Below are positions 1 to 36,099 of a stretch of DNA of 36,099 bases, piece by piece. The stretch covers positions 1 through 36,099 of IMG/VR virus record IMGVR_UViG_3300005337_000036; one strand, 5' to 3'. Position 1 is the stretch's first letter; each line of letters starts with the position of its first letter. Made by a program: the position numbers and the translations under genes. Below the pieces are notes generated by a model. The model was not told the origin of the DNA. It ran no database searches and saw only the letters and a list, made by a program, of their open reading frames with translations. This stretch comes from a virus.

Positions 1-277
1 CGACAAGCTTGGTCCCGCGGTGCGGGTGGATGAGCTTGCCAGGCCCACGCTGCCTAAGTGCTGCTTCGAGCGTCGCGAGCTGCGCCTCGAAGTCCGGGCC
101 AATGAGGTGCCCTTCAACAGCGAACCGATCGGGGAAGTTGCCGCTCGGCTCGGCATAGGCGAATTGCCGCCCCGGGAACTCGTGGATTACGTTGCGCGGC
201 CCGCCCTCGTCCGAGGTGCTCTCGACGAGGAACGGCGCGCCTCGATAGGACGCCGGTTGGTAGACGGTCTTACTCAT
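1..277 (-). CDS. DNA circularization / tail hub protein N, N-terminal part (partial)
   Basis: The gene runs off the left edge; only about the first 92 residues are present. Translation begins MSKTVYQPASYRGAPFLVES and continues with a conserved run around IHEFPGRQFAYAE, then VEGHLIG and GKLIHPHRG. The order 'YRG-PF-VE', 'HE-PGR', 'F-VEG--IG', 'L-HP--G' is the hallmark of the DNA_circ_N domain of Mu gpN-like proteins, which sit at the distal end of a contractile tail tube. The start ATG overlaps the tape measure stop by 4 nt (ATGA). Position directly after the tape measure matches the Mu order 42-N. Family assignment is firm; the exact virion role is inferred from Mu. Confidence 0.85.
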   Translation of the reverse strand, partial: MSKTVYQPASYRGAPFLVESTSDEGGPRNVIHEFPGRQFAYAEPSGNFPDRFAVEGHLIGPDFEAQLATLEAALRQRGPGKLIHPHRGTKLV

Positions 278-2328
278 GGCGGAAACACGTCGCGACGGCC
301 GGTGCCGCTCACGGTTTCGATCTGGCCAAAGCCCGAAGAATCGACGCGGGTGACGCTGCCCGGCCCGTCGATCTTGATCGTGAGCTCAGCGTTCGCGGGC
401 ACTCCCTGCGCCGCCAGCGCTTGGCCGGACGCAGGCGTCATGTTCGGCGACACGTCTGGCGCAAGCAGACGCGCGAACGCTGCCGCCGGATCAGTTCCCT
501 GCGTATCGCGATGCGGCGCCTCATAATGCAGCGCGCTATAGAGCCCGTCGCCCGCACGTTCCAAGAGCGATTCGAGTCCGGTCGCCTTGCTGAGCTCTCG
601 GGTCAGAACAAACGTCGCGGCCCCCACTACGCCCGATGCGAGGACGCCAGCGCCGCTGAGGCCCGCGAGACCGGCAAGGCCAGCTCCTCCTCCGGCTACG
701 CCAGTTCCCGCGGCAACCGTTGCGCCGGCGCCCGTAGCCGCGGCGCCTTCGGCAACCCCGCCTCCGAGCAACGCGCCACCCATGCCAGCTGCGCCCTGCA
801 CGACCCTACCCGCTACCAGGGTGCCCACTGCCCACCGCACGGTCTGCTCGAGGGTGTTCATGCTCTCGGTTAGCAGCGGAAATTTCACCTGCAGTTTCGA
901 GAGCTCGGTGACCGCGGGGGTGATGCTTTGGACAATGCGGTCAGCGTCGCGCACGGTGTCGGCCTGCGCGGAGATGCCAACGTTGCGCAGCTTGAACATT
1001 GGCTGCGCGGCGAGCTCGGCGAAACGCCGGTCGACCGACCCCGCGCCGGCGCCCGCGTCTATGTTCTGGAGCTTCGAGAATGCCTCCGGGTCGCGCTTGA
1101 GCTCCGCCATGAGGAACTCCGCGCCGCGCATCGCGCGCACCTCGGGGAGAATCGCTTGCCTGATCCCGGCCTTTTGGAAGTCCTTGTTGGCGAGGAGGTC
1201 TGTGCCGATGTCGCCGACGTTCCGCATCTTGCCGTCCTTGCCGAGGACGTCGACGCCGATCCGCTTCAGCATGCCCTGCGTCTTTGGGAGCGAAATCTCG
1301 CTCATGAAGCGCTCGAGCATCGTGCTCGTCTCGGCAGCGCCAACCTGCGATGTACCGAGTACCTGGGCCGTGGCGAGGAACTCGCGTGCGCCCTGGATGC
1401 CGGTGTGCCCGCTCGCGATCTGGAACGAGCCCGCCGTGCCGGCGAGATTTCTCGCGAAGTCGCCTACGTTGATTGAACCGCGCTCGGAGGTCGCGATGAG
1501 CGCGTTGATGAACTCGCGCTGTCCTGCCTCATCCAGTTGGAAGACTTGGCTCGCGGTACCGACCGCGCCGACGAGGTCGTCGAGATTCTCGCCTGTGGCC
1601 TGTGCCACCTTGGCGAGGTCGCCGATGGTGCCCGCGAACTCTTTGAACTTGTCGAACCGCTGCTGAGCCGTCGCGAGGCCCGCGACGAGGTCGGTGATCG
1701 AGATGTTCGTCCGCTTGCTGATCTCGAGCAGGTTCGCCTCGACCTTCGCGCGCTCCTCGGGCGAGGCCTTCGCTTCGCCCGCTGTGCGGATGAGCTGAGC
1801 TTTGAAGTCTCCTGCGGTCTGTAGCCGCTCTTCGAGAGAGCCCACGCCTGCGAGTCCTTGGCCGCGTCCGACGAGTTCGGTCGCGCCTTTGACGCCGCCG
1901 TAAATGCCAGCGCCAACCGTGAGCAGAAGCCGGCGACGCTCTTCGCCCGCGCGCAGCGCGAGCTTCGACTGCTGCTTCAGCGCGCGCTCCGCCTCTGCGA
2001 TCTGTGCTCGAGCGCTCTTCTGTGCTTCGCGTTGTTCGGCAGACGCGGTGCGCTCGGCCTCCCGGATGGCGTTCTTCGCCGCCTTCTGCTTCGCGTCGTC
2101 GACCTCGCGAACCGCGCGGACTTCGTCTTTCGCTGCGGCGACCGCCGCTCGAGCCTCTGCCTTCGCCGCGCTAACCACAGCGCGCTCGCCGTCTTTGGCC
2201 CCTCGCTCTTGCGCGGCCGCGGTCTCGCGCGATGCGCGTCGCACAGCGTCGACCGTACCGCTGAGAGCTCGCCGCAACGCGCTGTCGGGCAGCGCGCTGA
2301 TGCGGATGATTACCCGCCCATCAGTCAT
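274..2328 (-). CDS. Tail tape measure protein
   Basis: A 684-residue protein with the layout expected of a tape measure: a charged, Ala/Glu/Lys/Arg-rich coiled-coil region (about 30-130), a mixed helical region (about 150-480), then a very hydrophobic Gly/Ala-rich stretch (about 500-580) of the kind thought to insert in or span the host membrane at DNA ejection. Its place between the tube/chaperone genes and the gpN-like gene is that of Mu gp42. It is short for a tape measure, implying a relatively short tail if length scaling holds. No lysozyme or peptidase motif is visible. There is no clear Shine-Dalgarno before the ATG, so translation may depend on coupling with the preceding gene, 6 nt away. 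Confidence 0.88.
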   Translation of the reverse strand: MTDGRVIIRISALPDSALRRALSGTVDAVRRASRETAAAQERGAKDGERAVVSAAKAEARAAVAAAKDEVRAVREVDDAKQKAAKNAIREAERTASAEQREAQKSARAQIAEAERALKQQSKLALRAGEERRRLLLTVGAGIYGGVKGATELVGRGQGLAGVGSLEERLQTAGDFKAQLIRTAGEAKASPEERAKVEANLLEISKRTNISITDLVAGLATAQQRFDKFKEFAGTIGDLAKVAQATGENLDDLVGAVGTASQVFQLDEAGQREFINALIATSERGSINVGDFARNLAGTAGSFQIASGHTGIQGAREFLATAQVLGTSQVGAAETSTMLERFMSEISLPKTQGMLKRIGVDVLGKDGKMRNVGDIGTDLLANKDFQKAGIRQAILPEVRAMRGAEFLMAELKRDPEAFSKLQNIDAGAGAGSVDRRFAELAAQPMFKLRNVGISAQADTVRDADRIVQSITPAVTELSKLQVKFPLLTESMNTLEQTVRWAVGTLVAGRVVQGAAGMGGALLGGGVAEGAAATGAGATVAAGTGVAGGGAGLAGLAGLSGAGVLASGVVGAATFVLTRELSKATGLESLLERAGDGLYSALHYEAPHRDTQGTDPAAAFARLLAPDVSPNMTPASGQALAAQGVPANAELTIKIDGPGSVTRVDSSGFGQIETVSGTGRRDVFPP

Positions 2329-2334
2329 GGTGAT

Positions 2335-2952
2335 TTATGGAGCCAACGGCCCCACCGAGTACGGCCGCGCGGCATCGGGCAAAATAGAAGACCTGCTCGT
2401 CTGTGAGCTCTCGAGCTGGGCAGCCAAAATATGCACTAAGGTTCGCAGCGTGGGCGCATCGTATAGACCCAATCGCGCCCTCGCGGTCGGCTCTTTTCCC
2501 AGGGCCTCTGCGAGCTCCCGGACCTCAGCCTCGCCCATGCCACGGAGCGGGCTGACGTAGTTCTGGTGGTCGAGGTAGACGTGAAACAGCGTCTGTTGCA
2601 GCGTCGTGTCGAGCTGGCGCACCGCTTGCGGCGCCGGGAAGAACGGCTTGTAGTCCCCCTCCCCCTTCTCGGGATTGAGGAACGACCTTTGCACGAGTTG
2701 CCGCTGAATCTCGCGGTCGAGCAGTTCCGCGTCAACCGAGAGCATGTCGCGCGCGTCGACCCGCGCGCGCTTGGCAAGGCTGTTGACGTACTGCACCGCG
2801 TCGAGGCGAGCGGCGTCAACTTCCTCTTCGGTAAGGATGCGGACGCCGACAAGGATGCCGGAGTCCTCATCGGTGCCCGGCATCGGGATGACCTTGACCG
2901 CGCGCCGGCCGCGCAGCATGTCGCGAACGCGATCGTCTGAGAAGTCGGTCAC
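2335..2952 (-). CDS. Tail assembly chaperone candidate
   Basis: 205 residues, GTG start 3 nt after the tube protein stop. The position between tail tube and tape measure is that of the tail assembly chaperone in contractile and flexible tails (Mu gp41 region). The sequence is soluble and charged, with a N-terminal part (residues 15-60) including ILTEEEVDAARLDAVQYV and a helical C-terminal half; no enzymatic motif is seen. Many phages make two chaperone forms by a -1 frameshift; here one uninterrupted frame fills the interval and no second overlapping frame looks coding. Function is inferred from position only. Confidence 0.6.
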   Translation of the reverse strand: MTDFSDDRVRDMLRGRRAVKVIPMPGTDEDSGILVGVRILTEEEVDAARLDAVQYVNSLAKRARVDARDMLSVDAELLDREIQRQLVQRSFLNPEKGEGDYKPFFPAPQAVRQLDTTLQQTLFHVYLDHQNYVSPLRGMGEAEVRELAEALGKEPTARARLGLYDAPTLRTLVHILAAQLESSQTSRSSILPDAARPYSVGPLAP

Positions 2953-2955
2953 ACG

Positions 2956-3318
2956 CTAACCTTTGACGAGAACCGCTTCGTCGCCCTCGACCTCGACGGT
3001 CGCGCCACGGCCACCGTCTTGGACCTTCAGGCCCTTCATCACCGACGAGTTCGGCGCGGAATAGGTCAAGCCAACGTCGGTGACATACTCGACGATCCCG
3101 TCGCGGAAGTTGCGGAGCGTCTCGAGATCGGAGTCGCTCATGACCTCGATGGCACCGCTGCCCTTGCTGCCCATCGGCGTGCTCGATGTACCCGAGCGCT
3201 TGCCGCTCGCGTACTGGCTCGTGAGCTCCTCGCCCCCTGTCTCGAACTCCCACCCCGGTTTGGTGTGGAAGTCGATCCCTTTGAATCGCACGATCTGAAT
3301 GCCAAAGACTTTCGCCAT
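2956..3318 (-). CDS. Tail tube protein (Mu gpM-like)
   Basis: 120 residues, immediately downstream of the sheath, the usual place for the tube subunit of a contractile tail. Seen in the sequence: a compact beta-rich profile, 'FKGIDFHTKPGWEFETGGEE' near residues 13-32, a Ser/Gly loop (about 38-54) and 'GAIEVMSDSDLETLRNF' around 55-71. These resemble the tube domain of Mu gpM-type proteins, which stack as hexamers inside the sheath. ATG start, TAG stop. The upstream gap to the sheath gene is only 22 nt, so both are probably on one message. Confidence 0.78.
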   Translation of the reverse strand: MAKVFGIQIVRFKGIDFHTKPGWEFETGGEELTSQYASGKRSGTSSTPMGSKGSGAIEVMSDSDLETLRNFRDGIVEYVTDVGLTYSAPNSSVMKGLKVQDGGRGATVEVEGDEAVLVKG

Positions 3319-3340
3319 GACTTAGCTCCTGCTCCTCGGC

Positions 3341-4807
3341 TCAGACGATGAAGGCCCACTGAATGTCGAGGCCGCGGAACTGCCGCATGAAGGTCGGCCC
3401 GGCCTGCGCCGCAAGGCGATTGCCGCTGATGCCCATGACCATCTCGTCCATGAAGGACTGCTTTCCGACGCCCTGGACGATGCCGAGCGCCGTCCACTGG
3501 TCGTACTTCGACCCGAGAAACGCCCTCATCAGGTTCGGGGTCATGATCGGCTGCCCTGCCGGGAGCTTCGGCCCGTCTTCGGACAGCTTGTATCGCGGGA
3601 AGCTGAGGCTCACCGACGTGTTCCCGTCGTAGCGAATGAAGCCCGCCGTACGCACAGTCTCGATTTTCAGCAGCGACTCATCCGGCACGTCGAGCGCGTT
3701 GGTCTGGTAGGTAGTGATCATGGTGTCGGTCGAGACGTTTCCGCTCCCGTCCACCACGTGCACCGCGCAGCCGCTGTGAAGGAGCAGGTTGCGATCGGTC
3801 TCGCCCCACTGCTCGGCAGGTGTTGCTGGCAAAATGCCCGGCAGCGCGAGCCCATGGCGCGGCATTGCCGGATCGGACTCGCCGGCCTCGGCTGCCGCGA
3901 CGACCGCCGCCCAGATCCATGAAGGCGTGGGCGAGGTGTTTGCCGCCATCAATACGAGGAACGCAGAGTTGCGACTCGTGCCGAGCGTAGTGGCTGTGCC
4001 AAACGATCCGGTCACCGCAGAGAACGCGACCCCGTCGATCTGACGCATGCCGCCCCAGCGGTCTTTGAGCTCGGTCTCGAGCGCCGTGAGGTTCGTCGCG
4101 TCCGTATAGGGCATGACGATCGAGTCGTACTGGATGACGTCGCCGATCGCCGTAAGCACCGCGGTGACGTCCGGGTTGCCTGCGCCCGAGACGCCGGCTG
4201 CGATTGCGACCGTCACACCGGCCGGTGTTTGCTCGGAGCTGTAGTAGTTGACACGGGCGTCAGCGACGTCGATGCCCTTCCAGCGCATGGTCAGCGTGAC
4301 GACGTTCGTTGCGGCCGCCGAGGTGAACGGCATGCGCTTGTATTCAGGGTGCGCCTTGATCGCCGTGTCGATGGCCGTGGCGATCGCGTTCTGCGCGTCA
4401 TCGCTCGTCACAGCGACGGGCACATAGAAGCGCCCCGCAATGCGGAGCTGAATCGTGCCGTCTGCAGTCGCCGGGCCCGTGATCGTGATCGTCATGGTGC
4501 CCGCGGTGCCGCCGCTCAGCGGGTCGCTTGCACACGCCCACATCTCGGTCTGGCTGTTGGCCTTCTTTGCGGCGCGAATCATCTCGGAGATTTCGGCGCC
4601 AGGGCCGAAGTATCCCTCGGCCTGGTCGGCGCTGAGGATCTGCTTGGGCACGTTCGCCGCAACGGTGCCCGTCGACAGGCGTCGACCGAGCACGAGGATC
4701 TTATTGCGCCGACGATTGGTCCCCTGCACCGCGCGCGAGGTATTGAACTCGCCATGATTGGAGAGGGTCCGAAGGTCGGGCGAAATCGTATCGAATGACA
4801 CGGTCAT
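3341..4807 (-). CDS. Tail sheath protein (Mu gpL-like)
   Basis: A 488-residue contractile sheath subunit. The N-terminus (about residues 20-90) has the family pattern 'NKILVLGRRLSTGTVAANVP' followed by a segment on a 'gap' or 'FGPGAEISEMIRAAKKAN' theme and 'EMWACAS', typical of Mu L/phage sheath proteins. A Thr/Ala-rich beta domain (about 100-200) is probably the outward-facing insertion, and the C-terminal third holds the conserved sheath core (GFIRYDGNTSVSLSFPRYKL, near 390-410). It defines the phage as a myovirus. The ATG overlaps the preceding small gene by 4 nt. Confidence 0.9.
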   Translation of the reverse strand: MTVSFDTISPDLRTLSNHGEFNTSRAVQGTNRRRNKILVLGRRLSTGTVAANVPKQILSADQAEGYFGPGAEISEMIRAAKKANSQTEMWACASDPLSGGTAGTMTITITGPATADGTIQLRIAGRFYVPVAVTSDDAQNAIATAIDTAIKAHPEYKRMPFTSAAATNVVTLTMRWKGIDVADARVNYYSSEQTPAGVTVAIAAGVSGAGNPDVTAVLTAIGDVIQYDSIVMPYTDATNLTALETELKDRWGGMRQIDGVAFSAVTGSFGTATTLGTSRNSAFLVLMAANTSPTPSWIWAAVVAAAEAGESDPAMPRHGLALPGILPATPAEQWGETDRNLLLHSGCAVHVVDGSGNVSTDTMITTYQTNALDVPDESLLKIETVRTAGFIRYDGNTSVSLSFPRYKLSEDGPKLPAGQPIMTPNLMRAFLGSKYDQWTALGIVQGVGKQSFMDEMVMGISGNRLAAQAGPTFMRQFRGLDIQWAFIV

Positions 4808-5019
4808 GGCTCAGACGTCCCTTCTGTCGCGGTCGACTGCGCGGGCGATTGCGGCGTCGCTTCGACCCAGTCGCGGTCGTGCAAGCGTCGGCGCGCAATG
4901 CGGTCATTGGGGACCCACTCACCGTCGGCGCTCAGTGGCCGCCCGGTGGCCGGATTGGGTATGACAAACGGTTGCCCGTCCGCCCCAATGCCGGGCTTCA
5001 CAAACACCTTGTCTGCCAT
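4804..5019 (-). CDS. DUF2635-like small protein (Mu gp38-like)
   Basis: 71 residues. The pattern KVFVKPGIG, then NPATGRPLSADGEWVP and a run ending RRRLHDRDWV matches DUF2635, the small protein encoded just upstream of the sheath in Mu-like tails (Mu gp38). Its molecular role is not established. Placement between a tail terminator candidate and the sheath supports the call. The C-terminal 20 residues are Ser/Thr/Pro/Glu-rich and look disordered. Confidence 0.75.
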   Translation of the reverse strand: MADKVFVKPGIGADGQPFVIPNPATGRPLSADGEWVPNDRIARRRLHDRDWVEATPQSPAQSTATEGTSEP

Positions 5020-5023
5020 GTGC

Positions 5024-5641
5024 TCAGCTCCCGTAGGCTGGAAGTGTCACGTTCAGAACGATCAGAGCCTCGCCATCGACCGGAGCGTCGGGCGGCTTGT
5101 CGAACGTCATTTGGAACTGCAGGAAGTCGGCGAGCGTTGCGACGTCGACGTCCTCAGGCGTGAACGGAAGGACGATGCGTCCGCGAAAGAACGGGTAGTT
5201 TTCACCACCGCCGTCCGCGAGGGAATATTCGACCTGCGCGGTGTTGTCGTGTTCGACGAAGAGGCCGGCGGTCTCGAGCACGCTTGCGCCCGAGCTGACC
5301 GCTGCGTGCTTGCCCTCAATGACGACGTCCGAGATCTTTTCCCAAACCGCGCTCAAGGCAGGCCACCGCGCGCCGCGTCTCTCGAGTGAGGTTGCAGGGA
5401 GCACGTAGTCGAACTGCACCGTGATGTCGCTCACGTGCGCAGCGGAGTTGCGAAGTCTGCGTCGTTCGTTCGCGCGGTAGATGCAGAGCGCGGGCAGCTT
5501 GCCTGCTGCGAGCACCTGGAGAGCGCGCGGGTCGTCGTAGACCGTGGTGATGAAGTCGGCCCCGAGGTCCGCGGTGATTGCACCGCGCACGAGCCCCGCC
5601 ACCGCCGCGAGCTGCGGGTCGGTCTGCGAATCGATCGTCAT
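5024..5641 (-). CDS. Tail terminator-like protein (Mu gp37 position)
   Basis: 205 residues of mixed alpha/beta character without signal peptide or enzymatic motif. It lies between the head-tail adaptor and the DUF2635/sheath pair, where Mu has gp37 and other myoviruses have a tail terminator. A conserved-looking segment reads LPALCIYRANERRRLRN (about 49-65), then alternating strands (ITVQFDYVLP). The first ATG is used, 5 nt after the previous stop. The role is inferred from gene order; sequence similarity is not strong enough for me to be certain. Confidence 0.5.
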   Translation of the reverse strand: MTIDSQTDPQLAAVAGLVRGAITADLGADFITTVYDDPRALQVLAAGKLPALCIYRANERRRLRNSAAHVSDITVQFDYVLPATSLERRGARWPALSAVWEKISDVVIEGKHAAVSSGASVLETAGLFVEHDNTAQVEYSLADGGGENYPFFRGRIVLPFTPEDVDVATLADFLQFQMTFDKPPDAPVDGEALIVLNVTLPAYGS

Positions 5642-5646
5642 CGAGT

Positions 5647-6051
5647 TTAGCGACGGCTGAACGTGATCGAACTACTCGCGCTCTTGAGCAGCGACTGCAC
5701 CGTGGGGCGCAGCGCCGACAGCGACGACTCGAACAGCCGCTGGTAGATGCGGTGCTTGTTCGCGCTCACGTCTTCGTTGTCGCCGACCGTGATGTTGTTG
5801 CGGTACAGCCGCGCGAGCGCGCCATAGACCACCACGGGGGCAAGCTCGGTGACGTTCGAGAGGTCCGACTCGAGCACTGGCGGCGTGCGGTTCTTGAGGT
5901 GATTGAGCACCTCCGTGAGCGCAAGCTGGCGAGCCTTGGTGGCGGCGCTAGGGCTCTCCGTCGGGTCCTTCATGAGGTTGTCGAGCGCGGCTTGGCTCCC
6001 GATCTCGCTCACGAGGTCGCCTGTGCTCGCCACGCTATCGACGTTGATCAT
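5647..6051 (-). CDS. Head-tail adaptor candidate
   Basis: 134 residues, mostly helical, with helices around 38-54 (ARQLALTEVLNHLKN) and 66-84 (ELAPVVVYGALARLYRNNI), followed by a C-terminal helix. The length and helical pattern fit head completion/adaptor proteins of the gp6/DUF1320 kind (Mu gp36 position), which bind the portal and lead the chain toward the tail. The start overlaps the gp10-like gene by 4 nt. Assignment rests on position and general shape. Confidence 0.5.
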   Translation of the reverse strand: MINVDSVASTGDLVSEIGSQAALDNLMKDPTESPSAATKARQLALTEVLNHLKNRTPPVLESDLSNVTELAPVVVYGALARLYRNNITVGDNEDVSANKHRIYQRLFESSLSALRPTVQSLLKSASSSITFSRR

Positions 6052-6527
6052 GTGACCTCGAAGCCGGCTTGTGCGAACGAGAGCTCCACGGCGTCCTGCA
6101 GCACTTGCTGGACTTCGAGGAACTTCGCCTCAACCGCTTTCTGGATGAAGTGCACGGGCTGCGTGCCGGGGTGGTCGACTGACTTCGCGAATGCGAAGCC
6201 GCCCTCGACCGGCCAGCGCAGCGCGCGCCGGTACTTGGGTTTGATCTTGTGTGGTCGCGTCCCGAGTTCGACGAACACGGCGTGCGGCGCGCCGGCGCTC
6301 ACCGTGCACTGCAAGTCTTGGCCATCGAAGGAGCCTTGAACTTCGTCTCGCCCGATCGAATTTGTTAGCAAACCAGTGCGGTCTTGGTAGCCGTGGTTTT
6401 GCTTGGCCTCGATTGCGACGAGGTCGCCACCGAGCTCGAGCGCCATCGGCACGTATTTGCCGAGGTTCGAGCCAGCGACGCGGAGTGCCGCGACTGCTCC
6501 GCTCACGTCCGCGTCGAAGACGAGCAT
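6048..6527 (-). CDS. HK97 gp10-like neck / tail completion protein
   Basis: 159 residues. The family hallmarks are visible in order: 'YQDRTGLLTNSIGRDEV' (about 47-63), the core 'AGAPHAVFVELGTRPHKIKP' (79-98), 'ALRWPVEGG', and 'HPGTQPVHFIQKAV' (about 118-131). The F-V-E-x-G-T-x-P-H sequence followed by an H-P-G-T-x-P motif identifies the HK97 gp10-like family, involved in joining head and tail. It sits between the two SAP-motif proteins and the adaptor gene, as expected in the connector module. Confidence 0.87.
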   Translation of the reverse strand: MLVFDADVSGAVAALRVAGSNLGKYVPMALELGGDLVAIEAKQNHGYQDRTGLLTNSIGRDEVQGSFDGQDLQCTVSAGAPHAVFVELGTRPHKIKPKYRRALRWPVEGGFAFAKSVDHPGTQPVHFIQKAVEAKFLEVQQVLQDAVELSFAQAGFEVT

Positions 6528-6531
6528 GGGG

Positions 6532-7029
6532 TCAGCCTGAGAATGCGGGCTTGTTGTCTGCGAGGTTGCGGCTTACCGCCGCTTGGATCTCTGCTTTGAG
6601 CCGATCGGCCTTCCAACGTGGACTCGCATCGAACCCCGCACGATGTGCGAGCGTTAGAAGCTGCGGCATGTCGTCTCCCGCCGCGGCAATCACCGCCTGC
6701 GCTTCGGCGACCGGCTCGGAGGGCGCGACCTCTGGCACCGGCGCGGGTTCGCCTTGGTCTGGTACTTGCTCGGCAGCTGGTTCGGCCGGCTCCTCGAGCA
6801 CCACGGGAGCCGCGATCTTTCCGATGCGCCGGAACATCGCCGCGCGCGTGCCGTTGCCGCGCTGGTCGAGCTCGACCGCGAGGCGCTCGGTTGTTGCTTC
6901 GTCCGCGGGCGTGACTTCGTCGCCGCGCACAATCGCGGTCATCGCGCCGCCGGCGTCGACGAGTTCGGCCTGTCCGCGCACGCGGAAGCTTCCCCAGGGA
7001 CCTGGGACGATGTCGCTGCGAATCAGCAT
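6532..7029 (-). CDS. Structural-module protein with C-terminal SAP/HeH-like motif
   Basis: 165 residues in three parts: an N-terminal segment (1-75) beginning MLIRSDIVPGPWGSFRVRGQ that may be a small beta domain; a Pro/Glu/Ala-rich linker (about 78-115, repeated PEP/VPEVA motifs); and a C-terminal helical motif (about 119-150) with MPQLLTLAHRAGFDASPRWK. That last motif, a helix, G-F/I, spacer, W-x4-L, helix, resembles SAP/HeH/LEM-like helix-extended-loop-helix domains. The next gene upstream ends in a related motif. Head-tail connector location; function unknown. Confidence 0.6.
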   Translation of the reverse strand: MLIRSDIVPGPWGSFRVRGQAELVDAGGAMTAIVRGDEVTPADEATTERLAVELDQRGNGTRAAMFRRIGKIAAPVVLEEPAEPAAEQVPDQGEPAPVPEVAPSEPVAEAQAVIAAAGDDMPQLLTLAHRAGFDASPRWKADRLKAEIQAAVSRNLADNKPAFSG

Positions 7030-7033
7030 GGGT

Positions 7034-7456
7034 TCACCTTATCGACGAGAGCACTTGCTGCATGCGTTTCACGGACCACTTCGGGTCGAGCGGAATGCCG
7101 CGCGCGGCGCCGATCGCCAAGAGGGCATCGCGATCGCTCGGCAGCGGCATCGGCGCGTCGTCCTCGGGCTCCTCAATCGGAGCGGGAGGGGGCAAGATTG
7201 GTTCGCTCGCGGGTTCTGCGTCCGGCTCAGTCACTGGGTCTACCGGCTCGTCCGGCGCTGGCTCGAGCTCGAGGTCGCTGCCCATGGCAACGACGAGGCG
7301 CGTGAGGTCGTAGCCGCTCAGCGCGCCCGTCAAGCCATGGTCGAAGCTGATGCCTGCAACACCATCCGTGAAAGAGGGGTCGCGGTGACGCACGCGGAAG
7401 CGGCCCACCACGGCCCCGTTCTCGTCACGGGGGATCTGGTCAAGCGAGGCAGGCAT
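7034..7456 (-). CDS. Structural-module protein with C-terminal SAP/HeH-like motif (related to next gene)
   Basis: 140 residues, ATG overlapping the capsid gene stop by 1 nt. N-terminal segment (1-65) includes VVGRFRVRHRDPSF, then a Pro/Glu/Asp-rich linker (about 66-105), then 'DALLAIGAARGIPLDPKWSV' (109-128) leading into a final helix. The C-terminal motif has the same plan as in the neighbouring gene (L-x-A-x3-G-[IF]-x4-[PS]-[KR]-W). The two proteins also both carry an 'RFRV/SFRV' strand near the N-terminus, so they look like diverged tandem duplicates. Function not known. Confidence 0.6.
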   Translation of the reverse strand: MPASLDQIPRDENGAVVGRFRVRHRDPSFTDGVAGISFDHGLTGALSGYDLTRLVVAMGSDLELEPAPDEPVDPVTEPDAEPASEPILPPPAPIEEPEDDAPMPLPSDRDALLAIGAARGIPLDPKWSVKRMQQVLSSIR

Positions 7457-8697
7457 CAGGTGGTGATGAGTTCGCTTCCGCGCGCGGCGGCAAGGTCGCT
7501 GCCGAGCGCTGGAGCGCCGTACCAGGAGAGCCGACGCCCAAACGAGCTGCCGGCACCGGATTGGATTTGCCCAAGATCGCGCAGCCGGAAGCCGAGCACC
7601 GACGCGTTGCGCGGATCGGCTTCCACCTGGAAGCTGCTACCGCCGAGCGCGCCCATGTAGAAGCCTTCGTCGGGCGAGAGGCTCACGCAGAACACACTCG
7701 AGAGCGTGCTCGCCGAACCCTTGGTCTCAGTCGACGCGATCCAGTCGTTGGTCAGGAGCGGAATGCCCTTGTACGCGGGGACTTGGATCGCGCTGTTGGG
7801 AAGCGTGATCGTTGGGATGTTCCAGCCACCCGCGCGCATCAGCGACTCATACTTCTGCACGAGCGCCGCGTTCATGACGAACACCCGGTTTTCGCGGATC
7901 TTCACCGCGGCAAGCAGCCGGTCGAGCAGGTTGAAGCTCACGGCGTCGCCGTTGGTGCCTGACGAGGCGAGAACCTGGCCCGGCGCGACGAGCTTCTTGA
8001 GCCCGTCGAACTCGTTGGTCGAGCTCGCGAAGGTGATGATGCGTTCGCAATCTGCGCTCGCGTCGCTCACGTCGAGAGTGACCTTGATCCACTTGCTCGG
8101 GTTGTCGGACACGAGCGTGTAGGTGCCATCGGCGGAGATGGTCACGGTCGGGCCGTACGTGCGATCGCCCGGCGCGCGGAACGACAAGAGCGTGCCGCTG
8201 TTGACGTACTTGAGCGAACCGGGACCGTCGCGGTCGCTGTCGATGAACGCGGACGTCGCGACGAGCGTGTCGATGAGCACGCCGTTCTGCAGGGCGTCCA
8301 TGACGAAGCTCGTGATGAATCCGCCGTTGATCGCGGTGTTCGCGATCTTGCGGCCGGCGACCTTGAACTTTTTCGAGGTCTCTTCGTCGACCGGGGACAC
8401 AAGACCCGCGAGGTTGTCCTGCGCGAAGTTTGCGATGTAGAAGTCCTCGACCGCTTCGCGCTTGTGGACGGTGATGATCTCACTCGTGCCAGTGCTCTGC
8501 GGAATCGAAGTCGTACCCGCGCCGATGAAGCCGAAGTTTCCAAGGCTCTTCTCGCGGCGGTACGTGAATCCTTCGCCAGCTTTCGGCTCGAACGGCAGAA
8601 TCGAGAAGAGCTCGTCGCTCGTCGCGATCTGCTTGAGCATCAGCACGGCGAACGGATTGGTGCTCGCCTTCATCGCGTCGTAAATCGTGAGTGTCAT
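7456..8697 (-). CDS. Major capsid protein (HK97-fold type)
   Basis: 413 residues, directly after the scaffold-like gene and before the connector genes. The N-terminus has no long delta domain. Sequence features typical of phage major capsid proteins are an early 'ILPFEPKAGEGFTYRREKSL' strand-rich segment (about 33-52), EIITVHKREAVEDFYIANFA in the E-loop/spine area (73-92), a central segment 'RENRVFVMNAALVQKYESLM' (269-288), 'IQVPAYKGIPLLTNDWI' and 'GLGFRLRDLG'-like end region. A purine-rich AGGAGA lies about 11 nt before the ATG. No separate protease precedes it. The capsid role is inferred from order and profile and is fairly secure. Confidence 0.82.
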   Translation of the reverse strand: MTLTIYDAMKASTNPFAVLMLKQIATSDELFSILPFEPKAGEGFTYRREKSLGNFGFIGAGTTSIPQSTGTSEIITVHKREAVEDFYIANFAQDNLAGLVSPVDEETSKKFKVAGRKIANTAINGGFITSFVMDALQNGVLIDTLVATSAFIDSDRDGPGSLKYVNSGTLLSFRAPGDRTYGPTVTISADGTYTLVSDNPSKWIKVTLDVSDASADCERIITFASSTNEFDGLKKLVAPGQVLASSGTNGDAVSFNLLDRLLAAVKIRENRVFVMNAALVQKYESLMRAGGWNIPTITLPNSAIQVPAYKGIPLLTNDWIASTETKGSASTLSSVFCVSLSPDEGFYMGALGGSSFQVEADPRNASVLGFRLRDLGQIQSGAGSSFGRRLSWYGAPALGSDLAAARGSELITT

Positions 8698-8754
8698 ATC
8701 TTCGTAGTTCTCCTGTGTGAACGTGACCGCTCAACCAGGACGCGGTCGAACTTC

Positions 8755-9492
8755 TCAGCGATTGGCGCGCCTCTGCGCGTCGAGCTGCTGCAGCTCCTGA
8801 TTGCTCAGTTCATGAAGTGGGCGGCCTGAGCCGCTGCCGTTGCTGTGACCAGTACCCGGGCGCGTGTGCCCGCCGCCGCCCGAGGCGCCCTTGGCGAACC
8901 AGGGCTTATTGCGCAAGAACGACTCGGCGGCCTTCTTGAGGTCGGCCGCGGTGTAGCGAGTCCCGTCCTGCGTGAGCGTTAGGCCTGCGAGCTCTCCGTC
9001 CTCGGCGAACTCGATCTCGGACTCGCGCACGAATGTGTCGATCGCGTCTGAGAGCGCCGGCGCGTGCACGTCGGAGCTCGTGAGCGCGGACACAAGCCGC
9101 TGCCGCGCACGCGTCATGCGATGGTTGCCGCGCTCTGAGTCGAGCAGCGCCTTGGCCTCGTCGCGCTCTTTCTGGAGCGCCGCAAGACTCGCCTGCAGCG
9201 TCCCGCGCTCCTTCTCGGCACGCGCGCGCTCTTTTTCTTCGGCGGTCTTGCCCGCGTTCGCTTTCTCCTCCTCGAGGGAGGCGATGCGCCCAGTCAGGTC
9301 GTCGACCTGCAACGCCTTCTTCTTCAGGTCGTCGTAGTCCGCGAACTTGGCCGTGAGCTTCTTTGTCTCGCGGGAGACGATCGCCCCGAGTTCGTCCTGC
9401 GTGAAAGTTTTGGGCGCGTTGTCACCGCTACCGCCGCCTGGGTTGTCGCCCTCGGGCGCAAGCAGGGGTGCTCGCAAATACACTGATCGCAT
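8755..9492 (-). CDS. Capsid scaffolding protein
   Basis: 245 residues, highly charged. After a short Gly-rich start it has 'KTFTQDELGAIVSRETKKLT' (28-47), typical of phage scaffolds, then a long coiled coil (about 48-125: repeated E/K/A/R/L heptads), a 'SDAIDTFV' segment, and a Gly/Ser/His-rich linker before the C-terminus ending near LHELSNQELQQLDAQRRANR. This layout (coiled coil, flexible linker, basic C-terminal helix for capsid docking) and the position just before the capsid gene identify the scaffold. GGAG lies close before the ATG. Confidence 0.85.
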   Translation of the reverse strand: MRSVYLRAPLLAPEGDNPGGGSGDNAPKTFTQDELGAIVSRETKKLTAKFADYDDLKKKALQVDDLTGRIASLEEEKANAGKTAEEKERARAEKERGTLQASLAALQKERDEAKALLDSERGNHRMTRARQRLVSALTSSDVHAPALSDAIDTFVRESEIEFAEDGELAGLTLTQDGTRYTAADLKKAAESFLRNKPWFAKGASGGGGHTRPGTGHSNGSGSGRPLHELSNQELQQLDAQRRANR

Positions 9493-9600
9493 AGCTCTCC
9501 GTTCCGGGCTTCAGCGTCCCCGGTGACGCACTCCGGCTCGTGACTGACCTCGTGCGCGCAAGGCCGGTGCTCGCGCGCGGTCGCAACCGGCTCTGTGACC

Positions 9601-9628
9601 CTCCCCGCCGCGCCGGTTCAGCGGGGAG
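9601..9628. repeat. Hairpin-forming inverted repeat between genes
   Basis: Perfect 8-bp arms CTCCCCGC / GCGGGGAG separated by 12 nt, inside the 146-nt non-coding stretch between the repeat-containing structural gene and the scaffold gene. No T-tract follows on either strand, so it is not a classical intrinsic terminator. It could be an attenuator, mRNA stabiliser or processing site. Nothing else is apparent in this intergenic stretch. Confidence 0.45.
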
Positions 9629-9638
9629 CGGTACGATT

Positions 9639-10181
9639 TCAGCTCGCGACGAGCTCGATCTGACTCGCTGCCGACGCAAGGTGCGCGTTGTAGAACGCCT
9701 TGATCGCGTTCGCGAGGGCGTTCGCGGTGCCCTGGTCGCTCGCGTCGGCGGTGGTGATCGCCTTCGCGGTCACGGCTCCGTCGCCCCCGACCGTGCCCCA
9801 CGCGCTGCGGTGCGGGGTCGCGTTGGCGACGTGCGTATTGATGTCGCCCTTGAGCTCGTTGAGCACGTTCTGCACCTCGGTGAGGTTTGCGGGCTCCGCG
9901 GGCGCCGAGGCCCACGCTGCGGCTTGCGCGATGACGTCAGCCGCGCTGTGCACCTCCGCGTCGGCCCCATGGATCGGGATCGCCAGTGCGAGCGCCTTTG
10001 CGAGCGTCTTGCTCGTCGCAAGGCCTGACGCGTCGGCGGTCGTGATGAGCTGAGTGCTGTCGTATTTGTAGTGCACGACATGGCCTGCCGCGGCTTGAGC
10101 GGCGAGCAACTCGTTGATCGTGGTGATGGCGGCGGACTCGCGCTCGTTGCGGAGGTCGGGCGTCTTGCGTGTGTAGGTCAT
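9639..10181 (-). CDS. Repeat-containing probable virion protein (decoration/fibre type)
   Basis: 180 residues, Ala-rich, containing an internal duplication. ITTADASGLATSKTLAKALA (46-65) recurs as ITTADASDQGTANALANAIK (142-161), and each copy is paired with an 'H-x-A/N' segment (HGADAEVHSAADV; INTHVANATPHR). Repeats of the kind 'NAHLAS..H...ITAADATD' occur in phage structural proteins of unknown detailed function. It sits between the MuF-protease gene and the scaffold, an accessory slot in head operons, and shares an 86-nt divergent intergenic region with a plus-strand gene. GGAG lies 9 nt before the ATG. Decoration or head-fibre function is an inference. Confidence 0.6.
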   Translation of the reverse strand: MTYTRKTPDLRNERESAAITTINELLAAQAAAGHVVHYKYDSTQLITTADASGLATSKTLAKALALAIPIHGADAEVHSAADVIAQAAAWASAPAEPANLTEVQNVLNELKGDINTHVANATPHRSAWGTVGGDGAVTAKAITTADASDQGTANALANAIKAFYNAHLASAASQIELVAS

Positions 10182-10237
10182 TGTGGCGTTCTCCGAAAAG
10201 GTCCGTGCTTGCGGGGCCTTCCGCCGCCGCTGGAATG

Positions 10238-10254
10238 GTCACGCCGCGCGTGAC
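10238..10254. promoter_or_regulatory. Palindrome in divergent intergenic region (possible operator)
   Basis: GTCACGC-CGC-GCGTGAC: perfect 7-bp arms around a 3-nt centre, located 13 nt before the start codon of the lone plus-strand gene and 57 nt from the start of the divergent minus-strand gene. Spacing and symmetry suit a repressor operator or an mRNA hairpin near the ribosome binding site. I could not define clear -10/-35 boxes. Confidence 0.4.
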
Positions 10255-10267
10255 AGAATTGAGCTGT

Positions 10268-10567
10268 ATGCAACCCTGGGTACTCAGCGACGGAACCGAG
10301 ATTCGGCTCGGCGGCGAAGTGACGGGTGAGAGCTCCTCGGCCAAAAAACTTCGCCAGGATATCTTCCTCGTCCGCCACGGCGAAATCGTACTTGTGCACG
10401 TTGGCGTTCCGCCGAGCGGATCGGGACGGCTCGATCTTAGCGTCGACTACCACGTCGACGCCTGGGTTCGCGATCGCGCGCGCTTCGACCATCTCAAGGT
10501 CGTGCGCGCCCCAGCTGTTTCATATCCCCGCAGCGGCGCCGAGTCAGACCCGGACGCGATTTACTGA
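10268..10567 (+). CDS. Small plus-strand protein, moron-like
   Basis: 99 residues, the only convincing plus-strand gene in the window. It begins MQPWVLSDGTEIRLGGEVTG and continues with alternating strands (KLRQDIFLVRHGEIVLVHVG, about 25-44; RLDLSVDYHVDAWVRDR, about 51-67), giving a natural beta-rich composition, unlike the antisense frames elsewhere. It lies in a head operon of opposite direction, with a palindrome before it and a hairpin at its stop, and its stop overlaps the convergent metalloprotease gene stop by 7 nt. This is the layout of a phage moron. No known family recognised; the ribosome binding site is weak. Confidence 0.6.
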   Translation: MQPWVLSDGTEIRLGGEVTGESSSAKKLRQDIFLVRHGEIVLVHVGVPPSGSGRLDLSVDYHVDAWVRDRARFDHLKVVRAPAVSYPRSGAESDPDAIY

Positions 10568-12537
10568 GCACCGCTCAGCTGCCCCAAGAGGAAGTGAAAC
10601 GAGTCCGGGTCCGCGGCCAGCAAACGCGTAAGCCCACCGTCCTTGACGAGCTGCTGCGTGAGCATGCTGGTGATCTCGGTATCGGTGGGATACTCCTTGC
10701 CCATGTACGGGTGGAAGAGCTCATCGGGCCGCGCGAGCTCGCGATCGCCATATTCGGCGATGCCCGTATGATCCCGTAGCTTCACGAGCGCCTCGCCGTG
10801 CGTGCGTCGTGCCAAATACTCGCGTGCGCGAGCGCGTAGTTTCGGGTTGAGGTTTTCGAGGGCGTGGCCCCACTCGTGCACCGCTGTCTCGTCAACGAAG
10901 CGATTCTGCTCGGGAAGGTGCTCGCCGAGATTGATGTGACCACGGACGTACTGTTGCGGCGCACGGTACTGGCCGCGCTTCTGGGCTGTCGAACGAAAGT
11001 CGTGAGTGTCTTTGCTCGGGTGGACGATCGTCGCGTCGCTGAGCGCGTGGTAGACGCTGCGCGCTCGCAGTGCAGCGCCGTTCGCGAGCTCTTTGGTGAG
11101 GACCGCGTCCGCCGTCCTGAGTGGAATCGCGACCGCAATCGGCTTCTCACTGCGCCGGATCGAGTTCGCGTGCCCGATCAGACTCGCGCTCACTCGCAGC
11201 TGAGTCACGAGATGAGCTGAGCCGTCCGAGGGGTTTGCCTCGAGGTGCTCGATGGCTTCGCCGATGGACGCGAAGTCCCGACCGGTAACCCTCTGCGTCC
11301 ACGCCAGCGCCGAGACCCCTGTCTCGCCCACCTGCGGCGTGGCGATGCCCGCCTTCGCCAAAGCGTCAAGCTGAGTATGCGCATCGGCTGCAGCAATCGC
11401 GCGACCTCGATGCTCGGCTGCGCGGCCCCATGCTACAGCTCGTCCGACCTCGTCGCCGTAGCGCTTTTCGAGGCCATGCTGAAGCCAGTATTCAGGAGTC
11501 TGCCGTTGAGCGGCGATCGCGGTGGAAGCCGGTCGCGCTTTCGGCTCAGGCGGGCGCGCACCTGAAGCGATCGAAGGCCTGGCTCGCGTTGGCTTTGGAT
11601 TGCTAGCCCCTGGAACGCTAGGGAACGGCTTCACCTGCCCGCGTCGGTCGCGTTGCACAGCGCCGGTTGCATCGACCTTCTGGCCGAGCCGCCGCACGGG
11701 CTTGTCGCGCCCGAGCACGACGTGTACGGGAAGCGGCTTGCCGCTCGCGTCGAGCACGTTCTTACCCGCGGTAAAGAGCCTATGCAGCGTCGGCCCGAGC
11801 ACCTGCTTCTGCAGCGCCTCGGGCTGCTTCTTCAACCACGTAGCCCCGAGTTCGGTCTTACCGCTCTCCCATGGCTTTGGTGGCTCCTCGGTGCCGTTCG
11901 TCTTGGCGAGCTCGCGCTTGAAGTAATCCTTATCGAGGATCGCGACCTGCGCGCAGAGGTCATGCGGGTGCGGCGTGCTCGGTATGTTTTCAGGCAGGTA
12001 TCCGCCGGGCCCAAGCCCGTCGACGTCCTGGCCGGCGTAAACGTCGCATTCGTCGCTTCTCGCGTGACCACCACTCAGCTGCCAGCGATAGCCGACGACA
12101 TACGGCTGCTTTGCCGTGGTCTCCTTGTAGACGTCGCGGAAGGCTTCGACGGTCTCGGTGCGGGCGATGACGCGGGCTTGATGGCGAGCGCGCTCAACGA
12201 CCCAGCGATCGACGACGTGATCAAGCTGGTCCGCCTTCGCGACGCCGAGATCTTTGACGAGCTGCTGCGTCGCCGAACGCATGGTGTGCGCCCCAGCACC
12301 GCCCTCGGGGCCTTGCCCGAGCCGCTCGACCGTCCCCTGCCACTTCTTGACCGCGTCGAGGTAGATGTTTCGGTCGCCGCGGTGCAGCGCCATCTGTGCC
12401 GCGTCTCGAAGCTCCTGCACATGCTGCGGGAGCCGCACAATCGGTTTGTCGATGTCGAGGAGCCGTTCAGCTACGCGCGTCACCGACTCACCAGCGTGCG
12501 CCGAGCTCACAAGCTGTCGGCGCATCCCGTCAACCAC
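10561..12537 (-). CDS. MuF-type head protein fused to HExxH metalloprotease domain
   Basis: From the GTG shown, 658 residues. Residues about 90-198 form a MuF (phage head morphogenesis) domain, with ARVIARTETVEAFRD (121-135) and the Cys/His-rich end 'SDECDVYAGQ...HPHDLC'. A long Pro/Arg/Ala linker follows (about 230-350). The C-terminal domain has VDETAVHEWGHALENL with HEWGH at about 554-558 and a downstream EITSMLTQQ, whose Glu (about 621) could be the third zinc ligand of a gluzincin. MuF proteins sit at the portal and may be injected with DNA, so the protease could act in head maturation or in the infected host. The same frame continues upstream as plausible coding sequence with no ATG/GTG/TTG, so the true N-terminus is uncertain. 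Confidence 0.82.
   Translation of the reverse strand: MVDGMRRQLVSSAHAGESVTRVAERLLDIDKPIVRLPQHVQELRDAAQMALHRGDRNIYLDAVKKWQGTVERLGQGPEGGAGAHTMRSATQQLVKDLGVAKADQLDHVVDRWVVERARHQARVIARTETVEAFRDVYKETTAKQPYVVGYRWQLSGGHARSDECDVYAGQDVDGLGPGGYLPENIPSTPHPHDLCAQVAILDKDYFKRELAKTNGTEEPPKPWESGKTELGATWLKKQPEALQKQVLGPTLHRLFTAGKNVLDASGKPLPVHVVLGRDKPVRRLGQKVDATGAVQRDRRGQVKPFPSVPGASNPKPTRARPSIASGARPPEPKARPASTAIAAQRQTPEYWLQHGLEKRYGDEVGRAVAWGRAAEHRGRAIAAADAHTQLDALAKAGIATPQVGETGVSALAWTQRVTGRDFASIGEAIEHLEANPSDGSAHLVTQLRVSASLIGHANSIRRSEKPIAVAIPLRTADAVLTKELANGAALRARSVYHALSDATIVHPSKDTHDFRSTAQKRGQYRAPQQYVRGHINLGEHLPEQNRFVDETAVHEWGHALENLNPKLRARAREYLARRTHGEALVKLRDHTGIAEYGDRELARPDELFHPYMGKEYPTDTEITSMLTQQLVKDGGLTRLLAADPDSFHFLLGQLSGAQ
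10564..10578. terminator. Hairpin at convergent gene ends
   Basis: CTGAGC-ACC-GCTCAG (6-bp perfect arms, 3-nt loop) spans the stop codon of the plus-strand gene and lies within the last codons of the minus-strand MuF-protease gene. It could serve as a bidirectional transcript end, but neither side has a T-run, so this is a weak call. Confidence 0.25.
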
Positions 12538-12572
12538 GCGCGCGTCGGCGCTGTGGTAGCGCTCCGAGAGGC

Positions 12573-13001
12573 TCAGCCTTTGGACGAGGATTCGTCCCCG
12601 GATTCGCTCGCTTGCAACCGCGAGGGCGTCCCGATCCGTTGCGAACCTGATCGCCCGTTTGCTTTTGGGACGTCGGGGTCCTTGCCGAACACCGCTTCGA
12701 ACGTCGCCTTGTCGAGCTTGCGCCCTACGCGCGCCGCACGCTCGATCGCCTCGGTCACGAGCTTTACGCGTTCGGCCCGCGAGGCGCCGAGTACCTGGTC
12801 GATGATCTTCGCGGCTTGGCGCTGCGGAAAGCCCGACAGCTTGAAGATCCGGCCGAGCTCCTTCTTGAGGCGCTCAGCATCCTGCGCATAGAGCGCGTCC
12901 AGCTGCTCGATACTGTTGCCGATCGAGCGCAGCACGATCTGCCGCGCCGTGATGTAGACCCCGCGTGTGAGGTCCTGAGCTTTCGCGTACGATTTCGCCA
13001 T
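12573..13001 (-). CDS. Small helical protein between portal and MuF genes
   Basis: 142 residues, ATG overlapping the portal stop by 1 nt. Mostly helical: LTRGVYITARQIVLRSIGNS (11-30), then a charged helix with DAERLKKELGRIFKLSGF, and 'ERVKLVTEAIERAARVGRKL'. The last 30 residues are low-complexity (Gly, Ser, Asp, Lys), and in that stretch the overlapping frame of the MuF gene looks more like real coding. It may be an N-terminal MuF-like helical partner, or be joined to the MuF protein by frameshift. No enzymatic motif; function unknown. Confidence 0.65.
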   Translation of the reverse strand: MAKSYAKAQDLTRGVYITARQIVLRSIGNSIEQLDALYAQDAERLKKELGRIFKLSGFPQRQAAKIIDQVLGASRAERVKLVTEAIERAARVGRKLDKATFEAVFGKDPDVPKANGRSGSQRIGTPSRLQASESGDESSSKG

Positions 13002-14623
13002 CAGGCAGCGGGCTCGATTTCAGCAGCGTTGTCGTCCGCAGGCACGTCGTCAAGCTCGGCCTGCAAAGCGGGATCCTCGCTCGTCTCGCCGGCCTGCTTC
13101 TGCGCAGCCGCGGCATTGAGCTTCAAGTCGCGTTGCTCTTCGAGCTCGTCCATGATCTCGTCGACCTGGTCCTGCGGTAGGTTCGGGAGCATCTTCTCGA
13201 TGACGCGTTTCTTCATCCACATCTCCGCCGTCGCGGGCAGGTCGATAGAGATCGCATCGAGCGCGTTCTTGATGTCGCTTGCGAGATCCTCGACTCTGAA
13301 GTCGGTGGGCGCTGTGACGCTCGTCGCATCGAGCGACGTCTCACTCACGTTGAGTGCAGGTGCGACGATCGCATAAGACCGCTTTTCCGCACGCGCGAGC
13401 TGCTTTGCGAAATCACCGAGCCTTCGGTTCGTCTTTTCGAACTCGTAGGCGCGCGCGATGCCGCTCGCCGCTTCAAGCGTGTGGCCGCGCTCGTACTCGA
13501 CGCGCGCGAGGCGGTAGATCTCCTGGACCGTGTTCGCGATCCGCGTCTCGTACGTCGCAGCGACCGACTCCGGCGGTGCGAGCCACTTGTACTCGTGGGT
13601 TGCTTCCGCGGGAAGTCCCACCGCGTTGTCGGTGCCGCCCACGAGTTCGTCTGGCGGCGTCGCGCCGACGTACGGCACCTGCAGCATCGCAAACACCTGC
13701 TGGCGCAGATGCTCGTCGAGCTCGGAGTTGAGGTTGAAGAGCCTGCGGCCCTCGACGGCGACCGCGTCGACCATGCCTACGCCGCGCACTTCGTCTTCGG
13801 CGCACGGCTTGTGACGCCACAGCACGATCGGCACCGTCTTGAATGGATGCGATCGCGTAACGGGCGGGGATACCGTTTCCTCCTGGGCTCCCTCCGCCTT
13901 GATGACCGTGTACATCACCACGCGATCGGGCCACCAGATCGAATAACGCTCTTCATGCACGCACGGTCCGAGCGGATCGGGCCGGCGGTCATACTGAATG
14001 CGGGTCTTGGCCCAAATGAACGCGCCCGCGTCGTCGACGTCCCAGTCGAGGAGGTTTGCGGGGAAGAGCGGGATCGCGCGTAGCTGCACCCCGCTGTTGT
14101 CGTTCTGCGAGCGAGTCTGCCCCTCGGGCGCGGCGCTCTGGTCAAAGAGCATTGGCGTCCAGCCGAGCAGTGCGCAACGCGGCTTCACCACGTCAGCGAG
14201 GAGCTCGTCCCAGCTCTTGCCCTGCCCGTCGACGTTCTTCTGCCAGTCCTGAATCTGCTGCGGGACCTGGTCCCGAATCATCTCGCGCTTGAGGACGTAC
14301 GAAACGAGGATGTCGAGAATCGCCTCGACGTAGTTTAGGTAGTGCGCCACAGCGCGGCGGCGCTCGAACTTCACGTCATCCTCGCGCGGATAGCGATCGA
14401 GGTACGTCGTCGTCTGGGCATTGGCTCCGACGAGCCCCCGCACTGTGACGTCGCTGTACGCCTGCGCGGCCCACCCGAGATAGCTCACCGCGGGCTGCTT
14501 CACCTTGCCCGCAAAGCCGCCGGTGCCTGTCACCGCGTCGAGCAGGAAGCGATGCCAGACGAGCTCCTCCTGGTAATCGTCGCGCGTCGCGCGCAGCTGG
14601 TCGATGAGCTTGTCGGTCGGCAT
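13001..14623 (-). CDS. Portal protein
   Basis: 540 residues, directly after the large terminase, with the stop and start fused as TGATG. The start chosen (MPTDKLIDQLRATRDDYQEE) is the one coupled to the terminase stop. Features: an N-terminal helical segment, 'YLNYVEAILDILVSYVLKRE' (about 96-115) as seen in portals, a beta-rich wing/stem region with IWWPDRVVMYTVI, a stem helix in the 'LVGGTDNAVGLPAEATHEYK' neighbourhood, and a C-terminal acidic tail (DDVPADDNAAEIEPAA). The portal forms the dodecameric vertex through which DNA enters. Resembles DUF4055/SPP1-like portals; subfamily uncertain. Confidence 0.85.
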   Translation of the reverse strand: MPTDKLIDQLRATRDDYQEELVWHRFLLDAVTGTGGFAGKVKQPAVSYLGWAAQAYSDVTVRGLVGANAQTTTYLDRYPREDDVKFERRRAVAHYLNYVEAILDILVSYVLKREMIRDQVPQQIQDWQKNVDGQGKSWDELLADVVKPRCALLGWTPMLFDQSAAPEGQTRSQNDNSGVQLRAIPLFPANLLDWDVDDAGAFIWAKTRIQYDRRPDPLGPCVHEERYSIWWPDRVVMYTVIKAEGAQEETVSPPVTRSHPFKTVPIVLWRHKPCAEDEVRGVGMVDAVAVEGRRLFNLNSELDEHLRQQVFAMLQVPYVGATPPDELVGGTDNAVGLPAEATHEYKWLAPPESVAATYETRIANTVQEIYRLARVEYERGHTLEAASGIARAYEFEKTNRRLGDFAKQLARAEKRSYAIVAPALNVSETSLDATSVTAPTDFRVEDLASDIKNALDAISIDLPATAEMWMKKRVIEKMLPNLPQDQVDEIMDELEEQRDLKLNAAAAQKQAGETSEDPALQAELDDVPADDNAAEIEPAA

Positions 14624-16263
14624 CAGAGGCCTGAAATGCGCATGCCCGTCACGCGCGGCACGGCTTGAGAGCGCAAGAGCCAGGCGCCCGCCCAACTGAC
14701 GTAGCGGTCGTCGCGGCTTGCGTCTTTGCCGCCGTCGCGTTTGCCCCGGGCGCGCGGTTTGCCGTCGTCATCACGCACGATGCTGCGGCACTCAGCGAGC
14801 GTCGCTGCGTCGGGCGTCCATGCGGCGCCTTCGCGGATCGCGTGCGCAAGATCGTCCCAAAGCACGGGACGCGTCGCCTTGTTCGTGTTGAAGCCAGGTC
14901 GGCCGTCGTCGGCGTAGTAGACCGCCGGGTACTTGATCGCTTTGAGTAGCCGCTCAAGCGTCGCGTGGCCGTGGTTGTTGCGCTCCGGTGATACGACAGC
15001 ACGGTTGTAGAGCCAGCCGAGCACCGCGAGTACGGCGCCGAAGTCGCCTGGCTCGGTCGAGTCAGACCACCACGTCGCAACGGTCTCGCCGCTCACGGCG
15101 TCGAGCACGTGCGCCGAGCTTCCGTCGCCCGAGACGCCTTCGCTGACGTCGCCGAACACGACGTAGCGCCGGCCAGGGCGCGGGTTTACGTAGATGCGCG
15201 CTGGCTCGAACTGCTGCCCTGCGTAGGTGATGGGTGCGAGGCGAACCGGTTCGCGCACGAGGTCAGCAATGCGGTCGAGCACCTCGGGCTCAAACCACGC
15301 GTTGCCGATCGCGCGGAAGCACGTGTCGATGTCGATCGGGTACTCTTGCAGCGCCCGCTCGAGCCCGACCTTTGGATCGTCGACCCAGCTGCGCCACCGA
15401 GCGATCTGCCCGTCGTCGCACCCGAGGCCTCGAAGCTTTGTCTCCCATGGGTCTGGCTTGCCCTGGGAGCCGCGACGCACCTGCGGGTCAAACCCTGGTG
15501 GAAGAGCGTCGACGCGGTATTCGGCGTGCTGCCACCACGCAAAGAAGTGCAGCCGCATTCCCGTGCGGCCCTCTCGCGCGGCCTGCACATCTTGGTAGAA
15601 GAGCCCTCCGACGCCGTTCGGCGTGCTCTCGATGACAATCTCACCATCGTCGGGCACGGCGCCGAGCACCGCGCCCATTGTCTCTGATGCAGCGCCCCAG
15701 AACGCGACCTCGGTTGCGTGGAGCCGATGAATCGTTCCCGAGCGGCCTTTCTTCTCAGCCGCGGCGCTCGTCGCGCCTGACTCCACGACGCGCACTGCGC
15801 TACCCGTGTGCGCAAATACCAGCTCGCGCTTGTTGCTGTACTGACGCTTGGGCAGCTTGCCGACGTACTCGAGGCAGTCGGCGAAGTGCCGCAGCGTCAA
15901 GTGCATGTTCTCGACGAGCTTGCCGTCGTGCGCGATCACCCAGACGTTGGTGCCTGGATTGATCAGCGCGTAGTGCAGGTCCCGCGCGAGCTCGAGCGTC
16001 GTGAAGCCGACCTGGCGCCCCTTGAGCACGAGGTCGCGACCCGAGCGTTCCGCGTTGAAGCGGCGCTGCTCCTCGTGCCACGTCTCTGGACGAAAGTAGA
16101 ACTCGGGTCCGCTCTTGGGGCGGATTTTGATGAGCGCGCAGAAGTGCTCGAAGCTCTCGAACGCAGACTCAGTGGACTGCTTCGCCCCGATCTCCCTCAG
16201 CTGTCTCAGTAGCCACCCGTGCGATACCGGTGACTTCGGCGAGGGCGCGGACAAGTTCTGCAT
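14623..16263 (-). CDS. terL: Terminase large subunit
   Basis: 546 residues. ATPase domain: an atypical Walker A 'LVLKGRQVGFTT' (78-89), a Walker B-type segment ending ATEVAFW (183-189) with the catalytic Glu, and IESTPNG (211-217) as the coupling motif. Nuclease domain (RNase H fold): RYVVFGDVSEGVSGD (366-380) with the first metal-binding Asp at 372, then further acidic positions and the C-terminal DDRYVSWAGAW. Together these cut and package DNA into the prohead through the portal. The only ATG lies 95 nt inside the small subunit gene; a TTG at codon 4 is the only close alternative. Packaging strategy cannot be told from the sequence. Confidence 0.93.
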   Translation of the reverse strand: MQNLSAPSPKSPVSHGWLLRQLREIGAKQSTESAFESFEHFCALIKIRPKSGPEFYFRPETWHEEQRRFNAERSGRDLVLKGRQVGFTTLELARDLHYALINPGTNVWVIAHDGKLVENMHLTLRHFADCLEYVGKLPKRQYSNKRELVFAHTGSAVRVVESGATSAAAEKKGRSGTIHRLHATEVAFWGAASETMGAVLGAVPDDGEIVIESTPNGVGGLFYQDVQAAREGRTGMRLHFFAWWQHAEYRVDALPPGFDPQVRRGSQGKPDPWETKLRGLGCDDGQIARWRSWVDDPKVGLERALQEYPIDIDTCFRAIGNAWFEPEVLDRIADLVREPVRLAPITYAGQQFEPARIYVNPRPGRRYVVFGDVSEGVSGDGSSAHVLDAVSGETVATWWSDSTEPGDFGAVLAVLGWLYNRAVVSPERNNHGHATLERLLKAIKYPAVYYADDGRPGFNTNKATRPVLWDDLAHAIREGAAWTPDAATLAECRSIVRDDDGKPRARGKRDGGKDASRDDRYVSWAGAWLLRSQAVPRVTGMRISGL

Positions 16264-16714
16264 ACGACTGTGGCGGCATCAGGGGGCGTACCCCCTCGAG
16301 GAGTTTCTCAAGCTCGCCTTGCACGCGCACCTCGAGGGCGTTCGCGAACATGCCCTCGTGCTTGCCAAGGAGCTCGAGCGCGCGGACAGCGGTCGCGCCG
16401 TCGAAGCGGTAGACGCCGGGCTTGCCCTTTTCCGCGGCGCGAACGACTTCGGCCTGCATCGCGCGGTTTGCGACGTCGTTGAGGCGGTTCAAGATCGAGA
16501 ACCGACGCGAACCAACGAGGCGCTCGTCGCCCTCCTCGTGCTCACGAATCGCGGCCTGGATCTCCGGCCGGCGCAGTAGCCGGTGCGCGATGAACTTCGC
16601 CGCGCTCTCCTTGTAGCCAGCTTCGCGCGCAGCGGCGGCGCCATTGCGGCAGATACAAAACTCTCGAACAAACGCGCGCATCCGCGCCGTTAGGGGTTTG
16701 GGAGACGGGGGCAT
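16169..16714 (-). CDS. terS: Terminase small subunit
   Basis: 181 residues from the ATG shown. The N-terminal part is a helix-turn-helix of the terminase small subunit type: LTARMRAFVREFCICRNGAA (8-27), AAREAGYKESAAKFIAHRLL, then RRPEIQAAIREHEEG. The C-terminal part is helical and would form the oligomer core. It recognises the packaging site and feeds DNA to the large subunit, with which its gene overlaps. No clear ribosome binding site precedes the ATG, and the same frame stays open for 60 codons upstream with coding-like character (KGRPSLATTGKARGAKPTPT), so the start may lie upstream. Confidence 0.88.
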   Translation of the reverse strand: MPPSPKPLTARMRAFVREFCICRNGAAAAREAGYKESAAKFIAHRLLRRPEIQAAIREHEEGDERLVGSRRFSILNRLNDVANRAMQAEVVRAAEKGKPGVYRFDGATAVRALELLGKHEGMFANALEVRVQGELEKLLEGVRPLMPPQSYAELVRALAEVTGIARVATETAEGDRGEAVH

Positions 16715-16894
16715 GTGGCTCGTGAACGTCGGGGTCGGCTTGGCACCGCGCGCCTTGCCGGTGGTCGCCAGCGACGGTCGGCCTTTTTGCCTGGCCCCTA
16801 CTATTGGCGCAGAAACCCCGGGTGAGTGGCCACCCCTGGCCGCAGCTGGCTCTTTGTGGCCGACTTCGAGCGCCAGCGCGGCCCACCACGCAAC
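16715..16894 (-). other. Interval before terminase; possible late promoter, packaging site, or TerS N-terminal extension
   Basis: 180 nt without an independent gene. The terminase small subunit frame runs through all of it without a stop, back to the TAG of the preceding ORF, but offers only CTG or ATA as possible starts. Packaging recognition sites often lie near this gene, and a promoter for the morphogenesis operon would be expected here, yet I see no convincing -10/-35 boxes or iterated site. A short T5 run occurs on the plus strand without a good hairpin. Confidence 0.3.
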
Positions 16895-17359
16895 CTAATC
16901 ATCCGCGTCGGCCTGAGCGACGAGCGCGAGGTCGAGCAGGTCGGGAAACCTGTCTCTCAGCCTCGGCAACGTCGTGCACCACTGCCCGCCAGCGGCGAGC
17001 CGGAACCCGACCTGGCACGAGCATGCCCCTCCGGATCGAGCGGGGCACGGCGGGGCGCCAGGGCGGCTCGGACACTGGCTCCGGCGCATCCAGCGGCGCG
17101 CGCGTCGCGTGCTCCACCGATCACAGCCGAGTGCGCGGCAGGGTTTGCGCGGTAGGCCGCGTTGCTCCGCCTGCGCACACTTCGCGCATGGCGAATCGAG
17201 TACGCGGGCGATCATCGCGGCGGTGATCAGTTTCGCCGACCGCAGCCCCTCAACGCCGGCAGGAGCGTCGTCGTCGCGCTCGGGCTCGTCGCCAAGATCT
17301 AGGCCGAGCTGCGGTTGTCGCCACAGCTCGGCCGTGTTGCCGCTTCGCACTCCGGTCAT
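16895..17359 (-). CDS. Hypothetical Cys-rich protein
   Basis: 154 residues. ATG preceded by GGAG at 7 nt. The N-terminal half looks natural (ELWRQPQLGLDLGDEPERDD, then GLRSAKLITAAMIARVLDS), followed by 'CAKC...CRALGC', which could bind zinc, then a Cys/Arg/Pro-rich middle and an Asp-rich end (LVAQADADD). It shares its frame with the terminase small subunit, separated by a TAG. TAG is used as an ordinary stop elsewhere in this phage, so recoding is not indicated. Possible regulator of late genes by position; no family recognised. Confidence 0.5.
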   Translation of the reverse strand: MTGVRSGNTAELWRQPQLGLDLGDEPERDDDAPAGVEGLRSAKLITAAMIARVLDSPCAKCAQAEQRGLPRKPCRALGCDRWSTRRARRWMRRSQCPSRPGAPPCPARSGGACSCQVGFRLAAGGQWCTTLPRLRDRFPDLLDLALVAQADADD

Positions 17360-17410
17360 GCTACGCTCCGATCCGCCACCACCACGCGGCTGATCGGGGC
17401 CCTCGTCGAG

Positions 17411-18463
17411 CTACTCGGCGGGGGCTTTGGCGTTTTCGGGGGGATGTGTATATACGTGCGGCCGGACCACGATGGGCGCCCCCTGCAGCCCCTTCCAGTA
17501 CGGCTCGATGTGGATGAACTTTCGCTCGCGCCGACCCTGGCCGTGCGCGTGGTGCTTCCAGTGACCGCGCACCATGGTTTGCACCGTCATGGGCCCTGTA
17601 AATCCCTCTCGACCGCGCTCCACGAACGCCCTTGTCTTCATCCGCAGGTCAACCTTCACCGGGCTACCGCAACAATATTCATTGGTCGTTGGGTACAGCC
17701 CGCCGCGCCGCGCGTTGCGACGAGCCTTGTTCGATGGCCTCCGCACCATCCCGTCGCTCTGGAATGCCATGCAGACAGCTCCGATCAACGGAAAGACCGT
17801 GCGTAGAGTTCGGTGAACTGACTCGTCCAGTTCCCACCTAAATCGCTTGGTGCCACACAAGTCGCCGATCTGGAGCGGCATGGTCATCCGCAAGTGCACG
17901 TTTTCAGGATGAACGAAAACCACAAGCCACAGACCCATTCTCGACACATGCTGCGTCACTTCGCCGCGGACAGCTTCCTCGCCTACCGGCTCCTTCGCAT
18001 CGGCCCTTCCCCATCTGGCGACTCTCACATCTCGCAACGCTGCAGGTCCCCCTCCGTCGCCCCAGTCAAACACGAAGCCCAGGTCACTCGGCAGTTCTAG
18101 AGCGAACGACGACCATGGAGGAACAACGAACTCGTGTAACTCGCGAGGAATGCTCGTCCATGCCATACATGCGGCCCATGAAGATTCTAAGCGCACCACC
18201 GGGCATGCGCTGGCCCCCCAGCTACCAAGCCACTTGAGATAATCACAGTGCGCAACGAACTCGTGATCCGACTGACTCACTTCGCTCAACCCGCCGCGCT
18301 GTGCTCGTGATTCCATATTTCTGACACACTCGGCATAGAAACCCGTGTCAGGCGCAGTCGTGGATAGATGGTTGAGGTACCTGGAGAATCCCGCTTCTGC
18401 GTCGTCTCCGTCGTAGAAGCGTGCAAACCCTTTAGCCATCCTGAATTCATCAGATGTCGGCAT
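17411..18463 (-). CDS. AcrVA2-like C-terminal domain protein (possible anti-CRISPR family member)
   Basis: 350 residues, ATG overlapping the helicase gene by 14 nt. The N-terminal part is helical and contains FVVPPWSSFALELPSDLGFV (about 118-137). The C-terminal part ends with a basic block MVRGHWKHHAHGQG, then KFIHIEPYWKGLQGAPIVV. The 'RGHW-x-H/Y-x-G-x-G...I-P-W' layout is what I recall from the end of AcrVA2, an inhibitor of Cas12a production, and its wide family of phage and plasmid homologues. GC content in sampled 60-nt lines is 55-60% versus about 73% in the neighbouring helicase, suggesting recent acquisition. Family membership is an inference from memory; anti-CRISPR activity is untested. 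Confidence 0.5.
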   Translation of the reverse strand: MPTSDEFRMAKGFARFYDGDDAEAGFSRYLNHLSTTAPDTGFYAECVRNMESRAQRGGLSEVSQSDHEFVAHCDYLKWLGSWGASACPVVRLESSWAACMAWTSIPRELHEFVVPPWSSFALELPSDLGFVFDWGDGGGPAALRDVRVARWGRADAKEPVGEEAVRGEVTQHVSRMGLWLVVFVHPENVHLRMTMPLQIGDLCGTKRFRWELDESVHRTLRTVFPLIGAVCMAFQSDGMVRRPSNKARRNARRGGLYPTTNEYCCGSPVKVDLRMKTRAFVERGREGFTGPMTVQTMVRGHWKHHAHGQGRRERKFIHIEPYWKGLQGAPIVVRPHVYTHPPENAKAPAE

Positions 18464-19853
18464 CCATTCGTCTCCCCTTGTCCGCGATTCCGACTGGCCA
18501 CTCTTCAAACGTTCGATGGTACTTCGCTGCAGCAAACGCAGCCGGCATGCCGTGGTCGCGAGTCAGCCGCTGCAAGCGGTTTAACTCGGCAGCCTTGATC
18601 GAAGCTGCCAGCATAGGCGCCCACGGAGACCGTTCACCGAACTGCCGCTGATACGCTTCGAGCGCAGCATCAACTGTCAAATGTCGTGCAGAGATCGCCG
18701 CCGCAAGCTCATCCCACCGAGCGCGCTTCGGATCCGCCCCCGTTTCTTCGACCGCACCTGCATGCGTGCCGACAAGTTCCAGTCCGAGTACCTTCGGCAA
18801 CCGCTGCCCCCGCTCAACACCGTCGCTCTCGCGCTCAGAGGACTCGCCCATGCCCGAGCCGGCAAGCGAATACTCCCGATCGTCGGTGGGCAACCCGTGC
18901 TTGTGCGACACGCCGGTCAGGTCCAGCAGTAGTGCGCGCTTCTTCCGCGGGTGCGCCCGCAATGCGCGCCCAACAATCTGCACATACGTGCTCGCGTGGT
19001 CGCACGTTCGCGCGAGAACGATCGCCGACACGCGCGGCACGTCGACGCCCTCCGTCAGTGCGTACACGTTCACAACCACGGTGAGCGAGCCGTCAGCGAG
19101 CCTACGTAGCGTCTCGTCGCGCTCAGCCTTTGGTGTCTTGCTGTGGACGACTGCCGCCGCGATCTGCGCCTTGCTGAAGCGCTTGACCATTCGCACTGCG
19201 TCGTCAACGCGCCGAACGTATACGAGCGCAGGGCGCCCGTTCGCATAGCGCTGATACGCTGCGACCGGCTCTTGCGCGAGGTCAATGCCGAGTCGGTGAG
19301 GCGGCCGAAGCACATCACAACCGACGATGTGACCTGCCGCGATCAGTTCCTCATAGCCCACGACAACGACAAGCTTCTCGAACACGTCACCCATCGCGCG
19401 CCCGTCCGCGCGCTGAGGCGTCGCCGTGAAGCCGACCATGGGCGTGCGCTTGTACGCATCGAGCACAGTGCGCCACTCGTCGGCTGCGTAGTGGTGCGCT
19501 TCGTCGGGCACGATCAGATCGGCCTTGGGTAACTCAACGCCCGCACCAAGGAGCGACTGCACGCTCGCCACCTGCACCCGCGCGTCGGGCGTGCGGCGCT
19601 TGCCAGGGAGGATGACTCCAACGTCGCGACCGAGCTCAGCCTGCACTCGACGAGCAACATCGAGCACGATCTCGCGTCGGTGCACGAGGAACAGCGCACG
19701 CTTGCCCTGCTTCACGGTTCGAGCGAGCAGGTTCGCCGCCATCGTGCCTTTGCCCGCTCCCGTCGGGGCGACCGCGAGCACCCGCGTTGCGCCCGACGCG
19801 AGCGCGTCGCTGATCTTGCGCAGACCTCGCGCCTGGTAGTCGCGTAGCGTCAT
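18450..19853 (-). CDS. SF2 DNA/RNA helicase (DEAD/DEAH type)
   Basis: 467 residues with the full superfamily 2 motif set: Q-like 'LRDYQ' at the N-terminus, Walker A APTGAGKGT (29-37), motif Ib/'ASVQSL' near 96-101, Walker B/motif II PDEAHH (116-121), motif III GFTATPQR (141-148), motif V 'TEGVDVP' (267-273) and motif VI QIVGRALR (292-299). A C-terminal region of about 150 residues has no recognised domain and includes a zinc-free charged segment. No nuclease domain is fused. Phage helicases of this kind (UvsW-like or restriction-type helicases) take part in recombination, branch migration or origin remodelling. Start overlaps the upstream gene by 4 nt. Confidence 0.92.
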   Translation of the reverse strand: MTLRDYQARGLRKISDALASGATRVLAVAPTGAGKGTMAANLLARTVKQGKRALFLVHRREIVLDVARRVQAELGRDVGVILPGKRRTPDARVQVASVQSLLGAGVELPKADLIVPDEAHHYAADEWRTVLDAYKRTPMVGFTATPQRADGRAMGDVFEKLVVVVGYEELIAAGHIVGCDVLRPPHRLGIDLAQEPVAAYQRYANGRPALVYVRRVDDAVRMVKRFSKAQIAAAVVHSKTPKAERDETLRRLADGSLTVVVNVYALTEGVDVPRVSAIVLARTCDHASTYVQIVGRALRAHPRKKRALLLDLTGVSHKHGLPTDDREYSLAGSGMGESSERESDGVERGQRLPKVLGLELVGTHAGAVEETGADPKRARWDELAAAISARHLTVDAALEAYQRQFGERSPWAPMLAASIKAAELNRLQRLTRDHGMPAAFAAAKYHRTFEEWPVGIADKGRRMDADI

Positions 19854-20518
19854 CGCCCACCCTCCCGCCAAAGCCTCTCCGCCTCAATGCGCAGCTCGGC
19901 CGCCTGCTTCTCGGCTTGCAACAGCCGCACGCGCACGTGCTCGGGCTTCTTGCTCGCAGCAACCTCGTTCAGCATGCGCCGCGCGAGTGACAGCGACGCG
20001 GGCTGCCCGCGCTTCGCCGCTTCGGCCGCGGAGGCTTCGAGCAGTCGCTGTCCCGCGACCGTGATGTGATAGACCGAGCCGATGCGCCCTGGCTTGCCAC
20101 CGCGCGCCCACTGCTCACCAAGGTCGCCGTAGTAACACTCGAGCACTGCCACCGCGGTCGGGCTCTTTCGCTCAACAGTCCTGAGGCGCTTCGACACAAG
20201 GGCATGCAACTCCATCGCGCGACTGTCCGGCACGTAACCGCTCGCGCTCCTCGTCTCCGCCGTCGGTCGCGCAGTAAGGTCGTGCTCGGGGTAGACCACG
20301 ACGCCGTCGACGACGTCCGCCCATGCCGAACGAGCGCGCGGGATGCGCTCGGCCTCGAGCTCATAGCGCAGCGACCGCTCGGAGTAGCGCAACTGTCCCG
20401 CGTGACCGAAGAGATCAGCGTGCTCGAGCATCGGCCCGACCGTGCTGCGCTCGAACGCGCATTGCCCTTGCGAGAAAAACCACGCCAACTGCGCTTCGTC
20501 GCGCGGTGAGAGGGTCAT
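19850..20518 (-). CDS. Hypothetical protein between MTase and helicase
   Basis: 222 residues, translationally coupled to both neighbours by ATGA overlaps. N-terminus LSPRDEAQLAWFFSQGQCAF; middle AVLECYYGDLGEQWARGGKP (about 131-150); long charged C-terminal helix (AEKQAAELRIEAERLW). The 'W-x3-FSQGQ' and 'Y-G-D-L-G-E-x-W' segments look conserved, but I do not recognise the family. A DNA-binding or regulatory role would suit its position between a DNA methyltransferase and a helicase; this is conjecture. Confidence 0.65.
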   Translation of the reverse strand: MTLSPRDEAQLAWFFSQGQCAFERSTVGPMLEHADLFGHAGQLRYSERSLRYELEAERIPRARSAWADVVDGVVVYPEHDLTARPTAETRSASGYVPDSRAMELHALVSKRLRTVERKSPTAVAVLECYYGDLGEQWARGGKPGRIGSVYHITVAGQRLLEASAAEAAKRGQPASLSLARRMLNEVAASKKPEHVRVRLLQAEKQAAELRIEAERLWREGGR

Positions 20519-21114
20519 TCCGCAGCCTCCGATAGCTCGTTGCCGTAGCACTGCCAGCCCGCGCGACGCCGACGCGCGAACATTTCCACAAAGGGCCCGC
20601 CCGGCACGAGGCGTTCTGCGATCTCGTAGATCGCATCGGGCTTGCGCGAGTGCACCTTCTTGCCGTTCTCCGTTGGCACCGGCGCGTCGAACACGGACCG
20701 CACTGCGCGATCCGCAACCTTCACACGGCCACGCGTCGCGAGCAGGCAAACCTCGTGCGAGGCGCGCGTATACCGGCCAAGCCCGAAATGCAGCTTGCCC
20801 GTCGCGGTGAGCTTGCGCCATACGATCTCGCTCTTGACCGTGAAGCCCCACGCGGTGATCACCGTGAACGCTTCGCGCTGCATTGAGGCCACGCGCCAGA
20901 ACAGCAGCAGGCAATCGTCTGCGAGCGGCGGCAGCTTGAAGAAGCACAGCTCGCGCTCGCTCATGCATGCGTAGTTTTTGGCGGCGCCGCGAGACTTGCC
21001 GGGGAGCGAGTCACGAAACTGCCAAGGGCAGTCCACGAGCAGCACGCGCGCCGGGCCGACGCTCGTGACACGCGACGCACCGTTACCATCGAAGCCGTGT
21101 AGCACTCGCTTCAT
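20515..21114 (-). CDS. MT-A70 family adenine-specific methyltransferase
   Basis: 199 residues. Catalytic motif IV appears as LLVDCPWQF (25-33), a DCPW variant of the DPPW signature of MT-A70 N6-adenine methyltransferases. Downstream are LLLFWRVASMQREAF, AWGFTVKSEIVWRK and the binding region 'VEMFARRRRAGWQCYGNE' near the end, all in the order of this class. In phages such enzymes methylate DNA adenines, which can protect against host restriction. It transfers methyl groups from S-adenosylmethionine; the target site is unknown. The ATG overlaps the previous stop within a repeated 16-nt element. Confidence 0.9.
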   Translation of the reverse strand: MKRVLHGFDGNGASRVTSVGPARVLLVDCPWQFRDSLPGKSRGAAKNYACMSERELCFFKLPPLADDCLLLFWRVASMQREAFTVITAWGFTVKSEIVWRKLTATGKLHFGLGRYTRASHEVCLLATRGRVKVADRAVRSVFDAPVPTENGKKVHSRKPDAIYEIAERLVPGGPFVEMFARRRRAGWQCYGNELSEAAE

Positions 21115-21126
21115 AGGCCGAGCTCC
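21111..21126 (-). repeat. 16-nt repeated coupling element, copy 1
   Basis: TCATAGGCCGAGCTCC on the plus strand; an identical copy lies at 21329-21344. On the coding strand it reads GGAGCTCGGCCTATGA, supplying a Shine-Dalgarno (GGAG), the last codons of one gene (Glu-Leu-Gly-Leu), and the ATGA stop/start overlap of the next gene. It looks like a duplicated reinitiation module at the junction of unrelated genes. Confidence 0.7.
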
Positions 21127-21332
21127 TTTCGCGTGGCTGGGCGTGGCCAGCTGTGTGTGACCACGTCCGCAAGTCGCTCGTGACCCATCAGTCGAAGCGC
21201 GTGGACGCACCCTAGGCGCGCAGGCGTGTGCTCCCCGATCCAGTACGCATGCTGTCCCGTGCGCAGTTCACGCAGCGTGCACCGCGTCATGATGCGCTGA
21301 AGCAGCCACACGGAGCGTCCCGGCGTTGTCAT
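21111..21332 (-). CDS. Small hypothetical protein
   Basis: 73 residues, basic and His/Arg-rich, with LRTGQHAYWIGEHTPARLGC near the middle and a C-terminal KELGL that matches the end of the preceding gene product (MELGL). No family recognised. The ATG overlaps the previous stop inside the repeated 16-nt element, so expression should be coupled. Confidence 0.6.
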   Translation of the reverse strand: MTTPGRSVWLLQRIMTRCTLRELRTGQHAYWIGEHTPARLGCVHALRLMGHERLADVVTHSWPRPATRKELGL

Positions 21333-21344
21333 AGGCCGAGCTCC
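21329..21344 (-). repeat. 16-nt repeated coupling element, copy 2
   Basis: Identical to positions 21111-21126. It carries GGAG eight nt before the ATG, the ELGL-stop codons of the upstream gene and the start of the downstream gene. Two copies 218 nt apart suggest that a gene with its translational signal was inserted or duplicated here. Confidence 0.7.
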
Positions 21345-21865
21345 ATTTGCTCTTCGGGCTGAACTGCGCACGCGACCGGCTCGCCCGCTGCGACGTCCTC
21401 AACCATTCGCGCGAGCCTAGGGTGCCCGAGCTCACGCAGCGCACCGACCGTTTCCGCCCGCACCGTCGCAAGGGGTCGCTGCCAGCGCCACTCATTGCCC
21501 GATCGCAGTCTGCGTAGGCCGTACCGCACGAGGTCGCGCCGTGCGCGCAGTCGCATCGCCGCGCGCTCGATGTCCGAGTAGCACGACCAGCGGAGTCGCT
21601 CTCGCTCTTCAAGCTCGGCCCTGCGCTCGGCCGGCATGAGCTCGGGCCAGGGCGGACGCTGAGCGAGCAGCTGCGCATCGAGCTCGAAGGCCTGCACACT
21701 CAACTCGGCGCGCTGCTCGTCGGTAAGCGACGCTCTGAGCGCAGTGATTGGGTGCACGTAGCCGGGCCGCTCGAACACGAGCTCGCTGCCGCTGAAGGTG
21801 ACTCGGCAGGCTCCAAGCGCGGCCCAGCGCAAGAGGTCGGCTCTGCGGTAGCGCGTCATCGCCAT
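21329..21865 (-). CDS. Hypothetical helical protein
   Basis: 178 residues from the first of two nearby ATGs, chosen because AGAGG lies 5 nt before it; the second ATG (codon 3) overlaps the previous stop as ATGA. The sequence is Arg/Glu/Leu-rich with long helices (ITALRASLTDEQRAELSVQA, about 40-59; ERRAELEERERLRWSCY) and a segment LVRYGLRRLRSGNEWRW. C-terminus PEEQMELGL. No recognised domain; a nucleic acid-binding role is possible from the basic helices but unproven. Confidence 0.6.
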   Translation of the reverse strand: MAMTRYRRADLLRWAALGACRVTFSGSELVFERPGYVHPITALRASLTDEQRAELSVQAFELDAQLLAQRPPWPELMPAERRAELEERERLRWSCYSDIERAAMRLRARRDLVRYGLRRLRSGNEWRWQRPLATVRAETVGALRELGHPRLARMVEDVAAGEPVACAVQPEEQMELGL

Positions 21866-22140
21866 ATGAACCTCTCGACGTAGCCCGACGCGCAACGCAT
21901 GACCGCATCGGGAAGCCTGAGCATCCGCATCGTCGGCCCCGTGTCCGAGCCGAGCCCCATGCGAGTCAAGTCCTGCCAAACGCTTGCAACCTCAAACCAG
22001 ACGCCAGCGCAAGGCACCCGCATCACCGGCACGCCGTTGACCCACGATCGGTCGCACGGACGCAGCGCAAGCAGCGCCGCCTTCGCCTCCCCGTAGGGCA
22101 TGCGTGTTTCCGATCCATAGAACGGCAGCGAGTTCGGCAC
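21856..22140 (-). CDS. Small hypothetical protein
   Basis: 94 residues from a GTG abutting the stop of the LexA-like gene; an internal ATG (MPYGEAKAALLALRPCDRSW) is an alternative. Contains VPCAGVWFEVASVWQDLTRM around residues 42-61. No signal, membrane segment or known motif. Part of the tightly coupled early operon. Confidence 0.55.
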   Translation of the reverse strand: MPNSLPFYGSETRMPYGEAKAALLALRPCDRSWVNGVPVMRVPCAGVWFEVASVWQDLTRMGLGSDTGPTMRMLRLPDAVMRCASGYVERFIWR

Positions 22141-23076
22141 TCAGTTGCCCTCCGCGATCGGCCGCAGCACCTTGATCGTCCGCGCACTAACGTGACTGCG
22201 CTCGATGTACCCCTTCACCTCGAGGCGAGTGAGACACTCGGCCACGGGGACGAACGGCTGAGCGTGCGACTGCAGCGCTTCGGCAATCTCACCGATGCTC
22301 GGTGCATAGCCGCGCTCATCGAGCCCGCGCTGCACCTGGAGCAGCACCGCGCGTTGTTGGGTGGTCAGCTCAAGCGGCTTAGGAGGCGCGGCTGGTTGCG
22401 GGGCTGGTTGCGGGGCATTGGTCGCAGTTCGCTCGGCGGCCTTCGCGATCGCCAGGTCGAGCGCCTGCTGGCGCAACTCTGCGCGCCGGACCTTCGACGC
22501 GTCCGACTCCGAAGATGGAGCGACCGAGCGCGCGCCGAACAAGAGCCTGCGCGTCCCGCGCTTGGCCATTCGCGAACTGCCGATACAGCCGCATGACTTC
22601 GCTTGGTGTAGGTGCTTCGCAGGCTTCTCTTTGAGCGTCCCGCAGTCGCATTCGATCACGATGCTACCGGGCAAAGTGCCGACGCCTACAACGACTACGC
22701 TGCAGAAGCGTGTGCCGATCAGAGCCCGCGCGCGCTCGACGCGCTGGCGATCCACTTCCCGTCTCTGCTCGTCGGTCCAATAGAAATAATTTCGGCACTT
22801 GGCGAGCGGCATCTCCCGCGTCGCCACCTTTTCATTCGGGGCCTTCACCTGGGCGGCTCCATCCGCAGCCCTGTGGGCGCGCCACCGCGCGAGCAAGCCA
22901 TGCTCCTCACCCTCGCACTTGAGCCCGGGCCTCCACTCGCTGCGATGCATGCGCCGCTGACGCCCGCAATCGCAACGCGCCCAGATGCGATGCCCCTCTG
23001 AGCGTTCGAACACGAGCGACCCCATTCGTGCGCCCACCTCGATCCCGCGATAGCCGCCCCGATCCGTCCTACCCAT
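22141..23076 (-). CDS. LexA-type winged-helix protein with two CDCG/CGC zinc motifs
   Basis: 311 residues. Residues about 237-303 match the LexA DNA-binding winged helix: LTTQQRAVLLQVQRGLDERG, GYAPSIGEIAEALQ, 'LEVKGYIER', and ARTIKVL. There is no S24 peptidase or cleavage domain. Before it are two zinc-ribbon-like units: CDCGRQRRMHRSEW..C (C35, C37, C54) and IECDCGTLKEKPAKHLHQAK with SCGC (C143, C145, C162, C164), the latter the typical CDCG-x14-16-SCGC module common in phage proteins next to HNH/AP2 domains. A Pro/Ala/Gln linker (221-233) joins the halves. Probably a DNA-binding regulator; whether it reads host SOS boxes is unknown. Confidence 0.75.
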   Translation of the reverse strand: MGRTDRGGYRGIEVGARMGSLVFERSEGHRIWARCDCGRQRRMHRSEWRPGLKCEGEEHGLLARWRAHRAADGAAQVKAPNEKVATREMPLAKCRNYFYWTDEQRREVDRQRVERARALIGTRFCSVVVVGVGTLPGSIVIECDCGTLKEKPAKHLHQAKSCGCIGSSRMAKRGTRRLLFGARSVAPSSESDASKVRRAELRQQALDLAIAKAAERTATNAPQPAPQPAAPPKPLELTTQQRAVLLQVQRGLDERGYAPSIGEIAEALQSHAQPFVPVAECLTRLEVKGYIERSHVSARTIKVLRPIAEGN

Positions 23077-23410
23077 TGCGCCGCCCCCACGCAATCGACA
23101 ACCCAGCGCGCCACTCATCCCCAATGCAACCGATGTCATGCTCGCGCAGGTCGCGCCGCTCGAGCATGTCGAGCACCGTCCGGTACGCCGCCTTCTTTCG
23201 CGCGAGCCATAGCCCCGCATCGACGCGGTCATCGCGGCCCGCGCTCGCGTCGAGCATGCCGAACAGCTGATGCTCGGCATAACTGCGCGCTGCCTCGTTC
23301 ACCTTGTCAAGGTTGCGGCCATCGCGACCGGGGCCTCGGATGACAGTCACTTCGGGCGGTGCATCGTCGCTTGCAGCTCCGTTGGTTTCCACGGCTCTGA
23401 GTGCTTTCAC
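23069..23410 (-). CDS. Hypothetical protein
   Basis: 113 residues, GTG start with a strong AAGGAG Shine-Dalgarno 7 nt upstream, one of the few independent ribosome sites in the early operon. Middle helix ARSYAEHQLFGMLDASAG and 'VDAGLWLARKKAAYRTVLDM' (64-83) look folded and helical; the first 25 residues are flexible. No family recognised. Confidence 0.65.
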   Translation of the reverse strand: MKALRAVETNGAASDDAPPEVTVIRGPGRDGRNLDKVNEAARSYAEHQLFGMLDASAGRDDRVDAGLWLARKKAAYRTVLDMLERRDLREHDIGCIGDEWRAGLSIAWGRRNG

Positions 23411-23420
23411 GGGTGGCTCC

Positions 23421-23579
23421 TTAGGGTTTGACGACTTCGACGAACATTGCGACCAGCGACAGCAGTGCCCGCGGGTCCGCCACGAGCAGCCAACACAGAT
23501 GCGCGCACAGCCCGAGCAGCGACGCGCCCGCCACGACGGCGACGAACGCGAGCGCTGCGATGACGGAGAGCGCGGTCAT
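23421..23579 (-). CDS. Tiny membrane protein
   Basis: 52 residues, nearly all hydrophobic: a first segment ALSVIAALAFVAVVAGASLL (3-22) and a second CWLLVADPRALLSLVAMFV region (about 29-47). Probably one or two membrane helices. ATG overlaps the previous stop by 4 nt. A holin-like or inner-membrane accessory role is possible, but no lysis partner is next to it. Confidence 0.6.
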   Translation of the reverse strand: MTALSVIAALAFVAVVAGASLLGLCAHLCWLLVADPRALLSLVAMFVEVVKP

Positions 23580-24019
23580 GCGAGCAGCGCCCATGCGAGC
23601 AGCGCCTCCACGGTGCGCATGGCTTCGGCGCGCGTGGCCTTCGCGGTCGGCCCGTGGCAGATGTGAACGTCCAGTCCCCGCGGCCCGTAGTGCCCCCAAG
23701 TCGCGCAGACGCGCGCACCGCACCGCCACACGCGCGCACCGCTGACATGCTCGTAGAACTCGCCGGACCCAGCCTTCAATCGCTCCCAACCATCGGGTGG
23801 CGGCTCGCACGAGCACAGCGCCCACCCGCATCCTCCGCAGGGCACGGTCTCGCTCACGACCTCGGCGCCGTGCGTAATCGGTGCAAGCTCAAACGCGCCC
23901 GCGTGCACGCCGAGGTGCTCGTAGTCGCCGACGCGCCGCGTGCCGTGCGTCGGGCAGGGCCACTTCTCCGGGCAGCCGGCGAGGTCGCACAGGCGCGCCC
24001 GACCGATGCCGTGCCTCAT
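23576..24019 (-). CDS. Hypothetical Cys-rich protein
   Basis: 147 residues with about eleven cysteines, several in pairs: CDLAGCPEKWPCPTHG (11-26), CGGCGWALCSC (around 63-73), then WRCGARVCATWGHYGPRGLD. This suggests two metal-binding knuckles. Coupled by ATGA overlap to a tiny membrane gene on either side. No family recognised. Confidence 0.6.
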   Translation of the reverse strand: MRHGIGRARLCDLAGCPEKWPCPTHGTRRVGDYEHLGVHAGAFELAPITHGAEVVSETVPCGGCGWALCSCEPPPDGWERLKAGSGEFYEHVSGARVWRCGARVCATWGHYGPRGLDVHICHGPTAKATRAEAMRTVEALLAWALLA

Positions 24020-24174
24020 CGCACCACCAGTCCCGTGATCAGCAACACGAGCGTCACGAGCAACGCGAACGCCCACGCGACCGCGTTGACCACCACGGCC
24101 GGTCCTTGCACGCGCGAAATCCACGCGTGCCCGATCACTGCGAGTGCGAGTACTGCTGTCGATTCGATGTGCAT
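24016..24174 (-). CDS. Tiny membrane protein
   Basis: 52 residues with two hydrophobic stretches (STAVLALAVIGHAWI, 5-19; VVVNAVAWAFALLVTLVLLI, 27-46). A perfect GGAGGA lies 5 nt before the ATG, one of the strongest ribosome sites seen, so the protein should be well made. Holin or membrane-anchor function possible. Confidence 0.62.
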   Translation of the reverse strand: MHIESTAVLALAVIGHAWISRVQGPAVVVNAVAWAFALLVTLVLLITGLVVR

Positions 24175-24193
24175 GTCAGTCCTCCATTCGGTT

Positions 24194-24580
24194 TCACGCC
24201 CACTCGAGCAACATGTCGTCTTGGTGTTCGAACGCGGCGAAGTCCCCACAGCGCGGGTTGCCGCAAACGAGTGGCCGCCGGCCTCGCCCTCGCCTCGGTG
24301 GCCCGCTGCCGACCGGCTCACCGCAGACTGGGCACAATCTCGCCACCTTGCGCGCGGGCTCGACGCGCGGCGCGACCTGCACGAGCGCGACGTCGGCTGC
24401 ATGGCCCTTCGCGTGCTGCATCCCGATCGGGCACACGCGACACGCGCACGCAGTCACCGAGTCAGCCGAGGCGCCGCCCTTTGCTGCGTAGAACTCGTGC
24501 CGAGCGCCGCATGCTGAGCGGCTGATCGTGCTGTGAAGGTACGGGCAGCGGAACGTCTGCAGTCGCAGGGTCTCTTTCAT
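24194..24580 (-). CDS. Multi zinc-ribbon phage protein
   Basis: 128 residues: RCPYLHSTISRSACGARHEF (11-30), CACRVCPIG (about 47-55), then CPVCGEPV (85-92) and a later pair in VCGNPRCGDF (about 107-116). The spacing of eight or more cysteines implies two or three zinc sites. Such proteins are frequent in phage early regions, with unknown targets. The C-terminus (EHQDDMLLEWA) is acidic. ATGA overlap with the DHH gene. Confidence 0.65.
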   Translation of the reverse strand: MKETLRLQTFRCPYLHSTISRSACGARHEFYAAKGGASADSVTACACRVCPIGMQHAKGHAADVALVQVAPRVEPARKVARLCPVCGEPVGSGPPRRGRGRRPLVCGNPRCGDFAAFEHQDDMLLEWA

Positions 24581-25431
24581 GGAAGCCGCTCCTTCAGCGT
24601 GAAGCCCGCCGCGTTCTTGTGACCGCCACCGCCGAAGCGCTTGGCGAGTACGCTCACGTCGAAGTCGCCGCGCGAGCGCAGGCTGTAGACGTAGGCCCCG
24701 TGGGCGTTCTGAAACCAGCCCACTGCGAAGGGCACGTCTTCGGCGAGTGCTCCGACGAGCTCGCTGATGCCAATGTAGGGGGCGTTGATGATCGGAACGT
24801 CGTCGTAGCCGGCGAACGAGGCGCGACGGGCCTGCAACTTCATCTCGCGCACATAGCGATCGATGTAGTCGAGTGCGCCTTGGCCACGGCGGGCCGCGTC
24901 TGTGAACGAGAGCTCCACGATCTCGTCCCACCGCTCGAAGCTCATTGGCTGCGACTGGATGAACGCGTTGACCTCGCGGCTGCGCTCGAGTTCCCACTCC
25001 CATAGGTCGCGGTCCTGGACATACCAAACCAGCCAAGGCGCTGACTGCTTCGGATAGCAGTAGTCCCATGCGAGCATCGCGCCCGACCGCGCCATGTCGA
25101 AGGTGCAGAAGTCGAGTCCCTCGCACGCGGACTGCGCGGTCTTATGGTGGTCGAGCACGACAAGCTCTGCCGCCGCGGCCTTGAGCTCGAGGAGCTGCTC
25201 GCGGCTCGTGCAAAAGTCGACCATCCACACACTACGACCTATGACATCGGGCAACTGCACGCGCTGACCATCGGGCGCGTAGTGAGCGGCGAAGAACTCC
25301 GCATCCATACCCACGTCCGCGGGCGCGCCGCCAACGAATGGTGGCCAATGACCGAACCAACGGCGCATGACCCAAGCCGCCGTGAAGCCATCGATGCAGT
25401 TGCCGTGATAGATCACAAGCGGCTTGTTCAT
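24577..25431 (-). CDS. DHH-family phosphoesterase
   Basis: 284 residues. N-terminal DHH domain: YHGNCIDGFTAAWVMRRWFG (8-27, metal ligands H9 and D14), VDFCTS (D72) and LVVLDHHKTAQ with DHH at 94-96. C-terminal DHHA1-type substrate motif FGGGGHKNAAGF (266-277). This is the arrangement of nanoRNase/pAp phosphatase (NrnA)-like and related phosphoesterases, manganese-dependent enzymes that cleave short oligonucleotides, pAp or cyclic dinucleotides. In a phage it could recycle nucleotides or remove a signalling nucleotide; the substrate cannot be told from sequence. Upstream and downstream genes overlap by 4 nt. Confidence 0.9.
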   Translation of the reverse strand: MNKPLVIYHGNCIDGFTAAWVMRRWFGHWPPFVGGAPADVGMDAEFFAAHYAPDGQRVQLPDVIGRSVWMVDFCTSREQLLELKAAAAELVVLDHHKTAQSACEGLDFCTFDMARSGAMLAWDYCYPKQSAPWLVWYVQDRDLWEWELERSREVNAFIQSQPMSFERWDEIVELSFTDAARRGQGALDYIDRYVREMKLQARRASFAGYDDVPIINAPYIGISELVGALAEDVPFAVGWFQNAHGAYVYSLRSRGDFDVSVLAKRFGGGGHKNAAGFTLKERLP

Positions 25432-25805
25432 GATGCGTCGTCCTCGTTGGCTTTGGGTGACACCAAGCTCAGCCGCGGCGGCGGCCGCAGACTGAGAACG
25501 CAGCGCTCGTCGTGCTCGAGCGTCTCGGGGCTCGGCCCACGCTCACCACAGCGCGGGCACGTCACCCAAGCTTCGATCACTGCCGTGTCGTGCAGTTCTT
25601 TGAGCCGCTCGCAGAGACGCCGCATGGTCGCGACCGCCTGCGTGCGCTCCATATCGGCGAGCTCGGCGCGGTTGACCTCGAGCTGCAGTGCGCGAGCGAC
25701 CTCATCGAGCAACGCGGGCGCATACTCGCGCGGCACCGTGCACGCTCGCACGATGGCCTCGGCCTGCTCGAGCACCTCGGGTGTGACGATGAGCGAGCCC
25801 GTCAT
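25428..25805 (-). CDS. Hypothetical protein with C2HC zinc motif
   Basis: 125 residues from an ATG with GGAG 7 nt upstream; an ATG two codons earlier lies too near the GGAG. A helical N-terminal part (LIVTPEVLEQAEAIVRAC, and 'DMERTQAVATMRRLCERLKE') is followed by WVTCPRCGERGPSPETLEHD then C, a CPxC-x12-H-x3-C knuckle. Acidic end NEDDAS. It follows the tRNA directly. Function unknown. Confidence 0.62.
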   Translation of the reverse strand: MTGSLIVTPEVLEQAEAIVRACTVPREYAPALLDEVARALQLEVNRAELADMERTQAVATMRRLCERLKELHDTAVIEAWVTCPRCGERGPSPETLEHDERCVLSLRPPPRLSLVSPKANEDDAS

Positions 25806-26617
25806 GCGCATGCTCCATGTGCAACAGGTGGCCGGGGCGGATTCGAACCGCCATCTGCGCCAGCACTTCGACGCCGCTCTGCCAGTTGAGCTACCGACCA
25901 CGAACGCGCCCATGCTTCGGGCGCGAACTCTCTTACAGCCGCGCGTTCACCGCTTGGAAGATCGGACGCAGCCGTTCGCACGCCTGGTCGATCTCCTCGG
26001 AGGTCGCACCCGCGCGGATCGCATCGACCATCTGCGCGTACGAAGCGCGGCGCTTGGCATCCTCGAGTCGCTGACGCTCGGCGGCTGCTGCAGCTTCGGC
26101 CTGCAAGCGTTGCTGTTCCGCTGCTGCAGCCGCTGCTGCTTCGGCTTGGGGGTCGGGCGCCGGTGATGTCTGTGTCTCGGCCATGCACATGTCCTTTCGC
26201 GATCGGGAAAACAAACGCCGTCTCTCCGGCTGTCACGTCTTCGGCTTGAACCCGCACATCGTGCGGTTGGGCCGCGGCTCGGTTTGCGACGTTCTCCCAG
26301 CACCAGAATCCAGTCGGTGCCATACCCGGTGTCTGTTCCACCGCGTCTCCCGTCACCGGCTCTACCCCCGTCGCCAATCGCAGGGGCAGTGTCGCGCGCC
26401 GGCTGCGCGCTTGTGCGTGGTGGTGTCCAGAACGCGAGAGCGCGTGCCTCACCCCGCCAGAGTTTTTCGTGCAGCCCCACAGGGCTACGAGTGCGAGCCC
26501 GATCACGAGTCCGATCAGCGCGACCGCGCCGACGAGTGCGTAGCGCCAGAAGTACCGCGCGCGATCGACCTCGGGGTGTTGCTGAAGCTCGGGGTCGTGA
26601 TTGTTCAGATCGGTCAC
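25802..26617 (-). CDS. Membrane-anchored small protein; 3' extent doubtful
   Basis: GTG start overlaps the upstream stop (GTGA). The first 50 residues are convincing: a polar start VTDLNNHDPELQQHPEVDRA, then a membrane helix (YALVGAVALIGLVIGLALVA). The frame then stays open to 25802, for 271 residues, but its last part runs antisense-like and Arg/Ser-rich across the Ala-rich gene at 25933-26184 and the tRNA. So only the part above about 26190 is likely real coding, and a lesion (frameshift) or a lost stop codon is suspected. Oddly, the distant TGA overlaps the next ATG as ATGA. Function unknown. Confidence 0.4.
   Translation of the reverse strand: MTDLNNHDPELQQHPEVDRARYFWRYALVGAVALIGLVIGLALVALWGCTKNSGGVRHALSRSGHHHAQARSRRATLPLRLATGVEPVTGDAVEQTPGMAPTGFWCWENVANRAAAQPHDVRVQAEDVTAGETAFVFPIAKGHVHGRDTDITGARPPSRSSSGCSSGTATLAGRSCSSRRASATRGCQAPRFVRADGRCDPRGCDLRGDRPGVRTAASDLPSGERAAVREFAPEAWARSWSVAQLAERRRSAGADGGSNPPRPPVAHGACA
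25828..25901 (-). tRNA. tRNA, probably tRNA-His (GTG), with irregular anticodon loop
   Basis: Cloverleaf on the minus strand: acceptor TGGTCGG/CCGGCCA (25894-25900 with 25829-25835), D-arm GCTC-AACTGGCA-GAGC with the GG pair, T-arm GGCGG-TTCGAAT-CCGCC perfect. A G at 25901 pairs with C at 25828, giving the G-1:C73 pair that is the identity mark of tRNA-His, and GTG lies in the anticodon loop. The anticodon stem GCGTC/GGCGC closes an 8-nt loop GAAGTGCT, one base too long and lacking U33; the variable loop is 4 nt. No CCA is encoded. Either an unusual functional tRNA or a decaying one. Confidence 0.72.
25933..26184 (-). CDS. Ala/Gln-rich coiled-coil protein
   Basis: 83 residues from the ATG with AAGGA 7 nt upstream; an earlier ATG two codons before is too close to that site. 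The sequence has an Ala-Glu-Gln repeat (QAEAAAAAAAEQQRLQAEAA, about 14-33) predicted as a coiled coil, and a natural C-terminal domain (YAQMVDAIRAGATSEEIDQA, then CERLRPIF). Its own ribosome site, unlike the coupled genes around it, suggests independent translation. It overlaps entirely with the doubtful end of the frame above. Confidence 0.68.
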   Translation of the reverse strand: MAETQTSPAPDPQAEAAAAAAAEQQRLQAEAAAAAERQRLEDAKRRASYAQMVDAIRAGATSEEIDQACERLRPIFQAVNARL

Positions 26618-26979
26618 TTCCCGCCTCCGCGAATGAGACGGGCCGCCTGACGCAACCGCCCTCCCGGATCGATCTCGCCGGCGCCGTGCTCTCTCAACAA
26701 GGCGAGGCGGTCGCAGATGCCTGCGCAGCGCTCTGTCTCGGCGCGCCGCTCCTCGACGAGTTGCGTCCCGCGCTCTTGCAGCTCGGTCACGCGGCGCCAT
26801 GCGAGCTTGGCGTCGGCCTCTGCGGCTTCGGCGCGTATCCGCATCGCCACGACGTCGCGCCCATAGGCGAGCTGCTCCTCGGTCAGCGGCTCCGGCTCGA
26901 ACTTGTGCCGGAGCTCTCCGCCTGCGTGGTCGAGATAGTCGCGGTCCTCGCCGCAGAGGGCGCAGAGAGGCTCGGTCAT
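26614..26979 (-). CDS. Zinc-knuckle and coiled-coil protein
   Basis: 121 residues: N-terminal CALCGEDRDYLDHAGGELRH with a following Lys-Phe (possible C-x2-C/H-H zinc site, 6-25), then a long helix (LTEEQLAYGRDVVAMRIRAE, about 32-51, through LREHGA near 99) likely to form a coiled coil. Coupled by ATGA. No recognised family. Confidence 0.58.
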   Translation of the reverse strand: MTEPLCALCGEDRDYLDHAGGELRHKFEPEPLTEEQLAYGRDVVAMRIRAEAAEADAKLAWRRVTELQERGTQLVEERRAETERCAGICDRLALLREHGAGEIDPGGRLRQAARLIRGGGK

Positions 26980-27155
26980 CGCTCGTCCTCGCGGCTCAAA
27001 ATCAAGTACTCGATGTTGTTCGCCCAGATGGCCAGGAACACACCAGTGACTATTTTCCAGTCGGCGAGTAGCAGCAGACAGAAGCTGAGCGGCCATAGTG
27101 CGAACGACAGCCACGCCAGAGCCCACCACGTTCGACTTAGCCGTTTGATCCTCAC
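26976..27155 (-). CDS. Tiny two-helix membrane protein (holin candidate)
   Basis: 59 residues, GTG start in a GTGA overlap. Two hydrophobic helices: WWALAWLSFALWPLSFCLLL (10-29) and VTGVFLAIWANNIEYLIL (35-52), joined by a short LADWKI turn, with basic residues at the N-terminus and charged SREDER at the end. The size and topology would suit a class II holin, but no endolysin is adjacent, so this is only a candidate. Confidence 0.5.
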   Translation of the reverse strand: MRIKRLSRTWWALAWLSFALWPLSFCLLLLADWKIVTGVFLAIWANNIEYLILSREDER

Positions 27156-27397
27156 CGCGCGCCTCCCCGCATCTCCTCGGCGAGCTTCTTCGCGAGCGCG
27201 CGCTGCTCCACCGAGTAGTCGCGGCGGTTGCGCACGACCTCGTCGCACAGCTTGGCGTTGCGCTCGCGCGTTTGCGCGATCAGCTCGGCGAGGGCGCTTT
27301 GCTGCGGCTCCCCGGCAATACGCAGACTGGCCGTGCGCGTGCTTGCGTACGCAATCGCGTGCTCGTAGTCAGCGCGTGTGAAGGCAGGGCCTGGCAT
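27152..27397 (-). CDS. Small hypothetical protein
   Basis: 81 residues, one nucleotide after the upstream TAA. Helical: FTRADYEHAIAYASTRTASL (6-25) and a basic C-terminal helix (ELIAQTRERNAKLCDEVVRN). No motif recognised. Confidence 0.55.
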   Translation of the reverse strand: MPGPAFTRADYEHAIAYASTRTASLRIAGEPQQSALAELIAQTRERNAKLCDEVVRNRRDYSVEQRALAKKLAEEMRGGAR

Positions 27398-27398
27398 C

Positions 27399-27743
27399 TT
27401 AGTAAAGATCCTCGCTGAACAGCGTCTCGCCGCGGTAGCCGCCTGGTGCCGCGCTCTCGATGCCCGCGTCGAGCTGCAACTGCATCGCTTCCGTGCGGTC
27501 GACGTAGCGGTTGCGACTCGTGACGAAGCCTTGCGCACGCTCGTGCTCCGCCGGAGCGAGCTCGCGGTCCGCCAACGCTCGGAGCCCGTCATGGTGACGG
27601 TGGCAGCGCAGCACCTGGCCGTCGTCGGAGAGCACTGCGGCGCAAATGACGACCTCGTCGTCGGGCCAGAGCCGCTCGGTCTGGTGAGAGCGCTCGACGC
27701 CTGGCGGGTCGACCATGCCGCGCACTTTGCAGGGCTCGCTCAC
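27399..27743 (-). CDS. Conserved phage protein with FVTSxNRYVDR signature
   Basis: 114 residues, GTG start overlapping the previous stop. Begins near VSEPCKVRGMVDPP, then VICAAVLSDDGQVLRCHRHH (31-50), 'AQGFVTSRNRYVDRTEAMQL' (74-93), ending LFSEDLY. The GF[VL]TS[RK]NR[FY]VDR-x-EA...SEDLY pattern recurs in unrelated phages in a protein of unknown function. Conserved His/Asp/Arg positions could be catalytic, perhaps a nucleotide-binding or hydrolytic fold, but this is not established. Confidence 0.7.
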   Translation of the reverse strand: MSEPCKVRGMVDPPGVERSHQTERLWPDDEVVICAAVLSDDGQVLRCHRHHDGLRALADRELAPAEHERAQGFVTSRNRYVDRTEAMQLQLDAGIESAAPGGYRGETLFSEDLY

Positions 27744-28084
27744 AGCTTCGGCTCCTTGCCGATCGGCGGCGGCACACTGAGCGGCTTCATCGGCGCCATC
27801 ACCGACTGCGGCGACTCTTGTTTCGCCGGCATGATCGTCGCGAGCGGCTGCGTACTCGGCAGCGGACCGATCACCACGCGAGGAATGACGCGCCGAGCGA
27901 CATCGCACAGCTGCACGAGCGCTTCGAGCACGTGGTCGAACCCCGTGATCGCGTCGTCCATGCGCTTGCTGCGCCGGTGCTGCGCGAACGCGTGCAGAGC
28001 AGGGATGGCGCCGCGCAGCGCGATCGCAACTGCGGTCGTCGCTCCGAGGATTGCGAGCACGGTGACTGCTGTCTCAGGCTTCAT
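27740..28084 (-). CDS. Small membrane protein with Pro-rich tail
   Basis: 114 residues: MKPETAVTVLAILGATTAVA (1-20) forms a membrane helix, followed by a soluble part with HAFAQHRRSKRMDDAITGFD and a Pro-rich C-terminus (PLSVPPPIGKEPKL). Probably anchored with a cytoplasmic or periplasmic helical domain. A spanin or holin-regulator role is conceivable but unsupported. Confidence 0.55.
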   Translation of the reverse strand: MKPETAVTVLAILGATTAVAIALRGAIPALHAFAQHRRSKRMDDAITGFDHVLEALVQLCDVARRVIPRVVIGPLPSTQPLATIMPAKQESPQSVMAPMKPLSVPPPIGKEPKL

Positions 28085-28317
28085 GGGTCCTCCGTCAGCG
28101 CGCTGTTGCCTGGATGCGCGAGCAGTTCTTGGCAGCGCAGGCACCGCGCACGCTGCGGCTCGCGGCTCAGGCGCTGCTCGCGTTCCCAGCCGACCTCACC
28201 CATTGGCCAGCGCTCGTGATGCACGCATACCGAGAGGCGTTCGCGGATCACGAAAGCGTGCGCTTGGCCGTAGCTGCCGACCGGGACGAGCCACTCGTAA
28301 CGCTGACTGGTGTTCAC
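28081..28317 (-). CDS. Small hypothetical protein with CxxC
   Basis: 78 residues, GTG start in a GTGA overlap. VCVHHERWPMGE in the middle and CLRCQELLAHPG near the end give C/H clusters that might hold one zinc ion. N-terminus SQRYEWLVPVGSYGQAHAFV reads as a beta-rich segment. Function unknown. Confidence 0.52.
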   Translation of the reverse strand: MNTSQRYEWLVPVGSYGQAHAFVIRERLSVCVHHERWPMGEVGWEREQRLSREPQRARCLRCQELLAHPGNSALTEDP

Positions 28318-28670
28318 GCGCCCTCCTTGGGCTCAAGCCGCTGCTCGACATACGCGGTCAGCGCGAGCACGGCGTCGATCACGTGGTCGACGTCTGGCCC
28401 GTGCGGCTCCTTGACCGCGAGGGTGAGTTCCGCGCGCGCGGTGGCGAGCTCTTCGGACGCAGACGCGTTTCGTGTAGGCGCCCGGTTCGCAAGCCTCACG
28501 CACGCCGCCCGCGCCTCGTCGCGCTGTCGTACGAATACGAGTGCGCTGCGAATGAGGCTCCGCACGTCGCGCAGGCACGTGGCCGCGTCGACCATCTCCG
28601 CGCTGAGGCTGTCGGGATACTGCCGCCGAAGCTCGGCGAGTTCCCAGTCGTCGTAGATGCGCATCGTCAC
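28314..28670 (-). CDS. Small helical hypothetical protein
   Basis: 118 residues; GTG (GTGA overlap) or an ATG two codons later can serve as start. Mostly helical: DWELAELRRQYPDSLSAEMV (8-27), 'LVFVRQRDEARAACVRLANR', and LTAYVEQRLEPKEGA at the end. No motif recognised. Confidence 0.55.
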   Translation of the reverse strand: MTMRIYDDWELAELRRQYPDSLSAEMVDAATCLRDVRSLIRSALVFVRQRDEARAACVRLANRAPTRNASASEELATARAELTLAVKEPHGPDVDHVIDAVLALTAYVEQRLEPKEGA

Positions 28671-28876
28671 GCGTCCTCCTTGCCCGCACGGTGCGCTGCG
28701 AGCTTGAGCGCAAGCCGCTCGAGCACCCGCGCGTCGTCGAGGCCGACTGTCGTCACAAGCTCGCCCCTGCGGAGCGTCTCGATCACGAACGCGAGAAACG
28801 CGATCTCGTCGCGCGTCAGGCGATCGAGCTGTAGGTCGAGGCTGCGGGCCGTCGGCGCGTCATCGTGAGTGGTCAC
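28667..28876 (-). CDS. Small helical hypothetical protein
   Basis: 69 residues from a GTG overlapping the previous stop (GTGA). TRDEIAFLAFVIETLRRGEL (21-40) and VLERLALKLAAHR (51-63) form two amphipathic helices. No known family. Confidence 0.55.
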   Translation of the reverse strand: MTTHDDAPTARSLDLQLDRLTRDEIAFLAFVIETLRRGELVTTVGLDDARVLERLALKLAAHRAGKEDA

Positions 28877-29028
28877 CGCAGCACCTCCCCGCAACGCACG
28901 CAGCGTTTGATGCGCCCGACGACGCGCGTGCGACCGGTCACGATTGTGCGAACCGTCGGGTGCAGCGGCGCCTCGTGCCCGACGAGCGAGCACCACAGCG
29001 CGCGCAGCCATGCGGGGAGTGGCTTCAT
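28873..29028 (-). CDS. Tiny zinc-ribbon-like protein
   Basis: 51 residues, recovered by translating the gap between two coupled genes. Sequence runs MKPLPAWLRALWCSLVGHEA and ends RIKRCVRCGEVLR. The N-terminal aromatic helix with 'C-x4-GH' plus a C-terminal CVRCG resembles small one-zinc proteins common in phages and proviruses. Both ends overlap the neighbours by 4 nt (ATGA and GTGA), which supports it as a real gene. Confidence 0.6.
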   Translation of the reverse strand: MKPLPAWLRALWCSLVGHEAPLHPTVRTIVTGRTRVVGRIKRCVRCGEVLR

Positions 29029-29216
29029 CGCTCAATGCTCCGCGCGACACGCCACTCGGCTTCGCTGCGCGTCTCGCCGATCTTTCGCGCATACGGCGTC
29101 GGCCGCTCATGCCACGCCCAGCTGGGCTCGAGCCACGCAGGCTCAGGCTTCTCGCCCGGTGCAAGGAACACGTAATGCCCGCGGTCGTGGCGCGCGTAGT
29201 TGACGGCGATGGTCAC
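29025..29216 (-). CDS. Small hypothetical protein
   Basis: 63 residues, GTG start in a GTGA overlap. NYARHDRGHYVFLAPGEKPE (6-25) then a Trp-rich segment 'AWLEPSWAWHERP' and a basic end. Cysteine-free, soluble. No family recognised. Confidence 0.5.
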   Translation of the reverse strand: MTIAVNYARHDRGHYVFLAPGEKPEPAWLEPSWAWHERPTPYARKIGETRSEAEWRVARSIER

Positions 29217-29644
29217 TGGTCTCGCTCCACGCGGGTCTTCGCCACGCGCTGCAGAAAGTCTCGCCCCCTCGCCGCAGCCAGCTGGGCCGGCGTCAGCGTG
29301 GGCAGCGTCTCGGGCGAACCCGGCTCGCTCAGCGCGAGCACGCTCGCTTGCGGTTGTTGGTCGAGCGCATGCACCGCCGCGTCCACGGCGCACGTCACCA
29401 GCTGCGCGCCGCGGTTCTCGGCGAGGCTCGCGAGCTGCGCGACTGCGCGGTCGCCGATCGTGGTGCTGTCAGCGTCCGAGCCGCCACCGAGCAGCGTTTG
29501 CATGACGGCGTCGAGCAGGTCGGCCGAGGCGCCGCGAGTGCCGCACTGCGCGACCTTGGGCCAGTCGACGCGCGGCGTGCTCCCGCCGCATTGCGTGAGG
29601 TCGAGCAGTGCGATGATGGCGAGTAGGAGTGTGACGGGTCGCAT
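29213..29644 (-). CDS. Putative exported protein
   Basis: 143 residues. The N-terminus MRPVTLLLAIIALLDLTQCG has a positive charge, a hydrophobic core (4-15) and a Cys at position 19, like a secretory signal or weak lipobox (LTQC; Gln before Cys is unusual). The rest is helical with 'LLDAVMQTLLGGG' and ends in basic residues. An outer spanin-like or other envelope role is possible; not certain. Begins 2 nt after a TAA. Confidence 0.5.
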   Translation of the reverse strand: MRPVTLLLAIIALLDLTQCGGSTPRVDWPKVAQCGTRGASADLLDAVMQTLLGGGSDADSTTIGDRAVAQLASLAENRGAQLVTCAVDAAVHALDQQPQASVLALSEPGSPETLPTLTPAQLAAARGRDFLQRVAKTRVERDQ

Positions 29645-29646
29645 GG

Positions 29647-29886
29647 TTACGGTTGCTCCAACTTAGCGATGCGCTGCTTGAGATGGGCGCGTGCTTCGTC
29701 ATCAAGACAATCGCGGTGGTACTTCTCGAAGTTGCGGGCCCACTCGAGCCACTGCGCGCGAACATGGGCACAGCCGTCGGCAAACACGGTCGGGTTGGGC
29801 GTGGGCGTAATGCCCATGTACTTGTCGAGCCCGCGCAGATGTCTTTCTGCCGCTGCGATGTCATCGCTCGCCTCCGTAGCGCGCAT
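29647..29886 (-). CDS. Small hypothetical protein
   Basis: 79 residues from the ATG that gives a 26-nt overlap with the previous gene. DDIAAAERHLRGLDKYMGIT (8-27), then VFADGCAHVRAQWLEWARNF and a charged C-terminal helix ending RIAKLEQP. No motif. Upstream in-frame ATGs exist but would extend the overlap. Confidence 0.5.
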   Translation of the reverse strand: MRATEASDDIAAAERHLRGLDKYMGITPTPNPTVFADGCAHVRAQWLEWARNFEKYHRDCLDDEARAHLKQRIAKLEQP

Positions 29887-30097
29887 CGAAGTCTGCGACG
29901 GCTGCATCGGCCTCGCGCCGTGCCACCCGTCGAGCACCAGGCGCATTGTGCGTCTCGCGCAGCGCCTCGTACTCTGCGGCGTAGATGCGGCTCCACAGTT
30001 GTGCGCCGGCTTCAATCACGGCGGCCAGGCCCCCTGCTGCGTTGCCGCTTCGCGCTTCGGCGCTCATGGCAGCGGTTCCATCGTTCGACAACTTCAC
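29861..30097 (-). CDS. Small hypothetical protein
   Basis: 78 residues from a GTG overlapping the resolvase stop (GTGA); ATG at codon 11 is an alternative. Ala/Arg-rich, helical: AAVIEAGAQLWSRIYAAEYE (26-45) then a basic helix. Function unknown. Confidence 0.48.
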   Translation of the reverse strand: MKLSNDGTAAMSAEARSGNAAGGLAAVIEAGAQLWSRIYAAEYEALRETHNAPGARRVARREADAAVADFDARYGGER

Positions 30098-30732
30098 GAC
30101 GTCACCTCCTTGAGCCCGTAGCCCTTGCGCAGCGCTGCGAGATACGTGCGCTCAGCCTTCGTGCTCGGCTCGGGCAGCTGGCCCGTGAGCGCGAGCCCGA
30201 GCTGGCACAGTGCGAACGCGTCGGCCGCGTCGTCGGTGAGGAACTGCCGCCCGTGCTTGCTGGCGAGCGTCGACACCATGAGCGGCTTCTTCGCCTTGCC
30301 GTCGCCGCAAGCGAACTTCTTCAGCGTCGCCGGCGCGACCTCGATGATCGGGCAGGTCGTCAGCTTGGAGAGTTCCCAGCGGAGCACCCCGCCGAGCTCG
30401 ACGATGTCGTGGTGCCCATGCTGCGCACCGGCTCCATACGCGTAACCCTCGATCAGCACGAGCCCCGGTCGAATCGACAGCGCAGCCTGCAGCGTGCCGC
30501 GTATCAGCTTCTCGTAACGCTCGACGCGCTCGCGCACGCTGCGCGCCGTCTTGCTTGGCCATCGCCCCTCGGTGAGGGGTTTGCTCGGCACCGAGTAGCA
30601 GATTGCGAAGCCCGTCAGGCTCGCGTCGATGCCGAGCACGCTCTCGCCGAGCAGCGGGGCGACGAACGGAGCGCTCGGCGTTGGCGTGCCGGCGATGTCT
30701 CCGGCGAAGAGGTCGAGGGCGTTAGAAGGCAT
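30094..30732 (-). CDS. RuvC-like Holliday junction resolvase
   Basis: 212 residues, RNase H-like fold. Acidic metal ligands appear in the right order: SVLGIDASLTGFAICY (31-46, D36), LVLIEGYAYG (91-100, E95), and LTDDAADAFAL (165-175, D168/D171). A basic segment (LKKFACGDGKAKKPLM, about 137-152) separates the second and third motifs, as in phage-type and poxvirus-type RuvC relatives. It would resolve branched recombination intermediates before packaging. N-terminal 25 residues are an extra flexible stretch. Start overlaps the Ea22-like gene by 11 nt. Confidence 0.85.
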   Translation of the reverse strand: MPSNALDLFAGDIAGTPTPSAPFVAPLLGESVLGIDASLTGFAICYSVPSKPLTEGRWPSKTARSVRERVERYEKLIRGTLQAALSIRPGLVLIEGYAYGAGAQHGHHDIVELGGVLRWELSKLTTCPIIEVAPATLKKFACGDGKAKKPLMVSTLASKHGRQFLTDDAADAFALCQLGLALTGQLPEPSTKAERTYLAALRKGYGLKEVTS

Positions 30733-31351
30733 CGCCGTCCTCCGTGTCGCGGTCTTCTATGAACTCGCCGCATGCGCCACACCGCGCACCCTCGCGTAGG
30801 TCGTTGCACTCGGAGCACACGGGCATGGTTCGAAGCCGCCGCACCTCCGCGATCAGCTTCGGCAGCGCGTCGCGGGCGGCAGCGACGAATCGTGCATTGC
30901 GTTGGTGCGTTCCCGCATCGCGGTAGCCGCCCATGATGACAACGGCTTGGCCGTCGGGCGCGGTCAGACAATCATAGTCGCCGTATTCGCCGTCCCACGG
31001 GCCTGAGGTTGCCTCGTCGCACAGCGCTTGCAGCGCGTCGAGGTCGCTCCCGCCGAGGTCGCGCTCGCCGGGCACAGCAGCAGCGGGAGCACGCACTGTG
31101 TTCTCGCGCACGTCGATGACGATTACGACGTCGGCAAGGTTCTGCACATGCCGGCCATCAGGCAGCTTGGCCCAGCCACCAGGCGCGATCGTGAGTTGGT
31201 GAATGCTGACGGTGGGCGGCGCAGGTTCGCTCGCTGCCTCGTGGCGCTCTTCGAGGTAGCGCAGGATGCAGCCGACGGCGGTCTCAACGTGGAGCGGCGA
31301 TGCGATATTGCCGAGGAGGAGTCGTGCTTCGGCGAGGAGTGGGTCAGCCAC
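30722..31351 (-). CDS. Ea22-like protein with C-terminal zinc ribbon
   Basis: 209 residues from a GTG overlapping the previous stop. Residues about 110-180 match the Ea22-like pattern of lambdoid early genes: LCDEATSGPWDGEYGDYDCL, GYRDAGTHQRNARFVAAARD, 'LPKLIAEVRRLR'. A C-x2-C...C-x2-C ribbon follows (CSECNDLREGARCGACGEF). The N-terminal 60 residues are a separate helical segment (LLLGNIASPLHVETAV). Ea22 function is unknown; the zinc ribbon fusion is an added feature here. Confidence 0.7.
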   Translation of the reverse strand: MADPLLAEARLLLGNIASPLHVETAVGCILRYLEERHEAASEPAPPTVSIHQLTIAPGGWAKLPDGRHVQNLADVVIVIDVRENTVRAPAAAVPGERDLGGSDLDALQALCDEATSGPWDGEYGDYDCLTAPDGQAVVIMGGYRDAGTHQRNARFVAAARDALPKLIAEVRRLRTMPVCSECNDLREGARCGACGEFIEDRDTEDGDAF

Positions 31352-31505
31352 GGCCCACCTCCTTGCGACGCGCAGCCTCACGCTGACGCTTGTGCTCGAG
31401 CTTCTCAGCAAGCCACGTGTTGACGGTGAGGTAGACGCCGTACGCGCCGAACATGGCGAGCAACGCGAACAGGCCCGTCACGACGCTGTCGGGGAGCTCA
31501 ACCAT
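31344..31505 (-). CDS. Tiny membrane protein
   Basis: 53 residues: one membrane helix (VVTGLFALLAMFGAYGVYLT, 8-27) then a strongly basic amphipathic tail (LEHKRQREAARRKEVGRG). ATG overlaps the previous gene by 8 nt. A single-helix protein with a cytoplasmic basic tail could be a pinholin or an anti-holin, but there is no proof. Confidence 0.58.
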   Translation of the reverse strand: MVELPDSVVTGLFALLAMFGAYGVYLTVNTWLAEKLEHKRQREAARRKEVGRG

Positions 31506-31701
31506 CAGCGACCTCGTCGTCTGGCACGTCGACAAGGCCATCGCAGTCGCACGAACACAGCATGACGAATGGCACGCCGGGTTCGACGACGACGCACTCG
31601 ACGAGTTCGTATTCGTCCGACTCAGCGTCCCGAATGCGTACGTCGATCTCACCGCTGGGGTCGTGCTTCTGCAATGCCGCAATCACGTCTCGCGTTTTCA
31701 T
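31498..31701 (-). CDS. Small hypothetical protein
   Basis: 67 residues, ATGA overlap. Acidic: MKTRDVIAALQKHDPSGEID, 'IRDAESDEYELVECVVVE', then MLCSCDCDGLVDVPDD. The helix-start 'MKTRDVI..L...DP..E' with later DAES/E-rich strands resembles a small phage family seen elsewhere, function unknown. A CSCDCD cluster might bind metal. Confidence 0.55.
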   Translation of the reverse strand: MKTRDVIAALQKHDPSGEIDVRIRDAESDEYELVECVVVEPGVPFVMLCSCDCDGLVDVPDDEVADG

Positions 31702-31910
31702 GCCGCCCTCCGGATTCGCTCGAACGTCGACTCGGGTAGCTCCGCTGCGCGCCGCCAGCGCGTCACCATGCGCACGCGGATGACGCGTTCCCCAATGCGC
31801 ACGAGCGCGTAGTACCCGCCACGACCGCACGGCGGGCAATCCCATTCGCGGCCGTCAGTGCGCAGCGGGCGCATGCAGTCGAAGCACGTCTCGCCGAAGA
31901 GGTTAGGCAT
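31698..31910 (-). CDS. Zinc-ribbon phage protein
   Basis: 70 residues with CFDCMRPLRTDGREWDCPPC (9-28), a C-x2-C-x13-C-x2-C ribbon, then a basic half (RVIRVRMVTRWRRAA). Overlaps the previous stop. Looks like a small nucleic-acid-binding or protein-interaction module. Confidence 0.6.
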   Translation of the reverse strand: MPNLFGETCFDCMRPLRTDGREWDCPPCGRGGYYALVRIGERVIRVRMVTRWRRAAELPESTFERIRRAA

Positions 31911-32106
31911 GCGAGCCCTCCTCGTCTGCGAGCTCCACAGTTACCGGCTCGAGCGGCTTGTGCAGCCAGCAATCGGCGCGCATGTACCAGCCGTACCGCG
32001 CGCCATCACCACCACGTCCGCGGCCGTGATGGTTATCGATCACCGGGCAGATGCACCCGATCGCGCGAGCTTCTGCGCTGCCGGGGTTCGGCTTGGGGTC
32101 AGGCAC
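31903..32106 (-). CDS. Conserved small phage protein (PNPGSxEA/CxCPVxDNHHGRG type)
   Basis: 67 residues from a GTG in a GTGA-type overlap. Sequence runs VPDPKPNPGSAEARAIGCIC, then PVIDNHHGRG and WYMRADCWLHKP. This 'NPGS-x-EA...GC-x-CP[VI]-x-DN-HH-GRG' signature is a recurring phage protein family of unknown function whose Cys/His residues could coordinate a metal. The acidic C-terminus is variable. Confidence 0.7.
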   Translation of the reverse strand: MPDPKPNPGSAEARAIGCICPVIDNHHGRGRGGDGARYGWYMRADCWLHKPLEPVTVELADEEGSHA

Positions 32107-32455
32107 TGTGCACCTCGACGCTCGCGGCAAGGCGCGCGAGCTGCTCGGGGTCGCTCATGACGGCAGCGAGGTAGCGTGCCATGAACTGCTCGCCCGCCTT
32201 GAGTGCAGGACTCTGCGCATACAGCGCCGCAACGCGTGCGCAGCGCTCTCGCTCGGTCTTCGCGCCGTGCAGTAGTCCCTCTCGCCACCAGAAGTAGTCC
32301 GAGGGTCCGTGCGGTCGCGCGGGCTCTCGAGGCTTGTCTCCTGCGAGCGCGCGCGCTTTGGCCGCCGCCTGCTCGAAGCGCTCGAAAGCCTCCTGCGCTT
32401 CAAGCTGCGCTTGCTCGAGAGCGTCGCGCTCGGCCGGGTCGAGGTCAGCTGACAT
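32099..32455 (-). CDS. Coiled-coil hypothetical protein
   Basis: 118 residues. An N-terminal coiled coil (LDPAERDALEQAQLEAQEAF, 5-24, continuing to about 40), then FWWREGLLHGAKTERERCAR and a final helix. Overlaps the previous gene by 11 nt. Function not recognised. Confidence 0.55.
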   Translation of the reverse strand: MSADLDPAERDALEQAQLEAQEAFERFEQAAAKARALAGDKPREPARPHGPSDYFWWREGLLHGAKTERERCARVAALYAQSPALKAGEQFMARYLAAVMSDPEQLARLAASVEVHSA

Positions 32456-32657
32456 ACGCCCTCGCGTCGTGCTGCGCGCTGCACGAGAACGCGTAACAAG
32501 CGTCGCAGCGCTCGTCCTCGCTGCCGCCAAAGCACCACGGGACAAGCTGCCCGCACTGGCTGCACTCGAAGGTGCGGCAGTAGCCCGCGCCCTCTTCGGC
32601 ATAGTCGCGACGACACACGCCGTCGGCGTACGCCGGACAAATGCGCCTAGCCCGCAT
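32445..32657 (-). CDS. Small Cys-rich protein (double zinc knuckle)
   Basis: 70 residues with ten cysteines: ICPAYADGVCRRDYAEEGAG, 'CRTFECSQCGQLVPWCFGG', CDACYAFSC. The regular C-x2-C spacings fit two zinc sites. Start overlaps the previous TAG. Probable protein- or DNA-interaction module. Confidence 0.58.
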   Translation of the reverse strand: MRARRICPAYADGVCRRDYAEEGAGYCRTFECSQCGQLVPWCFGGSEDERCDACYAFSCSAQHDARAYVS

Positions 32658-32895
32658 CGCGCAGCTCCGCGTGAGATGTTGCACGACGCTCGGGAAGGCG
32701 CGTGACCTGTGTGGGCTCAAGGGGAGCAGGCTCAAGCCACGAGCCGAACAGGCCATCAATCCTCGACCGCACCGCGCCGCACTCGCAGCGGTACACGTGG
32801 CCGCGCCTGAGCTCGCCGTCCTCGCAGAGCAGCAAGCCGCTCCTTACGAGCGGGCGCACACGCGCGTCGGGGTGGATGCATGGCTCAGCTCGCAT
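32647..32895 (-). CDS. Small hypothetical protein with CxC
   Basis: 82 residues: CIHPDARVRPLVRSGLLLCE, then YRCECGAVRSRIDGLFGSWL. Four cysteines and one His could bind one zinc ion. The C-terminus (about 25 residues) is Pro/Arg/Glu-rich. Overlaps the upstream gene by 11 nt; TAG stop. Confidence 0.52.
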   Translation of the reverse strand: MRAEPCIHPDARVRPLVRSGLLLCEDGELRRGHVYRCECGAVRSRIDGLFGSWLEPAPLEPTQVTRLPERRATSHAELRDAG

Positions 32896-33298
32896 CGGGC
32901 AGCTCCGTCGCGACTGCGAGGTGCGTGAGCGGGCCGTGCGCCGCGAGGGTGCGTTTGACCGCGCGCTGAATACGCAGCTCGCGCGGCAGAGTGCGCTCAG
33001 CTTGCGAGTGCGCGTGCATGTCGCGAACGACGCCGTGCATGCGTGTAAGCTCCTGCCGCTTCTCGACGCCACGCTCGAGCTCGCGCACGTACGCGTGCGT
33101 CTCCTTGCGCCACAGCTCGCGCACCTTGAACAGGCGCTCTTTGAGCTCGCCGTGGTCCTTGGCCTCGAGCCGCTGCAGCACGTCATGCATGAGCGGAAGC
33201 AGACTCTCGGCGAGCTTGCGGACGTCTTGCGACTCGAGTTGCACCTGCACTGCTGCGAGTTCTGCCGCGCGCTGTCGTCGTCGTGCGTCGTGGTTCAT
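32885..33298 (-). CDS. Helical protein downstream of DnaB
   Basis: 137 residues, ATGA overlap with the helicase stop, so expression should be tied to it. Almost wholly helical and charged: RQRAAELAAVQVQLESQDVR (8-27), LKERLFKVRELWRKETHAYV (52-71), then a basic segment. It could be a helicase-associated factor (loader-like) by position, but no AAA+ or DnaC motif exists. Function unknown. Confidence 0.58.
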   Translation of the reverse strand: MNHDARRRQRAAELAAVQVQLESQDVRKLAESLLPLMHDVLQRLEAKDHGELKERLFKVRELWRKETHAYVRELERGVEKRQELTRMHGVVRDMHAHSQAERTLPRELRIQRAVKRTLAAHGPLTHLAVATELPDAS

Positions 33299-34743
33299 TC
33301 GTCGTCCCTCCTGGTTGCGTGGTGACCATTGCTCCCGTTGCTACGACTACCGGCCGTCCCTCGATGGCCGTTGCTACCGTGCTGCTCGTAGAGAGTTTGT
33401 TGCGCCGGCGCTTGCTCTCCGGGGAGCAGCGACTCGAAGCGCGTCAGGTCGCTCAGCCAGCGCAGCTTCACAAAGCCGATCGGCCCCGAGCGCTGCTTGC
33501 TGATGAGCACTTCGACGATGCCCTTCTCGGGCGTGTTCGGGTTGTACATTTCGTCGCGGTACAGAAACAGCACCGTGTCCGCGTCCTGCTCGATCGAACC
33601 CGACTCGCGCAGATCGCTCAGCATCGGGCGCTTGTCCGCACGTGACTCGACGCCGCGGTTGAGCTGTGAGAGCGCGAGCACGGGACATTGCATCTCGCCT
33701 GCGAGGCTCTTGAGCTGCGAGCTGATGTCACTCACCTCGCGCTCACGACGCTCTTCGCGACGTTCGGCCTTCGCAATCTGCAGGTAGTCCACGACGATGA
33801 GCGATAGCGGGCCTGCGGTTGCCGCCAGGCGCCGCGCCGCCTTGCGCAGCTCACTGATCTTGGTTGCGCGCCGCTCGATGAAGTGCACCGGCAGCTTCGA
33901 GAGGTCATCTGCCGTTCGGGCGATGTCGTCGAGGTCATGCTTGCTCAGTGCCGCCGCGCGAATGCGCCGCAGGTCGACCCCCGACTCGGTCGAGAGCACG
34001 CGGTGCGACAGTTGCGCGCGTGTCATCTCAAGCTCGAGCGAAAGCACGGGCTTGCCGGTGCTGCGCGCGACGCCGAGCTTGATCGTGTTCGCCAGTGCGG
34101 TTTTCCCTGCACCCGGGCGGGCCGCGAGGATGATTAGGTCGCCAGGCGCGAGGCCTCCGATCGCGTGGTCGAGATCGGTGAGCCCCGTCGAGTGCCCGAG
34201 CAGCACCTGACCAGAGCGCTCGCGCGCAGCGAGTTCGGTGTACGCCTCGTGGAGCGCGTCCGCGAGCGATTGCACTTCGAGGTCATTGCCGCGCTGGTGG
34301 CAGACGTTCGTGAGCGCCGTGGAACAGCGCTCGATGAACTCGCCGAGGTCTTCGATCGGTTGGCTTGCTTCGTCGGCGAGGCGAAGCGCGGCTTGCTGCG
34401 CACGTCGCACGATCGCCAGCTGCTGAATGCGCTTGCTGAGCCGCTCGGTGTTCTCGACCGTCGCGATGTGCTCGGTCAGATCCATGAGGTACGAGTCGCC
34501 GCCGGCTTGCTCGAGCATGCCCGAGGTGTGGAGCTGACTTCGCACAAGCAGCATGTCGATCGCGACGCCCGCTTTGCCGAGCGTTTCGAGCGCAGTGAAG
34601 ATCAGCGCGTGCTTTGGGTCGTAGAAGTCCGGTGCGCGCAGGCGCTCGCTCGCGGTGATCCAGCACTCGGGCTCGAGCATTGCCGAACCGAGCACTGCGC
34701 GCTCGGCCACCTCGTCGTGCTGACTGCGAAGGCGCATGTTCAC
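33295..34743 (-). CDS. dnaB: Replicative DNA helicase (DnaB family)
   Basis: 482 residues from a GTG in a GTGA overlap (ATG two codons later also possible). N-terminal helical domain includes VAERAVLGSAMLEPECWITA, as in DnaB. RecA-like core: Walker A ARPGAGKTALAN (about 209-220), 'LSLELEMTRAQLSHRVL', Walker B LIVVDYLQIAKA, and the arginine-finger region 'LALSQLNRGVESRADKRPML' followed by 'LRESGSIEQDADTVLFLYRD'. It unwinds DNA at the phage fork; no primase or loader is in view, although the upstream gene is a likely initiator. The C-terminal tail is Ser/Asn/His-rich and disordered. Confidence 0.95.
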   Translation of the reverse strand: MNMRLRSQHDEVAERAVLGSAMLEPECWITASERLRAPDFYDPKHALIFTALETLGKAGVAIDMLLVRSQLHTSGMLEQAGGDSYLMDLTEHIATVENTERLSKRIQQLAIVRRAQQAALRLADEASQPIEDLGEFIERCSTALTNVCHQRGNDLEVQSLADALHEAYTELAARERSGQVLLGHSTGLTDLDHAIGGLAPGDLIILAARPGAGKTALANTIKLGVARSTGKPVLSLELEMTRAQLSHRVLSTESGVDLRRIRAAALSKHDLDDIARTADDLSKLPVHFIERRATKISELRKAARRLAATAGPLSLIVVDYLQIAKAERREERREREVSDISSQLKSLAGEMQCPVLALSQLNRGVESRADKRPMLSDLRESGSIEQDADTVLFLYRDEMYNPNTPEKGIVEVLISKQRSGPIGFVKLRWLSDLTRFESLLPGEQAPAQQTLYEQHGSNGHRGTAGSRSNGSNGHHATRRDDE

Positions 34744-35888
34744 TTGGGCGCCTCGCTTGGTTCAGGCTCGCGCGGCTTCGTCGGCAACGGCGGGATCGGT
34801 TTGCGATCTGCGCGGTTCGACGACGTCACACCTAAGCTTTGTGTTCCACGTGAAACATGGTTGCCGTGTGACGCTGCGCCATTGAGTGCGACGCCAACCC
34901 AACCTGTGAAGTCAGCAAGGAACCACTTGAGGTCGAGACGCTTGCCCTGCGCACGCCACTGCGCGACGTACGCTTCGACCATGGTGCGAAAGAGCCCCTC
35001 GGGGTCTTGAGGTTGATGCTTCTCGAGCGAGCCGTACGTCACGGTCAGCGCGCGCTCGTGCGGTTTGCGATCACCGCCCTTGTCGGCTCCGCCGCAAGTG
35101 ACTTCCTCCCAGATTCGCCAGAGGCGCCAGCAGGGCTTGAGAGGGACCGGAGCATCCCACGGGTCGTCGAGCTCTTCGGCGACCGCAGTGAAGTTCGGTG
35201 AAGCGTTGCCGACCGAGAGGGCGGTGGACTTCGGTTGACTCAGAGCCTCATTGCCCTCTGTGGGGGCGGGGGCAGTGCTGGGGCTACGGCCACGGGTAGC
35301 ACGTGGGGGCACGGGGATCGCGTGCGTGCGCGCGCCCTCCCCCTCTTGATCCTGTTCCTGATCCTGATCCTGATTCGCCAATGCCTTTCGGCATGGCTTC
35401 CACGAAGGTTCCGGAATGGCTTCCGCAAAGGCATTCGCGAAGCCTTTCGCCATGCCATTCACGAAGGCTCTAAGCCCGCGATACGCTTCGCGTTTCAGTT
35501 CACACTCAGGCAGCTCATCCCATGCGTCTCGCCATGAGCGGATGACGTTCGGAGCGGTCGGAGCGTTGTGCTTGATGCCGTTGGGCACCCACACCATACC
35601 GGCCTCCCAGTCAGCCTTCGCGAGTGGCTTCTCGGCACCGGGTCCGGACCCATCCCGAAAGGCATCGCCGTTGACTTCCCGAAAGGCATACCGAAAGCCT
35701 TCCAAGCTCCAGCCGAGCTCATCGGCGAGGCCTCCCTCGCGGGCGCGGTAGGCGCCGGGGATGATCCCGGTGGCGGGCCCCGCAAGCAGATACACCCAGA
35801 GCGACTGACCGTTGGGCTGCGGCCGACTGAGCCGGAGCACCTCTCGGTCGCCCCACATCCGGATGTCGATCTTGCGGTAGCGCGCCAC
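34740..35888 (-). CDS. Replication initiator-like protein (DnaD/O-type)
   Basis: 382 residues from a GTG with GGGAGA about 5 nt upstream. The first 100 residues resemble phage replication organiser winged-helix domains: YRKIDIRMWGDREVLRLSRP, 'WVYLLAGPATGIIPGAYRAR', 'GMVWVPNGIKHNAPTAPNVI'. Then a low-complexity segment (NQDQDQEQDQEG) and a C-terminal helical part with TYGSLEKHQPQDPEGLFRTM and RLDLKWFLADFTGW. This is the plan of lambda O-like or DnaD-like initiators that bind origin DNA and recruit the helicase encoded next door. The gene itself carries iteron-like repeats. Confidence 0.75.
   Translation of the reverse strand: MARYRKIDIRMWGDREVLRLSRPQPNGQSLWVYLLAGPATGIIPGAYRAREGGLADELGWSLEGFRYAFREVNGDAFRDGSGPGAEKPLAKADWEAGMVWVPNGIKHNAPTAPNVIRSWRDAWDELPECELKREAYRGLRAFVNGMAKGFANAFAEAIPEPSWKPCRKALANQDQDQEQDQEGEGARTHAIPVPPRATRGRSPSTAPAPTEGNEALSQPKSTALSVGNASPNFTAVAEELDDPWDAPVPLKPCWRLWRIWEEVTCGGADKGGDRKPHERALTVTYGSLEKHQPQDPEGLFRTMVEAYVAQWRAQGKRLDLKWFLADFTGWVGVALNGAASHGNHVSRGTQSLGVTSSNRADRKPIPPLPTKPREPEPSEAPK
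35347..35468. repeat. Iteron-like repeats inside initiator gene (candidate origin), cluster 1
   Basis: Tandem CTGATC-type hexamers (35347-35375), then ATGCCTTTCGG (35381-35391), two copies of ATGGCTTCC 23 nt apart (35393-35401 and 35416-35424), CCGCAAAGGCAT (35423-35434) and AAGCCTTTCGCC (35440-35451). ATGCCTTTCGGCAT is a 5-bp-arm palindrome. Several are inverse or variant copies of CCGAAAGGCAT. Short repeats within an initiator gene recall the lambda origin inside gene O. Confidence 0.5.
35653..35701. repeat. Iteron-like repeats inside initiator gene, cluster 2
   Basis: Two exact copies of TCCCGAAAGGCAT 24 nt apart (35653-35665 and 35677-35689), followed by a third, shortened variant ACCGAAAGCCTT (35690-35701). 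Their core is the reverse complement of ATGCCTTTCGG in cluster 1. Spacing of about two helical turns fits binding sites for a dimeric initiator on one DNA face. Confidence 0.5.
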
Positions 35889-35900
35889 TCGGTGTCTCCC

Positions 35901-36099
35901 TTACGCGCTCACTCGCGCGCCACGCGTGCGTGCCGGCCCTGGCTCTTCAAGCTCCTCGTCGTCACCCTCGGGCCCGAGCTCTTCGTCGTCGCCGCCGAGG
36001 TCGATCGTCTCTTGCCGATCCGCCGCAGTCATCGCGCGCGTGTCGACAACCGCGCCCGTGTCCTGCCGCACGAGCTCGAAGCAGTTGTTCTCGAAGCGC
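35901..36099 (-). CDS. Hypothetical protein, C-terminal end (partial)
   Basis: The last 65 residues only; it enters from beyond the right edge. The sequence runs FENNCFELVRQDTGAVVDTR, then MTAADRQETIDLGG, followed by an acidic tail with repeated DDEEL blocks and a basic end (ARTRGARVSA). An acidic C-terminus is known from single-strand binding and other replication proteins, but no domain is visible to identify it. It stands 12 nt before the initiator gene. Confidence 0.6.
   Translation of the reverse strand, partial: RFENNCFELVRQDTGAVVDTRAMTAADRQETIDLGGDDEELGPEGDDEELEEPGPARTRGARVSA

What the first reader, a model, noticed from the sequence alone, without database searches (positions are those of the whole stretch)
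17411..18463. Possible AcrVA2-like anti-CRISPR gene of lower GC between helicase and terminase genes
The 350-residue product ends with an RGHW-x-H-x-H-G-x-G block and an IEPYWKG segment resembling, as I recall it, the end of AcrVA2 and its broad family. Hand counts on three 60-nt lines give 55-60% GC against about 73% in the adjacent helicase, consistent with acquisition from another source. It lies at the early/late boundary, a common place for accessory defence genes.
Basis: partly seen in the sequence, partly recalled or inferred. Interest (0 to 1): 0.68.

Follow-up and report, generated by a model that had tools for sequence, protein, structure and literature searches.

The report
Distant AcrVA2-family phage accessory gene
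This phage gene makes a very distant cousin of AcrVA2, a protein with which phages destroy the messenger RNA of the bacterial CRISPR enzyme Cas12a, but the phage's likely hosts appear to lack Cas12a, so it probably attacks a different, still unknown target.

Summary
The ORF is real (350 aa, ATG at 18463, Shine-Dalgarno at 18479-18472, 14-nt overlap with the helicase). Its GC is the lowest of the 28 ORFs compared (59.4% against 66.0% for the window), but the helicase is 65.3%, not 73%. No sequence search of the PDB finds AcrVA2. However, the profile of 49 homologs matches the AcrVA2 family (hhalign 93.5%, score 57 against at most 18 for 60 shuffles), one faecal-phage protein matches both profiles, and Foldseek searches with two AlphaFold models return only AcrVA2 (7CI1/7CI2) as significant, though with low TM-scores (0.36-0.44). 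It belongs to a sister branch (phrog_15934) of AcrVA2 proper (phrog_6160), split with 100/100 support, and lacks several AcrVA2-invariant residues. The branch occurs in at least 7 bacterial phyla and many phages. None of 33 genomes carrying it has Cas12a, nor do 237 Myxococcota genomes, the inferred host phylum. Two related phages lack the gene at this place, so it is accessory; one other phage keeps the helicase/AcrVA2-like pair. Best reading: a counter-defence protein working like AcrVA2 (binds a nascent peptide, triggers mRNA loss) on another target. Target and mechanism are inferred.

The parts
17411..18463 (-). AcrVA2-superfamily gene (phrog_15934 branch), 350 aa
   Evidence: ORF and translation; phrog_15934 E=7.5e-13; hhalign to AcrVA2 alignment 93.5%; Foldseek to 7CI2/7CI1 E=3e-6 to 1e-5
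17489..17572 (-). Conserved C-terminal block, residues 298-325 (VRGHW...IEPYWKG)
   Evidence: VRGHW, P321 and G325 invariant or nearly so in 49 homologs; conservation 0.64 against 0.16-0.27 elsewhere (partly biased because VRGHW seeded the searches)
18472..18479 (-). Shine-Dalgarno-like AAGGGGAG, 8 nt before the ATG, inside the helicase 3' end
   Evidence: sequence
18450..19871 (-). SF2 helicase gene (true start probably ATG at 19853), overlaps the AcrVA2-like gene by 14 nt
   Evidence: ResIII 3e-26, Helicase_C 5e-17; phrog_16 DNA helicase 2e-76; relative L182 begins at the same TLRDYQ
16895..17359 (-). orf154, conserved downstream neighbour of the variable slot
   Evidence: 76% identical in L182; 35% over 62 residues in Myxococcota contig L215; no family match
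16169..16714 (-). Terminase small subunit
   Evidence: Terminase_2 5e-16, phrog_51 9e-26
14623..16263 (-). Terminase large subunit
   Evidence: phrog_2 1.5e-23; 53% and 47% relatives in two Myxococcota genomes
19850..20518 (-). orf372, 3' part (about residues 151-372 are real), conserved upstream neighbour of the slot in relatives
   Evidence: residues from about 148-151 on align beside orf154 in L182 and L215; the upstream part overlaps the MT-A70 gene
20515..21210 (-). MT-A70-type DNA methyltransferase gene
   Evidence: PF05063 1.6e-23; phrog_359 7.5e-53

Best explanation
The gene encodes a divergent member of the AcrVA2 superfamily, in a sister branch of AcrVA2 proper. It is carried as an accessory, host-directed gene in a variable slot between the replication and packaging genes of a tailed phage whose terminase relatives lie in Myxococcota. 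It most likely works like AcrVA2: a variable middle domain holds a short peptide of a target protein as it leaves the ribosome, and the conserved C-terminal RGHW block brings about destruction of the mRNA being translated. The target is probably a host defence protein other than Cas12a. Shown here: gene, homology, accessory status, conserved C-terminal block, no Cas12a in the genomes searched. Inferred: peptide binding, mRNA destruction, role of the C-terminal block, identity of the target, counter-defence purpose. My estimates: superfamily homology 0.93; host-directed counter-defence 0.65; AcrVA2-like mRNA destruction 0.45; Cas12a as target about 0.06.
For: hhalign of 49 homologs (A4) against 12 AcrVA2 proteins (A3): probability 93.5%, score 57.1 over 201 columns; 60 column shuffles reach at most 17.8; with the RGHW block cut off the score is still 25.9 against a shuffle maximum of 12.0. 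AcrVA2 identity is anchored by Shewanella phage Y11 ORF43, which matches PDB 7CI1 at 1.5e-72. Faecal-phage protein L082 matches the AcrVA2 profile at 1.7e-55 and the present family at 2.8e-9. Foldseek over PDB with the model of this protein (pLDDT 74.9, pTM 0.71): the only matches below 0.001 are 7ci2_A, 7ci1_A, 7ci1_B. Same result with a better model of homolog L006 (pTM 0.84). The viral fold search returns the AcrVA2 relatives of Erwinia phages RisingSun and Yoloswag and Dickeya phage JA13. Accessory: close relative L182 (62-90% identical neighbours) lacks the gene, its helicase being truncated and other genes standing there; Myxococcota contig L215 has orf372 next to orf154 without it. Not tied to Cas12a: 0 of 33 genomes carrying homologs and 0 of 237 Myxococcota, while the search works (1 of 369 Gammaproteobacteria). 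Fast divergence: helicase 54% but AcrVA2-like protein at most 27% identical between window and L011. The C-terminal block is the most conserved part also in AcrVA2 proper, collected without that seed (0.67 against 0.38-0.46). AcrVA2's nascent-peptide mRNA mechanism: PMC13131331.
Against: No direct sequence match to AcrVA2 in PDB for this protein or its profiles; the AcrVA2 HMM gives this protein only 3.5 bits. TM-scores are 0.36-0.44 with rmsd 11-12 A, so domain placement differs or is wrongly modelled. Of five residues invariant in the C-terminal block of AcrVA2 (H291, R293, H296, W301, G303 of L071) only two are kept (as H301, G308), although a neighbouring Arg matches R299. hhalign E-values are for one comparison; the shuffles are the better control. 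No functional data exist for any member of this branch. About half of the 33 host genomes lack a detected Cas1, so the target need not be CRISPR. The host phylum rests on terminase and structural-protein kinship alone.
Confidence: 0.55

Rival explanations
1. A true AcrVA2: it inhibits Cas12a by recognising its nascent N-terminus and triggering decay of cas12a mRNA.
For: Superfamily homology.
Against: Sister branch with 100/100 support; AcrVA2-invariant residues missing; no Cas12a in 33 genomes carrying homologs or in 237 Myxococcota genomes. Cas12a is rare everywhere (1 of 369), so absence is weak evidence on its own.
Confidence: 0.06
2. AcrVA2 fold, but a phage-internal role: a regulator or partner of the adjacent SF2 helicase, for instance in controlling translation or stability of phage mRNA at the early/late switch.
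For: Overlap with the helicase gene and the same helicase/AcrVA2-like order upstream of the terminase genes in the otherwise different 68.8-kb phage L011.
Against: Of the 20 helicase loci, L177 (the same contig as L011) is the only one with an AcrVA2-like gene within the fetched flank. Homologs elsewhere stand in other contexts: next to the integrase in Propionibacterium phage G4, beside a toxin-antitoxin pair and integrase on a Citrobacter plasmid. Related phages do without it.
Confidence: 0.2
3. AcrVA2-like counter-defence protein that inactivates a finished defence protein (another CRISPR effector or a non-CRISPR system) by plain binding, without mRNA decay.
For: A crystal structure shows AcrVA2 bound to an internal Cas12a peptide, 618-634 (7CI2; PMC13131331).
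Against: The reported in vivo mechanism of AcrVA2 is loss of cas12a mRNA; the most conserved block is the C-terminal one, not the middle domain.
Confidence: 0.17
4. Unrelated hypothetical protein; the RGHW motif is convergent.
For: No direct sequence search finds AcrVA2; low TM-scores.
Against: Homology signal persists without the motif (25.9 against a shuffle maximum of 12.0); AcrVA2 is the sole significant fold match in 350,542 chains, twice; bridge sequence L082.
Confidence: 0.03

Closest known systems
AcrVA2 (Moraxella; PDB 7CI1/7CI2; phrog_6160)
   Same: Length, order of secondary-structure elements, PxW/PW landmark (P116-W117), LR..P......C helix, C-terminal R-G-H-W...G block; carried by phages as an accessory gene
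   Different: About 12% identity in the structural alignment; H291, R293, W301 of AcrVA2 replaced; extra IxPYxKG block; no Cas12a found in likely hosts; target unknown
phrog_15934 (unknown function)
   Same: This protein is a member (E=7.5e-13); all 32 members of alignment A2 match it
   Different: Only the C-terminal 127 residues of this protein align; its N-terminal half is divergent
Propionibacterium phage G4 gp26 and PFR1/PFR2 homologs
   Same: Same branch; 42-49% identical in the C-terminal 60-80 residues
   Different: Stand between lysis genes and integrase, not after a helicase
IMG/VR contig 3300022223_000001 (L011)
   Same: Same helicase (54%) followed directly by an AcrVA2-like gene and then the terminase genes; the gene is also low in GC
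   Different: AcrVA2-like protein at most 27% identical; a ParB/MT-A70-like gene lies between it and the terminase

Membership tests
AcrVA2 superfamily (AcrVA2 plus phrog_15934 branch) | Profile-level homology over most of the length | tested here: met
   hhalign 93.5%, 201 columns, score 57 against shuffle maximum 17.8; bridge L082
AcrVA2 superfamily (AcrVA2 plus phrog_15934 branch) | AcrVA2 fold | tested here: met
   Only significant PDB matches are 7CI1/7CI2, two models; TM-score only 0.36-0.44, so topology rather than full superposition
AcrVA2 superfamily (AcrVA2 plus phrog_15934 branch) | C-terminal R-[GA]-H-[WY] block followed by G | tested here: met
   R299-G300-H301-W302...G308
AcrVA2 proper (phrog_6160) | Direct match to the AcrVA2 sequence or HMM | tested here: not met
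   No phrog_6160 hit, no 7CI1 hit, 3.5 bits to the AcrVA2 HMM
AcrVA2 proper (phrog_6160) | H-x-R-R-x-H-W/Y-H-x-x-W-x-G signature | tested here: not met
   This protein has T-M-V-R-G-H-W-K-H-H-A-H-G: first His, first Arg and later Trp absent
AcrVA2 proper (phrog_6160) | Groups with Moraxella/Shewanella AcrVA2 in the tree | tested here: not met
   AcrVA2 clade split off with 100/100 support
AcrVA2 proper (phrog_6160) | Cas12a present in hosts | tested here: inconclusive
   0 of 33 homolog-bearing genomes, 0 of 237 Myxococcota, search verified by 1 of 369 Gammaproteobacteria; the host itself is only inferred
AcrVA2 proper (phrog_6160) | Inhibits Cas12a through translation-dependent loss of its mRNA | not testable with these tools
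   needs an experiment

The most novel reading that the evidence does not exclude
AcrVA2 is one specialised twig of a large family, spread over at least seven bacterial phyla and their phages and plasmids, of proteins that recognise different nascent peptides and destroy the mRNA being translated. A common C-terminal effector block would be joined to a fast-changing recognition domain. The gene in this window would be such a factor aimed at an unknown myxobacterial defence protein, in hosts that have no Cas12a.
Probability: 0.35. Interest if true: 0.8.

Novelty: new variant of a known kind. Interest (0 to 1): 0.5.

Why it matters
Translation-dependent mRNA destruction by AcrVA2 is described as the first of its kind in prokaryotes (PMC13131331), with the decay machinery unknown. 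A sister branch in phages and genomes without detectable Cas12a suggests that the mechanism may be older and broader than anti-CRISPR activity. It gives natural variants for asking which part picks the target and which part destroys the mRNA. It also points to a so far unseen target in Myxococcota.

Tried and rejected
Pfam, NCBIfam and PADLOC: no hits for the protein, and only scattered chance hits among its homologs. PDB by sequence with the protein and three profiles: nothing, although the database contains 7CI1. The viral-contig scan with the single protein found nothing; the alignment-based scan found 64 loci. Idea that low GC shows recent acquisition: weakened, because the family as a whole has no GC deficit (median 0) and L011 keeps the gene pair with a similar deficit. 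Idea that the gene is tied to CRISPR hosts: 15 of 33 genomes have Cas1, no clear link and no background sample taken; the two Myxococcota genomes with the closest terminases have none. Marino et al. 2018 and the bioRxiv paper on AcrVA2 are not held, so the mechanism is taken from a review. Docked pocket residues of the Shewanella homolog (PMC10846135) were not used as a test, being docking only.

Full report
Observation. An intact minus-strand ORF of 350 codons plus stop occupies 17411-18463. Its ATG (18463) follows AAGGGGAG at 18479-18472, embedded in the end of the helicase gene, which it overlaps by 14 nt. The scan for promoters and terminators found nothing on the minus strand here, so co-transcription with the helicase is likely (inference). 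GC is 59.4% against 66.0% for the window, z = -3.4; GC3 0.67; codon-usage z = -3.0.

Family. PHROGs gives phrog_15934, unknown function, E = 7.5e-13 for residues 212-338. No Pfam, NCBIfam or PADLOC family matches. tblastn finds relatives in Propionibacterium phages G4/PFR1/PFR2, Corynebacterium phage phi16 and plasmids of Leptospira, Citrobacter and Shewanella. Alignment-based scans give 64 viral loci and 34 loci from bacterial genomes; those placed in the tree come from seven phyla. They share VRGHW-(K/R)-x-(Q/H)-...-G-...-I-x-P-Y-x-K-G; VRGHW served as a search seed, so its complete invariance is partly built in.

Link to AcrVA2. AcrVA2 proper was anchored by Shewanella phage Y11 ORF43 (PMC10846135), which matches PDB 7CI1 at 1.5e-72, and by tblastn relatives in Moraxella, Leptospira, Erwinia, Pasteurella, Lactobacillus and Dickeya phages; the five tested fall in phrog_6160. 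The Moraxella and Shewanella members end in H-I-R-R-G-H-W-H-x-x-W-x-G, and the other ten in close variants of it (A3). hhalign of 49 homologs of this protein (A4) with A3 gives 93.5% over 201 columns. Reversed and shuffled controls give at most 0.5% probability and score 17.8, and the signal persists without the RGHW block (25.9 against at most 12.0). L082, a faecal-phage protein in neither profile, matches A3 at 1.7e-55 and A4 at 2.8e-9. AlphaFold of this protein (pLDDT 74.9, pTM 0.71) searched against 350,542 PDB chains returns only 7ci2_A, 7ci1_A and 7ci1_B below E 0.001. The better model of homolog L006 (pTM 0.84) does the same; the two models share most of their alignment rows. TM-scores are low (0.36-0.44; rmsd 11-12 A), so the full-chain superposition is not settled. 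The viral fold library returns Erwinia and Dickeya phage proteins that are themselves AcrVA2 relatives. The tree separates AcrVA2 proper from the present branch with 100/100 support and puts this protein, on a long branch, in a 15-member clade of phages, Myxococcota and Acidobacteriota.

Surroundings. Transcription order is MT-A70 methyltransferase, orf372, helicase, AcrVA2-like gene, orf154, TerS, TerL, portal. In the close relative L182 (TerL 71%, orf154 76%, MT-A70 85% identical) the helicase stops after about 140 residues, and a gene resembling staphylococcal-type nucleases by eye, the orf372 homolog and another ORF stand before orf154; no AcrVA2-like gene is found. In Myxococcota contig L215 orf372 is next to orf154 with neither helicase nor AcrVA2-like gene. 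In the 68.8-kb phage L011 a helicase 54% identical is directly followed by an AcrVA2-like gene and, further on, the terminase genes. The gene is thus accessory, sits in a variable slot, and can travel with or stay beside this helicase. Its protein diverges faster than the helicase (27% against 54%), as expected of a gene in conflict with hosts (inference).

Host and target. The TerL has relatives of 53% and 47% identity in 2 of 237 Myxococcota genomes and nothing above 32% in 399 Pseudomonadota, so a myxobacterial host is likely. Cas12a (TIGR04330) is absent from 33 genomes carrying homologs and from the 237 Myxococcota. The search does find Cas12a, in 1 of 369 Gammaproteobacteria. Since Cas12a is rare everywhere, this shows only that the family's spread does not follow Cas12a. 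Fifteen of the 33 genomes have Cas1; the two genomes with the closest terminases have none.

Mechanism. For AcrVA2 the literature reports recognition of the nascent Cas12a N-terminus followed by loss of its mRNA, plus a structure with an internal Cas12a peptide (PMC13131331). In both branches the C-terminal block is the most conserved part, also in AcrVA2 proper, whose members were collected without that seed. I therefore propose a common effector block and a diverged recognition part. That proposal, and the counter-defence purpose, are inference; the homology and the accessory position are shown.

Verdict. It is not AcrVA2 proper, its target is probably not Cas12a, and low GC is weak evidence for recent transfer.

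Noticed in passing
L033:5185-6989: Two AcrVA2-like genes in tandem, overlapping at 6126, in one 149-kb viral contig; L010 also holds two copies. Suggests paralogs with different targets.
   Followed up: no
L182:1802-3909: Close relative of the window phage: helicase truncated after about 140 residues, followed by a small gene resembling staphylococcal-type nucleases (by eye only), the orf372 homolog and a further ORF in the same slot.
   Followed up: partly
L004:1398-4076: Citrobacter IncC plasmid pZY-2: an AcrVA2-like gene directly after a ribbon-helix-helix/RelE toxin-antitoxin pair and before a site-specific integrase and a Tn3 transposase.
   Followed up: no
L077:1201-2202: Erwinia phage RisingSun gp126 is annotated 'putative mycothiosynthase' but belongs to the AcrVA2 family; the annotation looks wrong.
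   Followed up: partly
window 19850-20968: The ORF overlaps the MT-A70 gene; its 3' part (from about 20518) is what aligns beside orf154 in relatives, so the real gene is about 221 codons.
   Followed up: partly
window 25827-25900: ARAGORN reports a tRNA-like structure with an undetermined four-base anticodon (agtg) on the minus strand, inside ORF 25428-25913; possibly spurious.
   Followed up: no
L214, L215: Two Myxococcota genomes (G959, G883) hold terminases 47-53% identical to the window's; L215 also has related portal, head and capsid genes, pointing to a myxobacterial host.
   Followed up: yes
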